Origin: Desulfococcus multivorans
GTDB taxonomy: Bacteria > Desulfobacterota > Desulfobacteria > Desulfobacterales > Desulfococcaceae
DNA length: 64,000 bases
NCBI RefSeq assembly: GCF_001854245.1
Contig: NZ_CP015381.1
Location: 2,701,001 to 2,765,000 of the forward strand
Reading direction: 5' to 3'
The translations under genes and the position numbers were made by a program. Shown piece by piece: positions 1 to 64,000 of this stretch. The notes beneath the pieces were generated by a model. That model had not been told where the DNA came from. It searched no databases and was given only the letters and a program-made list of their open reading frames with translations. Every line of letters begins with the position of its first letter. The stretch's first letter is position 1.

Positions 1-1700
1 ATGACCTGGATAAAACGCTGCCGCCGGAAGAAACCGTAAGGCGGTTCAAGGACAGGATAGCACAACTGAATCTTCACATCCTGGATGAGGTCGTTCGCAT
101 CGACAACGGCCGCCTGGGGATTCCGGTCTACATGAGCTACTGCGGTCCCGACGCCGAAACGGTCACCGGCACTCGAAAACAAATGGGAAAGGGGGCGACG
201 CCCGAGCAGGCCGAGGCCAGCGCGGTGATGGAACTTGGCGAGCGGTTCAGCTTCTTCAGCTACTATCACAACCCTGGGAATTTCATCATCGATACCTGCG
301 AGAATCTCAAGGATCGCGCCCTTTCATTCAAAGCGGTGGCGCGCTCCGTCCACGACACCTCCGAGGATCGAGACCAGGCCCGGAAAATCTTCGAGTCGCT
401 CCCCCTCCGGTGGGCCCGGGGTTACAGCCTCACCGAGGACAAACCGATCCTCATCCCCTTTGACTGGTTTTTCACCATCAACGAATTCAACGGCGCCTGC
501 GCGGGAAACTGCGTGGAGGAAGCCCTCAACCAGGGGATCTGCGAGGTGGTGGAGCGTCATGTTTCATCGGTGGTGAGCCGGGGTCGTCTCAACGTCCCCG
601 GTATTCAGCCCGATTCCGTATCCGACCCGGTCGTCCGGGAGATGATCGAAAAGTTCAAACGAGCCGGAGTTCGGATCCATCTTTCGGATTTCAGCCTCGA
701 CACGGGCATCCCCACTGTGGGAGTCCTGGCCTGGGATCCCGAAACCTTCCCGGAAAAAAGCGAGATCGTCTGGACCGCCGGGACTACGCCCAATCCCCAG
801 AAGGCCCTGTGTCGGGCGCTGAGCGAAACCGCTCAGCTGGGGGGAGACTTCAATTCGGGATCCAATTTTCTGGCGAGCGGGCTGCCCAAGTTCACGGACA
901 TCGACGAGGCCCGGTACATTACCCGACCGGAGGCGACGCTTACCATCGACGCACTTCCCGACCTCTCCCACAACAACCTCAAAATCGAGATTCTGAACCT
1001 TCTCTCAGCGCTTTCCCGTCACGATATGAACGTCCTCGCCGTCGACGTCACCCATGAAAAACTGGGAATCCCGGCTTTCTACACCATTATCCCCGGCGCC
1101 CATTTCAGAGAGCGGGCCGAAGGGGGAAGTGTCGGAATGTTCTGCGCGAAGCTCATCGCCGAAAAGAACCCCGCGCCGGTGGCGATCATGACCCTCATGG
1201 AGGTCGAACACCGGCTCCCGGACAAATACTACATTCAGTTCTATCTTGGAACCGCCTATCTCGAGATGGGTGAAACCGAAACCGCACTGACCTGTTTTCA
1301 GAAGTCTCTCGACTTGAATCCCGAACCACAGGATGTCCCCAGCATCTACTCTTTCATGGGGGTGTGTCTGAAAGATCTTGAACGTTATCAGGACGCGCTG
1401 ACCGTTCTGGAAAAGGGAATTCGACGCGATCCGACGCGCACCGACCTTTACAATCTCAAGGGCTTCTGCCATTTCAAGCTGAAACAGCACGAACAGGCCA
1501 TCGAAAGCTTCAAGGCGGTCTTGCGTATCGACCCCGGCTCCGCCATCGATTATGCCAACATCGCCGTCAACTATCGGGATATGGGGAATACGGAACAGGC
1601 GATCTTCTATTTTCAGATGGCCCTTTCTCTTGATTCGTCCATCGACTTTGCCAGAGACGGTCTGGAAAAACTGCTGTCCGGGACAAAGCATAGCCAATGA
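1..1700 (+). CDS. YcaO-domain protein with C-terminal TPR repeats (5' partial)
   Basis: The frame is open from the left window edge (codons read from base 3), so the true start lies outside; the first ATG at 132 falls inside the conserved YcaO region and is not the start. The N-terminal ~400 residues carry YcaO hallmarks: a Gly-Lys-Gly-rich ATP-binding stretch and acidic helices around ELGERF, CEVVERH and RALSETAQ. The last ~150 residues form about four TPR units with the alternating AYLEMGETETAL / YQDALTVLEKGI / EQAIESFKAVL pattern. YcaO enzymes activate amides with ATP to make azolines or thioamides on peptides. The TPR-fused form is known from deltaproteobacteria, but its substrate is not known to me. 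No precursor peptide or partner cyclodehydratase is next to it. A 26-nt gap separates it from the Lol permease gene. Confidence 0.85.
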   Translation, partial: DLDKTLPPEETVRRFKDRIAQLNLHILDEVVRIDNGRLGIPVYMSYCGPDAETVTGTRKQMGKGATPEQAEASAVMELGERFSFFSYYHNPGNFIIDTCENLKDRALSFKAVARSVHDTSEDRDQARKIFESLPLRWARGYSLTEDKPILIPFDWFFTINEFNGACAGNCVEEALNQGICEVVERHVSSVVSRGRLNVPGIQPDSVSDPVVREMIEKFKRAGVRIHLSDFSLDTGIPTVGVLAWDPETFPEKSEIVWTAGTTPNPQKALCRALSETAQLGGDFNSGSNFLASGLPKFTDIDEARYITRPEATLTIDALPDLSHNNLKIEILNLLSALSRHDMNVLAVDVTHEKLGIPAFYTIIPGAHFRERAEGGSVGMFCAKLIAEKNPAPVAIMTLMEVEHRLPDKYYIQFYLGTAYLEMGETETALTCFQKSLDLNPEPQDVPSIYSFMGVCLKDLERYQDALTVLEKGIRRDPTRTDLYNLKGFCHFKLKQHEQAIESFKAVLRIDPGSAIDYANIAVNYRDMGNTEQAIFYFQMALSLDSSIDFARDGLEKLLSGTKHSQ

Positions 1701-1726
1701 CCCACGACGATCGGGTATGACGCCTC

Positions 1727-2944
1727 ATGGCTTTTGAATATTTCATCGGGAATCGATATCTGATAACCCGGAAGAAGCAGACATTCATCTCTCTGATCAC
1801 CTTCCTCTCCACCGCAGGGGTGGCCGTGGGCGTTATGGTGATGATCGTGGTCATCGCCGTCATGTCGGGAGCCGAATCCGAGCTTCGCTCCCGCATGTTG
1901 GGGATCACCGCCCATGCCGTCATCCTCCGGCACGGCGGGGAGTTTACGAACTACTCCCAGACATTGCAGAAGCTCCGGCAGACACCGGACGTCACGGCGG
2001 CAACCCCCTATATCTTTACCCAGGTCATGCTGCGATCGGCTTCGGCCGTCACCGGCGTCGTCCTCAGGGGAATCGATCCCGCTACCGCCGGAACGGTAAT
2101 CCGCAGCCTGGATCGAAAAGCGCTGGATGCCCTGAACCATACCGGCCAATCCGGAAAAGCCGTTCCGGGAATCGTTTTGGGCAAGGAACTGGCGAACCTT
2201 CTGGGCGTGGCTCCGGGAAAACGGGTCTCACTCATTATTCCCGGCGGCGGCATTGCAAAACTACCCACCGTTCGGCAATTTCAGGTCGTCGACACCTTCG
2301 AATCCGGACTTTACGAGTTCGACAAAGGCATGGCCTATGCGACCCTCTCCGATGTACAGAGAATATTGCAGGTGCAGGATGCCGTCTCCGGCATTGAAAT
2401 CCGGGTCAACGACATCTATCGGGCCGGAGAGATATCGCAGCGTGCGGCCGAAAGCCTCGGTCACGAATATTGGGGCCAGGACTGGATGCGCATGAACCGA
2501 AACATCTTTTCGGCCCTGAAGCTTCAGAAGACGGTGATGTTCATCATTCTCGCGCTGATCGTTCTGGTGGCGGCCTTTAACATCGCAAGCACACTCATCA
2601 TGATGGTCATGGGAAAAACTGGAGATATCGCCATACTGAAGGCCATGGGGGCAACAGATCGCAGCATTCGAAAGATTTTCGTGTACAAGGGGATGGCCAT
2701 CGGAACGGTGGGCACCCTTTTGGGCACCATCGGCGGATTCATTCTCTCGGGCGTCCTGAAACGCTATCATTTTATCGAGTTGCCAAAGGATGTCTACTTT
2801 TTCACGACCCTTCCGGTGAGTCTCGAATTCCTGGACGTAATCGTTATCGTCTTGTCGACCCTGGCCGTCTGTTACGTGTCGACCCTCTACCCCGCCCGCC
2901 GGGCAGCCCGGTACAATCCCGTGGAAGCTTTTCGCTACGGGTGA
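1727..2944 (+). CDS. LolC/LolE-type lipoprotein-releasing ABC permease
   Basis: 405 residues, the usual length of LolC/LolE inner-membrane permeases, which with the ATPase LolD extract lipoproteins for delivery to the outer membrane. The layout fits the MacB/FtsX fold. A first membrane helix lies at about residues 22-47 after the typical FIGNRYL-RKKQ start. A large periplasmic domain follows, then three C-terminal helices (about 268-295, 318-345, 368-395), with ILKAMGAT after the second helix and YPARRAARYNPVEAFRYG at the end. The gene follows the YcaO gene on the same strand. No lolD follows; the next gene is convergent and its 3' end overlaps this one by 10 bp. LolC cannot be told from LolE here. 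Confidence 0.88.
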   Translation: MAFEYFIGNRYLITRKKQTFISLITFLSTAGVAVGVMVMIVVIAVMSGAESELRSRMLGITAHAVILRHGGEFTNYSQTLQKLRQTPDVTAATPYIFTQVMLRSASAVTGVVLRGIDPATAGTVIRSLDRKALDALNHTGQSGKAVPGIVLGKELANLLGVAPGKRVSLIIPGGGIAKLPTVRQFQVVDTFESGLYEFDKGMAYATLSDVQRILQVQDAVSGIEIRVNDIYRAGEISQRAAESLGHEYWGQDWMRMNRNIFSALKLQKTVMFIILALIVLVAAFNIASTLIMMVMGKTGDIAILKAMGATDRSIRKIFVYKGMAIGTVGTLLGTIGGFILSGVLKRYHFIELPKDVYFFTTLPVSLEFLDVIVIVLSTLAVCYVSTLYPARRAARYNPVEAFRYG

Positions 2945-3588
2945 CGGGCTCCGCAAACCATAAGCGACAAGAAAAACAGCGCCGTGTTACCCAACACGTG
3001 GAGCGTTATGGGGGCCGTCAGACGACCTTTTGCCTCATAGGCCGCAGCAAACAGGATGCCGCCGACCGCCTGAACAACACCCGGGGAGGAATGGAGGAGA
3101 ACAAAAGCGGCAGTACTGATACCCGTGGCCATAACCACCCCCCAACGCCTCAGATAGCCATATAGGATTCCCCGAAAGAAGATTTCCTCGGCAACAGGCC
3201 CGATGAGCCCACCGACCACAAAAAGGGTGATGCGGTCGTCCGTTTCCCGGAGAAGCCGGACGGGAAGCCATTCCAGGGGATCGATCCCCAGACCCGGCAA
3301 GACAAATAAAGCACACCCCGCCATCCCGCCGGCGACGGCGGACCAGACCAGACCCTGAAGAAGACCCGGCAATATCGAACCCTTCCGCATACCGATCTCG
3401 TCAAGTCCGCCCCTCCAGACCCGAAGGACAAGCGTGAAAGCGACAATCTCGGCGATCCGTCCCCAACCGAGGGCCGCCATCGGGTTGATACGGTCCGATT
3501 CAATGGACCACCACATCAGAATTTCGATGCCGACAACGGCGGCAACCGCCGCTCCCAAAGATCTCAGTTGAATACGTTCTGATGCCAT
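2935..3588 (-). CDS. CPBP (CAAX/Abi) family membrane protease
   Basis: About 217 residues from the ATG at 3588, which overlaps the upstream gene by 25 bases; an in-frame extension to 3633 is possible. Hydrophobic helices span most of the protein. The CPBP/type II CAAX protease motifs are present: the EE-x3-R motif in GPVAEEIFFRGILYG, a second-helix His in FVLLHSS, and a final HVLGN. These intramembrane glutamic proteases act on membrane substrates; many bacterial members have no known substrate. The overlap with the HEAT-repeat protein gene suggests one transcript 5876-2935. Family call is firm, function inferred only. Confidence 0.85.
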   Translation of the reverse strand: MASERIQLRSLGAAVAAVVGIEILMWWSIESDRINPMAALGWGRIAEIVAFTLVLRVWRGGLDEIGMRKGSILPGLLQGLVWSAVAGGMAGCALFVLPGLGIDPLEWLPVRLLRETDDRITLFVVGGLIGPVAEEIFFRGILYGYLRRWGVVMATGISTAAFVLLHSSPGVVQAVGGILFAAAYEAKGRLTAPITLHVLGNTALFFLSLMVCGARHP

Positions 3589-5030
3589 CCCAATCTCTTC
3601 AAGGCTCTGTAGGCATGGAGCTGGACATACCACTCACGGGAGCGGTGGATTACCGAGAGGAGAGGGGCGACGGCGCGTCGATCGCCTCTCCGCCCTAATG
3701 AACGGCAGGCCTGGTAGGCGACATTGACCTGGGGATCGTCCAGAAGATCCACGAGAACGGTAAAGGTGTCGGGGCTCCGCGCGAAAGCGAGGGACCTTGC
3801 CAGCCAGTAACGTTCCATGGGGTCCTCACCACGCGCCATCCCTCGAGGATCCGCAAGCCCTTGTATATCCCGCTTTTCACGGCAAAGACGGATCAGGCCC
3901 TTGATCCGCAACGCGGCGTCATCGGCATGAAGGAATGCTTTCAACGCCGCCTTGCCTGCCGCCTTCTTTTCGATCGTCCCCGAGGTCCAGGACAGCACAA
4001 GACTGCCTGCGGCCAAGGCGACAAAAACACTCGCCGCAGCCGTTCCAATCGGTCCCAAGCGTCTTCCGGCGAGGCAGTGAACGGGGAAATAGACACCACC
4101 ATAAATGGTGAGCAGACAGATCGCCGTGAGGGACGCAAAAGTGATCCGCCTCAAACCGACGTCACGGTCCGTCTCGGCTGAGAAATCCTTCAGCGTCAAT
4201 CCGGGGCGAGCAAGGAATTCCCCGGCGGGAACCCCGAGGATCGTTTTTCCCTGACGATACAACGACAGGCGTTCCCCATCGATTCGCACCACCATGTCAT
4301 GAGGCCCCCCTTCACCGATTTCCAGCCAGTCCAGTCGGGCGAGGGTCGGTCTCAGACGAGCGATCGTCGGGTTACCGCGAAGGTCTGTGGCACGCCAGGT
4401 TCGGATGAGTTCCTGATTGAGGGACTTGAAGGCCTGGGCAGGATAGAGGGTATACCGGTAGTAGAAATTATTGACGCCGATACCGATGGGATTGGTGAGG
4501 AGAAGACGATCCCGCACGGCGGAGAAGACGGCGGTGTCGGCCTTCAACAGCATTATCCCGCCCAGAACGAGGATTCCCAGGAGATGGATTGCTCCGACGC
4601 CCCGTACAGTGCTGCCCCGGCCCCGTTTATCCCGGATCGACGCGGCGAAGACCGCTGCGGGAATCAAGACGGCATAGGCGGTGGCTGCCGCCGAGACACC
4701 GTTGGAATTCATCACCCCGATCAGACCGGTCCACAAGAGGATGAGACTCCAGCGGACCGAAAGGTTCCGGTTCCGATGCCACCACCCAACGGCGGGAAGG
4801 GACAGAAAAGTAAGCCCCAGGCCCAGGGTTAAGGTAAAGAACACCCCGCCGTAAAAAGCGGTATGCCAGTCTTTCAGAGATTCGGCGACGGCGGACGACG
4901 GCACCGCCACAAAGCCGGCATCCAGAAGGGATTTGACCTTTTCGTAATGATCGATGTTGGAGATCCGAACATGAACGACGGCAATGGTCTGGGCCGTCAG
5001 GAGGCCGGCAGCAATGCTACGGATCGCCAT
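3564..5030 (-). CDS. Membrane protein with C-terminal HEAT repeats
   Basis: 488 residues. A hydrophobic segment opens the protein, followed by membrane helices around residues 60-80, 90-115, 120-140 and 150-170, a periplasmic stretch (about 175-280), another hairpin of helices (about 290-345) and a soluble C-terminal tail. The tail shows HEAT-like helical repeats, for example ARSPDTFTVLVDLLDDP, VNVAYQACRSLGRRGD and YVQLHAYRALKRLGW. HEAT repeats bind proteins. No enzymatic motif was recognised, so no function is assigned. It sits between a probable lipoprotein gene and the CPBP protease gene, all leftward, with short gaps or overlaps. Confidence 0.75.
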   Translation of the reverse strand: MAIRSIAAGLLTAQTIAVVHVRISNIDHYEKVKSLLDAGFVAVPSSAVAESLKDWHTAFYGGVFFTLTLGLGLTFLSLPAVGWWHRNRNLSVRWSLILLWTGLIGVMNSNGVSAAATAYAVLIPAAVFAASIRDKRGRGSTVRGVGAIHLLGILVLGGIMLLKADTAVFSAVRDRLLLTNPIGIGVNNFYYRYTLYPAQAFKSLNQELIRTWRATDLRGNPTIARLRPTLARLDWLEIGEGGPHDMVVRIDGERLSLYRQGKTILGVPAGEFLARPGLTLKDFSAETDRDVGLRRITFASLTAICLLTIYGGVYFPVHCLAGRRLGPIGTAAASVFVALAAGSLVLSWTSGTIEKKAAGKAALKAFLHADDAALRIKGLIRLCREKRDIQGLADPRGMARGEDPMERYWLARSLAFARSPDTFTVLVDLLDDPQVNVAYQACRSLGRRGDRRAVAPLLSVIHRSREWYVQLHAYRALKRLGWHQNVFN

Positions 5031-5060
5031 GTCATTCCGCCTTCCGGCGGCTCCGTGGAA

Positions 5061-5876
5061 TCATATTGTGATCACGCCGCGGGATCCTGTAACGGCCGGC
5101 CCGGCCGAAGGCGACAAAACGGCATGTGGAAGCCCTTGAAACACCTTGGAAAATGCGTCCTTTACAACGCTGTCTTCCCCTTGCCGCTCCTGGCGACGCG
5201 CTGCTTTTTCACGCTTCGCCATCGCCTTGATACTGTTGACGTAATACATACTGATGCTGAACTCCCGCCGACCCACCGGGTTCAGCGCCGCCGACAGAAT
5301 CAGAACATCTCCGTTTTTATCCCAGGAGTAGGCCCGGGCCCCGCCGTCTCCCCAGGCAATGGCTTTCGGCTCCCCATAGCGGTCCTTCAGGGTATCCAGG
5401 ATATCGACTTCGTCTCTGCCGGCCCGGATGCGGATAACGAGAGGTTTCCGGGTATTGGCGTCAAATATGAGCTCAACGAAATCAAAGGGAGTGACCTGCT
5501 TTGACATGTGCCGATACATGAGGGTCACTGTATCGTGCTCGACACGAATACCGCCGGAGCCGTTCAACTCCCGGTTGAGGATGTCGAGATCGGGAAAATG
5601 CTCCCGAAGAAAGCCGGAGTAGTTGATCTCGAGATTCATCACGTTGCGGCCCGAAATGCTCTCTTTGCCGAGCTTGCCCCTGAGATCCGACCGCAGACCG
5701 TCGGTGAGCGGTGTGTTGGCGCCGACCTCGAAAAATGTGAAACTTTCCGGAACTGCGGGACTGTCGGGCGGACGGGTTTCCTGACCGCAGGAAAGACAGA
5801 CGCCAAGCAGCAGGCCGCAAAGAACGGTTTTCAGCCGTACCGTCATTCGCGGGCGCGAATACCAATATCCTTTCAT
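5061..5876 (-). CDS. Probable secreted lipoprotein of unknown function
   Basis: 271 residues from 5876; an alternative ATG ten codons in (5846) would give the more typical short, positively charged n-region MTVRLKTV. A hydrophobic stretch VLCGLLLGVCLSC ends in a Cys that could be lipidated, although the residue at -3 (Cys) is not the classical Leu/Val. The rest is soluble, without cysteines or a recognised domain. The region around RYGEPKAIAWGDGGARAYSWDKNGD resembles a small beta-rich domain seen in other uncharacterised lipoproteins. It is first of the leftward trio with the HEAT membrane protein and the CPBP protease. Confidence 0.6.
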   Translation of the reverse strand: MKGYWYSRPRMTVRLKTVLCGLLLGVCLSCGQETRPPDSPAVPESFTFFEVGANTPLTDGLRSDLRGKLGKESISGRNVMNLEINYSGFLREHFPDLDILNRELNGSGGIRVEHDTVTLMYRHMSKQVTPFDFVELIFDANTRKPLVIRIRAGRDEVDILDTLKDRYGEPKAIAWGDGGARAYSWDKNGDVLILSAALNPVGRREFSISMYYVNSIKAMAKREKAARRQERQGEDSVVKDAFSKVFQGLPHAVLSPSAGPAVTGSRGVITI

Positions 5877-5885
5877 TTGGATCCC

Positions 5886-6206
5886 CTATCGATTCCAGCC
5901 GCCCAGAAGATGCAGATGAAGATGAAAAATGACCTGTCCCCCGCCGCGTTCGACATTGAACAGAAGCTTGTAACCTGATGCGGATAGCCCCTCCCTGGCG
6001 GCCATATCACGGGCCACCGCGATCATTTCCCCCAAAAGCGATTGGTCTTCGGCCACCACATCGTTGATGCTGCGGATATGCTTTTTAGGCACGATCAACA
6101 GATGGACCGGCGCATGGGGATGAATATCCCTGAAGACCACAACCGATGCGTTCTCAAACAGAAAGTCCGTGTCGGTATCGCCGCCGGCAATCCTGCAAAA
6201 CAGGCA
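5886..6206 (-). CDS. HIT-family hydrolase with no usual start codon
   Basis: HIT proteins are small nucleotide phosphoramidate hydrolases or transferases. The active-site triad motif is clear near the C-terminus: VIFHLHLHLLGGWNR (H-x-H-x-H). Homology runs in frame upstream to C-L-F-C-R-I, the usual N-terminal Cys-x2-Cys motif. In this frame a TAA lies two codons before the motif and only TGC-CTG separates them, so no ATG, GTG or TTG starts the full-length form. An ATG at 6207 is in the next frame. A GTG at 6140 would start an 84-residue form lacking the first strand. Start at CTG 6203, a one-base sequence error, or a recent frameshift are the options. Eight bases separate the TGA of aat from this region. 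Confidence 0.7.
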   Translation of the reverse strand, partial: CLFCRIAGGDTDTDFLFENASVVVFRDIHPHAPVHLLIVPKKHIRSINDVVAEDQSLLGEMIAVARDMAAREGLSASGYKLLFNVERGGGQVIFHLHLHLLGGWNR

Positions 6207-6214
6207 TGCTTAAT

Positions 6215-6952
6215 TCATAATTCCACAACTCCTTGGCTTCGATGTTCATTGTCGAAGGCAGGTGTTGCATCATCAAAACGCCACCTCCCCCGCCGGGTTT
6301 TGACCGCGAGGCATTTTTCGAGGCTTTTCAGAAATATTTTTCTCGGGATCTCCTCCGCCCCAAGTCGAACCAGATGGTCGGTACGGACCTGGCAGTCAAT
6401 CATATCGAACTCCCATTTTTTGAGCTGACGCACCAGCGTGACAAAGGCCGCCTTGGATGCATTGCTGACACGGGTGAACATCGATTCACCGAAAAAACAG
6501 GCGCCTAAAGAAACGCCGTAAAGTCCCCCGGCTAGCTTTCCATCGGACCAGGCTTCCACGGAATGGGCGTATCCCGCCTGATGAAGCAGGATGTACGCCT
6601 GGATCATCTCTTCCACCAGCCATGTCCCCTGTCCGGCCTCGGTTCGCACCACTGCACACTCCCGGATGACCCGGTCAAAGGCCAGGTCGAGGGTGATCTG
6701 GAAGCGGCCCTGCTTCAGAATCTTTTTGAGACTTTTTGAAACGTTCATCCGGTCGGGATAGAGCACCAGTCTCGGATCCGGAGACCACCATATAATGGGA
6801 TCATATTCGGAATACCAGGGGAATATCCCCTTTTTGTAGGCCAATATCAGCCGTGGAAGACTCAGATCTCCCCCCACGGCCAACAGACCTTCCCGCTCCG
6901 CCAGATGCGGCGGGGGAAATCCCAGTTTATCGGATAATTCAAAAACCGGCAT
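6215..6952 (-). CDS. aat: Leucyl/phenylalanyl-tRNA--protein transferase
   Basis: 245 residues, a normal length for Aat. This cytosolic enzyme moves Leu or Phe from tRNA to the N-terminal Arg or Lys of proteins and so marks them for ClpS-ClpAP (N-degron pathway). Family signatures are visible: FPPPHLAEREGLLAVGGDL at the N-terminus, then KGIFPWYSEYDPIIWWSPDPR, and a central AGGLYGVSLGACFFGESMF. It lies 14 bp downstream of clpA and after clpS in the same direction, so the adaptor, unfoldase and transferase of the N-degron pathway are encoded together. Confidence 0.95.
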   Translation of the reverse strand: MPVFELSDKLGFPPPHLAEREGLLAVGGDLSLPRLILAYKKGIFPWYSEYDPIIWWSPDPRLVLYPDRMNVSKSLKKILKQGRFQITLDLAFDRVIRECAVVRTEAGQGTWLVEEMIQAYILLHQAGYAHSVEAWSDGKLAGGLYGVSLGACFFGESMFTRVSNASKAAFVTLVRQLKKWEFDMIDCQVRTDHLVRLGAEEIPRKIFLKSLEKCLAVKTRRGRWRFDDATPAFDNEHRSQGVVEL

Positions 6953-6966
6953 GGTCCGTCAGTCCG

Positions 6967-9249
6967 TCACGCCCTCTTTTGCCGAAGATCGGCCCCACGA
7001 GCGTCCGAAGACGCGTTGATAACGAAAGCGATACGCCCGTCCGCCAGTTGAGCGGACACGCTGCCGCCTTTTTCCAGCTGCCCGAACAGGATTTCATCCG
7101 ACAACCGATCCTTGATTTCGGTCTGGATAACGCGGCCCAGGGGTCTGGCGCCGTATCGTGGATCATACCCCTTTTTCGCCAGCCAGGTCCGGACCTCATC
7201 CGTAATGGAAAGCACCACCTTCTTGGTCGAAAGCTGGAGATTCAACTCCCGGATGAATTTATCCACTATCCGCTCCATGATACCGATATCGAGGGCATTA
7301 AAGTTAATGATGCCGTCGAGTCGGTTTCGAAATTCCGGGCTGAAATATCTCTCGATGGCTTTCTGCCCCTTGCGCTTTACATCCTGCCGGGCATCCCCGA
7401 ATCCGATGGTTTGAGTGCTCATCTCCCTTGCACCGGCGTTGGAGGTCATAATGATGATGACGTTTCTGAAGTCCGCCTTCTTGCCGCTGTTGTCGGTAAG
7501 TGTAGCATAATCCAGAACCTGCAGCAAAATGTTGAAGAGGTCGGGGTGTGCCTTTTCGATCTCGTCGAACAACAGGACGCTGTGAGGATGTTTCCGGACC
7601 CCGTCGGTCAGGAGTCCGCCCTGGTCGAAACCGATGTATCCCGGAGGAGCGCCGATAAGGCGAGCCACGGCGTGCTTCTCCATGTACTCGCTCATGTCGA
7701 ACCGGAGAAATTTGACCCCCAGACTGGTCGATACCTGACGGGCCACCTCGGTCTTCCCGACCCCGGTAGGCCCGGTAAACAGGAACGATCCGACCGGGTG
7801 GTCGGGGTTTCCCAAGCCGGCGCGGGACCGCTTGATGGCGGTGACCAGGGATCCGATAGCGTCATCCTGGCCGAATACAACACCCTTCAGGCTTTCGGCC
7901 AGATGTTCCAGCCGGCTCCTGTCCGTAACCGAAACGCTCTGGGTGGGAATCCTGGCGATTTTAGCCACGATCTTCTCGATATCGGACGCATGGATCTTCT
8001 TCCGGTTGGCACCGCCGGTCAGACGGATGAAAGCCCCGGTTTCATCGATGACGTCGATGGCCTTGTCCGGCAGGAAACGATCATTGATGTACTTGGCCGA
8101 AAGTTCTGCGGCCGCCTTCAGGGCCGGATCGGTGTAAACGATGTCATGATGATCCTCGTAATAGCTCTTCAACCCCTTCAGGATTTTGTAGGTCTCGGCC
8201 GCTGACGGCTCCGGCACCTCGATTTTTTCAAACCGGCGTGAAAGGGCCCGGTCCTTTTCCAGGTGGTTCTGGTATTCCTCGTAAGTGGTGGAGCCGATGC
8301 ACCGAATCTCTCCGCTGGCCAGAAAGGGCTTCATGATGTTGGAGGCGTCCATGGAGCCGCCGGAGGTGGCCCCGGCGCCGACAATCGTGTGAATTTCATC
8401 GATGAAGAGGATGGCGTTCTTCTTATCCTTGAGCGCCGTGATTACCCCTTTGAGTCGTTTTTCGAAATCCCCCCGGAATTTTGTTCCGGCGAGCATCGCT
8501 CCCAGGTCCAAAGCATAAATCCTCACGTCCTTGAGCAGGTCCGGGATTCGCTTCTCGTGGACCATGATGGCCAGGCCTTCAGCCAGCGCGGTCTTCCCGA
8601 CCCCCGGTTCCCCAACAAAGACCGGGTTGTTCTTCCGGCGGCGGCAGAGAACCTGAACCGTACGTTCGAGTTCCGCTTCACGACCGATAAGCGGATCGAT
8701 CTTTCCCTCCGCGGCCTTTTGAACCAGTTCCGTCGTAAAGGCCGAAAGCATGTCGCCCTGTCGGCTTTTGGACCGGGTCTCATCTTCCTGCTCGGGTGAA
8801 TTCGATGCTTCGTAGGTCTCCCTGGGGGTTTCGTGGGAAATGTAGTTCAGTACATCCAGGCGCGTGATGCCCTCGGCATTCATAAAATAAGCGGCATGGG
8901 ACTCCTTTTCCTGAAAGATGGACGCCAGAATATCCCCCACGTCCACCTCCGGCTTTTCCGCGGAACGTGCGTGATTCACAGCCCGTTGAATTACCCGTTG
9001 GAAACCGGCAGTCTGCTGAAAGACATATTCCTTACCCTCCGGAACGCTTTCAAGACGCTCATCGAAAAATTGGGTGAGTTGGTTTTTCAGATTCTCGATA
9101 TTCCCGCCGCAGTTCCGAATAATCTCTATCCCGAAATCATCGTGCAGGATCGCGTAAAGGACGTGCTCCACGCAAACATGATCATGGCGTCTTCGTTTGG
9201 CTTCCCTTACTGCAAATCCGAGCGTAGCACTCAGTTCTTTACTGATCAT
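6967..9249 (-). CDS. clpA: ClpA, AAA+ unfoldase of ClpAP protease
   Basis: About 760 residues. Start at ATG 9249 is chosen because it follows the clpS stop by two bases and has GAGG upstream; an upstream in-frame start would overlap clpS. Two Clp_N repeats come first, beginning [20 protein letters not shown]. They are followed by two AAA+ modules with Walker A GEPGVGKT (about residue 205) and GPTGVGKT (about 490), and Walker B LFIDEIHT and [10 protein letters not shown]. The two-module layout with a short linker is ClpA rather than ClpB, which has a long coiled coil. ClpA unfolds substrates into ClpP; clpP is not in the window. Gene order clpS-clpA-aat indicates co-expression. Confidence 0.95.
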
Positions 9250-9251
9250 GG

Positions 9252-9566
9252 CTATTCTTCCTCCATCGTGCATTTCAGCGGAAACCCGTTTTCCTCGGCG
9301 AGTCGCGAGACGGTTTCCACCTTTGTCTCCGCAACTTCATAAGTATACACGCCGCAGACGCCGACGCCTTTCCTATGGACATTCAGCATGATCTTTGTCG
9401 CCGCTTCAACCGTTTTGTTGAATACATACATCAGGATCTCCACCACGAATTCCATGGTCGTGTAATTATCGTTGTGGAGGAGAACCCGGTACATGGAAGG
9501 TTCGCGAACGTCTTCCAGCGTATCGGTTGAGACACTTTCCTGGATATCAGGATTGTTTTGGCTCAT
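9252..9566 (-). CDS. clpS: ClpS, adaptor for ClpA
   Basis: 104 residues, the usual size. ClpS binds N-degron residues and hands substrates to ClpA. Typical residues are visible: YRVLLHNDNYTTMEFVVEIL (substrate pocket Asn-Asp and the VE motif) and the C-terminal VSRLAEENGFPLKCTMEEE. It starts 21 bp after the secA stop and its stop is two bases before the clpA ATG, consistent with translational coupling. Confidence 0.95.
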   Translation of the reverse strand: MSQNNPDIQESVSTDTLEDVREPSMYRVLLHNDNYTTMEFVVEILMYVFNKTVEAATKIMLNVHRKGVGVCGVYTYEVAETKVETVSRLAEENGFPLKCTMEEE

Positions 9567-9587
9567 ATCATTCCTCGGGCCTTCACC

Positions 9588-12113
9588 TTATTTGCCACAA
9601 CATTTTTTGTATTTTTTCCCGCTGCCGCAAGGGCACGGGTCATTTCTGCCGATTTTGCGTTCCCGTTTGACGGGCTTTTTCTTGAGGGAGCCGTCAGTAT
9701 CTCCGCCTGAAAAGACCAGATCCTTATCCTTGGGCTCCGTGAAATCCTCCAGGGCATCCGGTTTGGCGACCTGGATTTTGAACATGATCTCCACCATCTC
9801 TTCCTTGATTCGGTGGATCATGCTGTTGAACATCTCGAACCCCTCTCTCTTGTAAACGATCAGCGGGTTCTGCTGGGCATATCCCCTCAGGCCGATCCCC
9901 TCTTTCAGGTGATCCATGCTGAGCAGATGGTCTTTCCACAAGCTATCGACGGTTTGCAGCATAACATACCGCTCGATCATCCGAAATTGTTCGGGGCCGA
10001 CCGTCTGTTCCCGCTGGCCGTAAACCGCCAGAGCCTTGTCGGATATCAACTGCGCGACGCCTTCGGCGTCGAGACCTTCGAGAACGGCCGCATCCAGCGC
10101 CATGCGGATATTGTACTGTTTGAAAACCGCATCGCTCAACCCCTTGAGGTCCCAATCCTCGGGCAACGACTTTTCATCGATGAAATCCGCTGCGATTTCA
10201 TCGGCCCGCTCCAGAATCATCTCTTCGATGGAGCTTCGCAGGTCCTCTCCCCGGAGGGCCTCCCGTCGTTGCTCATAGATCACCTCGCGCTGTTGGTTCA
10301 TGACGTCGTCGTATTCGAGGAGATGCTTACGGATATCGAAATTATGGGCCTCCACCTTGGCCTGAGCATTTTCAATGGCCCGGCTGATGAGGTTATGCTC
10401 AATGGGCTCACCCTCTTCCATTCCAAGCTTGTCCATCACGCCGGTAATACGATCTCCGCCGAAAATTCGGAGGAGGTCGTCCTCCAATGCCAGATAAAAG
10501 CGAGATGATCCGGGGTCTCCCTGCCGACCTGAACGTCCTCTGAGCTGATTGTCGATCCGCCGGCTCTCATGGCGTTCCGTTCCAATGATGTGAAGCCCTC
10601 CCAGTGCCTTGACGCCCTCTCCGAGCACGATGTCGGTACCTCGGCCGGCCATGTTGGTGGAAATGGTCACCGCACCCGGCTGTCCGGCCATGGCCACAAT
10701 TTCCGCCTCCTTGGCATGATGCTTGGCGTTGAGAACAGTGTGTTTTACACCCTTCTTTTTAAGTTTTTCGCTCAATTCCTCCGAAATATCGATGGAAATG
10801 GTGCCCACCAGCACTGGTTGTCCTTTTTTGTAGAGCTCCTGAATTTCTCGAATCACCGCATCGAATTTCTCTCGTCTCGTTTTGTATATGGCGTCGGGAT
10901 AATCCTTCCGAATCATGGGCATATGTGTCGGAATGACCATAACATCCAGATCATAGATCTTCTTGAATTCCGCCGCCTCGGTGTCCGCCGTACCGGTCAT
11001 GCCCGCCAGCTTGTCATACATTCTAAAGTAATTCTGGAAGGTAATGGTCGCAAGCGTTTGGTTTTCGTTTTCAATCTTCACGTTCTCCTTCGCTTCGAGC
11101 GCCTGGTGAAGACCTTCGCTGTAGCGTCGCCCCGGCATAAGGCGTCCGGTGAACTCATCGACAATGACGACCTCGCCGTTCTTGACGATATAGTCCACAT
11201 CCCGTTTGAACAGGGTATGGGCTTTCAAGGCCTGGTTGACATGATGCAGCATTTCGATGTTTTTGGGATCATAGATGTTGTCCACCTTCAACATCTCCTC
11301 GGCCTTGGCGATCCCCTCTTCCGTAAGCACCGAGGTTCGGGCCTTTTCGTCGATGGTGTAATCCGTGTCCCGTTTAAACCGCGGAATGATCTCGTTGACC
11401 TGATAATACAGATGGGTCGATTTTTCGGCGGGTCCAGAAATGATGAGCGGCGTCCTTGCTTCATCGATCAGAATGCTGTCCACCTCGTCCACTATGGCAA
11501 AATGGAGTTCCCCCTGAACCAGTGCCTCCAGTTCATACTTCATGTTGTCCCGAAGGTAATCAAAACCGAATTCATTATTAGTTCCATAGGTTATATCGGA
11601 ACTATAGGCGACGTGACGCTCCTTGTCGGTCATGCCGTGAACGACGGTGCCCACCGACAGCCCCAGGAATTCGTAGATTCGCCCCATCCATTCCGCGTCG
11701 CGGGTGGCCAGGTAATCATTTACGGTCACAATGTGAACGCCTTTCCCGGTGAGCGCGTTGAGGTAGGCCGGCAGGGTCGAAACAAGGGTTTTCCCTTCAC
11801 CGGTTTTCATTTCGGCGATCTTCCCCTGGTGCAATACGATTCCACCGATAAGCTGAACGTCGAAATGGCGCATCTTGAGAGTTCGGATGGAAGCTTCCCT
11901 GGTCGTGGCGAACGCCTCGGGCAGAATATCGTCAAGCGGTTCGCCTCTCTCGAGACGCTCCTTGAATCTTGCTGTTTGACCTTTCAGGGCGTCGTCACTC
12001 AGGGCCTGAATTTCAGGCTCAAATGCATTGATCCTTTCTACGATCGGCTGTAGCTTTTTGAGTTCTCTTTCGTTTTTGCTTCCAAATACCTTGGTCAGAA
12101 AGTCGAAAATCAT
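9588..12113 (-). CDS. secA: SecA, preprotein translocase motor ATPase
   Basis: About 841 residues from ATG 12113 (AGGA about 10 bases before), giving the canonical [20 protein letters not shown]-terminus; the open frame extends 62 codons further upstream but that part shows no SecA similarity. Motor motifs are present: Walker [31 protein letters not shown] and [12 protein letters not shown]. The C-terminal tail ends in a SEC-C zinc motif [14 protein letters not shown], which binds SecB or ribosomes. SecA drives unfolded preproteins through SecYEG. Directly upstream of clpS on the same strand. Confidence 0.97.
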
Positions 12114-12502
12114 GAAGAATAGGTTCCTTTCAGGAGAATATATCCGGATTCCCGCCAAGCGGCGGCAAAAGCCTCCTCCCGGATAACAGAATCGCGTCAG
12201 GACATCATCGGGATCGGCCGGGCTTTTGTAGACGTCCGCAACAACACTCGTTTTTACCGGTGGGCGGCGATGCGTCGACTCAGACAACCGCCGTTTCAAG
12301 GCCTTGCAGCCGATTATCTCTTGAGGCGATCCTAATAAAATCTTCTCAACATATTAAGATGAAAAACAGTGGTTGTCCATGAATAAAGCACGTTTTACCG
12401 TGCTGGATCCTGAATGGATAAAGGGATTGGGGCAGGGAAAATCAACGGTGGAGCATCGCCCCGGATTTCTATCGCCAAAACCCGGGGGAACGAAAGGATA
12501 TC
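12114..12502. other. Intergenic region between secA and the M23 peptidase gene
   Basis: 389 bases without a supported gene. The secA-proximal 186 bases are open in the secA frame but non-homologous and are taken as leader. A small hairpin at 12387-12404 (listed separately) may end the peptidase transcript. No clear -35/-10 pair for secA was identified by eye. Confidence 0.5.
12387..12404 (-). terminator. Possible weak terminator after the M23 peptidase gene
   Basis: Perfect 6-bp stem AGCACG/CGTGCT with a 6-base loop, followed on the minus strand by TTATTC, about 100 bases after the M23 stop. The stem is short and the T run is poor, so this is tentative. Confidence 0.35.
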
Positions 12503-13465
12503 CTATTTTCTGCTGTATGAGACCACTGGATCATGGTCTGAATTCATGAAATAATTTTGAGGATCCACGGGCATTCCGTTCAAGCGGACTTCGTAATGGA
12601 GATGAGGGCCCGTGCTTCTTCCCGTATTGCCGATGCGGGCAATCTTTTCACCCCGCTTCACTTTGTCCCCCTTCTCCTTCAAAAACCGGCTCAGGTGAGC
12701 ATAGCGCGTCAGCACGCCGTATCCGTGATCAATGACCATCATTTTTCCATAGGAACCGTTGTACTCGGCCATGGTAATTCGCCCGTCGGCAGGCGCGACG
12801 ACGACGGTGCCGCTCTTGGCGGCGATATCGACGCCTTTGTGAAATTCGGATTCTCCGGTAAATGGAGATTTTCGACTGCCGAACACGGAGGTCATGGTGC
12901 CTTTGACAGGGTAAATAGACGGGGTCCGGGCCAGGAGGTTCTGCCGCTCTTCCAGGGCTCCCATGAGAGTCTCGAATTCCGCTTTCTGGATCTCCGCCTC
13001 CTGGTTGAGATGTCTGACCTGTTCGTGCATCTTTCGCATCAGGCTGTTATGTTTGACCTTCAGATCGAGAAACGGATCCAGATCCGCCGGCGCGGAGCCG
13101 CCGACCCCGAAAAGATTTTCCGTCTCCTCTTCCGGCCCCAGGTTTGCTATTGTGCGGACTTTCTTCCCAAACTGACTCAAAGCCACGAGTTTATCTTTAA
13201 GACCATTGATTTCACTGGCAAAACACTGAATCTGTTTTCGTTGAAACTGAAGCATCTCATGCTGATTCGCCAGTTGGGTTTCCAATGTCCTCGCATCTCG
13301 GGCTACAGATTTCAGATGAAGGTACTCCTTCACCAGAACCCCAAACCCGCCAACGGCGGTAACACTGCAGAACGTCATGAAATACAGCAAAATCCGAGTG
13401 TTCGCAGATGGTCTTGGCGTCACCCGGCGTGATCTCCTCACTATGGAAGTCATACGGTCACTCAT
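12503..13465 (-). CDS. M23 family metallopeptidase (LytM/murein hydrolase type)
   Basis: 320 residues. One N-terminal membrane helix (about residues 25-47, ILLYFMTFCSVTAVGGFGVLV) anchors the protein. A coiled coil follows (about 50-175, repeated E/Q/L heptads). The C-terminal LytM domain (about 205-305) has zinc-ligand motifs HKGVD and HLHYEV plus GNTGRSTGPH. Such envelope proteins cut peptidoglycan cross-links or, when inactive, activate amidases. The metal ligands are intact here, so an active D,D-endopeptidase is likely. It is followed by secA 390 bp downstream and preceded by folD. Confidence 0.9.
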   Translation of the reverse strand: MSDRMTSIVRRSRRVTPRPSANTRILLYFMTFCSVTAVGGFGVLVKEYLHLKSVARDARTLETQLANQHEMLQFQRKQIQCFASEINGLKDKLVALSQFGKKVRTIANLGPEEETENLFGVGGSAPADLDPFLDLKVKHNSLMRKMHEQVRHLNQEAEIQKAEFETLMGALEERQNLLARTPSIYPVKGTMTSVFGSRKSPFTGESEFHKGVDIAAKSGTVVVAPADGRITMAEYNGSYGKMMVIDHGYGVLTRYAHLSRFLKEKGDKVKRGEKIARIGNTGRSTGPHLHYEVRLNGMPVDPQNYFMNSDHDPVVSYSRK

Positions 13466-13633
13466 GGCAGTCAGATTTTCAACCCTCGATATCGTCGGTT
13501 TTTCTGTCGATTGATCTCATGCGGAAAACTTTCGGGCAAGCCTCCGGCGACGGGTGTACATATCCATTCAGATCGGCTGGGACCGGAGAGATTAAGGGAG
13601 GACTGGGTCCTCCCCGGCATGCGCCTCGGGCAT

Positions 13634-14545
13634 TTAAGCAATTCCGAGTTTGAATTTGAGGGATTTCAAGGTATTGTGCATGAGCATCGTAATCGTCATG
13701 GGCCCAACCCCGCCGGGAACAGGTGTGATGTAGCCGGCGATCTCCTTCGCGGCGTCAAAATCCACATCCCCCCGGAGCACGGCGACCATCTTGCTCGGAT
13801 CCTTGGCGCTCGGCTTCTCGCCGACTCTGTTGACACCAACGTCGATGACACAGGCACCCGGCTTGATCCATTCGGGCTTCACCAATCCGGGGACGCCCGC
13901 AGCGACAATCAGGATGTCCGCGCGTTTACAGTGAGCCGCCAGATCCCTGGTACGGGTATGAACGATCGTCACGGTTGAATTGGCGCCCTTGCCCTTCTGG
14001 ACCATCATATTGGCGATCGGTTTTCCGACGATATTGGAGCGTCCCACGACAACGACTTCCGCACCGCTGGTCTCGACGCCGGCACGAACGATCATCTCCT
14101 GAATACCGGCAGGAGTACAGGGTGGGAATTTCACTTCATCACCACCGATCATCAGTCGGCCGACGTTGACGGGGTGAAAGCCGTCGACGTCTTTGTCGGG
14201 ATCAATGGCGTTGAGGACCTTTTTGTCGTCGATGTGCTTCGGCAGCGGCAGCTGAACCAGAATGCCGTGAATGGAATCGTCTTTATTGTACTTGTCGATG
14301 AGAGCCAGAAGATCTTTTTCGGAGATGTCCGCCGGCTGATTGTCCTGAACCTCGTGGAATCCGACCCGGTGGGCCGTTTTGATCTTCAGTGTGACATAGG
14401 AAACGGAGGCGGGACTTTCACCAACGAGGATCGTCACCAGTCCGGGCACCATACCGTGTTTTTTTTTGATCTCAGCGACCTCCGCCGTGATCTCCTCGAG
14501 AATCTCCTCGCGGATTTCAGTACCTAAAATCAACTTCGCTGACAT
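13634..14545 (-). CDS. folD: FolD, methylenetetrahydrofolate dehydrogenase/cyclohydrolase
   Basis: 303 residues, slightly longer than the usual 285. FolD interconverts methylene-, methenyl- and formyl-tetrahydrofolate; in sulfate reducers it also serves the Wood-Ljungdahl pathway. Motifs: SYVTLKIKTAHRVGF (catalytic Lys), VQLPLPKHID, DGFHPVNVG, VVGRSNIVGKP and the signature PVPGGVGPMTITML. The substrate Tyr and Lys positions are intact. GAGAATGGC with AAAGGAG lies just before the ATG at 14545. Stand-alone leftward gene. Confidence 0.96.
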   Translation of the reverse strand: MSAKLILGTEIREEILEEITAEVAEIKKKHGMVPGLVTILVGESPASVSYVTLKIKTAHRVGFHEVQDNQPADISEKDLLALIDKYNKDDSIHGILVQLPLPKHIDDKKVLNAIDPDKDVDGFHPVNVGRLMIGGDEVKFPPCTPAGIQEMIVRAGVETSGAEVVVVGRSNIVGKPIANMMVQKGKGANSTVTIVHTRTRDLAAHCKRADILIVAAGVPGLVKPEWIKPGACVIDVGVNRVGEKPSAKDPSKMVAVLRGDVDFDAAKEIAGYITPVPGGVGPMTITMLMHNTLKSLKFKLGIA

Positions 14546-14783
14546 GCCATTCTCCTTTCGTCGTTGTCGTTAATGACTCTACCGCTCACTTCGCTCATCA
14601 AGAATCTGATCTTAATTAGTTCAATCCATTCGGGATGTCAAGAAAACACATCGGGGTCGGTTTTGGGCGGCCGTTGTTCCAAAACCCCGGAAATATCGGG
14701 CTGAAGCGCTCGCCCCGGCAACACCTTGCCTTGAAACGCGGGCGTAGGATCGCTTCCCCCCGCCTCCGGCTTCGCAGCCCCCA

Positions 14784-15821
14784 TCAAATCGGATAAGGCA
14801 CAGCGTTCAAACCGGCGGACTCGTCGAATCCGAGCATCATGTTCATGTTCTGAACCGCCTGACCCGCAGCGCCTTTCACCAGATTGTCGATGGCCGATAT
14901 CAGGATGAGCCTGCGCTGGTCGGCATCGAATACGATGCCCACATCACAATAGTTGGTTCCACGGACATGGCCCGTACTCGGGACCTGGCCTTCCGGACAG
15001 ATCCGAACGAACGGACGCCCCGCATAAAAGGATTTCAAACATTCAAGGATCTCCTCCCCCGTCACCGATTCTTTTGGAACGGCATAGAGGGTCGTCAGCA
15101 TCCCCCGGCTCATCGGAACCAGATGCGGCACAAAGGTGATGTGGACGGGATCTCCGGCCACAAGGCTCAAAACCTCGTCCATTTCCGGATTGTGGCGATG
15201 TCCCCCTACTTTATAAGCTTTGAAGGATTCCGTCACCTCACAGTAAAGCGATCCCAGGCTCGGTGATCTGCCTGCCCCGCTCACGCCCGACTTGGCGTCG
15301 GCCACCAGACCCTCGGAACGGATCAGGCCCGCCTTGAGAAGGGGTACCAACGGCAACAGGACACTCGTCGGATAACATCCGGGATTGCCGACAACCCGGG
15401 CCTGGGAAATCACATCGCCGTAGACCTCGGGGAGGCCGTATACCGCCGCCGCGGAAAGGCTTGGGGCCGTGTGCGGTTGATAAAAAGCTTCATATCGTTT
15501 TACGTCCCGAAACCGAAAGTCCGCCGAGAGATCGATCACCCGTTTGTCCCGAGCCACCAACCGGGGCACGATTTCCATGGGAATTTTGTGGGGAAGGGCC
15601 GTGAAAACGACGTCCGTCCGACGACACATCTCCTCCATGGAGAATTCCTCGCACGTCAGGTCTACAACCCCTTTCATGGCCGGAAAAACCTGATCGAACG
15701 GCACGCCTGCATACTGCCGGGAGGTGATGACCGACAGCGCGACTTTCGGGTGCCCGAAAAGTATCCGAACCAACTCCGCACCCGCATAGCCTGTTGCGCC
15801 GACAATTCCGACCTTAACCAT
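14784..15821 (-). CDS. argC: ArgC, N-acetyl-gamma-glutamyl-phosphate reductase
   Basis: 345 residues, normal for ArgC. It catalyses NADPH reduction of N-acetylglutamyl phosphate in arginine biosynthesis. Motifs: N-terminal NADP-binding VGIVGATGYAGAELVRIL, catalytic VVGNPGCYPTSV, and C-terminal HVRGTNYCDVGI. AAGGAGG precedes the ATG by a few bases. No other arg gene is adjacent. Confidence 0.96.
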   Translation of the reverse strand: MVKVGIVGATGYAGAELVRILFGHPKVALSVITSRQYAGVPFDQVFPAMKGVVDLTCEEFSMEEMCRRTDVVFTALPHKIPMEIVPRLVARDKRVIDLSADFRFRDVKRYEAFYQPHTAPSLSAAAVYGLPEVYGDVISQARVVGNPGCYPTSVLLPLVPLLKAGLIRSEGLVADAKSGVSGAGRSPSLGSLYCEVTESFKAYKVGGHRHNPEMDEVLSLVAGDPVHITFVPHLVPMSRGMLTTLYAVPKESVTGEEILECLKSFYAGRPFVRICPEGQVPSTGHVRGTNYCDVGIVFDADQRRLILISAIDNLVKGAAGQAVQNMNMMLGFDESAGLNAVPYPI

Positions 15822-16207
15822 ACCGCCTCCTTGTATCCGCCGTGGTCATTTTCCACACGTACCTTTTGACGTTCGCAATCGACCGGATAGCGAAACCGTC
15901 CAAAGGTTGAGTTTAAAAGAATGCATCCTATGTGCCGTTATCCGCTTCAGGCCGGTTATGGATGCTGTCGGCCGAATATAACCAACGCCGGCCCGGTAAG
16001 TTCGCATTCTCTATCAGAAACGGCGGGGATTTTCAAGCACCAACGGCTGTGGGTCGGCACTGAACGCGGTTTTAACAAAAACGTTGCGGAAACAACTGAT
16101 TCAGGTTAAAAGATGAGTCGTTTCACATGAAAAACGACAACACGAACACCTCTCCATAGACACGCTATCTTCCTGCACCAAAACTTCGGGGAAATCTCAA
16201 CAACTTT
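15822..16207. other. Intergenic region between argC and the ABC-F gene (divergent)
   Basis: 386 bases that should hold the promoters for leftward argC and rightward ABC-F. The only open frame (15921-16109, 62 codons) has no recognisable similarity and no ribosome-binding site. No convincing promoter boxes, hairpin or RNA gene was seen. Confidence 0.4.
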
Positions 16208-18004
16208 ATGAATATATTAAATATAAGGAATCTCTATTTGGGATATGGCGGCCACCCCCTCCTTGAGGACGTCGACCTTCAGATCGACAAGGGTGAACGG
16301 GTTTGCCTGCTGGGCAGAAACGGTTCCGGCAAGTCGACCCTTATCCGTTTGATCAACGGGGATATCCGGCCCGATGCCGGAGAAATTCAGCTTCGGCAGG
16401 GTTGTCGGGTCGCCCTTCTCGGTCAGACCGTACCCGTGAATATCGTCGGAACGGTTCTCGATGTCGCTCAAGGCGGCATGGAACAAACCGGCGCGACCGA
16501 CGGCCGACGGGAATGGGAGAACGCCTTGGCGGCGAAGACGATCCTATCCCGCATGGACCTCCCGTCCGATGCGGCGTTCGAGAACCTCTCGGCAGGACTC
16601 AAGCGAAGAGCGCTTCTGGCCAGAGCGCTGGCCGCAGAACCCGACATCCTTCTGCTGGACGAACCCACCAACCATCTCGACATGGACGCCATCGCCTGGC
16701 TGGAGGAATTTGTCCGCCGATACGTCACAACCCTTCTTTTCGTGACCCATGACCGGACATTTCTGCAAAATCTGGCCACTCGAATTATTGAACTGGACCG
16801 AGGCCGTCTGATCAACTGGGGCTGCAACTACGCCACCTACCTGGAACGGAAGGCGGTCGCTCTTTCGGTGGAAGCCGATCAGCGCCAACAGTTCGAGAAA
16901 AAGCTCGATCGTGAGGAAGCCTGGATTCGACAGGGGCTGAAAGCACGACGGACACGCAACGAAGGGCGGGTTCGCGCGCTTCTCCGCATGCGGGAAGAGC
17001 GGCGTGCATGGCGGGAGCGGTTCGGATCGGTCAAACTGATGGCCCAGGAGGCACGACGAACCGGAAAACTCGTCATTGAAGCCGAGCATATCAACCACGA
17101 CTGGGGCGAGGGGCCGATCATTCGAGATCTGTCCCTTACGATCACCCGCGGCGACAAGTTGGGCATTATCGGCCCCAACGGCGCCGGGAAGACCACCCTG
17201 CTCAACATCCTTTTGGGGAAAATAGTTCCGAAAACCGGTTCTGTCCGCCACGGCACCCATCTCGAGACGGCCTATTTCGACCAGTTGAGGGATCAGTTGG
17301 ATGAAAACCGGACGGTTCAGGAAAATGTCGTTGAGAGCGGCGACCAGGTCATCATCGGCGGCGCCCCCATGCACGTCATCGGTTATCTCAGGGATTTTCT
17401 CTTCTCCCCGGATAGGGCCAGAAGTCCCGTATCCATTCTGTCGGGAGGTGAAAAAAACCGCTTGTTGCTGGCCAGGCTCTTCACCAAACCGGCCAACGTC
17501 CTGGTGCTGGACGAGCCCACCAACGACCTGGATCTGGAAACGCTCGAACTGCTCGAATCGCTTCTCCTGAGCTATGACGGCACGGTGCTGCTGGTCAGCC
17601 ACGACCGGGCTTTTCTAAACCATGTGGCGACCGGGACGCTGGTGTTCGAAGGCGATGGACGCGTTACCGAATATGTCGGCGGATATGACGACTGGGTTGC
17701 TCAGCGCCCTGCCCCGACACCCGACGAGAAGGCGTTTCCCAAACCCAAATCCGCCAAACCCCGCCGGGAGCGTCCCAAAAAACTCACCTACAAGGAACGT
17801 CTCGAACTGGAGGCACTTCCCCAAGCCATCGAAGCCCTGGAAGCGGAACAGGCAACCCTTCACGACCAGATGGCCGATCCCGCCTTTTACAAAGGCTCGG
17901 GAGCCGCCGTCGGCGCCGCGAAATCGCGCCTGACGGCATTGGAGAAGGCCATCGACACAGCCTACGAACGCTGGGAGGCCCTTGATGCCATCGGAGCCGA
18001 ATGA
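16208..18004 (+). CDS. ABC-F family ATPase (Uup/EttA-like)
   Basis: 598 residues with two ABC domains and no membrane helix. Walker A: GRNGSGKSTLIRL (about residue 38) and GPNGAGKTTLLNI (about 322). Signatures: LSAGLKRRALLARAL and LSGGEKNRLLLARLF. Walker B: LLLDEPTNHLD and LVLDEPTNDLD. A C-terminal charged helical hairpin (about 530-595) matches the Uup-type DNA/RNA-binding tail. ABC-F proteins act on the ribosome, rescuing stalled translation or protecting from antibiotics; the Uup tail favours a housekeeping role. The 3' end overlaps the convergent hydrolase gene by 43 bp. Confidence 0.93.
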   Translation: MNILNIRNLYLGYGGHPLLEDVDLQIDKGERVCLLGRNGSGKSTLIRLINGDIRPDAGEIQLRQGCRVALLGQTVPVNIVGTVLDVAQGGMEQTGATDGRREWENALAAKTILSRMDLPSDAAFENLSAGLKRRALLARALAAEPDILLLDEPTNHLDMDAIAWLEEFVRRYVTTLLFVTHDRTFLQNLATRIIELDRGRLINWGCNYATYLERKAVALSVEADQRQQFEKKLDREEAWIRQGLKARRTRNEGRVRALLRMREERRAWRERFGSVKLMAQEARRTGKLVIEAEHINHDWGEGPIIRDLSLTITRGDKLGIIGPNGAGKTTLLNILLGKIVPKTGSVRHGTHLETAYFDQLRDQLDENRTVQENVVESGDQVIIGGAPMHVIGYLRDFLFSPDRARSPVSILSGGEKNRLLLARLFTKPANVLVLDEPTNDLDLETLELLESLLLSYDGTVLLVSHDRAFLNHVATGTLVFEGDGRVTEYVGGYDDWVAQRPAPTPDEKAFPKPKSAKPRRERPKKLTYKERLELEALPQAIEALEAEQATLHDQMADPAFYKGSGAAVGAAKSRLTALEKAIDTAYERWEALDAIGAE

Positions 18005-18960
18005 CGACGGCCGACCCAGCGCCGCTCGACCGATAAGTCGGACATGAATCCGTCAAATGCGCGCCAGAAGACCGCGCGGAATCGATCCTGCTCCATCAGG
18101 AGTTCATGACGAGCGCCGGGAATCAAAACAAACCGGCAACGCGGCAAGGCGCGATGCAGGGACACCTGGGCCGAAACAGACACCACGCGGTCGTCCCCCG
18201 ACGACACGATCAGGATCGGGGTCGAGATCGATGCGGCGAATCCCGGGGCCGCCATCCTGTCGATGGAGTCGAAGGTCGCCCGCAGCCATCCGTAGGTTAC
18301 GCCTCCCAAGGCAAGATCCGGATTTCGGGCAATTATACGGTGGGGTCTTTTGTACCGTTCGGCATCGGCAGTCAGAGGATTCCCGAAAAAGGATGAAGGA
18401 GTGGGCGGGCGGTAATCTCCCTGCCCCGGGGCATAGACGCCGGCACCACCGGAACGGACAGCCAAACGGGTCCATTGTCTGGCAAGGGTGACGGGAAAGA
18501 GGCCGGTGTTGATATCGATCATAGGCGAAATCAGTGCCACCCTGCTGAAACCTTCGGCATGACGGGCGATGTATCTCAGCAGAATGTGGGCTCCCATGGA
18601 AAAGGCCAAGCCCGTCACCGGAGGCACGGCATTGGGGTATACCACTTTTCGGAGGAAACGGCCGAGGTCGCCGATATAGAACTCATAATCCATAATATAG
18701 CCCTTCTGCCGGTTCGGAAGCATGCGCGTCGAAAGCCCCTGCCCCCGCCAGTCGAGGCTGAAGACATCCCAGCCCCTCGCACACAGGTCGCCAATGGTTT
18801 CGGCATATTTTTCCAGGAATTCGTTTCGGCCGGAAAGCAGGACCACCGTGCCTCTTGCAACCCCCCTATCGGAGCGCCAGACGCCATAGCGGATAGCGGC
18901 GCCATCGGAAGCCCTCATGCGATCGAGATAGGAAGCCAAGCCCTTATTTTCGAGTTCCAT
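17962..18960 (-). CDS. Alpha/beta hydrolase, lysophospholipase (PldB-like)
   Basis: 332 residues. Serine hydrolase 4-like fold: DWRGQGLST after the oxyanion-strand VVLLSGRNEFLEKYAE, nucleophile elbow GLAFSMGAHI (G-x-S-x-G variant, F-S-M-G), acid region ILIVSSGDDRVVS and a His in GARHELLMEQD. These enzymes hydrolyse lysophospholipids or monoacylglycerols. The gene is monocistronic, convergent with the ABC-F gene and divergent from the epimerase. The C-terminal ~40 residues past the His look non-conserved and overlap the ABC-F 3' end. Confidence 0.88.
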   Translation of the reverse strand: MELENKGLASYLDRMRASDGAAIRYGVWRSDRGVARGTVVLLSGRNEFLEKYAETIGDLCARGWDVFSLDWRGQGLSTRMLPNRQKGYIMDYEFYIGDLGRFLRKVVYPNAVPPVTGLAFSMGAHILLRYIARHAEGFSRVALISPMIDINTGLFPVTLARQWTRLAVRSGGAGVYAPGQGDYRPPTPSSFFGNPLTADAERYKRPHRIIARNPDLALGGVTYGWLRATFDSIDRMAAPGFAASISTPILIVSSGDDRVVSVSAQVSLHRALPRCRFVLIPGARHELLMEQDRFRAVFWRAFDGFMSDLSVERRWVGRRHSAPMASRASQRS

Positions 18961-19223
18961 TTCTGAACATCCGGGGTTTTATGATTGCTTCAGTTCTATT
19001 TTTTATATAAGTAGTACGCGTCCTCGAGCACGGTGATCCGATGACACGATCAACCGTGCTTGATTCTACCTCCCAGAATATAGTATTTTTCGGGTAATGC
19101 GGCAACGCCGGCAGACGTCGATTCGTCGGCAATCGGAGACCCAACCCCGCCATTTATTAAGGATTTATTCACTGAAATCCACACCATAGGGTACGGGTCA
19201 CCATTAATCAAGGAGCTATGACT

Positions 19224-20231
19224 ATGCGGGTTCTTATTACGGGCGGTGCGGGGTTTATCGGATCCCATCTGGCGGAAACCTATCTTGAAAGGGGAGATGA
19301 GGTCTATGTCATCGACGATCTCTCCACCGGGGCGCTGTCGAACATCGAACCGCTGCGAAGACATCCGCGGTACGGACATCGATTGTTCGTTCATATCGAC
19401 ACCATCCTGAATCACGACACCATGCTGGAGTTGACGGGAACCTGTGACGTTGTTTTCCATCTCGCGGCCGCCGTAGGTGTTCAGTATATCCTGAAAAACC
19501 CGCTCAAGTCCATCAGAATCAACGTGGCCGGAACCGAAAAGGTTCTTGAACTCTGTGCAAAATTCAAGAAACGCGTTCTCATTACATCCTCGTCGGAGGT
19601 CTACGGCAAGCATCTTCACGCACCGCTGGTGGAGACCGACAATATCATCTACGGTCCATCGAGCAAATTCCGGTGGAGCTATGCCGCCTCCAAACTCATG
19701 GACGAATTCACGGCGCTTGCCTATTTCCGTACAAACGGACTCGAGGCCATCATCACCCGACTCTTCAACACTGTCGGCCCCCGTCAGACCGGCGCATATG
19801 GAATGGTCATCCCGCGCCTTGTCTGTCAAGCCCTGAATCATGAGCCATTGACAGTTTACGGAGACGGCATGCAGACGCGAACCTTTACCTTCGTCAAGGA
19901 TGTGGTGGATGGTTTATCGGCTCTGATGGCTTGTGACGACGCCGCGGGAGAGGTGTTCAACATCGGCGGAACAGAGGAAATCACGATTCTGGATTTGGCC
20001 GAACGGATTATTCAGGCTACGGAATCCCGCTCCAGCATCCAACTGATTCCCTACGAAAAGGCCTATGCCAAGGATTTCGAAGATATGCAGCGGCGGGTGC
20101 CGAGCATCAGGAAAATTCAGGACCGGATCGGTTTCCAACCGGTCACGGATCTGGATACCATTTTACGACAGGTCATCGATTTTCAAAGGACGCTCATGAA
20201 CCGTCAGCCGGATAAAGAAACTACAGATTAG
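19224..20231 (+). CDS. NAD-dependent epimerase/dehydratase (SDR; UDP-glucuronate decarboxylase/GalE-like)
   Basis: About 335 residues. Start at ATG 19224 is preferred because AGGAG lies 8 bases before it; the ATG at 19218 is only 2 bases from the same site. Extended SDR motifs: MRVLITGGAGFIGSHLAE (NAD-binding TGGAGFIG), VVFHLAAAVGVQ, catalytic YAASK and RLFNTVGPRQTGAYGMVIPR. These act on nucleotide sugars for envelope polysaccharide. The DDLSTG and RLFNTVGPRQ pattern is nearest to UDP-glucuronate decarboxylase and related epimerases; the exact reaction is not fixed by sequence. No glycosyltransferase is adjacent. Confidence 0.87.
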   Translation: MRVLITGGAGFIGSHLAETYLERGDEVYVIDDLSTGALSNIEPLRRHPRYGHRLFVHIDTILNHDTMLELTGTCDVVFHLAAAVGVQYILKNPLKSIRINVAGTEKVLELCAKFKKRVLITSSSEVYGKHLHAPLVETDNIIYGPSSKFRWSYAASKLMDEFTALAYFRTNGLEAIITRLFNTVGPRQTGAYGMVIPRLVCQALNHEPLTVYGDGMQTRTFTFVKDVVDGLSALMACDDAAGEVFNIGGTEEITILDLAERIIQATESRSSIQLIPYEKAYAKDFEDMQRRVPSIRKIQDRIGFQPVTDLDTILRQVIDFQRTLMNRQPDKETTD

Positions 20232-20255
20232 GGCCGCACTGTTCATGGAACCGGA

Positions 20256-20282
20256 CCGTCGTCGGCTAACAGGCGGCGACGG
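20256..20282. terminator. Candidate bidirectional terminator between epimerase and DUF151 genes
   Basis: Convergent gene pair separated by 54 bases that hold an 8-bp G/C-rich stem (CCGTCGTC with GGCGACGG, one G-U pair) and an 11-base loop. There is no strong T run on either side. Confidence 0.35.
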
Positions 20283-20285
20283 GGT

Positions 20286-20786
20286 TTATACCTTGTATTT
20301 TCCGAAATCCTCAGGCGACAGCTTCTCCAGGTAATCGGCCCACTTCTTACCCTCTTCGCTTTCATCGACCACTTCAACCTGACCGGCGGGCACAGCTGAT
20401 TTTTCGATTACCTTCTCATCCACAAAAATCGGTGCGCCGGTCCTGACGGCAATGGCAATGGCATCACTGGGGCGGGCGTCCATGTCGAAGGCTGTCGCGT
20501 CATCCCCGATAAGGTAAATCCGGGCATAAAAAGTGTTCTCCTTGAGATCGCAGACCTCGATCTTGGATACCCGGATATTCATCCTGTCGAAAAAATTCTT
20601 GAGCAGGTCATGGGTCATGGGTCGTTCAAACTTGATGTTTTGGAGTGCCGAAACGATAGATGTGGCTTCCAGTAATCCGATCCAGATCGGTATGGTCTGC
20701 TCATCCTCGTCCGACTTCAAAATGATGATCGGCGTATTGGATGTCGGGTCCATGGTCAGCCCTGCGATACTCACTTTATGCAGCAT
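20286..20786 (-). CDS. DUF151 bifunctional nuclease-family protein
   Basis: 166 residues, typical of the DUF151 (bifunctional nuclease) family. Visible signatures: PIIILKSDEDEQTIPIWIGLLEA near the N-terminus, RPMTHDLLKNFFDRM, TFYARIYL and RPSDAIAIAVRTGAPIFVDEKVI. Family members were named from a plant-induced nuclease; the bacterial role is unclear. Its start overlaps the 3' end of miaB by 11 bases, a conserved-looking coupling. Confidence 0.9.
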   Translation of the reverse strand: MLHKVSIAGLTMDPTSNTPIIILKSDEDEQTIPIWIGLLEATSIVSALQNIKFERPMTHDLLKNFFDRMNIRVSKIEVCDLKENTFYARIYLIGDDATAFDMDARPSDAIAIAVRTGAPIFVDEKVIEKSAVPAGQVEVVDESEEGKKWADYLEKLSPEDFGKYKV

Positions 20787-22242
20787 GACAATCTTCTCCT
20801 TTCAGGCTGTGCCCAACGCGGGATGTCGGTCGTCCCCGAAGAGAATGGCAAAAAGCGTCCTCGACGCGAATGAGAATTCGTTCCCCCGTCAGGTCTCTTG
20901 TAAAATCCGGCGCGTTGTCTGTCTCCGTAAAATGGATGATCTTGTTGCCGAAAGTTCGGCCGCTCCATTGGATCGCACCAGAGTGAATCGCGCAGGCATC
21001 GGTGTCGTTGTCGGTTAGCGCCGTCCGAAAAGCCGGCGGCTCGCCGTCCTGCCCGCTTTGCCGTTTGCTCGGACCGTCCACCAGGATTTCCTGGTCCGTC
21101 CCCACCAAAGCCCGGTTTTTCAAGAACGTATACCGCTCCTGAAGACTGAGAAGTTCCTGAAGGCGATCCTTCTTCTCGTCCTCCGTCACCTTGTCGGGAA
21201 ACCGAGCCGCCGGGGCATTGGGCCGGTCGGAGTACATGAAGGCGAAGAGTCCGTCAAATTCGATTTCCCGAACCAGGTCGAGCGTCGCCTCGAAGTCGGC
21301 CCGTGACTCCCCGGGAAACCCTACGATGATATCCGACGTAACGGCAATATCCGGACGGAGTTCTCTCAATCGCCGGACCTTTTCGAGGTAATCCTCCCGC
21401 GTATACCGTCGGTGCATTCGATTCAGTACTGCATTTGATCCCGACTGCACCGGAAGATGAATATGGGCGCAGAGCTTTTCAAGATCGGCGAACGCGGACA
21501 TGAGCCCCGGGGACAGGTCCTTGGGATGGGAGGTGGTGAAGCGGATGCGATGGAGGCCGTCGACGGCGTTGATCCGGGCGAGAAGCGCCTCGAAGGGTAT
21601 GAGACCCTCTTTTTTTCCGTAGCTGTTGACATTCTGACCCAAAAGGGTCACCTCCCGGACGCCGGCGTCCACCAGGGCTTCGATCTCGCACAGGATCCGA
21701 CCTGGGCGGCGACTGAACTCCCGTCCCCTTACATAAGGGACGACACAGTAGGTACAGAAATTATCGCATCCCTGCATGATCGTGACAAATCGGGAGGCCC
21801 CCTCCCGCTCTCGATCGGCATCGGGAATGTCAAACTCTTCGACACCGTCCGTCACCGCCACGTCGATGATGCGACACCGACGGGCCTCCACGCGGCGGAT
21901 CATGCCGGGAAGTCGCCCGACGGCCTGGGTGCCGAAAACGATGTCCAGGATAGGCGCCCGCTTCAGCATGCTTCGCCCTTCCTGCTGTGCCACGCAGCCA
22001 CCGACAGCGATGATCATCCGGGGATTTTTTCGTTTGAGTTCCGCAAGACGTCCCAGAAAGCTGAACGCCTTCTGCACCGCCTTTTCACGAATGGCACAGG
22101 TGTTCAGGACGACCAGATCCGCCCTGTCCAATGCATCGGTTGAAACGTACCCCAAGGGTTTCAACAACGAAACGATCTGCTCGGAGTCATAGACATTCAT
22201 CTGACACCCGATGGTCTGGATAAAAAGTTGCTTAGTATTCAT
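20776..22242 (-). CDS. miaB: MiaB, tRNA-2-methylthio-N6-dimethylallyladenosine synthase
   Basis: 488 residues, 30-50 longer than usual because of a C-terminal extension with low similarity. The UPF0004 domain has the three Cys of the auxiliary cluster (TIGCQMN, LNTCAIREKA, VGGCVAQQ). The radical SAM core has CDNFCTYCVVPYVRGRE (C-x3-C-x2-C), then GQNVNSYG and VGFPGE; a TRAM domain follows. MiaB adds a methylthio group at A37 of tRNA. The pair is split by the 3' overlap with the DUF151 gene and a 5' overlap with the DUF4911 gene, so all three probably form one transcript. Confidence 0.96.
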   Translation of the reverse strand: MNTKQLFIQTIGCQMNVYDSEQIVSLLKPLGYVSTDALDRADLVVLNTCAIREKAVQKAFSFLGRLAELKRKNPRMIIAVGGCVAQQEGRSMLKRAPILDIVFGTQAVGRLPGMIRRVEARRCRIIDVAVTDGVEEFDIPDADREREGASRFVTIMQGCDNFCTYCVVPYVRGREFSRRPGRILCEIEALVDAGVREVTLLGQNVNSYGKKEGLIPFEALLARINAVDGLHRIRFTTSHPKDLSPGLMSAFADLEKLCAHIHLPVQSGSNAVLNRMHRRYTREDYLEKVRRLRELRPDIAVTSDIIVGFPGESRADFEATLDLVREIEFDGLFAFMYSDRPNAPAARFPDKVTEDEKKDRLQELLSLQERYTFLKNRALVGTDQEILVDGPSKRQSGQDGEPPAFRTALTDNDTDACAIHSGAIQWSGRTFGNKIIHFTETDNAPDFTRDLTGERILIRVEDAFCHSLRGRPTSRVGHSLKGEDCHAA

Positions 22243-22480
22243 GAGATCTTCTGATATACTCTTTTCCAGGCACCACGGACTCCATCATGATCTCTCTTTC
22301 CAGATCACGCAGCACCCTGTCCGCTTCATGTTCACACCCCGGAGATATAGAGAAAAGTATCGTCCCCGACGGCCCATCGATGGTCCGCATCGTGGCGATG
22401 CCTTCGCAGGCTTCCAGGACGAATTTGAGAAATGCAATCTCCCTTCGGTCAACACGAATGAATTTCTTTATTGTTTCCAA
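22232..22480 (-). CDS. DUF4911 family small protein
   Basis: 82 residues. The pattern of an RVDRREIAFLKFVLEACEGIATMRTID start, a central LFSISPGCEHEA and a C-terminal LEREI fits DUF4911, a small family common in Desulfobacterota and often next to miaB. No catalytic motif is evident. It overlaps the miaB start by 11 bases, indicating translational coupling. Function unknown. Confidence 0.75.
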   Translation of the reverse strand: METIKKFIRVDRREIAFLKFVLEACEGIATMRTIDGPSGTILFSISPGCEHEADRVLRDLEREIMMESVVPGKEYIRRSHEY

Positions 22481-22642
22481 AAATATATCCCTCTCCTTCC
22501 AATGTAAAGGGTAGCACTATATTCGCTTTGTATTCAACAGAAAAGTTGCCCCTGTCCTCCGGTGCCGAGCCGCGAGGAAGGTGTCGCTCCATCCTGGATT
22601 TGGGGTTGTCCATTTTTTGTCGATAGGCTAATGTGGCCCGTC

Positions 22643-24352
22643 ATGAAAACGGAATGGTTACTCAAACACCCCGACCCTATAGCGGTCAAGGCGCTGCAGA
22701 CGGACCTCGGTTGCAGCCCGGTCATCGCCGCCGTTCTCGTCAACCGGAACATTCTGACCGGATGTGAGGCCGTGAACTTTCTTGAGGCCTCGTTGAAGGA
22801 CTTCCACCCGCCGTCCTGCATCGTGGATATGGACACAGCGGTCCGGCGCATCGCCCGAGCCGTTTCCAACAGGGAAAAGATTCTGATTTTCGGGGACTAC
22901 GATGTGGACGGCGTGACGGCAGTTACACTGCTTCTGGAATTTCTGAGATACGCCGGAGCGGATGTCATTTATTACATTCCCCATCGAACCCGTGAAGGAT
23001 ATGATTTTCAAGAGGATCATGTCTTCGGCGTCGCTCTGCCGGCGGAGGTGGACCTCATCGTCACCGTGGACTGCGGATCGAGCCGCCATGACGCAGTTCA
23101 GGCCGCACTCGACAGCGGCATCGATGTCGTCATTACCGACCATCACACCATAGAGGCGCTGCCCCCCGCGGTTGCGGTGGTCAACCCCAGGCGGCGGGAC
23201 TGCGGCGGCGGATGCGATCACCTTGCCGGCGTCGGCGTGGTCTTTTCCCTTTTGATCCACTTGCGCAAACACCTCCGGGATATCGATTTCTGGGGCTGCC
23301 GACCAGAACCCAATCTGAAGCGATTCTGCGATCTCGTGGCCCTCGGAACGGTAGCGGATATGGTCCCGATGATAAAAGAGAACAGAATCTTGTCCAGAAC
23401 CGGACTTGATGTGATCAATCAAGGGCATCGATCGGGCCTTCGCGCCCTCGTCAGGATGTCGGGCATCAAGGATCGTCCGGTCGACACGGATGACATCGCT
23501 TTCCGCCTTGGCCCCAGGCTCAACGCCGCCGGCCGAATGGGACATGCCGGTCTGGCGGTTGAGCTGCTCACCGCCGGAAGCGACGAGACGGCAGACCAGA
23601 TGGCCCTGCAGCTCAATCGAATGAACAAGAAGAGACAGGAGGCGGAAAAGGAAATTCTCGACCAGGTGACGGCATACATCGAAAAACACCCCCACATCCT
23701 CGATCGGCGCAGCATTGTGATGGCCCATTCCAACTGGCACGAGGGCATTCTAGGTATCGTCGCATCCAAATTGGTGGACCGCTTTTTCAGGCCGGTCGTC
23801 CTCATCTCCACGCGCACTTCCATAGGAAAAGGATCCGGAAGAAGCATCCCCGGCATCAACCTCCACGCCTGTCTGAAGCAGTGCGCCGCCCACCTCAAGG
23901 CTTTCGGTGGTCACCCCATGGCGGCGGGACTCCGGATCCAGCGGGAAAACATCAGACGATTCGAGGATAAGTTCGACCGCGTCGTTTCGGAAACCGGCCA
24001 TGTCGACAACTTTTCACGATCCCTCGCCATTGACTGCAAACTCGATTTTGAAGACATCACCGGCACCCTTCTCAATGAACTCGAAAGGCTGACCCCTTTT
24101 GGAGAAGGCAACCCCGAACCACTCTTCATGACGTCGGACGTTCGTGTGGTCGCTCACAGGATCGTGGGAAAACAGCACCGTAAAATGACCCTGATCCAGG
24201 CCGGGAATCCCGTCGGAACCGTCGTGGAGGCCATCCAGTTCAATATAGATCCGTCCGAGCGTCCGGAATCCTTTGAAAAGATCGCCTATCATCTGCGATG
24301 GAACCGGTGGAACGGAAAACAAACACCTCAGATTCTGGTCAAGGAAAGCTGA
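22643..24352 (+). CDS. recJ: RecJ, single-stranded-DNA-specific 5'-3' exonuclease
   Basis: About 569 residues from the ATG at 22643 (MKTEWLLKHPDP); the frame is open from 22562 but the first 27 codons look non-conserved. DHH-family motifs: FGDYDVDGVTA (motif I), VDCGS, ITDHH (motif III), GRMGHAGLA and the DHHA1 motif FGGHPMAAG. RecJ trims 5' ends in recombination and base-excision repair. Rightward, divergent from the DUF4911-miaB-DUF151 unit, with no partner gene. Confidence 0.94.
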   Translation: MKTEWLLKHPDPIAVKALQTDLGCSPVIAAVLVNRNILTGCEAVNFLEASLKDFHPPSCIVDMDTAVRRIARAVSNREKILIFGDYDVDGVTAVTLLLEFLRYAGADVIYYIPHRTREGYDFQEDHVFGVALPAEVDLIVTVDCGSSRHDAVQAALDSGIDVVITDHHTIEALPPAVAVVNPRRRDCGGGCDHLAGVGVVFSLLIHLRKHLRDIDFWGCRPEPNLKRFCDLVALGTVADMVPMIKENRILSRTGLDVINQGHRSGLRALVRMSGIKDRPVDTDDIAFRLGPRLNAAGRMGHAGLAVELLTAGSDETADQMALQLNRMNKKRQEAEKEILDQVTAYIEKHPHILDRRSIVMAHSNWHEGILGIVASKLVDRFFRPVVLISTRTSIGKGSGRSIPGINLHACLKQCAAHLKAFGGHPMAAGLRIQRENIRRFEDKFDRVVSETGHVDNFSRSLAIDCKLDFEDITGTLLNELERLTPFGEGNPEPLFMTSDVRVVAHRIVGKQHRKMTLIQAGNPVGTVVEAIQFNIDPSERPESFEKIAYHLRWNRWNGKQTPQILVKES

Positions 24353-24568
24353 ACATTTTTCTTGCAATCTGTAAGGAAATGGCAGTATTATTCTATGTGG
24401 ACCGGCCTTAGCGAATCATGTCAAACCATAATGACGTTTCAGATCATGCTATCGGGCGGCGAAAACAAGCACACAATGGATAGGATGTTGGCCTGAAATC
24501 CGGTGACCAACATGATTATCTTATAATTTTTTATAAGTTTTCCAGAAGGTTAAAGAAGGGAACATCTC

Positions 24569-24988
24569 ATGGCAAAGGTATTCCGCCCCAGCACGCGCGA
24601 GTCTTCGATCCTGTCTAAAATTGAATCTTCAAAGGAACGGGCCCGCCGCATGGCTATCAACAGCATTCGAGAACACATCGATCCGTTGAGCAACCAGGTA
24701 GCCATGAAACTTATCGAGAGCAAACTGGTTGAAACCACCAATAAAAACGGGCTTGAAGAGCAGGTTCACAAGGCGTTGGAGACGTTGAGCTATGCAGAAG
24801 ACTTCGATGTGGACTACGAAGTGGCGCCGTTTCGGAAGATCGTTGCCCAACCGCACATCGTCAGCCTGTACCTCACGGCTTTCGTGATCGAGAAACTGAT
24901 TGACCACAAGGACACCGTCGACATTTACGGCTCGGATGACGAAATCTATGCCTGTATCAACCAGCAGGTCAAGAAATTTATCCCCTGA
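24569..24988 (+). CDS. Uncharacterised 139-aa protein
   Basis: Not recognised. 139 residues, soluble, mainly helical, no cysteine except one near the C-terminus (YACINQQV), no signal peptide. Start supported by AAGAAGGGAAC a few bases before the ATG. A possible promoter lies upstream: TTGCAA near 24364 and TATTAT 18 bases on. It is followed 26 bases later by the MBL-fold hydrolase gene, so the two may be cotranscribed. Confidence 0.65.
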   Translation: MAKVFRPSTRESSILSKIESSKERARRMAINSIREHIDPLSNQVAMKLIESKLVETTNKNGLEEQVHKALETLSYAEDFDVDYEVAPFRKIVAQPHIVSLYLTAFVIEKLIDHKDTVDIYGSDDEIYACINQQVKKFIP

Positions 24989-25014
24989 AGTTTCCTCATC
25001 TCTCACGCCGGACC

Positions 25015-26043
25015 ATGCGTCCTTCCTTTCATCCCCGGCTCATGAACGGCCCTTTTGGCGATCCCGGTCTCTTTGTTCCCTTCGTTTTCGATAAGCGAGC
25101 GTTTCTATTCGATATCGGGGACATCCAATCCCTGGACGGCCGCGACGTTCTGAAAATATCCCACATCTTCGTATCCCATACCCATATCGACCATTTTATC
25201 GGATTTGATCGTCTGCTGCGTATATGTCTCGGCCGGGACAAAACAGTCCACATTTACGGTCCCGCCGGGATTCACCGAAATGTTGAGGGCAAATTGGCCG
25301 GGTATACGTGGAATCTCGTTCAAAACTATGAAAACCGCTTTGTCCTGAATGTCTCCGAGGTCACACCATCCAGGATCCACACGCAGACCTATCACTGCAG
25401 GGACCGCTTTCTTCTGAAATCTCCCCCGCGGACTGTCCCCTTTTCAGGAAAACTTCTTGCGGAACCGTCTCTTTCGGTATCGTCTGAAATCCTTGATCAT
25501 GATATTCCCTGTCTCGGTTTTGCCCTGACGGAGCGCTTTCACGTCAACATCATGAAGGACCGGTTGACGGCGCTGGGGCTGCCCGTCGGCCCATGGATAG
25601 GTCTTTTCAAAAAAGCGCTTTTCGAAGGACGCAGCCCGGCTATGGAAATCGCCGTCCCCCTCGGCAAGGACTCTGAGATACGCAGATATCCGCTGGGAGA
25701 ACTCTCCGCCGATATCGCGCGCATCACCCCCGGCCAGAAAATCGCCTATGTCACCGACGCCGCCGATACGCCGGCCAATCGGGAAAAGATCCGTCGGCTC
25801 GCCCTCGATGCCGACCAACTCTTCATTGAATCGGCTTTTCTGGCTGAGGACCGGGAGATGGCGGAAAGGAAGCATCACCTGACGGCGCATCGGGCCGGTG
25901 CCCTGGCAGGTGAGGCCGGTGCCCGGCAGTTCACCCTGTTTCATTTTTCCCCGCGCTACACCGGCCGCGAGCAGGTGTTGATTGATGAGGCGACGGCAGC
26001 CTACCACACCGCCGTCAGGTCTGAAGCATCACGCCGGCCATAA
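25015..26043 (+). CDS. MBL-fold hydrolase, ribonuclease Z-like
   Basis: 342 residues. The metallo-beta-lactamase zinc motif is present as VSHTHIDHFIGFDRLL, with a later Asp in YVTDAADTP and a C-terminal His in LFHFSPRY. The strand order and the FIESAFLAEDREMAERKHHLTA segment are like RNase Z (tRNA 3' processing) and its paralogues. It lacks the usual long flexible arm I could place, so a related phosphodiesterase is possible. RPSFHPRLMNGPFGDPGLFV at the start is characteristic of a deltaproteobacterial subgroup. No strong ribosome-binding site precedes the ATG. Confidence 0.78.
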   Translation: MRPSFHPRLMNGPFGDPGLFVPFVFDKRAFLFDIGDIQSLDGRDVLKISHIFVSHTHIDHFIGFDRLLRICLGRDKTVHIYGPAGIHRNVEGKLAGYTWNLVQNYENRFVLNVSEVTPSRIHTQTYHCRDRFLLKSPPRTVPFSGKLLAEPSLSVSSEILDHDIPCLGFALTERFHVNIMKDRLTALGLPVGPWIGLFKKALFEGRSPAMEIAVPLGKDSEIRRYPLGELSADIARITPGQKIAYVTDAADTPANREKIRRLALDADQLFIESAFLAEDREMAERKHHLTAHRAGALAGEAGARQFTLFHFSPRYTGREQVLIDEATAAYHTAVRSEASRRP

Positions 26044-26117
26044 TGCAGCCCCAAATCAATCTTAAACGGATTCACCATATATTTTAAATTGTTACGATTT
26101 AAACGGCAAGGCCGGTT

Positions 26118-27905
26118 CTAGAAAGCATTGTCCGGCATGTCGACAATTTCACGACCCGTCCTCAGGCAGGTTCTTATTCTCGCCTGGGTGTGGGGCAATG
26201 TGGTGTCCACGAACCAGATCGCCTGGCAAAGCTTTCCGCGATGAAAATCATCGGAACCGTCTTCTGCTCCGACCCGATCTGCTGCAATCACGGCCATATC
26301 GAGGAGCCGCCAGGCCATGGTCACTTCCCCAAAGGCCATCAGCGCGGGGTAAGTGTAGGATGCCCACTGGAGCGGATCGGCTTTCATCCGGCGTTTCATC
26401 TCTTCGGCACATACCCAGAGCATGCCGGCGGTTTCATGGAGTTGCCGCACCCCCTCTTTCAGGACCGGATGCTCCCGGCGCGCCGCGCAGAATGTATCGA
26501 TCTCGTCTTGATAGGCTTTCAGACAAGCCCCATTCCTGAGGCTCAATTTCCGGCCCATCAGGTCCATGGACTGGATCCCATTGGTCCCTTCGTACAAGGA
26601 CATGATTTTAGCATCACGGAGGTAGCGTTCGATGGGATAATCACGGCAATAGCCGTAACCGCCAAGGCACTGCATGGCCACTTCGCATACCCTGAACCCC
26701 GTATCGGAACAGTACGCCTTCAGGATGGGCGTCATGAAGTCCAGCAGATCCTGACAACGCGTTTTTTCGGGACCGGGATTGAGTCCTTTCGCCAAATCCT
26801 CCCAAAAGGCGACGGTGTAAATCATGGAACGCATACCGTCCACAGCCGCCTTCATCCACAAGAGCATGCGTCGCACGTCCGGATGACGGATAATGGCGAC
26901 GTCTTCCGCCGTTCGTCCGGCAATATCCCGGCCCTGGACCCGGGCTCTGGTATAGGCCAGGGCATTCCGATAGGCAGTTCCGGCCAGGGTCATCCCGCTG
27001 ACGGCGGTATTGATGCGAGCACCGTTCATCATCTGAAACATGTGCGCCAACCCCTTGTTTTCCTCGCCGCAGAGATAACCGATGCAACCGTCACGCCCGC
27101 CGAAAGTGAGGGCTGCGGTGGGGGATGCATGGAGGCCGCACTTGTGTTCAATCCCGGTGCAGACCACATCATTCGGCTCTCCCAACATACCGTCCGGTTC
27201 GACGCGCACCTTCGGCACCACAAAAAGAGAGATCCCCCGGGTTCCTGACGGTGCCCCGTCAATCCTGGCCAATACCAGGTGAATAATATTATCGGTGAGA
27301 TCGTGCTCTCCCCAGGAGATAAAAATTTTCGAGCCTTTGATGTAAAAATGATCACCCTCCGGTGTCGCCGCGGTTTCGAGAGCGCCCAGATCGGACCCGG
27401 CACCCGGTTCAGTCAGGCACATCGTGCCGCTCCAGGTGCCGTCAAACATTTTTGGAACAAATCTTTCCTTGAGCGCCCGGGTGCCGAAGCTGTGGATGAG
27501 GCGGGCAGCTCCGAATGTCAAGCTGGGAGCACTGTTGAAGGACTGGCAGGCGCCGTACATCATTTCGTTGATCACGATCCGCATCATGAGCGGAAACCCC
27601 TGCCCGCCATAGGCCGGATCGCCCACCGCGGCGATCCAGCCGTCATCACCGCATTGCCGGAAAGCCTTCTTGAAAGCCACAGGACAGCGCACCTCGCCTT
27701 TTTCATACAAAAGCGCCTCCGCGTCCGAGACGGCGTTCAATGGATCAAGAACACCCTTCGCGAAACGGACGGCTTCGTTGACAAGAAGATCAAGCGTTCT
27801 CTCATTCAGGTCCTTAAATGCGTCCAGGCGGCACAGCCGGCTGTAACCCAGCTGTTCCTTGAGGATGAAAAAGAGGTCTCTCAGATCGATTTTGAAGTCT
27901 GTCAT
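26118..27905 (-). CDS. Acyl-CoA dehydrogenase (long DmdC/FadE-like subfamily)
   Basis: About 595 residues, longer than the 380 of classical acyl-CoA dehydrogenases because of N- and C-terminal extensions, as in 3-methylmercaptopropionyl-CoA dehydrogenase-like proteins. Family signatures: GTWSGTMCLTEPGAGSDLGAL, SKIFISWGEHD, a central GLAHMFQMMNGARI and the FAD-contacting CLGGYGYCRDYPIERYLRDAKIMSLYEGTNGIQ. The catalytic Glu is probably in YEGTNG. Start chosen at ATG 27905; the 27920 codon is TTG. Last gene of a leftward set with etfBA, a VOC protein and hydroxyacyl-CoA dehydrogenase, so electrons likely go to that ETF. Substrate unknown. Confidence 0.9.
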   Translation of the reverse strand: MTDFKIDLRDLFFILKEQLGYSRLCRLDAFKDLNERTLDLLVNEAVRFAKGVLDPLNAVSDAEALLYEKGEVRCPVAFKKAFRQCGDDGWIAAVGDPAYGGQGFPLMMRIVINEMMYGACQSFNSAPSLTFGAARLIHSFGTRALKERFVPKMFDGTWSGTMCLTEPGAGSDLGALETAATPEGDHFYIKGSKIFISWGEHDLTDNIIHLVLARIDGAPSGTRGISLFVVPKVRVEPDGMLGEPNDVVCTGIEHKCGLHASPTAALTFGGRDGCIGYLCGEENKGLAHMFQMMNGARINTAVSGMTLAGTAYRNALAYTRARVQGRDIAGRTAEDVAIIRHPDVRRMLLWMKAAVDGMRSMIYTVAFWEDLAKGLNPGPEKTRCQDLLDFMTPILKAYCSDTGFRVCEVAMQCLGGYGYCRDYPIERYLRDAKIMSLYEGTNGIQSMDLMGRKLSLRNGACLKAYQDEIDTFCAARREHPVLKEGVRQLHETAGMLWVCAEEMKRRMKADPLQWASYTYPALMAFGEVTMAWRLLDMAVIAADRVGAEDGSDDFHRGKLCQAIWFVDTTLPHTQARIRTCLRTGREIVDMPDNAF

Positions 27906-27963
27906 GGTGTTATCTCTCAAGTCAACTTTCGGTGTTCAAGAACCGGTGCGGACAAGGAACGCC

Positions 27964-28833
27964 CTATCGTCGATTCCCGTTTTCGTCGTAGGCGTACCAT
28001 CCCTGCCCACTTTTTCGACCCAGGTGGCCCGCCCTGACCTTTCGCCTCAGGAGTTGGGGAGGGTAATACCGGTCATCGCGGCTCTCCCGATAAATCGACG
28101 TCAGGGCGTGATAAGAGACGTCGAGCCCCACCATATCGCCGGTTTCAAAAGGCCCCATGGGCCGCCCGAAGGCCGACCGGACACCCCTGTCAACGTCTTC
28201 GGCAGTGGCAACGCCCTGTTCAAGGAGACGGATCGCCTCCACATAGCTTACCAGGTTGATCCGGTTGAGCAGAAAACCGGGAATGTCGCTTTCCACCCGG
28301 ATGGGTGTTTTACCCAATCTCTCGACCACGGCAACGCCCATCGCCATAACCGCCTCCGAAGTGCTCAGGCCCCTCACCACTTCCACCGCCTGCATCATCG
28401 GCACCGGACTGAAGAAATGAAGTCCCAATACCTTTTCCGGACGCCTCGTGGCGGCGGCAAGCTCGGTGATGGGCAGGGAGGACGTATTGCTGGCGAGGAA
28501 GGTGTCTGAGGGACAGACCTCGTCGAGACGCTGAAAAAGGGTCCGTTTGAGTTCCAGATTCTCGAAAACCGCCTCAATCACCAGCTCTGCGGATGAAGCC
28601 GTCTCCAGATCCTTCGTATAACGGATCCGTTCCAGAATGGTTTTCTTTGCCGCCTTGAGCCGCCCCTTCTCGATGAGCTTCCCCACCGACCAGTCGATAT
28701 TCCTCCGGGCCTTCTCCAAGGCGTCGCCGTTTTCGTCATGAAGCGTCACCGTCATGCCGGATTGCGCAAACACCTGGGCGATGCCGCCGCCCATAAGGCC
28801 GGCGCCGACAACACATATGTTTTCAATTTTCAT
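27964..28833 (-). CDS. 3-hydroxyacyl-CoA dehydrogenase
   Basis: About 289 residues. NAD-binding N-terminus ICVVGAGLMGGGIAQVFAQSG, catalytic region AVFENLELKRTLFQRLDEVCP / FLASNTSSLPITELAA, HFFSPVPMMQAVEVV (catalytic His and Pro) and GFLLNRI are all present. The enzyme oxidises 3-hydroxyacyl-CoA to 3-oxoacyl-CoA in beta-oxidation. ATG 28833 overlaps the preceding VOC gene stop in an ATGA arrangement. The context points to dicarboxyl-CoA or aromatic ring-cleavage product degradation; the exact chain length is not readable. Confidence 0.93.
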   Translation of the reverse strand: MKIENICVVGAGLMGGGIAQVFAQSGMTVTLHDENGDALEKARRNIDWSVGKLIEKGRLKAAKKTILERIRYTKDLETASSAELVIEAVFENLELKRTLFQRLDEVCPSDTFLASNTSSLPITELAAATRRPEKVLGLHFFSPVPMMQAVEVVRGLSTSEAVMAMGVAVVERLGKTPIRVESDIPGFLLNRINLVSYVEAIRLLEQGVATAEDVDRGVRSAFGRPMGPFETGDMVGLDVSYHALTSIYRESRDDRYYPPQLLRRKVRAGHLGRKSGQGWYAYDENGNRR

Positions 28834-29261
28834 TTCAGTTCGTTCCATTGGTAGTCGATCACCTCCGCCAGGACGCCGTTGAGTTTTCCGGGATGAACAA
28901 ACGCATATTCACAATCCCTGAAAGGACGCACAACCACGCCCCGGGCATCGGGTATCAGGGGGTAGCCCCGGTGCTGAAGAGTCTTTACGGCATCCCGCGT
29001 GTTGTCCACGTTGAAACCGATGACCATGACGCCCTCACCGCGCTTCTCGATGAACCTGGCGACGTCTCCGTCGGGACTGGTGGATTCCATCAATTCGAAT
29101 CCCACCTCTCCAATCCAATAGCGGGCGACCCGGATCTTCTCCGCTTCATCCAGGTATAGGTCGTCCGGCTTTTCTTTTCCCAAAAAGGGCTCCCAGATCT
29201 TACAGGCCGCCCTCAGATCCTTGACCGCAATGCAAATATGATCCATTTTTTTGACCTTCAC
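28830..29261 (-). CDS. VOC-family protein (methylmalonyl-CoA epimerase-like)
   Basis: About 143 residues. Start taken as GTG 29261 (VKVKKMDHICIAVKDL) since AAGGA lies 11 bases before it; ATG 29246 would remove five residues. The glyoxalase/VOC fold shows DHICIAVKDLRAACK, WIGEVGFELMESTSPDGDVARFIEKRGEG and a C-terminal VHPGKLNGVLAEV. These motifs place metal ligands (His, Glu) as in methylmalonyl-CoA epimerase. Upstream mutase genes are absent, so an epimerase acting on another acyl-CoA, or a general lyase, remains possible. Coupled by a 4-base overlap to the hydroxyacyl-CoA dehydrogenase gene. Confidence 0.75.
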   Translation of the reverse strand: MKVKKMDHICIAVKDLRAACKIWEPFLGKEKPDDLYLDEAEKIRVARYWIGEVGFELMESTSPDGDVARFIEKRGEGVMVIGFNVDNTRDAVKTLQHRGYPLIPDARGVVVRPFRDCEYAFVHPGKLNGVLAEVIDYQWNELK

Positions 29262-29445
29262 TACCGCCACCGATCCTTTACAAGTTGAATTGATCATTGC
29301 ACAGACAGGCACCCCATACCTTGAGGGGCCTCGCATCGTCCAGGCAACGAACACATAATGATAGCGCCTGAGACCCCGTATCGTTCTTTCTGAACCCGGC
29401 GTCCCGACGGGCTTGCCTGACGATGCGATCCGGAACGATTACCGG

Positions 29446-30420
29446 CTACCTGTTTTTCTCGACGGCCTCCGTCAGCTCGGGAAGGAATTCGAGGATGTCG
29501 GCCACGATGCCTACGTCGGCCACCTGAAAGATGGGAGCCTTGGGATTCTTGTTGACGGCGACGATGAAAGGGGCGCCCTTGATGCCGCCCATATGCTGGA
29601 ACGAGCCGCTGATGCCGCAGGCCAGATAGACCTTGGGGCTGACGGTCTGGCCGGAAGTGCCGACCTGACGGGATTTTTCCAGCCATTTGGCGTCCACGAT
29701 GGGACGGGAGCAGGAGACGTCGGCCCCCATGGCCCTGGCCAGATCGTTCACGATTTCCAGGTTGTCCTGATCCTCGATCCCGCGGCCTACGGAGACGAGG
29801 ATCTCGGACTTGGTGATGTCCACGTCCCCCACCTCGGCCACGAGGGTCTCCAGGTAGCGGCGTCCCGCGGCGAGATCGCCCACGTCCCCGGACTTGTCCG
29901 TGATGGTGCCCCCGGCGGCGGCACTCTCGTCAGGAGCAAAGGCCCCCGGCCGGACGGTGATGACGGCCCCGGCGGCGATGTCGCAGGCGACGTGGGTGCT
30001 CACCATGCCGGAAAACTCCTGGCGGACGGCCGTGAGGGTGTCGCCGTCGAGCCCGGCAAAATCGACAACGTCGGGCAGATAGGGCGAATCGAGCTTGACC
30101 GCAAGCCCCGGAGCCAGATCGAGGCCGAAATGTTCATGGGGGATCAGGACCACGGCCTCCCTGGGCAGAACGCTCGTCAGGGCCTTCCGGACCCCGTCGG
30201 CTAAGGGATAGGCCAGAGCGGCGTTGTCGATCTTCCAGACCGATGTATAGGATTTGGCCGCTTCACCGGCGGCTGCCTCCAGATCCGCTCCCGATCCCAC
30301 CACCACGCCGATCACCTCGGCGTTCGGGTCGAGCTTGCGGGCCGCGGTTGCAAATTCCAGGGCCGTGTCGTCGGGTTTGCCGTTCTTGTGGATGATATAT
30401 GCAAAAACCTGTCGGCTCAT
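29446..30420 (-). CDS. etfA: Electron transfer flavoprotein alpha subunit (set 1)
   Basis: 324 residues. C-terminal FAD-binding half is intact: VSVGRGIEDQDNLEIVNDLARAMGADVSCSRPIVD, GTSGQTVSPKVYLACGISGSFQH and VAVNKNPKAPIFQVADVGIVAD. ETF carries electrons from acyl-CoA dehydrogenases. It overlaps etfB by 4 bases. The acyl-CoA dehydrogenase encoded later in the same direction is the likely donor. Confidence 0.95.
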   Translation of the reverse strand: MSRQVFAYIIHKNGKPDDTALEFATAARKLDPNAEVIGVVVGSGADLEAAAGEAAKSYTSVWKIDNAALAYPLADGVRKALTSVLPREAVVLIPHEHFGLDLAPGLAVKLDSPYLPDVVDFAGLDGDTLTAVRQEFSGMVSTHVACDIAAGAVITVRPGAFAPDESAAAGGTITDKSGDVGDLAAGRRYLETLVAEVGDVDITKSEILVSVGRGIEDQDNLEIVNDLARAMGADVSCSRPIVDAKWLEKSRQVGTSGQTVSPKVYLACGISGSFQHMGGIKGAPFIVAVNKNPKAPIFQVADVGIVADILEFLPELTEAVEKNR

Positions 30421-31202
30421 GATTTAATCCCTCCTTTGGCTTTCAAGAGTTCCATCAGTTTCTCGATGATTTCCTCGGTGCTGCCCGTCAGCATCTCGGC
30501 ACCCTCGCCCATATCCGGCACGAAGTAGTCGAGACGCTTCACCTTCGGCGCCACTGCGGCGGGGTCGAGCCCCAGGTCCCCGGCGCCCATCGTCGGAATC
30601 TCCACCGAGGCGACCTTCCGAATCCCGCGGATGCCCACGTAACGGGGTTCGTTGATGCCCGTCTGGATGGAAAGCACGCAGGGCAGCGTCATCTCGTTCA
30701 TCTCCTGGTTGCCCCCTGCGATCTCCCGGCCCACCTTGATCTTCTTGTCGTCCAGAATCTCGATGACGTTCACCAGCGACGCATAGGGCACGTCCAGCAT
30801 CGCCGCCAGCATGCCGCCCACCTGACCGGCCCCGTCGTCGGCCTGGGCCCCGGTCAGAATCAGATCGTATCGCCCTTTCTCCACCGCCGCCTTCAGAATC
30901 GTCGCGATCCCACGGCCGTCGGCGCTTTCGAACGCCGGATCCGACAGCAGGATACCGTTGTCCGCACCCATGGCCATCTCCCGGCGCAGAACCTCCTCGG
31001 ATTCGTCGTCACCTACGGTCACCACCGTTACCGTTCCACCGACCCGGTCACGAATCTGGATCGCCTCTTCCACCGCGTAGTTGTCCCACTCGTTGACCGA
31101 GTAAACCAGATCATCCCGCTCGATGTCGGTACCCTTGCCGTTCACTTGAATCTCGTTCTCAGAGGTGTCGGGAACCCTCTTCACACATACTAAAATGTCC
31201 AT
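30417..31202 (-). CDS. etfB: Electron transfer flavoprotein beta subunit (set 1)
   Basis: About 261 residues from ATG 31202 (MDILVCVKRVPD), with GAGG 6 bases upstream; a 27-codon upstream extension is open but non-conserved. Motifs: MGADNGILLSDPAFESADGRGIATIL and LTGAQADDGAGQVGGMLA (AMP or FAD pocket), and VLSIQTGINEPRYVGIRGI. First gene of the leftward operon etfB-etfA-VOC-HADH-ACAD. Divergent from the CoA-transferase pair across a 527-base region with operator O1. Confidence 0.95.
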   Translation of the reverse strand: MDILVCVKRVPDTSENEIQVNGKGTDIERDDLVYSVNEWDNYAVEEAIQIRDRVGGTVTVVTVGDDESEEVLRREMAMGADNGILLSDPAFESADGRGIATILKAAVEKGRYDLILTGAQADDGAGQVGGMLAAMLDVPYASLVNVIEILDDKKIKVGREIAGGNQEMNEMTLPCVLSIQTGINEPRYVGIRGIRKVASVEIPTMGAGDLGLDPAAVAPKVKRLDYFVPDMGEGAEMLTGSTEEIIEKLMELLKAKGGIKS

Positions 31203-31729
31203 ATCCGTCCTCATCTCTTCTCCCAGGTTCATATCATTCCGGCTCCGTTTCAGAGATCCGGAAACCTTCTCCCGGCGGGTCAACCATGGCAGCGGCCTTC
31301 TATCGCCATACCCTGTCTTTGATATCAGCCGTCATGAAAATCAGCGGCAAATCATGCCATCCTGCGGGATGGAGCCCCAGGACAAGATGCCTTGACCGGC
31401 ATGACACGTTGGTTGATCCAGGAAAAAAAGCTTGACTCAAACCACATTATAAATATATTGTAGTTGTATTATAGCTACATTGGATAAAAAATTTCCCTTC
31501 CCTTGTCAAGAAAAATGATTGCGGCGCCGGGGTTTCAAAAAAAAACAAGTGCGTCATGGCTGAAAACACTTTCGATTCGGGAAAAGATATGGAAAATTAC
31601 ACGACGTCTGCCGAGTCGCAACAGTTCCGGGTAACAGTCTTTATTGCTTTACGGCAGATGGTCTCGGGATCAGGTCCGGAATCAACACACTAAAACACAC
31701 CGTTATTAAAGATCGTTGACGGAGAGATT
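31203..31729. other. Divergent control region between etfBA and CoA-transferase genes
   Basis: 527 bases. It contains the O1 promoter-operator (listed separately) and a leader of about 260 bases before the CoA-transferase start. A 45-codon frame (ATG 31556 to TAA 31693) has no ribosome-binding site and no known similarity. On the minus strand TTGACA (31504-31509) lies 17 bases from TATCCA, a poor leftward promoter for etfB that would place the operator just downstream. Confidence 0.5.
31432..31479 (+). promoter_or_regulatory. Promoter with 21-bp palindromic operator O1 (CoA-transferase operon)
   Basis: TTGACT (31432-31437) and TATATT (31454-31459), 16 bases apart, form a sigma70-type promoter reading right. 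The palindrome 31459-31479 begins TGTAGTT and ends AGCTACA with 7 bases between. The half-sites match those at three other promoters near 51-52 kb (see O2, O3 and O4). Position over the -10/+1 region suits repression. Regulator unknown. Confidence 0.6.
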
Positions 31730-32641
31730 ATGCCTCAATCCAAACTGATGTCCTTATCGGAAGCCGTCCGTCGATTCATTCCCGACGGTTCCAGCGTGGC
31801 CATGGGCACCTGTCTCGAAGCGATGATTCCCTTTGCCGCCGCCCACGAGATGATTCGACAGCGCAAACGTCGCTTGACGCTGGTGGGACCGATTTCCGAC
31901 ATCTGTTTCGACCAGCTTGTCGGCGCAGGCTGCGCGGCCAGAATCCGGGCCGCCTGGGTGGGAAACGTCATCACCGGCTCGGCATATAATTTTCGACGCG
32001 CAGTGGAAAACGGGACCCTCGAAGTAGAGGATCATTCCAACTTCACGATCCTGACGGCCCTCCGCGCCGGGGCGGCGGGCGTACCGTTCCTGCCGGTGCG
32101 CACGGCCCTGGGAAGCGATCTGTTCAAGACCAATTCCGGCCTGAAGGTCATCACATGCCCGTTTACCGGCGACACGTTGGCCGCCGTTGCCGCCATCACC
32201 CCGGATCTCACCATCGTCCACGTCCAACGCGCAGACCGTTATGGAAACGCCCATTTCTGGGGGAATTTCGGTATTACCCGGGAAGCCTGCCTGGCCAGCG
32301 ACAGGGTCATTCTCACCACCGAAACCATCGTGGACACCCAGGTGATTACCAGCGATCCCAACCGTGTGCTTACGCCGGGATTCAGGGTCAGCGCCGTAGT
32401 CCATGTCCCCTGGGGCGCGTATCCTTCCCCGGTACCGGGTTTTTACAACCGGGACCACCAAGCATACCTCGACTATCGCAACGCCGGCAAATCCTCCGAA
32501 GATTTCGCTCATTGGTGCAGGTCATGGGTGGATGAGGTTTCCGATCGCGAGGCCTATCTGGAGCGCATCGGGAAAGATCGGTTGGCGCAACTTCAATTGA
32601 AACACCATGTTCTTTCGGAGCCTGCTGATTATGGATACTGA
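31730..32641 (+). CDS. Family I CoA-transferase, alpha subunit (GctA/IpdA-like)
   Basis: 303 residues. Similar to alpha subunits of glutaconate CoA-transferase and the related ring-opening hydrolase IpdAB: SEAVRRFIPDGSSVAMGTCLEAMIPFAAAHEMIRQ, LTLVGPISD, a central ITPDLTIVHVQRADRYGNAHFWG and EACLASDRVILTTETIVD. CGDG-type family I enzymes swap CoA between dicarboxylates; IpdAB instead hydrolyses a cyclic 1,3-dione. Both are plausible after aromatic ring reduction. Start follows GGAGAGATT. Overlaps the beta gene by 11 bases. Confidence 0.85.
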   Translation: MPQSKLMSLSEAVRRFIPDGSSVAMGTCLEAMIPFAAAHEMIRQRKRRLTLVGPISDICFDQLVGAGCAARIRAAWVGNVITGSAYNFRRAVENGTLEVEDHSNFTILTALRAGAAGVPFLPVRTALGSDLFKTNSGLKVITCPFTGDTLAAVAAITPDLTIVHVQRADRYGNAHFWGNFGITREACLASDRVILTTETIVDTQVITSDPNRVLTPGFRVSAVVHVPWGAYPSPVPGFYNRDHQAYLDYRNAGKSSEDFAHWCRSWVDEVSDREAYLERIGKDRLAQLQLKHHVLSEPADYGY

Positions 32642-33407
32642 ATCGCGTCGATACACCCTGCCCGAACTGATGGTGACCGCAGCCGCACGCGAGATCGCCG
32701 ACGGTGAAGTCATCTTTGTCGGTATGCGGCTGCCGCTTCTGGGTTTCCTTCTGGCCAAGAGCACTCATGCCCCCAATGCGGTGGGGATCTACGAACTCGG
32801 TCTGGTGCGCGATACCGTAGCTCCCGAACCGATTTTGACCATGGGAGACCTGCCTAATTTTTACCGGGCCCAATGGTTGTCTGATATGGCCGATATGATG
32901 GGGTTGCTGCAGAAAGGCGAGGTCGACGTCAGCTTTATCGGCGGCGCCCAGGTGGATCGATTTGGAAATCTGAACACGACCTGGATCAGAAGCGGCCAGG
33001 CCCGCGAAACCCGCATGCCGGGAAGCGGCGGCGCTTGCGATCTGGCCGGCCTGGCCGGGCGGCACATCATCATCATGAATCACGAAAAGCGCCGCTTCGT
33101 GCCCCAGGTGGACTACATCACCTCTCCGGGTTACGGCGACGGACCCGGCTGGCGTCGTCGCATGGGTCTTCCCCGCGGCGGTCCTTCGGCGGTCATCACC
33201 ACTCTGGGCATCCTTCGCTTTGATCCCGAAACCAAGGAGATGGTCCTGTCCGGCATTCATCCGGGAATCCGTGTCGAAACAGTACTGGAACACACGGGTT
33301 GGCCCCTTCGCGTGGCACCGGACCCTGTCGTGACGCCGGAGCCCACTGAAACGGAACTCGCCATGCTTCGTCGGTTCGATCCCAAGGGGTTTTGGACCGG
33401 AAGATGA
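32631..33407 (+). CDS. Family I CoA-transferase, beta subunit (GctB/IpdB-like)
   Basis: About 258 residues from ATG 32631 (MDTESRRYTLPELMV), overlapping the alpha stop. Beta-subunit motifs: EVIFVGMRLPLLGFLLAK, a Glu in VGIYELGLVRD at the place of the CoA-accepting glutamate of GctB, and VDVSFIGGAQVDRFGNLNTT; MPGSGGACDLAGLAGR follows. Whether it transfers CoA or hydrolyses a ring (IpdB) is not decidable by eye. Together with the alpha subunit it makes a heteromeric enzyme. Confidence 0.85.
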   Translation: MDTESRRYTLPELMVTAAAREIADGEVIFVGMRLPLLGFLLAKSTHAPNAVGIYELGLVRDTVAPEPILTMGDLPNFYRAQWLSDMADMMGLLQKGEVDVSFIGGAQVDRFGNLNTTWIRSGQARETRMPGSGGACDLAGLAGRHIIIMNHEKRRFVPQVDYITSPGYGDGPGWRRRMGLPRGGPSAVITTLGILRFDPETKEMVLSGIHPGIRVETVLEHTGWPLRVAPDPVVTPEPTETELAMLRRFDPKGFWTGR

Positions 33408-33408
33408 T

Positions 33409-33630
33409 ATGCACCCTAAAAATTACAGGTGGACAAATACCGTGACAGACGATCCAAAGCATCGGATGGGTGAAAAACAGCCGGACCGAGGTGCGCCCCC
33501 GAAGGTCAAATTCGAGGTATACGGTGAAGAGATGATCGAAAAACAGGTAACCTCAAGCGGAAACAGCGGCCGCGTATATCTGCCGCCGGACTGGGTGGGC
33601 CGCCATGTCAAGATCATCCGCATCGATTGA
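33409..33630 (+). CDS. DUF2080/AbrB-like small protein, copy 1
   Basis: 73 residues. The C-terminal half VKFEVYGEEMIEK then SGNSGRVYLPPDWVGRHVKIIRID matches the DUF2080 type, often labelled transposon-encoded in databases. The GRVYLPPDW-VK segment resembles a looped-hinge AbrB/SpoVT DNA-binding hairpin. It starts one base after the CoA-transferase beta stop. A second copy lies inverted at 34234-34422; a 44-base stretch is identical between them. No transposase was seen nearby. Confidence 0.65.
   Translation: MHPKNYRWTNTVTDDPKHRMGEKQPDRGAPPKVKFEVYGEEMIEKQVTSSGNSGRVYLPPDWVGRHVKIIRID
33556..33599 (+). repeat. 44-bp perfect inverted repeat, left arm (inside DUF2080 copy 1)
   Basis: Bases 33556-33599 are identical, in reverse complement, to 34265-34308. 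Both lie in the part encoding SGNSGRVYLPPDWVG. The 665-base segment between the arms carries the GNAT gene 33765-34199. Such arms could support inversion by homologous recombination. Confidence 0.8.
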
Positions 33631-33764
33631 GTTGATGATGACCCCCAACCCACTCGTGTTCTGCATCATTGTTGAGCTCCGGATCCTGCCGAAACCTTCG
33701 GTCCAGACCTCTGACCAGGGAGCTGGAGATTACTTCCTGTCTATGAGAGATGCCGACGGTTCCA

Positions 33765-34199
33765 CTAAAATCTTTTTTTCAGGTTGATGAACTTGCTGCG
33801 GTCAAAACCCTGGTTCTTGAAGAACGACAGCAGATCGGTGGAATCCCATCGCACGGATGTGTAGACTCTGCGGATGCCCATTTGCTCATAACGATTGAAG
33901 GTTTCTTCCGCCAGCTTGTTGCCGATGCCGTGCCCCATATATTCCGGTTGAACCCCCAGCGTGGCAATCCAGGCGCTTTTTTCCAGGCCGAAACCGAAAT
34001 AGTGAATATAACTGATCATAAAGCCAATGACATGGCCGTTTAACTCCGCCACGACACAGATGTCGTTATCGGTTTTAGTGTGCTTTTCAATCAGGTCCTT
34101 AAAATCCGTATCCACGGGCTTCCGGACAATGGCTGCGTAAATATGGGCGATATCATCGGCATCGGCGGGTTCAAGTTCTCTGATCCGAATATTTTCCAC
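33765..34199 (-). CDS. GNAT acetyltransferase (copy 1)
   Basis: 144 residues. N-acetyltransferase fold: IRIRELEPADADDIAHIY, acetyl-CoA binding LGVQPEYMGHGIGNKLAEETF (Q/R-x2-G-x-G/A motif as YMGHGIG) and the C-terminal FFKNQGFDRSKF. Substrate unknown; lysine acetylation of acyl-CoA enzymes is one option, as similar GNAT genes accompany aromatic-degradation clusters in related bacteria. It starts 34 bases after the DUF2080 copy 2 stop, so they form a short leftward operon enclosed by the 44-bp inverted repeat. Confidence 0.85.
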   Translation of the reverse strand: MENIRIRELEPADADDIAHIYAAIVRKPVDTDFKDLIEKHTKTDNDICVVAELNGHVIGFMISYIHYFGFGLEKSAWIATLGVQPEYMGHGIGNKLAEETFNRYEQMGIRRVYTSVRWDSTDLLSFFKNQGFDRSKFINLKKRF

Positions 34200-34233
34200 G
34201 CAAAGAATCCTTTTGTTTCATTGATGAAAAGGG

Positions 34234-34422
34234 TTAGTCGATCCGGATGATTTTGACGCTGTGCCCCACCCAGTCCGGCGGCAGATATACGCGGCCGCTG
34301 TTTCCGCTGGATTTGACCACTTTTTCAATCATCTCCTCCCCATATATTTCGAATTTGACCTTCATAGGCGGTCCGAATCCCTGCGACGCTTCATTTACCT
34401 GCTTTTTTTGATCGTCTTTCAC
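34234..34422 (-). CDS. DUF2080/AbrB-like small protein, copy 2
   Basis: 62 residues. Shares VKFEIYGEEMIEK and SGNSGRVYLPPDWVGHSVKIIRID with copy 1 (33409-33630) but has a shorter N-terminus. The same AbrB-like hairpin is visible. It precedes the GNAT gene. Could be an autoregulator or toxin-antitoxin-like antitoxin, but no toxin gene is adjacent. Upstream bases 34481-34510 include TTGACC or TTGACT boxes on the minus strand, giving a weak promoter. Confidence 0.6.
   Translation of the reverse strand: MKDDQKKQVNEASQGFGPPMKVKFEIYGEEMIEKVVKSSGNSGRVYLPPDWVGHSVKIIRID
34265..34308 (-). repeat. 44-bp perfect inverted repeat, right arm (inside DUF2080 copy 2)
   Basis: Reverse complement of 33556-33599 without mismatch. 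See left arm. Divergence of the two genes outside this stretch argues for gene conversion or recombination rather than a very recent duplication. Confidence 0.8.
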
Positions 34423-34660
34423 AATGCACGCCTGTCCAATTGTTAAATAGCTTGATTAGATTTTTTGAACTGATCCGAGCTGATTTTATTAACATCAGTC
34501 AAGAGAGAGGTCAAGCCGGTTCCGCGCATATTATCGCTGTTTTCAAACGTCATGCGCGGCATCGATGTCGGCCTCATTCAGTTATTGCGATTGGATTGGT
34601 GAAGAACGGGAAGCATCGGCGCCGCCAGACATGCCGTTCCGAAATCGGCGATCAGGATGT

Positions 34661-36409
34661 TCAGCAGGGAGAGACGACGAGCGTGCAAGGCCCATTTTTG
34701 AGATTGACCAATCCCTCTTCACAGATTCTCAAGAAGGGAATTGCAGCACTGGTCAGCGTACTCAGTGTCTGGATCGGGTCCCGAAATTTGACGCCCAATG
34801 CATGTGTGGATGTATTTACCGCATCGATACTTTCCGTGAGCCCCCCAATGGGCAGATGGGACATCAGCCCAAAAACCGGCAAGGCCAGTTCGGCGACGAC
34901 ACCGCCGTCCCGGCAAACCACAACCCCGCCCTTCAAGTCATGAAGTCGATTGATCGCCACGGCCATATCGCCGTCCGATGCCCCAACCGCCACGATTCCG
35001 GCGGTGTCCCATCCTGTGCTGCAGGCAACGGCGCCGGCGTTGATCCCGAAGCCCCGAATCATACCGACAAACCTTTGGCCTGCTCTATGGGTGCGGTTTA
35101 CGGCCGCCACCTTGACGATATCCCGAGTCACGTCCGCCTTGATTTCTCCTTTGATCACGGGAAGCGTGACATGGCTCTCCCGGCTCACAAGATCGGTGAC
35201 CATATCGATGACCCGCACGGTCGTCTGCTGGTCGCCATGGGATGCCGAAATTCGGAAATCCGCGGCGGTTAAGGGGTCGGGAAGATGAACGGTGTCCAAA
35301 CTCTCGGGCTGATACCGATGCGCCCGCGGCGATACCATACATCGGCCGTCTCTGGCGATGATCCGACCCTTGCAGATAACGAGTTCCGGCCGAATGGTCC
35401 GGATATTCGGCAGGATCGCCATGTCGGCATATCGACCGGGAGCGATACCCCCAATCATGTGATCGAGATTGAAGTGGGTCGCCGGATTGAGGGTCGCCAT
35501 CTGAACGGCCTCCATGAATGTAAAGCCGGCGTCAATGGCTTTTTGCACCACATATTCCATGTACCCCTTTTCCAGAAGCTCGTGGGGGCTGACGCCGTCG
35601 GTGACCAGAATGAGCCGTCGCAGGTCAGAGGCTGTTTTTCGCAGTGCGGAGATTTTTGTCAAATCCCTTCGAATGCTGCCTTCCCGAATCATGACGTAAA
35701 ATCCCAGGCGCAGGCGATCCAGAGCCTCATCAGCCGCGATGGGTTCATGGCAGGAAGAGATGCCGGCGGCGGCATAGGCATTGAGGGCGGCGTCACGAGC
35801 TCCGGCCGAATGCCCTTCCAGGCGCTTTCCCGCGGACATCACTGCATCCAGAATCGGGAGCATCTGCTCAGGGTTCCTGAGCACCATCTGCCAGTAAGAT
35901 TCCCCCAACCCGATGATATCGTTCCTGGAGATGAGACGATGCAGATCCGCCACGGCAATGGGGGGACAATTCGGGCTGATGGAAATCATCGGCGGAGCGG
36001 TTCCGAAAACATGGATGGGTTGATCCGCAAAAGAGTCCATGAAATCCACGATACCGGCATAGCCGCGAACCGCATACGGCTCGGTGGTTTCCGTCACGAC
36101 GGCAGTCGTCCCTCCGGGGATAGCGCTCGCCAGAAAAGCACCGGCGCTGTGCATTACGGCCAAATGGGTGTGTCCGTCGATCAAGCCCGGGATCAGAGGC
36201 TTTCCGCCGGCATCGATGATGACGGTGTCCGGTCCGATCGCCGGGTCCGGATGCGGGCCGACATAGGCAATCCTGCGGTCCCATACGCACACGGCCTGAT
36301 TTTCCAGCAATTCCCCGCTGTAGACATTGGCAAGCGTGGCGTGAACGACAGCCAGATGCGCCTTCTCCCTGCCTTGGGCAACCTCGATGAGGCGATGTGT
36401 CCGTTCCAT
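34661..36409 (-). CDS. Adenine deaminase-like amidohydrolase
   Basis: About 582 residues from ATG 36409 (MERTHRLIEVAQGREKAH); an upstream in-frame start would overlap the preceding gene. The Ade architecture is visible: N-terminal beta-sandwich ending PLIPGLIDGHTHL (metal motif, about residue 73), GTTAVVTETTEP, GHSAGARDAALNAYAAAGISSCHEP, a LVTDGVSP Asp and C-terminal PGRYADMAIL, then a second GRIIARDG domain. Classical Ade releases ammonia from adenine and is found in purine salvage. In this context, between a GNAT operon and the Bam cluster, a related amidohydrolase reaction cannot be excluded. Confidence 0.8.
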   Translation of the reverse strand: MERTHRLIEVAQGREKAHLAVVHATLANVYSGELLENQAVCVWDRRIAYVGPHPDPAIGPDTVIIDAGGKPLIPGLIDGHTHLAVMHSAGAFLASAIPGGTTAVVTETTEPYAVRGYAGIVDFMDSFADQPIHVFGTAPPMISISPNCPPIAVADLHRLISRNDIIGLGESYWQMVLRNPEQMLPILDAVMSAGKRLEGHSAGARDAALNAYAAAGISSCHEPIAADEALDRLRLGFYVMIREGSIRRDLTKISALRKTASDLRRLILVTDGVSPHELLEKGYMEYVVQKAIDAGFTFMEAVQMATLNPATHFNLDHMIGGIAPGRYADMAILPNIRTIRPELVICKGRIIARDGRCMVSPRAHRYQPESLDTVHLPDPLTAADFRISASHGDQQTTVRVIDMVTDLVSRESHVTLPVIKGEIKADVTRDIVKVAAVNRTHRAGQRFVGMIRGFGINAGAVACSTGWDTAGIVAVGASDGDMAVAINRLHDLKGGVVVCRDGGVVAELALPVFGLMSHLPIGGLTESIDAVNTSTHALGVKFRDPIQTLSTLTSAAIPFLRICEEGLVNLKNGPCTLVVSPC

Positions 36410-36506
36410 ACCCCCCTCTTGTTTCACGATATCCCTCTTTTCCAGATGACGGCGGTTCTTTTCAACGGTTTCCCGGCATAGGTTTTTTACCTGCCCGCTG
36501 ATAAGG

Positions 36507-38615
36507 TCAAACCATACTTTTTTCCACAAGCTCCGCAATATCGAGCGTTTTGATCTCCTCTTCCTTTTCCAGTGTTTTCATGCCGTCTTCGATCATCGTC
36601 AAACAGAAGGGGCAGGCCACGGCCACCGTAGACACCCCCTGCCGGACGATCTCTTCGGAGCGCTCGACATTGATCCTTTTGCCGATGGTTTCCTCCATCC
36701 ACATCCTGCCCCCGCCGGCGCCGCAGCAAAAACTTTCCCGCCCATACCGTTCGAGTTCACTGAACCCATAATTGGTAACGGCGCGCAGAATCGATCTGGG
36801 TTGATCGTAAACCGAATTATACCGTCCGAGGTAGCAGGGATCGTGGTAGGTCAAAGGCCCTTCCCATGATTTTTTGAGGGAGATCCTGCCGTCTTTCACG
36901 AGCTGTTCAATCAACTGGCTATGATGGATCACCTCGTAATTTCCCCCCATTTGAGGGTACTCATGTTTAAGGGTATTGAGACAATGGGGACAGGCAGCGA
37001 TGATTTTTTTGACGTTATAGCGGTTCAGGGTTTCGATATTCTCCTGGGCCATCATCTGAAACAGCATCTCATTTCCGACTCGCCTGGCAAAGTCGCCGGT
37101 GCATTTTTCCTCAGTCCCCAGAATCGCAAAGGAAACCCCTGCCTTCTGCAGAATTTTGACAAGACTTTTGGACACCTTTCTGGACCGATCATCAAAGGAG
37201 CCGGCACATCCAACCCAAAGGAGGTAATCGACATCGGCATCCTCCGCCATGGTTTTGACGCCGAGGCCTTCCGCCCAGTCGGCTCGCTTGTCGTATCCGA
37301 TGCCCCAGGGGTTGCCGTTTCGCTCAAGCCCTTTCAGGGACACGTTCAGCTCTGGAGGATAGGTCTCCGACATCAATGTCTGTCCCTGACGCATGGCGAT
37401 GATGCGCGGCACATGTTCGATGGCCACCGGACACACCTCCTCGCAGGCACGGCAGGTGGTGCAGGCCCAGAGGGTGTCCTGGGCGATCACATCGCCGACA
37501 AGCTGTTTTTCACTGTTGAGAGCGGCAATCTGCTCCTTGATTTTTTCAACCTGATCGACATCTTCGTTCTGCCGGATTCTGTCTGACAAGCCGGCTCTTT
37601 TAATTATGTTATCCGTATTTTCATAGAGCTCATGCTTCAGGGCGTCGTTGAAATCGTGCAAATTGAGCGGCTTGTCGGTGGTATAGGTAGGACAAACCTC
37701 CCTGCAGCGGCCGCACTCGGTACAGGTGTAGAGATCCAGGCCCTGTTTCCAGTTGAGCTGATGAATGTGGTTAACCCCCAGGGATTCGTTCTCCCAGGCG
37801 GCTTCGTCTTCCAGATCGAGCAATTTGGGCTTTTCATGGGGATAGCCCAGGCTTTTCAAAAAGACGTTGGGGAGGGCGGTAATGACATGGAAATGCTTGC
37901 CGATAGGAAGAATATTCAGAAAAGTCAGCTGGGTGCAGATGTGAAGCCAGAACATGGCCACCAGGAGGATCCCGGTGGCCTCAGCGCTCAACCCGGATAC
38001 CAGGCTTCCCGCACCCACGGATATGGGCGTCCACAAAAATTCGACGCCGTATCGGGGGTTGTTGAAGTAATGGAGCGCATCCGGGTTGCCGTGCAGCTGT
38101 ACCAGATTGTAACGCGCACCGTCGTACAACAGGTCGGAAACCATCAAGATGCCGATCAGGCCCAGCACCAGATAGGCCTCAAAGGTATTGTGCAATCGTT
38201 TTGGCTTGAGGACGGCGCGGCGAAACACGGCATAGAGAATCATCAGTAAAACAATCCCCTCCATGATATCCTTCAAGCCGATGTACAGATATCCGAGCAG
38301 ATAATCCTCACCCAGAAACGGCAGTTGAAATCCTTCCTGAAAGCCCTCTCCATACAAGGTGATGCTGCGAATCAACAACACGCAGAATCCCCAGAAGATC
38401 AGCGCGTGCATGATACCCGACGCTCTTTCTTTAGACCTTCCCACCAGGCGCTTCTGACCGATGGCCAGCATCACCATTTCTTTCAGGCGTTCCTTCAGAT
38501 GGTTGGTTCTGTCGGCGGGTTCGAGAGCCTTCAAGAGTTGAATTTTTCGAATCATCGTACGACCGAAAACAACCAGTGCAACAATGATCAAAACGGACAT
38601 CAAAAGGGGATTCAT
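36507..38615 (-). CDS. Membrane Fe-S oxidoreductase, HdrD/EMO-like (probable ETF:menaquinone oxidoreductase)
   Basis: 702 residues. The N-terminal ~240 residues form 5-6 membrane helices with histidines typical of a heme b NarI/HdrE-like domain. Then two 4Fe-4S motifs follow (CTECGRCREVCP near 295 and CTTCRACEEVCP near 385), and two CCG-type domains. The first CCG site is degenerate (KCTGDFARR), the second is intact (FCCGAGGGRMW). This layout matches DUF224 membrane proteins shown in Geobacter and Syntrophomonas-like bacteria to oxidise reduced ETF and reduce menaquinone (EMO). Position after etfBA and the second BamBC pair fits an outlet for ETF electrons. Helix positions are estimates. Confidence 0.8.
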   Translation of the reverse strand: MNPLLMSVLIIVALVVFGRTMIRKIQLLKALEPADRTNHLKERLKEMVMLAIGQKRLVGRSKERASGIMHALIFWGFCVLLIRSITLYGEGFQEGFQLPFLGEDYLLGYLYIGLKDIMEGIVLLMILYAVFRRAVLKPKRLHNTFEAYLVLGLIGILMVSDLLYDGARYNLVQLHGNPDALHYFNNPRYGVEFLWTPISVGAGSLVSGLSAEATGILLVAMFWLHICTQLTFLNILPIGKHFHVITALPNVFLKSLGYPHEKPKLLDLEDEAAWENESLGVNHIHQLNWKQGLDLYTCTECGRCREVCPTYTTDKPLNLHDFNDALKHELYENTDNIIKRAGLSDRIRQNEDVDQVEKIKEQIAALNSEKQLVGDVIAQDTLWACTTCRACEEVCPVAIEHVPRIIAMRQGQTLMSETYPPELNVSLKGLERNGNPWGIGYDKRADWAEGLGVKTMAEDADVDYLLWVGCAGSFDDRSRKVSKSLVKILQKAGVSFAILGTEEKCTGDFARRVGNEMLFQMMAQENIETLNRYNVKKIIAACPHCLNTLKHEYPQMGGNYEVIHHSQLIEQLVKDGRISLKKSWEGPLTYHDPCYLGRYNSVYDQPRSILRAVTNYGFSELERYGRESFCCGAGGGRMWMEETIGKRINVERSEEIVRQGVSTVAVACPFCLTMIEDGMKTLEKEEEIKTLDIAELVEKSMV

Positions 38616-38782
38616 AGCAGCCTCGTTACTGATTGTTATATCCTGATTTAAGATCTCATTTCTTCAGATTTCCATACGGCACATCGGCACCGCCTCGAAA
38701 ATTATAGACGATGCCTTTGTCGGCCGTTCGGCGCTTCGACGCCTCCCTGTACTATAGCGCCGCGTCTTACCCATCCGGCATG

Positions 38783-39313
38783 TCAGTCCTTCTGCGCCAA
38801 CCGCGCCACAGTGTTGACGATCTTCTCCAATCCGAACTTGTCTATCAGGGATTCCACGCCGGCCTGTACGTCCGCCATCTCCACCTGTTCTTCCACTTCC
38901 TCTTCCCGTTCTTCATAAATGAGCACGTCATTAAGGCACCAGTCAACACAGAGGGGCCTCTCTTCCCCTTCGCACATGTCGCATCTGAGTGGGAGACCGG
39001 AATCGGGATCCTTGAACAGGTCCCTGGACGGACAGGCGGCTCTACAGAAGCTGCACTCGTCGTATTCTTTCCCGTCAATGATATATGTGTCTCTGCCCAT
39101 GCATTCGGCCGGCGTATACTCGCCTGCAAACACCGGAAGCCATATATTTTTCAACCGGTGAGTCGTTATATGAATGCGGGATTTCGCCGGATTGACGCTG
39201 CTGTATTTCGGTTCGGCGTGATAGGCGGAGCAGATGATCTCGCATCCGCGGCAGCCGTTACACTTGTCGGCCTCAATCCTGATTGTCTTGATTTTCTTTT
39301 TGATCTTTGCCAT
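38783..39313 (-). CDS. BamC-like ferredoxin subunit, second copy
   Basis: About 176 residues from ATG 39313, which lies 41 bases inside the 3' end of the AOR gene. Cys motifs: KCNGCRGCEIICSAYH, ECSFCRAACPS and CDMCEGEERPLCVDWC, enough for three 4Fe-4S clusters. It is a paralogue of the protein at 48491-49036. In class II benzoyl-CoA reductase BamC carries electrons to the tungsten centre of BamB. Pairing with the AOR paralogue at 39273 is inferred from overlap and order. Confidence 0.87.
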   Translation of the reverse strand: MAKIKKKIKTIRIEADKCNGCRGCEIICSAYHAEPKYSSVNPAKSRIHITTHRLKNIWLPVFAGEYTPAECMGRDTYIIDGKEYDECSFCRAACPSRDLFKDPDSGLPLRCDMCEGEERPLCVDWCLNDVLIYEEREEEVEEQVEMADVQAGVESLIDKFGLEKIVNTVARLAQKD

Positions 39314-41270
39314 CTTGATATAATCCCCTCTTTTCAAGGTCCTGGGCAACATAATCGAGATCTAGCTCGTGCAATCGTTCCTTCGTGGGAATGCCGTTAT
39401 AATTCCATCCCTTGTAGGTATAGTACGTCGTCAGAAGCTCTTCTTCCAACTCGGGATATCGTCTTCGCCAGTGGTCTTCAGGCGGCTTCTCATCAGCTCT
39501 TGACATGCCCAGCCGGTTGTTGTACGCCCGGTGCAGATTCCGGCTCCTGTTGACGATCTTCTTCAACCCTGCTTCATCGACATCCATACCGGTAGCCGTC
39601 GAGATCAATTTCGGATAATTGTGAATATGATAGGGGGGCTTCAGGCAGAAGGACGCCATACCGGCGCATATGCAAAGGGCGTCGTCGATATTGTGCAGCA
39701 TTTCCATCCAGTCCACAATCTCAGCGCACATTTGAGGGGTTGGGTAATAGGGATTCGATTTTTCGCCCCGTGGCTCCCAATCCAGAAAATATTGCTTGAA
39801 CTTTTCATCAGGAATCTGGGGCCAATCCTCGACAAAGGCCTCCCGATCCTCCCTATTGGGAAACGCCGCCTGGGGCCAGTTTCCTTCAATCTGAGTGATG
39901 CTGATTTTCTCGTTTGTGGAATACATCAGGAAATAGAGCGGATCCAGCATGCCCAGCTTGATGTTCATCTGTTCATGTTTTTTGATGGTGTTGTGATCAT
40001 ACTTTTCCGCACCTTTGCCGATCTTTCGGGCGGCCCAATAAGTTCCCTCGGCCAGCACATCGCCTATGCCTTCCCGTCGCACCATCCTGTCAAGCAGCCA
40101 GAAGAATCTCCCCGCATTATCGGACGGGCATCCTTCAAAATCCTTATCCGTCAGAATGCCGGCTTCATAGAGTTCAACCGCAAAAGCCAGAATCTGCGGG
40201 GTGGAGAAAGAATCCACACCATATTCAAAAGCCCGCTGTGCGATTTCAAAACCAAACTCCAGATCGTCGACATACGCCGCCATGCCATAGGTCAGTTTCG
40301 AGAAACATTTCATCATGTAGCCCGGCGTATCTTTATGGCCTATCAAAGCCCCGCATTGCTGCGGACAGTTATAGCAGCTGATATACCGCTTTATCGCTTC
40401 CTTTTGGGTCTTTTTCCAGCTTTCCTCGATATCCTTGGTCCAGAAGTCTTTTCGCCTGCGGCGGGCATTCCCCCAGACGAAACTTTCCGTGTGCCACTTC
40501 TCATCATAATGCTTCATCTCCTGAGGAGACCCGATCCCGGACAGGATGGTCATGACACCCGGAAGAGGGTTAGTGTTACGGTAGTTGATATAGGCCTCCA
40601 CCTCCTTCAAATGCGCCATGAATTCAGGCCCTCGAGCGAGGTTGACGCCGCCGGTGCCGCGAACCGCCACCGCTTTGATCTTCTTGTCGCCCATGATGGC
40701 GCCGCCGCCGCCTCTGCTGGCACTCGAGCGGGACTGTTCGATGGAGGCCACAAAAACGCGATTTTCACCCGCCAGGCCGATAGCGGCCACCTCGGCTCTC
40801 GGATCCTTCAGCTCCTCCCGGATCAGATCCTGTGTCTCTACTGCGCCTTTGCCCACCAAGTGAGTGGCGTCACGAATTTCCACTTTGTTATTGTGAATCC
40901 AGATATAAACCCATTCGGGAGATTTGTTGCGGAAAATGATTTTATCATAACCGGCATACTTCAATTCAGAGGAAAAAAAACCGCCCATCATCGGGTACGC
41001 CAACAACCCCGTCTGGGGGGAAATAAAGGAAACGATAGTCCGGTTGGCGCTGTAGGCGGGGGTCCCGTTGAAAAGACCGGTGCTGAATATCAGTAAGTTG
41101 CCGGGATCAAAAGGTTTCGTTTCAGGTGGAACCCTATCCCAGTGAAGTTTGACGGCAGTGCCGAGACCGCCCAAATGGAGCTCCATCATTTTCGGGTCGG
41201 TTTCCACCCGTTCAATGTTGCCCGTCGCTAAATCAATTTCCAGGTTATACCCTGTCTCTGCATACCTCAT
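39273..41270 (-). CDS. BamB-like tungsten AOR-family subunit, second copy (ring reductase paralogue)
   Basis: 665 residues, co-linear with the BamB protein at 49055 without gaps to residue 330. BamB in Geobacter reduces benzoyl-CoA to cyclohexadienoyl-CoA at a W-pterin centre. Conserved with BamB-1: Glu251, His260 and Cys322 (active site and metal ligand in the known structure, by my recall of its numbering), Cys299/302/306 for the 4Fe-4S cluster. Differences: His255 to Tyr, Asn263 to Ser, and the pocket stretch 68-77. A different aryl-CoA substrate is therefore likely. Encoded after etfA and before its own BamC-like ferredoxin. Confidence 0.85.
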   Translation of the reverse strand: MRYAETGYNLEIDLATGNIERVETDPKMMELHLGGLGTAVKLHWDRVPPETKPFDPGNLLIFSTGLFNGTPAYSANRTIVSFISPQTGLLAYPMMGGFFSSELKYAGYDKIIFRNKSPEWVYIWIHNNKVEIRDATHLVGKGAVETQDLIREELKDPRAEVAAIGLAGENRVFVASIEQSRSSASRGGGGAIMGDKKIKAVAVRGTGGVNLARGPEFMAHLKEVEAYINYRNTNPLPGVMTILSGIGSPQEMKHYDEKWHTESFVWGNARRRRKDFWTKDIEESWKKTQKEAIKRYISCYNCPQQCGALIGHKDTPGYMMKCFSKLTYGMAAYVDDLEFGFEIAQRAFEYGVDSFSTPQILAFAVELYEAGILTDKDFEGCPSDNAGRFFWLLDRMVRREGIGDVLAEGTYWAARKIGKGAEKYDHNTIKKHEQMNIKLGMLDPLYFLMYSTNEKISITQIEGNWPQAAFPNREDREAFVEDWPQIPDEKFKQYFLDWEPRGEKSNPYYPTPQMCAEIVDWMEMLHNIDDALCICAGMASFCLKPPYHIHNYPKLISTATGMDVDEAGLKKIVNRSRNLHRAYNNRLGMSRADEKPPEDHWRRRYPELEEELLTTYYTYKGWNYNGIPTKERLHELDLDYVAQDLEKRGLYQDGKDQKENQDNQD

Positions 41271-41407
41271 CTTTTATCCCCTTTTAAGGCAATATAAAGA
41301 TACCCGTCGAAATGAATCGTCACCAATCAAAACCGAAGGGTGAAATCCTTTCTGTCCATGCATGATCACGCCCCAAAAGGAACATGCAAATCAGCAGATG
41401 GACACTT

Positions 41408-42367
41408 CTAGCTTCTGACCTTTTGAATTTCTTCACGAAGAATCGGCACCACTTCGAACAGGTCGCCGACGATGCCGTAATCCGCTACGTTGAATATGGG
41501 GGCTTCCGGATCTTTATTGACGGCCAGAATCACCTTTGAACCGGTCATCCCGGCAAGATGCTGAATGGCGCCGGAAATACCCACGGCGATGTAAAGCGAC
41601 GGTGCGACGATTTTGCCGGTCTGTCCGACCTGTTTGTTGTGTGCCAGGAATCCGCCGTCAACCATCGCACGTGAAGCGCCGAACCCGGCATTCAGATCGT
41701 TGGCCAGCTCCTTCACGAGATCGACGCCGGCCTGGTTTTTGGCACCGCGGCCCACCGAAACGACAACGTCGGCATCCGTCAGATCGATATCGCCGCTGGC
41801 ATCGGATACCAGCTCTTTAATGACGGCCCTTAAATCCGGGGCGGGCGGGGTGAGTTTGACGACGTTTTCAGTCCCGCCGATGCCTTCCGTCGCTTCGAAA
41901 GCGCCGGCCCTGACCACGGCCGCCAGCCGGGGGGTATTGACCTTTACGCGCTGCATCACTTTATTGGTAATGGCCGGTCTGACGATCTCGATGCAACCCC
42001 CCTCGAGCGTCACGTCGGTGATTTCACTGGCACATGCCGCGTCCAGTTGTGCGGCAACCCTTGGCGCTACGGCCTTGCCGCCTTCTGAAAATCCGAACCA
42101 TACCAGGTCCGCACCCGATTGCTTCGCCGCATCGACGACACAGGATGCAAAAGGTCCGGCCGAAAACAACGCCAGTCCCGGGTCGTCGGCGATATACTGT
42201 GTATCGGAGCCCGCCTCGACCAAAGTGGGAACCAACGATTCGATATTGCTGCCGATGGCAACCACCGCAGCCTCGGCGCCCATAGCCCTGGCCTTGGATA
42301 ACAATTCGACGGTGCTGCCCTTGAGAACGCCTTCTTTGATGTCTGCAACTACGAGGACTTTAGCCAT
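41408..42367 (-). CDS. etfA: Electron transfer flavoprotein alpha subunit (set 2, Bam cluster)
   Basis: 319 residues. FAD-binding motif VVSVGRGAKNQAGVDLVKELANDLNAGFGASRAMVD, then GQTGKIVAPSLYIAVGISGAIQH and ILAVNKDPEAPIFNVADYGIVGDLFEVVP. Start ATG 42367 has AAGGGA upstream. This ETF lies inside the Bam cluster and is about 50% different in surface sequence from set 1, so it may serve the ring-reductase complex or the dehydrogenase that follows it. Downstream gene BamB-2 begins 137 bases on. Confidence 0.93.
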   Translation of the reverse strand: MAKVLVVADIKEGVLKGSTVELLSKARAMGAEAAVVAIGSNIESLVPTLVEAGSDTQYIADDPGLALFSAGPFASCVVDAAKQSGADLVWFGFSEGGKAVAPRVAAQLDAACASEITDVTLEGGCIEIVRPAITNKVMQRVKVNTPRLAAVVRAGAFEATEGIGGTENVVKLTPPAPDLRAVIKELVSDASGDIDLTDADVVVSVGRGAKNQAGVDLVKELANDLNAGFGASRAMVDGGFLAHNKQVGQTGKIVAPSLYIAVGISGAIQHLAGMTGSKVILAVNKDPEAPIFNVADYGIVGDLFEVVPILREEIQKVRS

Positions 42368-42433
42368 AATATTATTCCCTTATATCCGTTCGATGGGTGT
42401 TCAATATATTTTCGATGACAATCGTCGATATCG

Positions 42434-43216
42434 TCAGAGCACCTTGGCTTCATCGGCCAGAAGCTGAACAACCTTTGCGGTGATCTCGGCGGCGTCCCCT
42501 TCAAATTTCTGTCCGGCCTTGCGGGTTTTGGACGCCATGAATTCAATCACCTCCGATTTTGGCGCAGCAGCGCCGATCTCATCCGGAGAAGTCCCCAGCG
42601 CCGCCAGATCCATTTTGTTGATGGGCTTCTTCTTGGCCATCATGATGCCCCGCATCTGCGGCAGTCTGGGTTCATTGATGCTGACGTCGACGGTGATCAC
42701 GGCGGGCAGCGTCAGTTCGACGATTTCGGTTCCGGCATCCCCGGCCCGGGAGACCTTGAGATGCTGGTCATCCACGACCTCGACGCCGATCACGTTGCTG
42801 ACACACGGCAGCCCCAGATATTCCGCCAGAATGATACCGGTCTGACCGGCGTCGGTATCCTGAGCCTGCTTTCCGGTGATTACCAGGTCATAGTTTCCTT
42901 TTTCATAAACTTTCTGAAGCACCCTGGCATAGATTGCGGCATCGGCCTTTTCCAATGCCGGATCATCGATATGGATGCCGTTTTCAATGCCCATGGCATA
43001 GCATTTGCGGATCATATCGGTATTGTCTCCGCCGCCCACGCTCACCAGGGTCGTTTCCGCGCCGTTTTTTTCCTTCAACCGGACGGCGGTTTCCACCGCA
43101 TTTTCATCCCAGGCGTTGATGACATATTGCAGCCCGTCCTCAACAATGGCGCCGTCCTTGACGTGGATGGTCAATTCCACGTCCACCACCTTTTTCACTG
43201 TCGTCAAAATTTTCAA
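42434..43216 (-). CDS. etfB: Electron transfer flavoprotein beta subunit (set 2, Bam cluster)
   Basis: About 260 residues from a TTG at 43216, chosen because AGGAGG lies 5 bases upstream and the protein then begins (M)KILTTVKKVVDVE, the family N-terminus; a longer frame would overlap BamF. Motifs: MGIENGIHIDDPALEKADAAIYARVL, ITGKQAQDTDAGQTGIILAEYLG and TVDVSINEPRLPQMRGIMMAKKKPI. It starts 37 bases after the bamF stop. Confidence 0.93.
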   Translation of the reverse strand: MKILTTVKKVVDVELTIHVKDGAIVEDGLQYVINAWDENAVETAVRLKEKNGAETTLVSVGGGDNTDMIRKCYAMGIENGIHIDDPALEKADAAIYARVLQKVYEKGNYDLVITGKQAQDTDAGQTGIILAEYLGLPCVSNVIGVEVVDDQHLKVSRAGDAGTEIVELTLPAVITVDVSINEPRLPQMRGIMMAKKKPINKMDLAALGTSPDEIGAAAPKSEVIEFMASKTRKAGQKFEGDAAEITAKVVQLLADEAKVL

Positions 43217-43253
43217 TGGATCCTCCTGTTTGTTTGGGTTCCGTTCGCCCCTT

Positions 43254-44099
43254 TCATGCGGTTGACGCCTCTTTGCCTTTTCTGACGATGATGCGTTCTT
43301 CCTCAGGAATCGGCGGCGGGACAGGCTCACCGGAGATCTTCCTCACCGCGCTGAATTTGGGAGGACAAACCGCCAGGCAGGTGCCGCATTTGATGCACTT
43401 ATCCTGATCGATGACATGAATCCTGTTCTTGCCGCCGTCAATGGCATCCACAGGGCATCTCTTGAAGCACATCCCGCAAGCCTTGCACGCAGCCGGATCG
43501 ATGTAATAGGAGACGACTTCATTAATCAACTGTTCTACCTCATCGATCGTGAAGAATGTCTCATAGTCCTCTTTTTTTGAAAGATGTGTCCCCAACTTCT
43601 CGTTTTTTTCCAGCTTGATGTAGGGAACCAATTTTCTGATTTCCGCAAGCCTGGACGCCAACAATTCCTTGTCGATTCCCTCAGCCTTGCCGAGCGGCCC
43701 TATCGTCTTGACCTTCGTCGTAAAGTCATCGATGATTTCGCTCAACAGGATGCCGTCGCCGGAAGACATGAATTCGATTCGCAGCCGTTCCGGATTCAGT
43801 CCGATGTATTCCATGATTTTCCGGCACAAAAGCACCATGTTCAATGCATGATAATTGCCGTGGGTGATATAGTTACACTCATTCAAACGGCAGCCGCCGA
43901 TAAACACGCCGTCGACGCCGTTCGAGAATGCTCTGAGGACAAAGTCCAGGTCGACTCTCCCGGAGCACATAACCCGAATCAGTCTGATTTCACTTGGATA
44001 CCGTAGTCTGGAAACTCCAGCCATGTCAGCGGCACCGTACGCTCACCAGTGACATACAAAACCGAGGATGCTGGGTTTGAATTGAAGTTCTTTACTCAT
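43254..44099 (-). CDS. bamF: BamF: MvhD-like selenoprotein fused to a ferredoxin domain
   Basis: 281 residues if the in-frame TGA at 44045-44043 is read as selenocysteine 19. The N-terminus is MSKELQFKPSILGFVCHW-U-AYGAADMAGVSR, matching MvhD (F-V-C-x2-C-x-Y-A-G-A-D) with Sec for Cys. The MvhD 2Fe-2S domain (to ~140) is followed by two 4Fe-4S motifs, CKACGMCFKRCP and CIKCGTCLAVCP. MvhD passes electrons between a hydrogenase or other donor and HdrA. Taking the first ATG after the TGA (44024) would lose Cys16 and is wrong. A hairpin (44008-44020) follows the TGA as a likely SECIS. G. metallireducens BamF is also reported as a selenoprotein. Confidence 0.85.
44008..44020 (-). promoter_or_regulatory. 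SECIS-like hairpin after the bamF TGA
   Basis: Perfect 5-bp stem CTGGA/TCCAG with a GTT loop, starting 22 bases after the in-frame TGA, within the range used by bacterial SECIS elements. The loop is shorter than the E. coli type. Role inferred from place and from Cys/Sec alignment. Confidence 0.5.
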
Positions 44100-44184
44100 T
44101 CGTCCTCTCCTCCTTTGGGTAAATGCCGCTTCTCTTGATTTTCACGTCGCTACGCATCTGCAGCCACCTCAATGTATGAAAAGT

Positions 44185-47100
44185 CTATTTCTCTGAAACC
44201 AGGGCATCAATCTGACACGCGATCTCCGTATCGGTAAAGTGCTGAAGTGCGATGGCGCCCGTGGGGCATTTGACGTTGCAAAGGCCGTCTCCCTTGCAGA
44301 GCACCGGATTGACGACCGCTTTCCTGTCCCGTTTGGTCTCCCGAAATTCTATGGCACCATAGGTGCAGGCGGCGATGCAGGCCCCGCATCCCATACAGCG
44401 TTTTTCGTTCACCTTGGCTACGGCGCCGGAGGCCGTCACGGTGTTGTGCGAAAGCAGCGTCAGGACCCGGCCCGCCGCCCCATAAGCCTGGTTGATGGCT
44501 TCGGGGATATATTTGGGATAATGCGCCATACCGCAAAGATAAACACCGTCCGCAGCAAACTCGACGGGCTTCAATTTAGCATGCGCCTCCTTGAAAAAAC
44601 CGTCCGGGCTGAGCGTCACCTTGAACAATCCGGCAATCGCGTCGGTTGATGCGGCGGGAACAATCGCTGTCGCCAGCGAGATATAATCAGCGTCGATAGC
44701 CAGTTTATGCCCCAGAATGTAATCGGTTGCCGTCACCCTCAATACAGGGCGACCTTCCTCGACAACCGCCTCCAATTGCGGTTTGTCATCCGGTTCATAT
44801 CGAATGAATTTGACATTCTTTGCCGATGCTTCCCGATAGAAATCCTCTCTGAGCCCATAGGTTCTCATATCCCGAAAAAGGATATGAATATCCATCTCCG
44901 GATTGATCTCTTTCAGTTTCAAGGCATGCTTGACAGACTGGCCGCAACAGATCCGGGAGCAGTAATTCCGGTCTTCATTCCGGCAACCGACACATTGAAT
45001 CATGACGAGGCTTCCGGCGTTGACCAGTTTTTCTTCCTTCTTGGCGATCCGATCCTCCAATTCCAGATGGGTCAAAACCCGCTCATCTTCCCCGTAGAGG
45101 AATTCAGTGGGTTGATAGGGATCCGCGCCAATAGCGATCACAGCCGCGCCGTGCTCTATGGTTTTAACCCGCCCTTCCGTTTCCACCGTCGTAACAAAGT
45201 TGCCGATATACCCGGAAACGTCCGTGATGACGGCGTCATGGGATACGTGGACCAAGGGGTTCTGATACACCGCCCGGATCAAATCCTTCAAATAGCCTTG
45301 AACATCCAGACCTTCCAGGGTGTAGTAAATCCTTCGCGCCATGCCTCCCAGGTTCTTTTCCTTTTCGATAAGCTGGACTTCATGCCCCTGAGCGGCAATT
45401 GAAAGCGCGCTGGTCATACCGGCGATGCCGCCGCCGACCACCAGAGCCGTTTTGTTGACGGTCAGGTCAAATTCCTGCAAGGGTTCCAGATGCCGGGCGC
45501 GGGCGACCGACATTCGGATAAGATCTCTTGCCTTCTGAGTGGCGGCTTCCTTTTCTTTGGAATGGACCCAGGAGTTATGCTCCCGGATATTGGCCATTTC
45601 ACAATAATATTGATTGATGCCCGCTTCCCTGAGCGTGTCCCGAAACAACGGCTCAAGGGTTCTGGGTGAACAGGCGGCAATCACCACCCGGTTGAGCCCT
45701 TTTTCTTTTGCCATGTCCGTTATTTCCCTGGCGGAATTGGTCGCACATGAAAACAGCTGTTCCTGGGCGTAAACCACGTTGGGCAACGTCAATACGTAAT
45801 CCACCGTAGAGGGAACGTTGACCACGCTGCTGATATTGGCGCCGCAATGGCAGACAAATACGCCGATTCTCGGCTCCTCTTTGGAAACATCCTTTTCCGG
45901 AGGATAGACACGCTCCCGGGTCAGTTTTCCCCGTCGATAGTTCAGAAGCTCACCGCATTGGGCACCGGCCCCGCTGGCGCTGAAAACAGATTCCGGGATA
46001 TCGGTCGGTCCCTGAAAAGCGCCGCTGACAAATATTCCCGGTCGGGAGGTCGCCATGGGGTTGGAAGAGATCGCTTTGCAAAATCCGTGGGAATTGAGTT
46101 CGATATCGAACGTACCCGACAGCCCGGCAATACCGGAAGGCGGGTTCAGCCCAACGGACAACACCACCATATCGAATTCTTCCTCTTTGACGCCTTCATC
46201 CGGCGTCGCGTATCGAACGACAACATTTTTGGTTTCCGGAATTTCCCTGACGATCGATGCGTAGCTCCTGACAAACCGGGTCCCGGGAAGCTGTTCCGTT
46301 CTTTGGAAGTACCGTTCAAAGTCCTTGCCGTGAGAGCGAATATCGTTGTGAAATATGGTGCATTCCGCCGCCGCATCATGATCTTTGGTCAGAATCACCT
46401 GCTTTTGCGTATAAGTGCAGCACACGCCGGAACAGTAGCTGTTTTCGCCCGGCGTTACCCGTCTTGATCCAACACATTGGATCCAGGCGATCTTGTGGGG
46501 ATGCTTCCCGTCCGAAGTCCTCAAAATTTCTCCCCCGTAGGGGCCGGTAGCGCACATCAGCCGCTCGTAGTCCATACTGGTGACCACGTTTGCCATCTTC
46601 CCATAGCCGTATTCAGCCTTTACCCTGGGATCGAACGGCTCGAGTCCAAGCGCGAGAATGACGGCGCCGACATTGACCTCCACCTTTTCAGGCTTCTGCT
46701 TGAAATCAATGGCATCCGCCTGGCAGACATTCTGACAGATCAGACATTTTTTCTCCTTGAGGTAGAGGCAGCTGTCATCGATGTAAGCGACAAGCGGAAC
46801 CGCCTGCGAATAATAGATATGAACGGCTTTGTTTTGTGATATATTCTGATTGAACGGATCCGGGTATTGCACCGGACAATAGGTTACACAAGTGGTACAC
46901 CCCGTGCATTTGTCCTCGATAATGTATCTCGGCTTTTTCGTCAGCGTTACTTTGAAATCTCCTGCCTCTCCCTCCACACTGTTGACTTCAGTATAGGTGA
47001 GAACCTCTACATTCGGATGCCGGTCGACCTCGACCAGTTTAGGCGAGAGAATTCACATGGAGCAGTCGTTTGTGGGAAAAGTCTTATCCAGCTGAGCCAT

Positions 47101-47271
47101 ATGGCCGCCGATACTCGGCGATTTTTCAACCAGATAAACCTTGAAGCCCGCAGCAGCCAAATCAAGGGAAGCCTGGACACCGCTGATGCCGCCGCCAACA
47201 ACCATCACGTCTCCAAAATTCATATTTCCACCGCTGTTGAAAAACGCTCCTTCAACTCGTTGGTTTTCCAT
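44185..47271 (-). CDS. bamE: BamE: HdrA-like flavoprotein, selenoprotein
   Basis: 1028 residues when the TGA at 47055-47053 is read as Sec73. The N-terminus [31 protein letters not shown] carries FAD-binding [29 protein letters not shown] matches the HdrA NDCSMC motif with Sec. Domains: FAD, 4Fe-4[24 protein letters not shown], second FAD GGGIAG (about 540), and C-terminal [12 protein letters not shown] and [12 protein letters not shown]. HdrA-type proteins bifurcate electrons at FAD. AAAGGA precedes ATG 47271. A break into two genes at 46977 would be wrong; the frame reads through. A hairpin at 47020-47037 follows. Confidence 0.87.
47020..47037 (-). promoter_or_regulatory. SECIS-like hairpin after the bamE TGA
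   Basis: Seven-pair stem CTGGTCG/CGACCGG (one G-U pair) with loop AGGT, 15 bases after the TGA at 47055-47053. The AGGT loop resembles the AGGUCU apical loop of the E. coli fdhF SECIS. This supports Sec insertion rather than a nonsense mutation. Confidence 0.6.
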
Positions 47272-47303
47272 TTCTCTCGGTCCTTTTTAAATTTTTTGAG
47301 TTC

Positions 47304-48455
47304 TTAAAGTGCTTCCTGGATGATTTCGGTGATGTCCTTGACCTCCAGGACGTCGTCATATTCCAGGTTCAACCGGCTCTCCTCGAAGTTGGTGATGCAG
47401 TATGGGCATGACGTCGCCAACACATCCGCGTCAACCTCCCTCGCCTGTCTCAATCGGATATCGGAAAATCTTTCGTTCTGGGGCGTGTCCATCCAGATTC
47501 TTCCACCGCCCCCGCCGCAGCAAAGGCTGTCTTCACGCGAGTCCGCCATCTCGATCAATTCCAGGCCCGGTATCTGTTTCAATAATTCCCGGGGTTCCTC
47601 ATAAATATTGTTATGCCGCCCCATATAGCAGGGATCATGATAGGTCACTTTCCGCTCGTATGCCTTGTTGAACGTCAGCCGTCCTTCCCTCATCAGCTCG
47701 AATAAAAATTGAGAGATATGAACCACTTCAAAATTGACCATGAATTCGGGATATTCATTTTTAAAGGTGTGGTAGCAGTGGGGCGAAGAAACGAGAACCT
47801 TCCTGACGCCATTGTCGATAAACGTCTTGATGTTTTCCTTGGCAAGACGTCTGAACAGTTCCTCGCTTCCCGTCTTTCGGATACTCTCGCCGCAACAGTT
47901 CTCCTCTGCGCCCAGTATACCGAAATCGATCCCCGCTCTATTGAGGATGTCGGCGGTGGCCACGGCCACTTTTTTCATCCTGGGATCATAGCTGAGGTAA
48001 CAACCGACAAAGTATAAAATCTCCATCCCCTCGGCGTAGGGCTTTACATCCAGATCTTTAGCCCAGTCGGCTCGCTTTTTCCGATCTCCCTGCAAGGGGT
48101 TGCCTTCGGAAATAATACTGGCCCTCGCCGTCCTTGCAGAACGGACGGACGGCGGGAACACCTCATAATTCGTCGCGACCCTGCGGAGGGAAATCCCCAC
48201 CTCGATCTGTTTGACGCCCCGGGGACAACGCTGAGGGCATCTTCCACAAGTCGTGCACCGCCAAATATCTTCGCCTTCGATTTCATTCAGACCGAACGTG
48301 GCCTGCCGGATGATCTTGCGAATGCTGAAATCCCTGACCCTGTTCCATGGGCAGACCGTATCGCACAGCCCGCACTGAAAACAGTATCTGAAGGCATCTC
48401 CACCAGCCTCTTTGATCTCTTCGATCACTTCCTTGAAGGGGGCGACTGTTTCCAC
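47304..48455 (-). CDS. bamD: BamD: HdrD-like Fe-S subunit
   Basis: 383 residues; start is GTG 48455 with AAGGA close before. Two 4Fe-4S motifs come first (CFQCGLCDTVCPW, CTTCGRCPQRCPRG). Two CCG domains follow: EENCCGESIRK and CCGGGGGRIW, with HDPCYMGR and SCPYCITNFEE. No membrane helix, so it is a soluble HdrD-type partner of BamE. In the Bam complex it links BamC and BamE. The gene starts 35 bases after the bamC stop and ends 32 bases before bamE. Confidence 0.9.
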   Translation of the reverse strand: METVAPFKEVIEEIKEAGGDAFRYCFQCGLCDTVCPWNRVRDFSIRKIIRQATFGLNEIEGEDIWRCTTCGRCPQRCPRGVKQIEVGISLRRVATNYEVFPPSVRSARTARASIISEGNPLQGDRKKRADWAKDLDVKPYAEGMEILYFVGCYLSYDPRMKKVAVATADILNRAGIDFGILGAEENCCGESIRKTGSEELFRRLAKENIKTFIDNGVRKVLVSSPHCYHTFKNEYPEFMVNFEVVHISQFLFELMREGRLTFNKAYERKVTYHDPCYMGRHNNIYEEPRELLKQIPGLELIEMADSREDSLCCGGGGGRIWMDTPQNERFSDIRLRQAREVDADVLATSCPYCITNFEESRLNLEYDDVLEVKDITEIIQEAL

Positions 48456-48490
48456 TGTCCTTATTTAACCTCTTCTTTCACCTTGATGGT

Positions 48491-49036
48491 TCAGTCTTTT
48501 TTTGACATTCGGGCAACGATGTCTTTAATTTTCCCCAGTCCGTATCTGTCGGCAAGGGCCTCCAAGCCAATCTCCAACTCCTCCATTTCCTCCGGTACCG
48601 CCGTGTCCTCGACTGCCTCCTCTCGCTCTTCCAAAACCAGCGCACCCACCAGGCACCATTTGACACACAGGGGTTCCGGTTCGCCTTCACACATGTCGCA
48701 TTTCAACGGAAGACCGGAATCGGGTTCCTTGAATTCCTCCCTGGACGGACAGGAAACCCTACAGAAGGCACACTCATCGTACTCTTTGCCGTCGATGATG
48801 TATTTGTCCCTTCCGGCGCATTCGGCAACCGCATAGTCGCCCGCGTATACCGGAATAAATATATCGGCCAGGGGATCACGGACCACCCGGATACGGGATC
48901 TGGCCGGATTGTTGCTGCTGTATCTCGGTACTGCATGATAAGCAGAGCAGATCAGCTCACAAGCCCGACAGCCATTGCATTTATCCGCATTGATACGGAT
49001 CCGTCTGACAATTTTCTTTTTTTTCTCTTTTTGCAT
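48491..49036 (-). CDS. bamC: BamC, ferredoxin subunit of class II benzoyl-CoA reductase
   Basis: 181 residues with KCNGCRACELICSAYH, ECAFCRVSCPS and CDMCEGEPEPLCVKWC, three cluster-binding sets. GGAGGG lies 8 bases before the ATG. BamC binds BamB and supplies low-potential electrons. It follows bamB by 18 bases. A paralogue lies at 38783-39313 and differs mainly at the N-terminus and in the acidic C-terminal tail. Confidence 0.92.
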   Translation of the reverse strand: MQKEKKKKIVRRIRINADKCNGCRACELICSAYHAVPRYSSNNPARSRIRVVRDPLADIFIPVYAGDYAVAECAGRDKYIIDGKEYDECAFCRVSCPSREEFKEPDSGLPLKCDMCEGEPEPLCVKWCLVGALVLEEREEAVEDTAVPEEMEELEIGLEALADRYGLGKIKDIVARMSKKD

Positions 49037-49054
49037 AATTTACGCCCTCCGCTC

Positions 49055-51058
49055 TTATTTCTGTTGCTCTGCCAACACTGCTTTGGAAGACGCATCTTCA
49101 TCATCGGTCAGGATCCCCCGCTTGAAAAAATCCTCAGCGACAAAATCCAGGTTCAGCTCGCGCAAGGTGGTCGCAGTTGGAATCGCATCATTGTTCCACC
49201 CCTTGAACGCATAGTAGGCGTCCAGAAGCTTCTGCTCGAGCTCCGGAAACCGTTTCTTCCAATGGTTCTTCGGTGGTCTGTCATCTTTTCTCCGCATGCC
49301 TCTTCGGATGTTGATCGCCCGGACCAGGGTCCGGTACCGTCTGGCGGCTTGAGATAGTTTGGCTTCATCCATTTCGATCCCGGCACCCGCTGAAATAAAT
49401 TTGGGGTAATTGTGGATATGATACGGCGGTTTCAGAGGGAACGACGACAAGCCGGCACACATGCCGAGGGCGTCGTCGATGTAGTGCATCCGCTCCTGCC
49501 AATCGACAATGTCACAGCACATCTCGACGGTCGGATAATAGGGAATCGAGTTCTCGCCGCGGAGTTCCCAGTCCAGAAAGTATTGTTTGAATCTTTCATC
49601 CGGCACCTGGATCCAATCCTTTACAAACTCTTCCCGTTGCTCTCGCTTCGGAAACGGCGCCTGGGGAAACTGCCCTTCGATCTGGGTGATGTTCATCTTT
49701 TCACCCGTCGCGTACATGAGAAAATAGATGGGATTGAGCATGGACAGCTTGAGAGGCAACTGCTCGTGTTTTTTGATATTGTTGTGGGCATAGGCATCTG
49801 CGCCCCTGCCGATCCGTTGTGCCGCCCAATAGGTACCGTCGGCCAGAATGTCGCCGATACCCTCCCGGCGCACGATTCTGTCCAGCAGCCAGAAAAATCG
49901 CTCCTCATTGTCGGCCGGCATTCCCGCCATGTCGTCGTCCGTCAGGATGCCGTTTTCGTAAAGTTCCAGGCCGAAGGCCATCACCTGGGGCGTCGAGAAC
50001 CCGTCCACGCCATACTCGGTGGCGCGCTGAGCGATTCTGAGCCCAAAATCCAGATCCGAAAAGGCCGCCATGGTGTAGGTGAGTTTCGAGAAGCATTTCA
50101 TCATATAGGTGGGATGTCCCGGCATGGAGATCGTCGCACCGCACGTCATCGGACAGTTATAGCAACTGAGCAGCCGTATTCGCGCCTTGTCCATGGTTTC
50201 GGTCCACTGATTCGCGACCTCCTCGGTCCAAAAATCCTTCCTGCGAACTCGCGAATTGCCCCACATGAAATTTTCGGTGTGCCATTTCTCGTCATGTATC
50301 GCCATTTCCTGCGGCGACCCAAGACCGGCCAGAATGGGCATCACCCCCGGGATAGGATTTTCATTTCGGAACTTGATATATTCCAACACTTCATCACAGA
50401 GCCCCATGAATTCAGCCGGCCGGGCCAGGTGAACATCCCTGGTGCCGCGAACTGCGATCGCCTTGACGCCTTTGTCGCCCATAACGGCGCCGATACCGCC
50501 GCGACTGGCACTGGATCGACCCTGTTCAATGGATGCGAAAAAGACCCTGTTCTCCCCGGCAAGACCAATGGACGCCACCTGCGCCTTCGGCTGGTTCAGT
50601 TCCTTTTTAATAAGGCCCTCGGTTTCAACGGCACCCTTGCCTCGCAAATGGGAGGCATCACGAATTTCCACCTTATCATTGTGAATCCACAGATACACGA
50701 GGTCGGGAGACTTCCCCCGAAGGATCACCTTATCGTAACCGGCGTACTTCAGTTCCGGTGCAAAAAACCCCCCCATCATGGAAAATGCCATCAGTTTTGT
50801 CTGGGGAGAAATGGTGGAAACAATGGTGCGCGTAGAGCCGGTAGCGGGTGTGCCGCATAAAAGGCCGGCACTGAAAATCAGAAGGTTATCGGGTGAAAAG
50901 GGGTCTACTTCAGGGGGAACCCGATCCCACAGGATCTTGGCATTCGTACCCAAGCCTCCCAGATAGAGCTCGGTGTCTCTTTGGTCGGTTTCAACCCGTT
51001 CAATACTCCCCCGGGTCAAATCGATTTCCAAATTAAACCCTGTTTCTGCGTACCTCAT
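49055..51058 (-). CDS. bamB: BamB, catalytic tungsten subunit of class II benzoyl-CoA reductase
   Basis: 667 residues from ATG 51058 (MRYAETGFNLEIDLTRGSIERVETD; GAGAGG before it). From memory the sequence follows Geobacter BamB closely and in register: Glu251, His255, His260 and Cys322 sit at identical numbers, with SCYNCPMTCG for the 4Fe-4S site. BamB reduces benzoyl-CoA to cyclohexa-1,5-diene-1-carbonyl-CoA at a W-bis-pterin without ATP. First gene of the leftward Bam cluster under promoter-operator O2. A pseudo-extension upstream to 51136 is non-conserved. Confidence 0.93.
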   Translation of the reverse strand: MRYAETGFNLEIDLTRGSIERVETDQRDTELYLGGLGTNAKILWDRVPPEVDPFSPDNLLIFSAGLLCGTPATGSTRTIVSTISPQTKLMAFSMMGGFFAPELKYAGYDKVILRGKSPDLVYLWIHNDKVEIRDASHLRGKGAVETEGLIKKELNQPKAQVASIGLAGENRVFFASIEQGRSSASRGGIGAVMGDKGVKAIAVRGTRDVHLARPAEFMGLCDEVLEYIKFRNENPIPGVMPILAGLGSPQEMAIHDEKWHTENFMWGNSRVRRKDFWTEEVANQWTETMDKARIRLLSCYNCPMTCGATISMPGHPTYMMKCFSKLTYTMAAFSDLDFGLRIAQRATEYGVDGFSTPQVMAFGLELYENGILTDDDMAGMPADNEERFFWLLDRIVRREGIGDILADGTYWAAQRIGRGADAYAHNNIKKHEQLPLKLSMLNPIYFLMYATGEKMNITQIEGQFPQAPFPKREQREEFVKDWIQVPDERFKQYFLDWELRGENSIPYYPTVEMCCDIVDWQERMHYIDDALGMCAGLSSFPLKPPYHIHNYPKFISAGAGIEMDEAKLSQAARRYRTLVRAINIRRGMRRKDDRPPKNHWKKRFPELEQKLLDAYYAFKGWNNDAIPTATTLRELNLDFVAEDFFKRGILTDDEDASSKAVLAEQQK

Positions 51059-51147
51059 TTTTTCCTCTCTATTTTCTTCGAATCCGCGGTTCCATCGTTT
51101 TGAACTGAAATGGATAATTTTCCGCGTTAAACACAATTTGGATACTA

Positions 51148-51185
51148 TGTAGCTTCATAGTAGCTATATGATATCCTCGTGTCAA
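51148..51185 (-). promoter_or_regulatory. Promoter with 21-bp palindromic operator O2 (bamB cluster)
   Basis: On the minus strand TTGACA (51185-51180), a 17-base spacer and TACTAT (51162-51157) give a good sigma70 promoter about 100 bases before bamB. The palindrome 51148-51168 (TGTAGCT-N7-AGCTATA on the plus strand) covers the -10. Its layout is the same as O3. Confidence 0.7.
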
Positions 51186-51327
51186 GAAAAAAACAGACCT
51201 CTGCATGGCAACCCAAAAATTCCTTTAACCCATGCTCGGGAAAAAACAGCATCTGCGAGTTTGATGCCGATAGAATCCACCCAACCACTTTTTCAAGGTT
51301 TCAAATCCTACAGAAAAAGACATCGGT

Positions 51328-51780
51328 CTAAATATCCAGCTCCAGATTGACCATATCTCCCTTCTGAAACCCGAGCCGGCTAAAAAATTTCAGCATCAGC
51401 CAGTCTCGTCGCGTTACAAAGGTAATAACCGTATCGATACCAGCCTCTTTGAGGTGTTTGGTCATTTCCTTGAACAGGATCTTGGCGATGCCCTTTCGTT
51501 GATAGTCCGGGTCGACACCAATGGTATCGATCCACCCGATATTCTCCGGAACACCATATTCCCAGCGACTTGCGCCTCCGATGATGAACCCGACCACCTT
51601 CCCGTCCAATTCGGCGACAAGCGCGGAAAACTGCGAGCGCTTTTCAACCAATCCAATCTTCATTTTCCAGTAATCCGGCCGTTCTTTTCCCAGCACCTTG
51701 ATATCAATCTCAATGATGCGATCCAGATCCGAGGAGGCCATTCTGCGGATAACCGGTGAAAAAGGAGATTCTCCACTCAT
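51328..51780 (-). CDS. GNAT acetyltransferase (copy 2)
   Basis: 150 residues. Motifs: VIRRMASSDLDRIIEIDIKV, LVAELDGKVVGFIIGG, TIGVDPDYQRKGIAKILFKEM (acetyl-CoA loop Q-R-K-G-I-A) and FFSRLGFQKGD. Similar in size to the GNAT at 33765 but distinct in sequence. It lies between bamB and the HD gene under its own O3 promoter. An enzyme acetylating another aromatic-pathway protein is possible; no substrate is readable. Confidence 0.85.
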   Translation of the reverse strand: MSGESPFSPVIRRMASSDLDRIIEIDIKVLGKERPDYWKMKIGLVEKRSQFSALVAELDGKVVGFIIGGASRWEYGVPENIGWIDTIGVDPDYQRKGIAKILFKEMTKHLKEAGIDTVITFVTRRDWLMLKFFSRLGFQKGDMVNLELDI

Positions 51781-51935
51781 GTCACCATCCTTTATGCTTA
51801 TATTTTTAATTTGTTAAACACTGCGACATACGCCACGATACGACCATGTCGCCATCATATCCAAAAATTGTTCAGCATCGACAGGAGCTGTGCTTGAACA
51901 ATCACAAGCATCGAAAGTTAAGATGGAAGTTATAA

Positions 51936-51974
51936 ATTAGCTACATCATAGTTACAAACATCATCCGTTGTCAA
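51936..51974 (-). promoter_or_regulatory. Promoter with 21-bp palindromic operator O3 (GNAT-2)
   Basis: Minus-strand TTGACA (51974-51969), 18-base spacer, TATGAT (51950-51945). The palindrome 51936-51956 reads ATTAGCT-N7-AGTTACA and covers the -10 box, matching O1 and O2 half-sites with two changes in the outer bases. Confidence 0.65.
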
Positions 51975-51998
51975 TACGAAAAATCGCAAAAATATTGC

Positions 51999-52045
51999 TT
52001 GACTCCATTACAACATAGCTACTATATAATTTATTATTAGCTACA
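51999..52045 (+). promoter_or_regulatory. Promoter with tandem operator O4 (HD-protein operon)
   Basis: TTGACT (51999-52004) with TATATA (52023-52028, 18-base spacer) or TATAAT (52025-52030, 20-base spacer). AGCT cores at 52017-52020 and 52039-52042 lie 22 bases apart, twice the 11-base core spacing of O1-O3, with AATT midway at 52028-52031. It can be read as two overlapping 21-bp sites sharing a weak middle half. Confidence 0.6.
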
Positions 52046-52193
52046 ATATTTCCTTCCCGTGCTGTTGCACCTCAGAAGCAACGGTTGTCAATTGCAAAAA
52101 ACAGTCTTTTTACGGAAGGCTTGATCAACGCACCTGAGAATTTTGGATCAGTTATCAGCGATTCGTTTATAAATATTGGAGAAACAACATCTT

Positions 52194-53261
52194 ATGATGG
52201 GTTTCAACTCGAAATCGAACAAGGCCGACAGGTTGGGGCTAAGCGCGGTAAATGAAGACACATCCCCTTCCCTTGTGAACCTCGATAGAATCCTGCGTTC
52301 ACTGCGTGTTTCCGAGCAAAATCAGAACGGACAACACACTCTCCCCCCGAAACCCTTATCGCTGCAAAAGCGTTTGGATCGGAACGGGGTCGGGCCGGAT
52401 GCCCTCGGAATGATCCCTCCCGACTTGCTGGGGGAGATCCGTCGGACATTGATCCGACAAGAGACCGCCTATCAATGCAACGCCGCGGAAGAAACATTTT
52501 CCAGTGTCTGGGCCCACAGTTGCAGAGTCGGTCGGATCGCCCGGCATATCGCCAAGGCGGAGGGGTGGAATGAAGAACTGGCGTTGCTCGCGGGTTTACT
52601 TCATGACACGGGCAAGTTTGCTTGTGGAAAATATCGGGACGGCGATGTCCCGGAAGAAAAATATGCCGTCCGCTTCACCGAACGCCTCCTTTCCGGAACC
52701 GTGTATGAGCGATGGATCCCGATGATCAGTCAGGCTATCCTGTCCGCCTATTTTGAAGGAGAACCGACCAACGACCTTGGCAGGGTAGTGTACGACGCAG
52801 ACAGCCTTGACAAGATGGGACACATGGGGATTGTCCAGTTTTTCACAAAACAGACATTGCGCCGAAGATTTCTGGACAATGACACGATGGTCAGAATCAG
52901 CATTGAACTGACCTATGCCCATCACGCGCCGGATACCCTGAAAACCGCAACCGGCAGATCCCTTGCCCGGGAACGAAGCCTTCGTACCCGACGGTTTTAT
53001 ACGGAACTGTTGGAAGAATGGTCTCAGATGGGTCTTGGTGCGTTCACCATTGTCGAGGAGAACATCGCCGGGATTGTCTGCATTCTCGTGGTCCCGTGTG
53101 CATGCGCGTGCGGCGGCCGAATCAGACTCGAATCCGATATCCGGGATGTGGTGAAGTGCTCCCGGTCCGTCGTCATGACCTATGGATGTGAGGATTGCGG
53201 TTTCGAGAACGTCTATTACTTCTGCCTCCCCAACATTGACGGCCTCCCGCCGAAACCTTGA
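52194..53261 (+). CDS. HD-domain phosphohydrolase with C-terminal Cys cluster
   Basis: About 355 residues from ATG 52194; a TTG at 52176 is the alternative. The HD motif is clear: SVWAHSCRVGRIARHIAKAEGWNEELALLAGLLHDTGKF (His and His-Asp), with a later Asp in VVYDADSLDKMG. The C-terminus has C-A-C-A-C-G-G and YGCEDCGF, a possible zinc ribbon. HD proteins hydrolyse nucleotides or cyclic di-nucleotides or act as RNA enzymes; none is named by sequence. First gene of a rightward unit with an 82-aa protein and a CoA-transferase, driven by O4. Confidence 0.82.
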   Translation: MMGFNSKSNKADRLGLSAVNEDTSPSLVNLDRILRSLRVSEQNQNGQHTLPPKPLSLQKRLDRNGVGPDALGMIPPDLLGEIRRTLIRQETAYQCNAAEETFSSVWAHSCRVGRIARHIAKAEGWNEELALLAGLLHDTGKFACGKYRDGDVPEEKYAVRFTERLLSGTVYERWIPMISQAILSAYFEGEPTNDLGRVVYDADSLDKMGHMGIVQFFTKQTLRRRFLDNDTMVRISIELTYAHHAPDTLKTATGRSLARERSLRTRRFYTELLEEWSQMGLGAFTIVEENIAGIVCILVVPCACACGGRIRLESDIRDVVKCSRSVVMTYGCEDCGFENVYYFCLPNIDGLPPKP

Positions 53262-53279
53262 CCCAATCAGGATATGGTT

Positions 53280-53528
53280 ATGGCAAAACATTCCCATCAC
53301 TTCGTCGAAACATTTGATGGTTTTTCGGGGTATGGCCTGGACCGGACAACCGATGAAATCACCTTGCAGCTCTACCTTCAGAAATTTTCGGATGACCGGT
53401 TAATGGAAACGATTCTTAAACGGATGACGGATGACGAGTTAACGGAGCTGTTCGATATCATCTCAAAACTGCTGAAAAAATATCTGTCCGAGCCTGAGTA
53501 CCATCAATTGTTTCTCAAAGATGAATAA
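53280..53528 (+). CDS. Small conserved protein (82 aa), function unknown
   Basis: 82 residues from ATG 53280 (AGGA 7 bases before). Sequence MAKHSHHFVETFDGFSGYGLDR, then an acidic helical ILKRMTDDELTELFDIISKLLKKYLSEPEYHQLF. The pattern suggests a helical bundle; no domain was recognised. It follows the HD gene by 18 bases and may be its partner. I recall similar small proteins in other aromatic-degrading Desulfobacterota, without a known role. Confidence 0.7.
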   Translation: MAKHSHHFVETFDGFSGYGLDRTTDEITLQLYLQKFSDDRLMETILKRMTDDELTELFDIISKLLKKYLSEPEYHQLFLKDE

Positions 53529-53635
53529 TCTTGAATCCCACAAAATTTTTATGAATGTTACGAAATGATCAGCAATAAGCTGTTGGATAAGTGGAAGCAT
53601 TGATTATGAAGAAAGAGAAAAAAAGGAATTGAAGC

Positions 53636-55672
53636 ATGATCGAAGACATCAACCCGTTAATTGGTAAAAAGCATTTAAAAGCGATCAAACATCCCTTTAT
53701 AGATCCGATATCGGCCATGAATATCAAGAAGGGGAAGATCGTCACGGCTGAAGAAGCCATCGAGCTGATCCGAGACAACGACACGATCGTAACGGCGGGA
53801 TTTATCGGGAGCGGATTTGCAGAGGAACTTGCCATCACACTCAAAGAGCGATTCCTTAGAACCGGCAGGCCAAGAAATCTGACCCTGACTTATCCGGCGG
53901 GCCAGGGGGACGGTAAAACCAAAGGGCTGAACCATCTTGCCCTGGAAGGTCTGGTGGGGAGAATCATCTGTGGACACACCGGGCTTACCCCGGGACTGGG
54001 GAAATTGGTCAACGACAACAAAATTCTCGCCTACAACGTCCCCATGGGAGCGGTGACGCAACTATACAGAGACATCGCCGCCGGTAAACCCGGAAACCTG
54101 ACCCATGTCGGCCTCGGCACCTTCATCGACCCGCGAGTCGACGGCGGAAAGCTCAACGAGTTGACGAAAACAGAGGGAGAAGACCTCATTATCCTGATAA
54201 ACGTCGAAGGAAAGGACTATCTCTTCTATAAGTCGTTCCCCATCCATGTGGCCCTCCTCAGGGGCACGACGGCAGATCCCGACGGCAATATCACCATGGA
54301 AAAAGAATCCATGATCCTCGATGCGCTCGCCATGGCACAGGCTGCCAGGAACTCCGGCGGAGTCGTCATCGTTCAGGTCGAAAGACTCGCCGATCGCGGG
54401 ACTCTCAATGCCCGTGAAGTGGTCATCCCCGGGATCATGGTCGACTGCGTGGTGGTGGCCAGGCCTGAAAACCACTGGCAAACCTTTGGTGAGCCCTACA
54501 GTGCGGCTTTCAGCTGTGAACACCGGGTGCCCATGCAGGCGATCCCTTTTATGGAGATGAGCACTCGAAAAATCGTCGTCCGACGTGCCGCCTTCGAACT
54601 GAAGCCCAACAGCATCGTAAACCTCGGCATTGGTATGCCTGAAGGCGTCTCCCAGGTGGCCAATGAAGAACGCATCCTGGAATACGCCACCCTCACGGCG
54701 GAATCGGGTATTATCGGCGGACTCCCGATGGGCGGTCTGGATTTCGGCGCCGGCATCAACGTCGATGCACTCATTACGGAAAACTACATGTTCGACTTCT
54801 ATGACGGCGGCGGGCTTGACATTGCATTCCTGGGCTTGGCCCAGGCGGACGCGGAAGGGAACGTGAACGTCAGCAAGTTCGGCCCCCGTTTCACCGGTCC
54901 CGGAGGATTTATCGACATCAGCCAGAACGCCAAAAAGGTTTGCTTTGTCGGCACGTTTACCGCGGGGGGGATCAAAACCTCCGTGAAAGACGGCAGACTG
55001 AGAATCGAGCAGGAAGGCCGTGAAAAGAAGTTCGTTCGAGAGGTGGAACAAAAAACCTTCAGCGGCAGATATGCGGCTGAAAACAAACAGCAAGTCCTTT
55101 ATGTCACCGAGCGGTGTGTCTTCTCCTTGTGCGAGGAAGGGCTGGAACTCATTGAAATTGCTCCGGGCATAGATCTGGAAAGCCAGGTTCTGGCGCTCAT
55201 GGATTTTAAGCCCGTCATGCGCAAGCCGCCAAGGCTCATGGACGAAAGAATATTCCGACTCCGCCGCATGGGGATCAAAGACGATCTTCTCAACATTCCC
55301 ATGAAGGACCGGTTCACCTACAATGCCGCAGACAACATCTTCTTCATCAATCTCGAAAACTATTACATGAAAACCAGTGAAGAGGTTCAGGAGATGCGGG
55401 AAGTAGTGGGCAGCATACTGGAACCCATCGGCAAAAAGGTCCACACCATCGCCAACTACGACAATTTCAATGTTTCTCCCCACCTGGTTGACGAATATGT
55501 CGAAATGGTAAAATACGCGGCGAATTTCTACGAAAGCGTCACGCGTTATACGACCAGTACATTTCTGAGAATGAAGCTCGGCGACGAGCTTGAGAAGCGG
55601 GGGGTCTCTCCCCACATCTACGAAAGCAAGGAAGAGGCCCGAAAAGTGCTGGCCTACGATGAAACACTGTAA
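53636..55672 (+). CDS. Acyl-CoA:acetate/3-ketoacid CoA-transferase with C-terminal extension
   Basis: 678 residues, against about 520 for propionate CoA-transferase (Pct/YdiF). The first ~525 residues carry both CoA-transferase halves: GKIVTAEEAIELIRDNDTIVTAGFIGSGFAEE, PAGQGDGKTKGLNHLA and TAESGIIGGLPMGG (active-site Glu in TAESG). GNVNVSKFGPRFTGPGGFIDISQNAKK is typical. The last ~150 residues (from about RLMDERIFRL) form a helical region not seen in classic Pct. It would activate a carboxylate, perhaps a benzoate-type or dicarboxylic acid, with acetyl-CoA as donor. Lies 107 bases after the 82-aa gene. Confidence 0.87.
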   Translation: MIEDINPLIGKKHLKAIKHPFIDPISAMNIKKGKIVTAEEAIELIRDNDTIVTAGFIGSGFAEELAITLKERFLRTGRPRNLTLTYPAGQGDGKTKGLNHLALEGLVGRIICGHTGLTPGLGKLVNDNKILAYNVPMGAVTQLYRDIAAGKPGNLTHVGLGTFIDPRVDGGKLNELTKTEGEDLIILINVEGKDYLFYKSFPIHVALLRGTTADPDGNITMEKESMILDALAMAQAARNSGGVVIVQVERLADRGTLNAREVVIPGIMVDCVVVARPENHWQTFGEPYSAAFSCEHRVPMQAIPFMEMSTRKIVVRRAAFELKPNSIVNLGIGMPEGVSQVANEERILEYATLTAESGIIGGLPMGGLDFGAGINVDALITENYMFDFYDGGGLDIAFLGLAQADAEGNVNVSKFGPRFTGPGGFIDISQNAKKVCFVGTFTAGGIKTSVKDGRLRIEQEGREKKFVREVEQKTFSGRYAAENKQQVLYVTERCVFSLCEEGLELIEIAPGIDLESQVLALMDFKPVMRKPPRLMDERIFRLRRMGIKDDLLNIPMKDRFTYNAADNIFFINLENYYMKTSEEVQEMREVVGSILEPIGKKVHTIANYDNFNVSPHLVDEYVEMVKYAANFYESVTRYTTSTFLRMKLGDELEKRGVSPHIYESKEEARKVLAYDETL

Positions 55673-55824
55673 TGTGAGATGAAAGATGGACGGCGGGAAA
55701 TGACGTTATCAAGGCAGCGGTATGGAAAGCTTCAAATCATCCGGCAGAGGATGGGCATTTGACATTTTCATCAACCCAAGAAATTCTTCTTTTTAAATCG
55801 TATTAACCCCGAGGAAAATTGCCG

Positions 55825-57249
55825 ATGACACTCCAAACGCCGCCACCCGCCGTCCTTTTAAAAAAATCTCCATTTCTGGTTGTCAAGCAAATAGATGATA
55901 CCGAAGTACGCGTTTACAGCAGAATGCATGGCAACTTGACAGCATTTGACGTTGATATCCAAAAAGTTTTGAAATTGTTCGATACCCCTGCAAACGCCGA
56001 AAACGCCGCAAAAATCGCATCACAATTTTGTAAAAACGACGCCTCGGACCTGATCCGGGAATTGTACGCGAAACATTTTTTAGTCGAAGCGAATAAAGAC
56101 GAAAAGGCTATATTTTCAGAATATATTTCCGCAGTTCGACACAAAAACAGAATTCCGAAGGTTTCGAAGGTGACATTCCTGGTTTCAGATGAATGCAATT
56201 TAGCCTGCAAAGGATGCTATCACACCTTTTATGATTTCAAGAGCACGCAGATGAGCAGTGATTTTGCGGGCCAAATTCTGGAAGGATTGTTTCCGTATCT
56301 GAAAAAAAATGCCGTCTCATCGCTGGTGATATCCTTTCTGGGGTATGAACCTTTTCTGAATTTTGAAGCCATGAAAAGAATTTATGACCAGGTATGCAGC
56401 ATGAGTGACAGATACGATATAAAAACGTCATTTCACATCTTCACGAATGCCTTCAGCCTTGATGAAAGCATGCATGCGTGGATAGAACGGAACATATCAA
56501 AATTGGCCGTCAAGGTGAGTCTGGACGGCATAAAAGAAGATAACGATAAGCGCAGAGTCGATTTCGCCGGCAAGGGTACATATGAGAGAGTGGTTAAAAA
56601 TTTACGGCGGATTCTGGCCACCGGTGTTAAATGCAGTGTCTTGATCGTTCTCAGCAAATTAAATTTTTCGAACATCGAAAAGTTTGTGGATGAAATGGAC
56701 GTACTGGGTATCAGGCAAATTACGGCAAATATGTTTTGTGGTCAATCCAGAGATGAGCGAATGATGGAATTGACGACATCCGAAAAAATCGAAGCGATCA
56801 AGAGGATGGATCAGGCTGCCGAGAAACATGGCATACGGTTTGACGGCGAGTGGAAATATGCCGTGGTGCAAATGATTACAGGGGCTCATTTCACTTGTCC
56901 TGCGGGAATAAAACAGTTGGTTTTTTCAGCGGACGGCGTTATTTATCCGTGTCAACGATTCGCGGGGACACCCATAAATTTCGGGACCTACACCAAGGAT
57001 TTCTGGGAAAAAATAAGCGAGGACCGATGCGAAGGCTATCGTAGATGGACCGCCGATCTTTATCGCGGCCTGACGGAAAGATCGAAAACAGAAAATATCG
57101 ATCTTGCAGGCTGGAGTTGCCCGTTTCTTCTTTTCATCAGAGAAGAATGTATCAGCAAACACCTCGAAAGAGAATTCAATGAACGTCTCCTTGAATACTA
57201 TATTACGCGACCCCTCGACAGGATCATTGCGGAATCACCCAGAAACTGA
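55825..57249 (+). CDS. Radical SAM/SPASM-domain maturase with PqqD-like N-terminus
   Basis: About 474 residues from ATG 55825 (GAGGA 9 bases before); a TTG at 55819 is nearer the site. N-terminal ~95 residues resemble a PqqD/winged-helix peptide-binding domain. The radical SAM motif is SDECNLACKGCYHTF (C-x3-C-x2-C). The C-terminal SPASM-type Cys are FTCPAGIKQLVFSADGVIYPCQRF and GWSCPFLLFIREEC. Such enzymes modify RiPP peptides or protein side chains. No precursor peptide was seen in the 150-base gaps on either side. Codon use here is more A/T-rich than in the left part of the window. Confidence 0.83.
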   Translation: MTLQTPPPAVLLKKSPFLVVKQIDDTEVRVYSRMHGNLTAFDVDIQKVLKLFDTPANAENAAKIASQFCKNDASDLIRELYAKHFLVEANKDEKAIFSEYISAVRHKNRIPKVSKVTFLVSDECNLACKGCYHTFYDFKSTQMSSDFAGQILEGLFPYLKKNAVSSLVISFLGYEPFLNFEAMKRIYDQVCSMSDRYDIKTSFHIFTNAFSLDESMHAWIERNISKLAVKVSLDGIKEDNDKRRVDFAGKGTYERVVKNLRRILATGVKCSVLIVLSKLNFSNIEKFVDEMDVLGIRQITANMFCGQSRDERMMELTTSEKIEAIKRMDQAAEKHGIRFDGEWKYAVVQMITGAHFTCPAGIKQLVFSADGVIYPCQRFAGTPINFGTYTKDFWEKISEDRCEGYRRWTADLYRGLTERSKTENIDLAGWSCPFLLFIREECISKHLEREFNERLLEYYITRPLDRIIAESPRN

Positions 57250-57356
57250 GCGCATCATTTCAGGCTCGAAAATAGCTGTGGACAGCCTTCAGGCTCAGAA
57301 TCTTTGTCGGGGACGGCAGCATAACGATTCTTTTGAAATTTAAGGTGTGTCAAAAG

Positions 57357-58211
57357 ATGAAAGTCATCGATTTCCACGTCCATTTAGCATCGGCAAAGCA
57401 TTGGACCCCCTGGGTCACGGCATTCGTCCGAAAAAACAATCCCGGCTATTTTGAGCGTTTTCCCGACGGCCCTGCTCCGGAGGAAATGATTTCCCATTTC
57501 GCTTCACAGGGGGTAAGAAGGATGGTCGTTCTGGCCGAATATGCCCCGAGATGCACCGGCGTCGTCACCAATGAAGAGGTCGCTCGATTCTGCAGCAATC
57601 ATGAAGAACTGACCCCTTTTGCGTCCTTGTGCATGGAGGAGGATACCCCCTATGAAACGCAGGCGCGGCATGCCGTGGAAGAACTGGGCATGAAAGGCTT
57701 CAAGCTTCTTCCCTCCTACCAGTATTTTTATCCCAACGACCCCTCTTTTTTCCCGTTCTACGATTACATGCAATCCAAAGGGCTGCCGATCATGGTTCAC
57801 ACCGGCTCATCGGTTTTCAAAGGCACGCGGATCAAATATGCCGATCCGCTGCTGCTGGATGATGTCGCGGATGAATTTCCCGAATTGACGATCCTTATGG
57901 AACACGGCGGACGCCCGTTCTGGTATGACCGGGCCGCCTGGCTGCTCTCGAGACATCGCAACATTCACATCGGCATCGCAGGTATTGCCACGCGACATCT
58001 GCCCCGTCATTTTCCGAATCTGGAGAGATATGCCGATCGGTTCTTTTTCGGAAGCGATTGGCCGGCGATACCCTTGGACGTCAAGGGTCTTGTCGAGAGG
58101 GTGCTTGCGCTTCCCTACTCAGACGAAACCAAAGCGAACATCCTCCATGGAAATGCCGAACGGGTGTTGGGAGAGGTGAATTCGAAACAAACAGCCTTGA
58201 TGAATTCGTAA
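57357..58211 (+). CDS. Amidohydrolase 2 family (decarboxylase/hydrolase type)
   Basis: About 284 residues from ATG 57357 (MKVIDFHVHLAS). TIM-barrel metal motifs: DFHVH, KGFKLLPSY, IMVHTGSS, ILMEHGGRPFW and FFGSDWPAIPL. This family includes ACMS and gamma-resorcylate decarboxylases and some ring-opening hydrolases. Given neighbours, decarboxylation or hydrolysis of an aromatic-pathway intermediate is possible, but not shown. It follows the radical SAM gene by about 107 bases. Confidence 0.83.
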   Translation: MKVIDFHVHLASAKHWTPWVTAFVRKNNPGYFERFPDGPAPEEMISHFASQGVRRMVVLAEYAPRCTGVVTNEEVARFCSNHEELTPFASLCMEEDTPYETQARHAVEELGMKGFKLLPSYQYFYPNDPSFFPFYDYMQSKGLPIMVHTGSSVFKGTRIKYADPLLLDDVADEFPELTILMEHGGRPFWYDRAAWLLSRHRNIHIGIAGIATRHLPRHFPNLERYADRFFFGSDWPAIPLDVKGLVERVLALPYSDETKANILHGNAERVLGEVNSKQTALMNS

Positions 58212-58474
58212 TAAGAATGGCATTATGTCCTAAACATCAAAGAGAAGTTGAGCCTTTCTGATTTTCAGATTCCAGACACGGGGCCACCGCGGCCTGTCCG
58301 ATGGAACACACACCTGCAGGCAGCCCCAGGGTTTTTACGGGACCATCAAGCACAAGATTGCAAAATCGCTCCAATCACAAAATTTGAGAAAAAGCTAACA
58401 AACGGCCCGCGTAACTTTATGCAGGTTTTTCAGGGAAGCGCGGATTGGGGCTGGCAATTTGAAAGGAACGGACT

Positions 58475-61060
58475 TTGACCGGCTTCTTCAGCAGACAGGG
58501 AATCCGGATTAAAATCATTGCCGGATATACCTCTATTTTTATCTTGACCTTCATTTTCGGTGGAATATTCATTTTTTTCCAGGTCAAAAAAAACATCACT
58601 CTCAATATAGAAAACGAGTTGAGCAATAGCACCGCTGCTGTACTGAATATGGTAAAGACCGCTGCCAATGTATCGATCAAAAATTATTTACGGGCGGTTT
58701 GCGAGAAAAACATCGAAATTATTCAAGCCGGCTATAAGCGGTATGAATCCGGAGAAATCAGTGAAGCGCAGGCCAAAGAAGATCTCCGACGCGTCCTGTT
58801 TTCCCAGACCATCGGAAAAACCGGTTATGTGTATTGCGTCAGCAGCCTTGGAATTCCCGTGGAACATCCCAACCCGGATGTGGTCGGCAAAAAAAAATGG
58901 GCAGACCGGTTCTTCGTAAAAGAAATGATCCGCATGAAACACGGTTATATGGAGTACGACTGGAAAAATCCGGGTGAAACCGATTACAGACCCAAGGCCG
59001 TGTATATACAGTATTTCGAACCCTGGGACTGGATTCTGGCCGTTTCCACTTATACTGAAGAACTCAGCGACCTGATCAATGTGGGTGACTTCAGGCAAGG
59101 TGTTCTGGATATGAAATTCGGGAAAACGGGATATTCCTTTATTGTTGACGGCGAATGCAACCCGATCGTTCACCCAAGACTTGAAGGCTGGCTGGCAGAA
59201 GATATCCACGGCATGGACAAGGATGACGTCATCCCCGATATCGTCCGCCTTAAAAAAGGAAAGCTTATATATTCCTGGAGGAATTCACCGGATGAAGAAT
59301 ACCGCAAAAAGCTGATCATCTTCAACCACATCCCGGAATACAACTGGATTGTAGCATCTTCCGGGTATTTTAACGAATTTTATGAAATTCTCGGCACGGT
59401 CAAGAAGGTCATCTTGTTTACGATTTTAGCCATGCTTGGATTTTCACTGCTGACCTCCTTGTGGCTCAGCCGTCTGATCATTGAACCACTGCAACGCCTG
59501 ACGGACCGGCTGGGAATGGGGATCCCTGAAAACCTTTCCACACGTATGCCGATGACCTCCACCGACGAGATCGGAAAGCTGGTGACCTATTTCAACGGGT
59601 TCATGGAAAAACTGGAAGCTTACAGCAACAGTCTGAAAACGGAAATTTCCAAACACTACCTGACCTCGGAGGCTCTCAGGGAAAGTGAATTGCGTTACCG
59701 TACCATTTTAAAATGCATATATGAAGGCTATTTTGAAACAGATCTGTACGGCAATATTCTTTTTATCAATCCGTCCATGGAACTGATTACAGGTTATTCC
59801 AGGGAAGATCTTTTAAACAAAAATATCATGAAGATTCTCTGCCCAAAAGACGGCCGAATGGTTTTTAACATCTTTAATGGTAAAGGCATCAAAGAACAGA
59901 ACCACAGTATCTATGAATGGCAATTGATCAAAAAGGACAAAACCCCCTGTTTCGTAGAAATTTCTCTGACTCTTATGGCAGACAAATATAAGCACCAGAC
60001 GGGTATCCGCGGCGTGCTGCGGGATGTAACCCGAAGGGTTCAGGCTCAAGACGCCCTGCGTTTATCAGAGGAGATGTTTTCCAAAGCTTTCCAGTGCAGT
60101 CCTTCGGGAATGTTCGTTGCCCATATTGAAAACGGGCGTCTGATAAAGGTCAATGACAGTTTTTTAAGTTCTACCGGTTATGATGCGGAAACCGTTATCG
60201 GCGAAGAGTTGATGAACCTTGATTTTTTCAAAAACAAAAACGAAGGAAAAAATTTTTTAAAACTGATTAACGAAAAAAGAGGTATTCGCAACAAAGAAAT
60301 CGAATTCTGCACCACACAGGGAGAGGTCAGGGACGGCATCATTTCTGCTGAAGTTATCATGATATGGGGGGAAACCTGTATCCTGGCGGCGATGGAGGAC
60401 TTAACGGATGTTCGGCGGCTTGAGCGCCGGTTCCTCGATATCACCGAACGGCAACGCCACGAGATTGCCTTTACACTTCATGATGACCTGTGCCCTCAGT
60501 TGATCGGAATCGAAATGCTTCTTGAAATTTTAAAATCAAAACTGAATCCGGACTGTTCGGAACCACTCCAAAGCCTGGCAAAAATTGAAATGCTCATCCG
60601 GGATTCCATCCGAAAAATCCGGCTGCTCTCCCGCGGGATCTGCCCGGTGGATATCGTCACGCAGGGTTTTAGTGCTTCCTTATCCGAGTTGGTCGGCTAT
60701 GTGGAAGACATGTTCGGCATCGTCTGTCATCTGAATTGCGATAATTCCAATCCCTTTGCAGACAACACCGCGGCAGCCCATGCCTATTATATCGCCCACG
60801 AAGCTGTCCACAATGCCGTCAAGCATGCAAAATCTTCTCATATTACCATTCATTTTTCAACGCGGAAGGATAAAACCATCCTGATGGTCAGGGATGACGG
60901 TAAAGGCATCCAGGATTTCACTGGTCGGACAGGGCTTGGATTGAAAATAATGAAATACCGTGCAAAGTGTCTGAACGCCTCTTTGAATATCCGCAGGAAC
61001 GAAAAAGGCGGTACCATTGTGCTGCTTGAGATAGGGCCTTTTAATAATTCGGAAATCTGA
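58475..61060 (+). CDS. Hybrid-free sensor histidine kinase (two Cache, HAMP, two PAS, HisKA_3)
   Basis: 861 residues; start is TTG 58475 with AAAGGA 8 bases before. A membrane helix at about 12-32, then a periplasmic part with two Cache-like repeats (KTGYVYCVSSLGIPVEHPNPD and KTGYSFIVDGECNPIVHP) to a second helix at about 310-335. HAMP to ~390 and two PAS domains (about 410-535 and 540-655) follow. The dimerisation box has H in FTLHDDLCPQLIGIE and the ATPase domain has HEAVHNAVKHA, DDGKGI and GLGLKIMKYR. NarX-type kinase; Cache pockets often bind carboxylates or aromatic acids. Sixteen bases separate it from the regulator gene. Confidence 0.92.
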   Translation: MTGFFSRQGIRIKIIAGYTSIFILTFIFGGIFIFFQVKKNITLNIENELSNSTAAVLNMVKTAANVSIKNYLRAVCEKNIEIIQAGYKRYESGEISEAQAKEDLRRVLFSQTIGKTGYVYCVSSLGIPVEHPNPDVVGKKKWADRFFVKEMIRMKHGYMEYDWKNPGETDYRPKAVYIQYFEPWDWILAVSTYTEELSDLINVGDFRQGVLDMKFGKTGYSFIVDGECNPIVHPRLEGWLAEDIHGMDKDDVIPDIVRLKKGKLIYSWRNSPDEEYRKKLIIFNHIPEYNWIVASSGYFNEFYEILGTVKKVILFTILAMLGFSLLTSLWLSRLIIEPLQRLTDRLGMGIPENLSTRMPMTSTDEIGKLVTYFNGFMEKLEAYSNSLKTEISKHYLTSEALRESELRYRTILKCIYEGYFETDLYGNILFINPSMELITGYSREDLLNKNIMKILCPKDGRMVFNIFNGKGIKEQNHSIYEWQLIKKDKTPCFVEISLTLMADKYKHQTGIRGVLRDVTRRVQAQDALRLSEEMFSKAFQCSPSGMFVAHIENGRLIKVNDSFLSSTGYDAETVIGEELMNLDFFKNKNEGKNFLKLINEKRGIRNKEIEFCTTQGEVRDGIISAEVIMIWGETCILAAMEDLTDVRRLERRFLDITERQRHEIAFTLHDDLCPQLIGIEMLLEILKSKLNPDCSEPLQSLAKIEMLIRDSIRKIRLLSRGICPVDIVTQGFSASLSELVGYVEDMFGIVCHLNCDNSNPFADNTAAAHAYYIAHEAVHNAVKHAKSSHITIHFSTRKDKTILMVRDDGKGIQDFTGRTGLGLKIMKYRAKCLNASLNIRRNEKGGTIVLLEIGPFNNSEI

Positions 61061-61076
61061 AAGCGATTAACGAAGA

Positions 61077-61727
61077 ATGAAAAAAAAAATTCTCATCGTT
61101 GAGGACCATCCCATTTTCAGAATGGGCATGTGCGAACTGATTAACCGCGAAAAAGATCTGACAGTCTGCGGCAGTGCAGAAGACGTGCCCGATGCCATGG
61201 CGCTTGTCGAATCAGAAAATCCTGACCTGGTCATTCTCGACCTGTCATTGAAAAGTAGCAGCGGCATGACCCTGATCAAGGATCTGAATAAATACTACAA
61301 ACACATTCCCGTCCTTGTGCTGTCCATGCATGAAGAATCTCTTCATGCTGAAAGGTGTCTTCTGGCAGGCGCAAAGGGATATCTGATGAAGCATGAAAGC
61401 AAAGACTCGGTCATTATGGCTGTACGTAAAATATTTGCAGGCAGGAAATATATTTCGCAGCGCATCATGGACACGCTGTTGGATAAAATCGGAGAAGAGC
61501 CGGAAAAAAAACAGGATTCTCCTCTCCACAGACTGACAGACCGAGAGCTTGAGATTTTCCAGATGATCGGGAAAGGGTTTTCATCCAGACAGATTGCCGG
61601 CCATCTGAATCTGAGCGTAAAAACAGTCAGCGCCCACAAAGAGCGCATCAAACAGAAACTCGGAATCGGAACCAGTGGAGCTCTGATCCGGTATGCTGTC
61701 TTGTGGCTTGAAACCGAATTGTCTTAA
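61077..61727 (+). CDS. LuxR/NarL-family response regulator
   Basis: 216 residues. Receiver domain with acidic pair E9-D10, phospho-acceptor Asp55 (VILDLSLKSS), Thr/Ser switch SMHEES and Lys in YLMKHE. The C-terminal HTH is LTDRELEIFQMIGKGFSSRQIAGHLNLSVKTVSAHKERIKQKL. Cognate of the kinase at 58475. It could control the acyl-CoA synthetase gene downstream or the O1-O4 sites; the Bam regulators of Geobacter (BamVW) are also a two-component pair, an analogy only. Confidence 0.93.
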   Translation: MKKKILIVEDHPIFRMGMCELINREKDLTVCGSAEDVPDAMALVESENPDLVILDLSLKSSSGMTLIKDLNKYYKHIPVLVLSMHEESLHAERCLLAGAKGYLMKHESKDSVIMAVRKIFAGRKYISQRIMDTLLDKIGEEPEKKQDSPLHRLTDRELEIFQMIGKGFSSRQIAGHLNLSVKTVSAHKERIKQKLGIGTSGALIRYAVLWLETELS

Positions 61728-62002
61728 AACGCTGTCCTACATATCTCCGCAGAACAACCGAAAGCCAAGCCGCGTCTTGTGTTTTTCAAGTCGGGGTGCG
61801 CTTGCCGAAGGACAATCCAAATGGATATCGGCAGCTCCGTCCTTATCCTCCAAACCAAATTAATTTTTAACACCCATTATTTTCAACATTTTCACACTGT
61901 CGCTAACGTTATCCCCTATTTCTTTTTAGAAAAATTCCCTAGTATATTTTAGGTTGTTAAAAACTAAAAATTAGTGGGAATGCCGATTTACACCCTTACC
62001 GA
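61728..62002. other. Intergenic region after the response regulator
   Basis: 275 bases, part of a longer stretch to 62295 if the small frame at 62003 is not a gene. An imperfect A/T-rich inverted repeat, TTTTAG (61947-61952) and CTAAAA (61964-61969), is the only structure noted. No terminator with a good T run was identified. Confidence 0.4.
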
Positions 62003-62248
62003 TTACCTATAAGAATAAAGAAGTTCCCAACTGAAGTAATCGAAAGGCTCCAGCGCGAAAGCTTCCCGCACCTGATCTTCGACTTCGATGAGTTCGTCCA
62101 ATCTACCATGGGGCTCAAAAAGGAACGGCCGTTCTTCAGGAAAACAGAAAAGGGTGTCCGGAATTGTTATCCTCTGTTTTAAACGGCGACACATGAAGCA
62201 GTACGCAAGGATCTCCACATGTTCTCGAATTGCTGCAAAATGCAGCAT
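62003..62248 (-). CDS. Possible small protein (81 aa), unrecognised
   Basis: Open frame from ATG 62248 with protein-like codon use and composition (REHVEILAYCFMCRRLK, EDQVREAFALEPFDYFSWELL) but no similarity I know and no ribosome-binding site. It overlaps the likely promoter of the acyl-CoA synthetase gene, which argues against it. A gene remnant is equally likely. Confidence 0.3.
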   Translation of the reverse strand: MLHFAAIREHVEILAYCFMCRRLKQRITIPDTLFCFPEERPFLFEPHGRLDELIEVEDQVREAFALEPFDYFSWELLYSYR

Positions 62249-62256
62249 AATATAAT
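62230..62256 (+). promoter_or_regulatory. Putative promoter with palindrome for the acyl-CoA synthetase gene
   Basis: A perfect 7-bp inverted repeat TGCTGCA-AAA-TGCAGCA (62231-62247) stands just upstream of TATAAT (62251-62256), 40 bases before the ATG at 62296. TTGCTG (62230) would be a short-spaced -35. The palindrome may be an operator, distinct from O1-O4. Confidence 0.45.
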
Positions 62257-62295
62257 GCACTTTCAATGTTAGGGTAAACAGTAAGGAGGCAGTGT

Positions 62296-63795
62296 ATGAA
62301 TATTGTCAGTAATCTTGAAAGAAGTGTAACATTCTGTCCTGACAAGCCCGCCATTATTTTTGAAGATACCCCCATAACCTATAAAGAGCTTCATCTTAAA
62401 GTCTGCCGCCTTGCATCAAGAATGCGCAGTCTCGGCGTTAAAAAGGGAGATCGTATTGCCCTTTTCATGGCCAATATTCCCGAGTTTGCGATCGTTTACT
62501 ATGCCGCTATGAAGCTTGGTGCCATTGCTGTATCCCTCAATGTCATGCTGGTAAAAAATGAAGTCAAGTATATCCTGGGAGACTGCGGCGCCAAAATCAT
62601 ATTCGTCGGAGAAGACCAGGCCTGCCAGGTACCCACGGACGATCCGGATGCATTGGAACATATAATTCTAGTAGAAGGTGATGAAAACAATGAGCATCAC
62701 ATCAGCCGCGTATACGATACCGGTGTTGAAACCTTTCAGGCCCTTGACATGGCCGACACGGATCCGGCAGTCATCCTTTACACCTCCGGCACCACAGGAT
62801 ACCCCAAAGGGGCGACGTTGAGTCATTTTAATGTTGTCGCCAACGTCAACTCTACCAATTACCATATCCGCTCCACAAAAGAGGACGTTTTTCACCTGTT
62901 TTTGCCTCTGTTTCATTGTTTCGGGCAAAATTTCATCATGAACTCGTGCATCAAAAAAGGGGCGACCCTTGTCATGCACAAACGTTTTGAGCCGGCCCCT
63001 GTGATCGAAGCCGTCAAAAAACACAAAGTCACCATGTTCTTCGCTGTTCCCACCATTTATATCTACCTTTTAAATATGAAAGATGAGGAGATTGATTTTT
63101 CCAGCATCCGGTATTTTTTCACAGCGGCCTCTGTCATGCCGAATGATGTGGCCAACAGGTGGCGCGCCAAGTACGGCATACCCATCAATGACGGGTACGG
63201 TCTGACGGAATGTTCTCCTTTTGCATGCTATAATCATGATTTTAACTACAAGCCAGGCGCCATCGGCCATCCGGTCATTAACGTGCAGATGAAAATCGTC
63301 GGTGAAGACGGCAAAGCGGCGGCTCCGGGCGAATGGGGTGAAATCTGCATCAAGGGGCCCAATGTCATGCTGGGCTACTGGAACAAACCCACAGAGACCG
63401 AAAAGACCATTATTGACGGCTGGCTGCACACTGGTGATGTTGGGGCCCAGGATGAAGACGGCGACTTTTTCATTGTTGACCGGGTAAAAGATATGATCAT
63501 TTCAGCCGGCAACAACATTTATCCCGCTGAAGTCGAAAATCATATCTACGCGCATCCGGCGGTTAACGAAGTGGCTGTGCTCGGAATCCCGAATGATGTC
63601 AAAGGAGAGTCTGTCAAGGCAGTCATCGTGCTCAAACCTGGAGAAAAAGTTGATCCTGAGGAAATGATCGAGTTCTGCAAGGAACGGATGTCCAGATACA
63701 AGGTGCCAAAATACATCGATTTTGTCACAGAACTTCCTAAAAGCGCCACCGGCAAGATCCTCAAACGAATCCTGCGTGATGAGGCCGCCGATTAA
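62296..63795 (+). CDS. Acyl-CoA synthetase (AMP-forming, ANL family)
   Basis: 499 residues; start supported by AAGGAGG 6 bases upstream. ANL motifs: LYTSGTTGYPKGATLSH (P-loop, about residue 160), YGLTECSPF, GWLHTGDVGAQDEDGDFFIVDR and the catalytic Lys in PKSATGKILKRIL. These ligases activate a carboxylate to its CoA ester with ATP. Sequence resembles medium/long-chain FadD-like rather than the ~530-aa benzoate ligase BamY, but an aromatic or alicyclic acid is possible here. It lies downstream of the two-component genes and upstream of an acyl-CoA dehydrogenase. Confidence 0.9.
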   Translation: MNIVSNLERSVTFCPDKPAIIFEDTPITYKELHLKVCRLASRMRSLGVKKGDRIALFMANIPEFAIVYYAAMKLGAIAVSLNVMLVKNEVKYILGDCGAKIIFVGEDQACQVPTDDPDALEHIILVEGDENNEHHISRVYDTGVETFQALDMADTDPAVILYTSGTTGYPKGATLSHFNVVANVNSTNYHIRSTKEDVFHLFLPLFHCFGQNFIMNSCIKKGATLVMHKRFEPAPVIEAVKKHKVTMFFAVPTIYIYLLNMKDEEIDFSSIRYFFTAASVMPNDVANRWRAKYGIPINDGYGLTECSPFACYNHDFNYKPGAIGHPVINVQMKIVGEDGKAAAPGEWGEICIKGPNVMLGYWNKPTETEKTIIDGWLHTGDVGAQDEDGDFFIVDRVKDMIISAGNNIYPAEVENHIYAHPAVNEVAVLGIPNDVKGESVKAVIVLKPGEKVDPEEMIEFCKERMSRYKVPKYIDFVTELPKSATGKILKRILRDEAAD

Positions 63796-63810
63796 ATTTC
63801 TAACCCTTTT

Positions 63811-63881
63811 CAACTTTCGACTTTCATGCGATGGCCGGATAGAGGTGCCGGGAGGATACGGCCTATCAAAGTCGAAAGTTG
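63811..63881. repeat. 14-bp perfect inverted repeat after the acyl-CoA synthetase gene
   Basis: CAACTTTCGACTTT (63811-63824) and AAAGTCGAAAGTTG (63868-63881) are exact reverse complements separated by 43 bases. It lies between the synthetase stop and the next start. A long-loop terminator, an attenuator or a short dispersed repeat unit are options; no T run follows. Confidence 0.55.
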
Positions 63882-63938
63882 AGTAACCCTTATTGAGAAG
63901 TAAAAAGTTATCCCAAAAAAGTGGGGAGTGGAAACAAT

Positions 63939-64000
63939 ATGGCACAGGCAATCATAGACAAGACAGACCTTGATTTTGTTCTTTTTGAACAGTTTGAGAT
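63939..64000 (+). CDS. Probable acyl-CoA dehydrogenase (3' partial)
   Basis: ATG at 63939 with GGGGAGTGG upstream. Twenty codons are visible, giving MAQAIIDKTDLDFVLFEQFE, which resembles the start of acyl-CoA dehydrogenases of syntrophic and sulfate-reducing bacteria (FVL-EQ pattern). The gene runs out of the window, so the call is tentative. Confidence 0.45.
   Translation, partial: MAQAIIDKTDLDFVLFEQFE

Follow-up and report, generated by a model that had tools for sequence, protein, structure and literature searches.

Within the bam cluster of Desulfococcus multivorans, a sulfate reducer that degrades benzoate, the gene bamE, which encodes a fused HdrA-type protein, carries an in-frame TGA codon, and the question is whether this codon ends translation or is read as selenocysteine (Sec), and which part of the protein such a residue would serve. 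We analysed a window of 64,000 nt (2,701,001-2,765,000 of NZ_CP015381.1), in which the bam genes lie on the minus strand; coordinates of bam features count from the first letter of the window, while those of other loci are chromosomal. According to the excerpts of the genome paper used here (PMC5109826), the chromosome of strain DSM 2059 is single, circular and 4,455,399 bp long; its only bam cluster, at 2.74 Mbp, contains two bamB-D copies with bamOP between them. The paper, published in 2016, names five genes in which a UGA precedes a SECIS: hdrA (dmul_C02770/80), mvhD (dmul_C28840/50), fdhA, a peroxiredoxin and BamE (dmul_C24500/10). The last of these is the same gene as the bamE studied here, the Sec codon of which is already in print; the excerpts neither test its conservation nor assign it a role in the structure, and they mention no Sec in bamF. 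By its title, a 2004 paper had already dealt with Sec proteins in the benzoate metabolism of D. multivorans.

The bamE TGA and its decoding genes

On the minus strand, bamE (44185..47271) reads ...AAC GAC TGC TCC ATG TGA ATT CTC..., with the TGA (47055-47053) directly after the NDCSM codons, as a sequence-only reading of this DNA had stated when it placed the codon at the HdrA NDCSMC site. When the TGA is read through, the frame stays open from the ATG at 47271 as far as a stop codon whose last base is 44185, and yields 1028 aa with a single odd codon, U73; translation, structure alignment and bam neighbours identify the product as BamE. HdrA homology runs in frame on both sides of the codon, again in line with that reading: 5odc_A aligned over query 23-378 and was ungapped at the site.

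Under translation table 11, on the other hand, only a 930-aa ORF (44185-46977) is left downstream of the TGA, and in the published annotation two locus tags cover the gene (dmul_C24500/10; excerpts of PMC5109826). Both would be expected if bamE were a pseudogene or a split gene, its TGA being either a genuine terminator or a sequencing mistake. We compared 110 BamE-like loci: the window's own copy, 80 named loci (the best 80 of 295 confirmed matches) and 29 best-scoring loci from relatives. The site codon was TGA in 105 of the 110, a figure that holds for close relatives and not for HdrA at large, and TGC in four (L064, L081, L100 and L108), while the site is absent from one (L094, which ends before it). 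No further in-frame stop occurred in the best matched span of 109/110 loci, the exception being L128, where it lies near the span end; in a separate tally, a TAA was also counted in L144. Such conservation across loci, together with the silent-site conservation downstream of the TGA described below, in effect refutes an error or a pseudogene, and we rejected this explanation as having next to no chance of being right.

The named relatives can be taken as bamE genes by context, because a BamD match was found upstream in 60/61 and a BamB match in 41/43 of those, among the 80 named, that had enough upstream DNA. In D. multivorans itself, bamE adjoins bamD, bamC, an AOR-type bamB and the mvhD-like bamF, as expected of the BamE gene of a class II benzoyl-CoA reductase.

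In every non-TGA homologue examined, residue 73 was Cys: the four BamE-like loci with TGC, 5/5 TGA-free paralogues, the own-genome paralogue at 3.25 Mb (L019, TGC) and 5odc. A second own-genome paralogue, at 0.32 Mb (L020), has TGA at the site of BamE codon 73. Thus bamE has an in-frame TGA where its homologues have Cys, the pattern of an HdrA-type selenoprotein. A TGA flanked by homology would by itself be compatible with any read-through, including insertion of an amino acid that is neither Sec nor Cys by a code change or near-cognate suppression; however, the non-TGA homologues place Cys at this position, and TGA also terminates bamF, which leaves this explanation with a negligible probability.

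Sec-HdrA in Deltaproteobacteria was reported in 2006 (Zhang et al., PMC1794560, in excerpt), which agrees with the premise of the sequence-only reading that some HdrA proteins of Desulfobacterota use Sec. That reading had also named absence of Sec machinery as fatal to Sec decoding and proposed a search for selA, selB and selC; all three were found in the genome: a tRNA-Sec (77.2 bits against a cut-off of 47, anticodon tca, called tRNA-SeC), SelB (361 bits) and, ~7 kb from SelB, SelA (619.1 bits). A selD of D. multivorans is listed in the genome paper (PMC5109826, excerpts). Matches above cut-off also occurred in control genomes (tRNA-Sec in 5/14, SelB in 2/14 and SelA in 1/14); SelA is therefore the cleanest Sec marker, as the fewest control genomes match it. 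SelA was found in 13/16 genomes with a Sec-type BamE. Of the three genomes without it, one had tRNA-Sec, and the other two, with assemblies of 2.0 and 1.2 Mb, did not; missing contigs are the likely cause of the absent SelA. In the mechanism that we propose, the SelA/SelB/tRNA-Sec system would decode the bamE UGA as Sec.

The hairpin downstream of the TGA codon

A 7-pair hairpin with an AGGT loop (CTGGTCG-AGGT-CGACCGG, 47037-47020) follows 15 nt 3' of the TGA, just where the sequence-only reading had seen it. Judged on its own, its stability is ordinary for this sequence: when the following 48 nt were reshuffled synonymously, 733 of 5000 versions folded as stably, as did 298/1014 windows of bamE, and 7-bp stems closed by a loop of 3-8 nt appeared in 1191/5000 reshuffles and in 183/1014 bamE windows. 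Single-sequence folding was thus rejected as proof of a SECIS, the hairpin not being above chance. The Rfam SECIS model (RF00031) matched nothing in the own genome and nothing in any control genome either, and an Rfam scan of 43000-47400 gave a single match, far under the gathering score. The hairpin pattern occurs once in the window; having been built from these sequences, it serves for location only. The significance of the hairpin therefore lies in comparison with relatives and not in single-sequence energy.

For silent sites, the 110 rows were reduced to 104 by dropping six that were at least 98% identical, and then to 99 Sec genes by setting aside the four Cys genes and the one without the site; silent counts were taken among rows with the commonest amino acid, and codons were ranked given the codon use of each gene. 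Across these 99 non-redundant Sec genes, the silent conservation of codons 79-84 ranked 8, 2, 20, 7, 9 and 1 of 652 scored codons: CTG was used in 98/98, GTC in 99/99, GAG in 97/97, GTC in 96/98, GGC in 90/90 and CGG in 98/99. The 18-nt hairpin was CTGGTCGAGGTCGGCCGG in 86 of the 99 genes. The other haplotypes were: i) nine with GACCGG, the window's type, in which U.G becomes U-A; ii) two with CAGGTG, in which the closing pair G7-C12 becomes C7-G12 with both sides changed; iii) one with ATG...CGT, in which C1-G18 becomes A-U, again with both sides changed; and iv) one with a change in the loop. Every stem change retained its pair. These pair-keeping variants are supportive; they represent few events and no statistical covariation result.

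Comparison was extended to hand-picked paralogues at 48-50% identity (15 with one TGA and five without), which were tested solely for codon position and hairpin. All 15 TGA paralogues had the TGA at BamE's codon and CTGGTCGAGGTCGGCCGG, one base from the window's hairpin, downstream; the five TGA-free paralogues had TGT (four) or TGC (one), and CTGGTCGAGGTCGGCCGG was absent from them. Moreover, between BamE and the 15 TGA paralogues the hairpin window was the most conserved (94%) of 105 overlapping six-codon windows.

The ordinary folding energy given above (733/5000 synonymous shuffles as stable) would also suit a hairpin that arises simply from the coding of the peptide KLVEVxRHP and is no SECIS. 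Against this, one Cys paralogue (L163) has the same 12-residue peptide as many Sec proteins, written with the codons CTC GTC GAA GTG GGC AGA, and lacks such a hairpin despite the shared peptide. Other codons across the hairpin region were also used by L019 and by the four Cys BamE; in three of these four a stem does form, but it is weaker (-6.0 to -8.1 kcal/mol) and its loop differs. A peptide by-product, which we consider most improbable, is likewise at odds with the pair-keeping variants and with the near-absence of silent change among the 99 Sec genes. Less favourable to the SECIS reading is L161, also a Cys paralogue, where another 7-pair stem forms close by (-10.6). On these comparisons, the nucleotide sequence of the hairpin is itself under constraint, and its absence from Cys homologues goes with a SECIS, as do the near-downstream position, the RNA-level conservation and a G early in the apical loop. 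Placed 15 nt downstream and inside the coding sequence, the hairpin would direct the insertion of Sec.

Thus the decoding genes, the conservation of codon and hairpin, and the published listing all support the Sec read-through of the bamE TGA that had been proposed from the letters alone, and we regard decoding of 47055-47053 as Sec as very probable. Our confidence is slightly lowered because the genome also holds a second UCA tRNA and a second SelB, discussed below, that could insert Cys.

The bam neighbourhood and a second Sec-type codon in bamF

Upstream of bamE on the minus strand, profile matches identify a bamD-like gene with CCG and 4Fe-4S domains (47304..48455), a bamC-like 4Fe-4S protein gene (48491..49036) and a bamB-like gene (AFOR_N/AFOR_C, 49055..51136), one of two copies; the second bamB-like copy, also called from a profile match, lies at 39273..41270. 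Among the genes that separate these two AOR-type genes of the window is an electron transfer flavoprotein pair: the alpha gene (41408..42367, profile match) is bamP-like, its name following the bamOP description in the excerpts of PMC5109826, and the beta gene (42434..43330, profile matches) is bamO-like. Homology of the bamO-like ORF starts at about residue 39, which puts its true start downstream of the ORF start. BamB1 and BamB2 were both detected on aromatic substrates (PMC5109826, excerpts). BamE itself missed the cut-offs of the methanogen HdrA and HdrA2 equivalogs (907 vs 1100 bits for NF040770 and 699 vs 1400 for NF041778); it is HdrA-like and no HdrA equivalog.

The gene next after bamE is bamF (43254..44099, minus strand), which encodes an MvhD-like electron-transfer subunit of 281 aa and whose full frame requires a second in-frame TGA to be read through, at 44045-44043 (residue 19, CHWU). 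Downstream of BamE, 95/110 loci showed a BamF site, always with TGA as its codon (95/95), two of the four Cys-BamE loci included. A probable BamF SECIS lies at 44008..44020, with a CTGGA/TCCAG stem around GTT; by eye, and with no statistic attached, the stem codons GCT GGA GTT TCC AGA are near-uniform across loci, and the fifth stem pair is lost in L066 and L087 (GGC GTG). BamF of Geobacter carries Sec.

The genome holds a further mvhD copy, at 3,248,230, with one TGA, and the published mvhD (dmul_C28840/50), assigned by locus-tag order, fits this copy. Therefore bamF appears to be a Sec gene additional to the five listed in the excerpts of PMC5109826. We infer that BamF residue 19 would be a second Se site on the electron path of BamE.

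Pairing of the two proteins resembles the Sec-HdrA family (PMC1794560; HdrA/HdrL of Desulfobacterium autotrophicum, PMC2702500; both in excerpt), in which an HdrA-type selenoprotein likewise stands beside an FrhD/MvhD selenoprotein in Deltaproteobacteria; in contrast to that family, BamE is located in a benzoyl-CoA reductase operon. The 9sfi/9t1s complex, a methanogen-type Hdr/hydrogenase by its chain names, has a non-standard residue X at the HdrA site (9sfi_A) and at the MvhD site (9sfi_K), the same places as the TGA codons of bamE and bamF, and we infer that this X is Sec; 9sfi_K has one further X where BamF has Cys. For G. metallireducens, the 2006 survey (PMC1794560, in excerpt) lists a Sec FrhD and no HdrA, so that its BamE presumably has Cys.

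Among the BamE genes themselves, a quick tree of the 104 rows with midpoint rooting placed the four Cys genes in one clade (support 100), nested among Bacillota Sec genes (95). As the Cys clade is nested among Sec genes, the tree suggests one Sec-to-Cys change in BamE. The genomes of these four genes keep SelA (4/4) and a tRNA-Sec match (4/4).

Residue 73 and the choice between Sec and Cys

Against solved HdrA, BamE aligned in three blocks: residues 22-388 with the FAD half, 459-619 with the HdrA N-terminal domain, and 848-886 onward with the HdrA end and ferredoxin region, the start of this third block varying between 848 and 886 by chain. Residue 73 is paired, in an ungapped stretch, with the Cys at residue 197 of 5odc_A. 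In the excerpts of PMC9012536, Cys197 is the single ligand of the N-terminal Fe-S cluster that is donated by the other HdrA of the dimer, and fused HdrA show complementary loss of Cys197 and of the N-terminal domain: as in BamE, one half of these fused or tandem proteins has the Cys197 equivalent without an N-domain and the other half has the reverse. The first half of BamE has residue 73 and no N-domain, while the N-domain cysteines of its second half (474, 476, 509 and 534) were conserved in 110/110 loci; between residues 534 and 760, no Cys was conserved in 90% of the rows of the 110 loci. Because the two halves are thus complementary for the Cys197 equivalent and the N-domain, we read Sec73 as a bridging ligand. 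It would replace the Cys197 of HdrA, which one HdrA protomer lends its partner, and, as the reading that we moderately favour from the alignments, it may complete, together with C474, C476, C509 and C534, the [4Fe-4S] cluster that belongs to the HdrA N-terminal-type domain of the second half. The Cys197-type half comes first in BamE and its residue is Sec, whereas the ANME fusions HdrA 3 and 4 have the opposite order (PMC9012536, in excerpt). The open-licence literature searched, parts of papers included, held no proposal of Sec as a cross-half cluster ligand in Bam.

The sequence-only reading had instead proposed a tuning role for Sec73 at a cluster near FAD, which would be the FAD-side cluster of the thioredoxin-reductase-type domain, and residue 73 does lie within the FAD-binding half. 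C266, C280, C284 and C285 of BamE, mapped via the structure alignment, would hold this cluster, the role that Wagner et al. 2017 reportedly found for the corresponding HdrA cysteines. However, residue 73 maps to Cys197, a ligand of the partner's N-terminal-domain cluster (PMC9012536, in excerpt), and the second half of BamE, with its N-domain present and no conserved Cys at 534-760, has the complementary pattern of fused HdrA. The cluster near FAD is probably the wrong one for Sec73, and we consider that proposal unlikely.

For the bridging cluster, two sources appear to differ on which way electrons flow, as far as their cluster numberings can be compared: the N-terminal cluster of HdrA is on the path out to ferredoxin in the excerpts of PMC9012536, while the N-terminal HdrA clusters are on the path in according to those of PMC12350162.

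A second tRNA bears on whether the residue is always Sec. At 1,716,415-1,716,502 the genome has a sub-threshold tRNA-Sec match (45.6 bits), which ARAGORN calls tRNA-SeC with anticodon tca. This second UCA tRNA has an 8-bp acceptor stem (AGGGGCAA/TTGCCCCT) with A1:U72, T at the discriminator position, where the main tRNA-Sec has G, and an encoded CCA. A second SelB-like frame follows it directly (240.2 bits, or 274.2 with its neighbour, against a cut-off of 242.25), a call that rests on TIGR00475. In the review PMC7609411 (in excerpt), the selC* tRNA-Cys of Desulfobacterales is described with A1:U72, U73 and a UCA anticodon, followed downstream by selB* and then by a second CysRS, cysS*.

It is thus conceivable, though rather unlikely, that the bamE UGA is read as Cys, always or in Se shortage, by a selC*-type tRNA-Cys(UCA) and the second SelB. 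The tRNA-Cys features of the second tca tRNA and the frame directly after it would fit, as would the selC* and selB* arrangement of that review, the title of a 2018 paper, on a tRNA of this type that acts with SelB to recode the Sec UGA as Cys, and the Cys aligned in homologues. Several points tell against it: i) the normal SelA/SelB/tRNA-Sec set is also in the genome; ii) the cysS* expected downstream of selB* was not seen there, as no CysRS match was found near 1.71 Mb in the genome search, the two CysRS over cut-off lying elsewhere (2.51 and 1.62 Mb), and none of the ORFs around the second SelB is obviously a CysRS by eye; iii) the Rfam score of the second tRNA is under cut-off (45.6 vs 47); and iv) the second SelB is without any link to the bamE hairpin. 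At this codon Cys may be incorporated, at any rate when Se is scarce. Decoding as Sec is still the reading that we prefer, and it may be joined by Cys: in a minority scenario, the bamE UGA would be dual-decoded, as Sec with Se at hand and else as Cys, residue 73 completing the half-bridging Fe-S cluster either way. The open-licence literature searched, in the parts covered, held no proposal of Sec/Cys dual decoding of bamE.

The analysis confirms a true recoding site in bamE and restores the 1028-aa BamE from a split annotation. Its additions to the published listing are modest: RNA-level evidence of a real SECIS common to HdrA paralogues at 48-50% identity, the prediction of one specific cluster that the selenium of Sec73 would serve, and a second Sec-type codon, in bamF, unnamed among the genome paper's five. 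Moreover, the second UCA tRNA/SelB pair makes Sec-or-Cys decoding of benzoate enzymes testable in D. multivorans; if dual decoding were true, one bamE gene would give a selenolate- or a thiolate-ligated benzoyl-CoA reductase according to Se supply.

Cys-type BamE and machinery matches in other genomes

Cys occupied residue 73 of BamE, the position of the in-frame TGA, at four loci forming one Bacillota-type clade (L064, L081, L100 and L108), in which the SECIS codons (79-84) were lost, residue 82 was a further Cys (VEV to VEC), and the host genomes kept SelA and a tRNA-Sec match. The TGA-type BamE of Paradesulfitobacterium ferrireducens PLL0 (L089, genome G124) was accompanied by a tRNA-Sec match, while a search for SelA in that assembly gave no match.

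In-frame stop codons in bamF and an HdrA-like stretch

bamF (window 43254-44099, minus strand) carried an in-frame TGA of its own (44045-44043, minus strand) in the peptide context CHWU, and comparison of BamF sites across loci revealed a conserved stem downstream. bamF was absent from the five Sec genes named in PMC5109826.

Elsewhere in the D. multivorans genome, an HdrA-like stretch matching BamE (L021, G000:C1:3534448-3536094) contained one TGA and two TAA within the matched frame; it is possibly a broken copy, or one match spanning two genes.

A second UCA tRNA and SelB-like gene

The same genome encoded a second tRNA with a UCA anticodon, A1:U72 and U73, followed directly by a second SelB-like gene (G000:C1:1714442-1716502; L002, L010 and L181). 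No adjoining CysRS was seen among the genome's CysRS matches or, by eye, the neighbouring ORFs. The tRNA and the SelB-like gene correspond to the selC*/selB* pair that PMC7609411 describes in Desulfobacterales.
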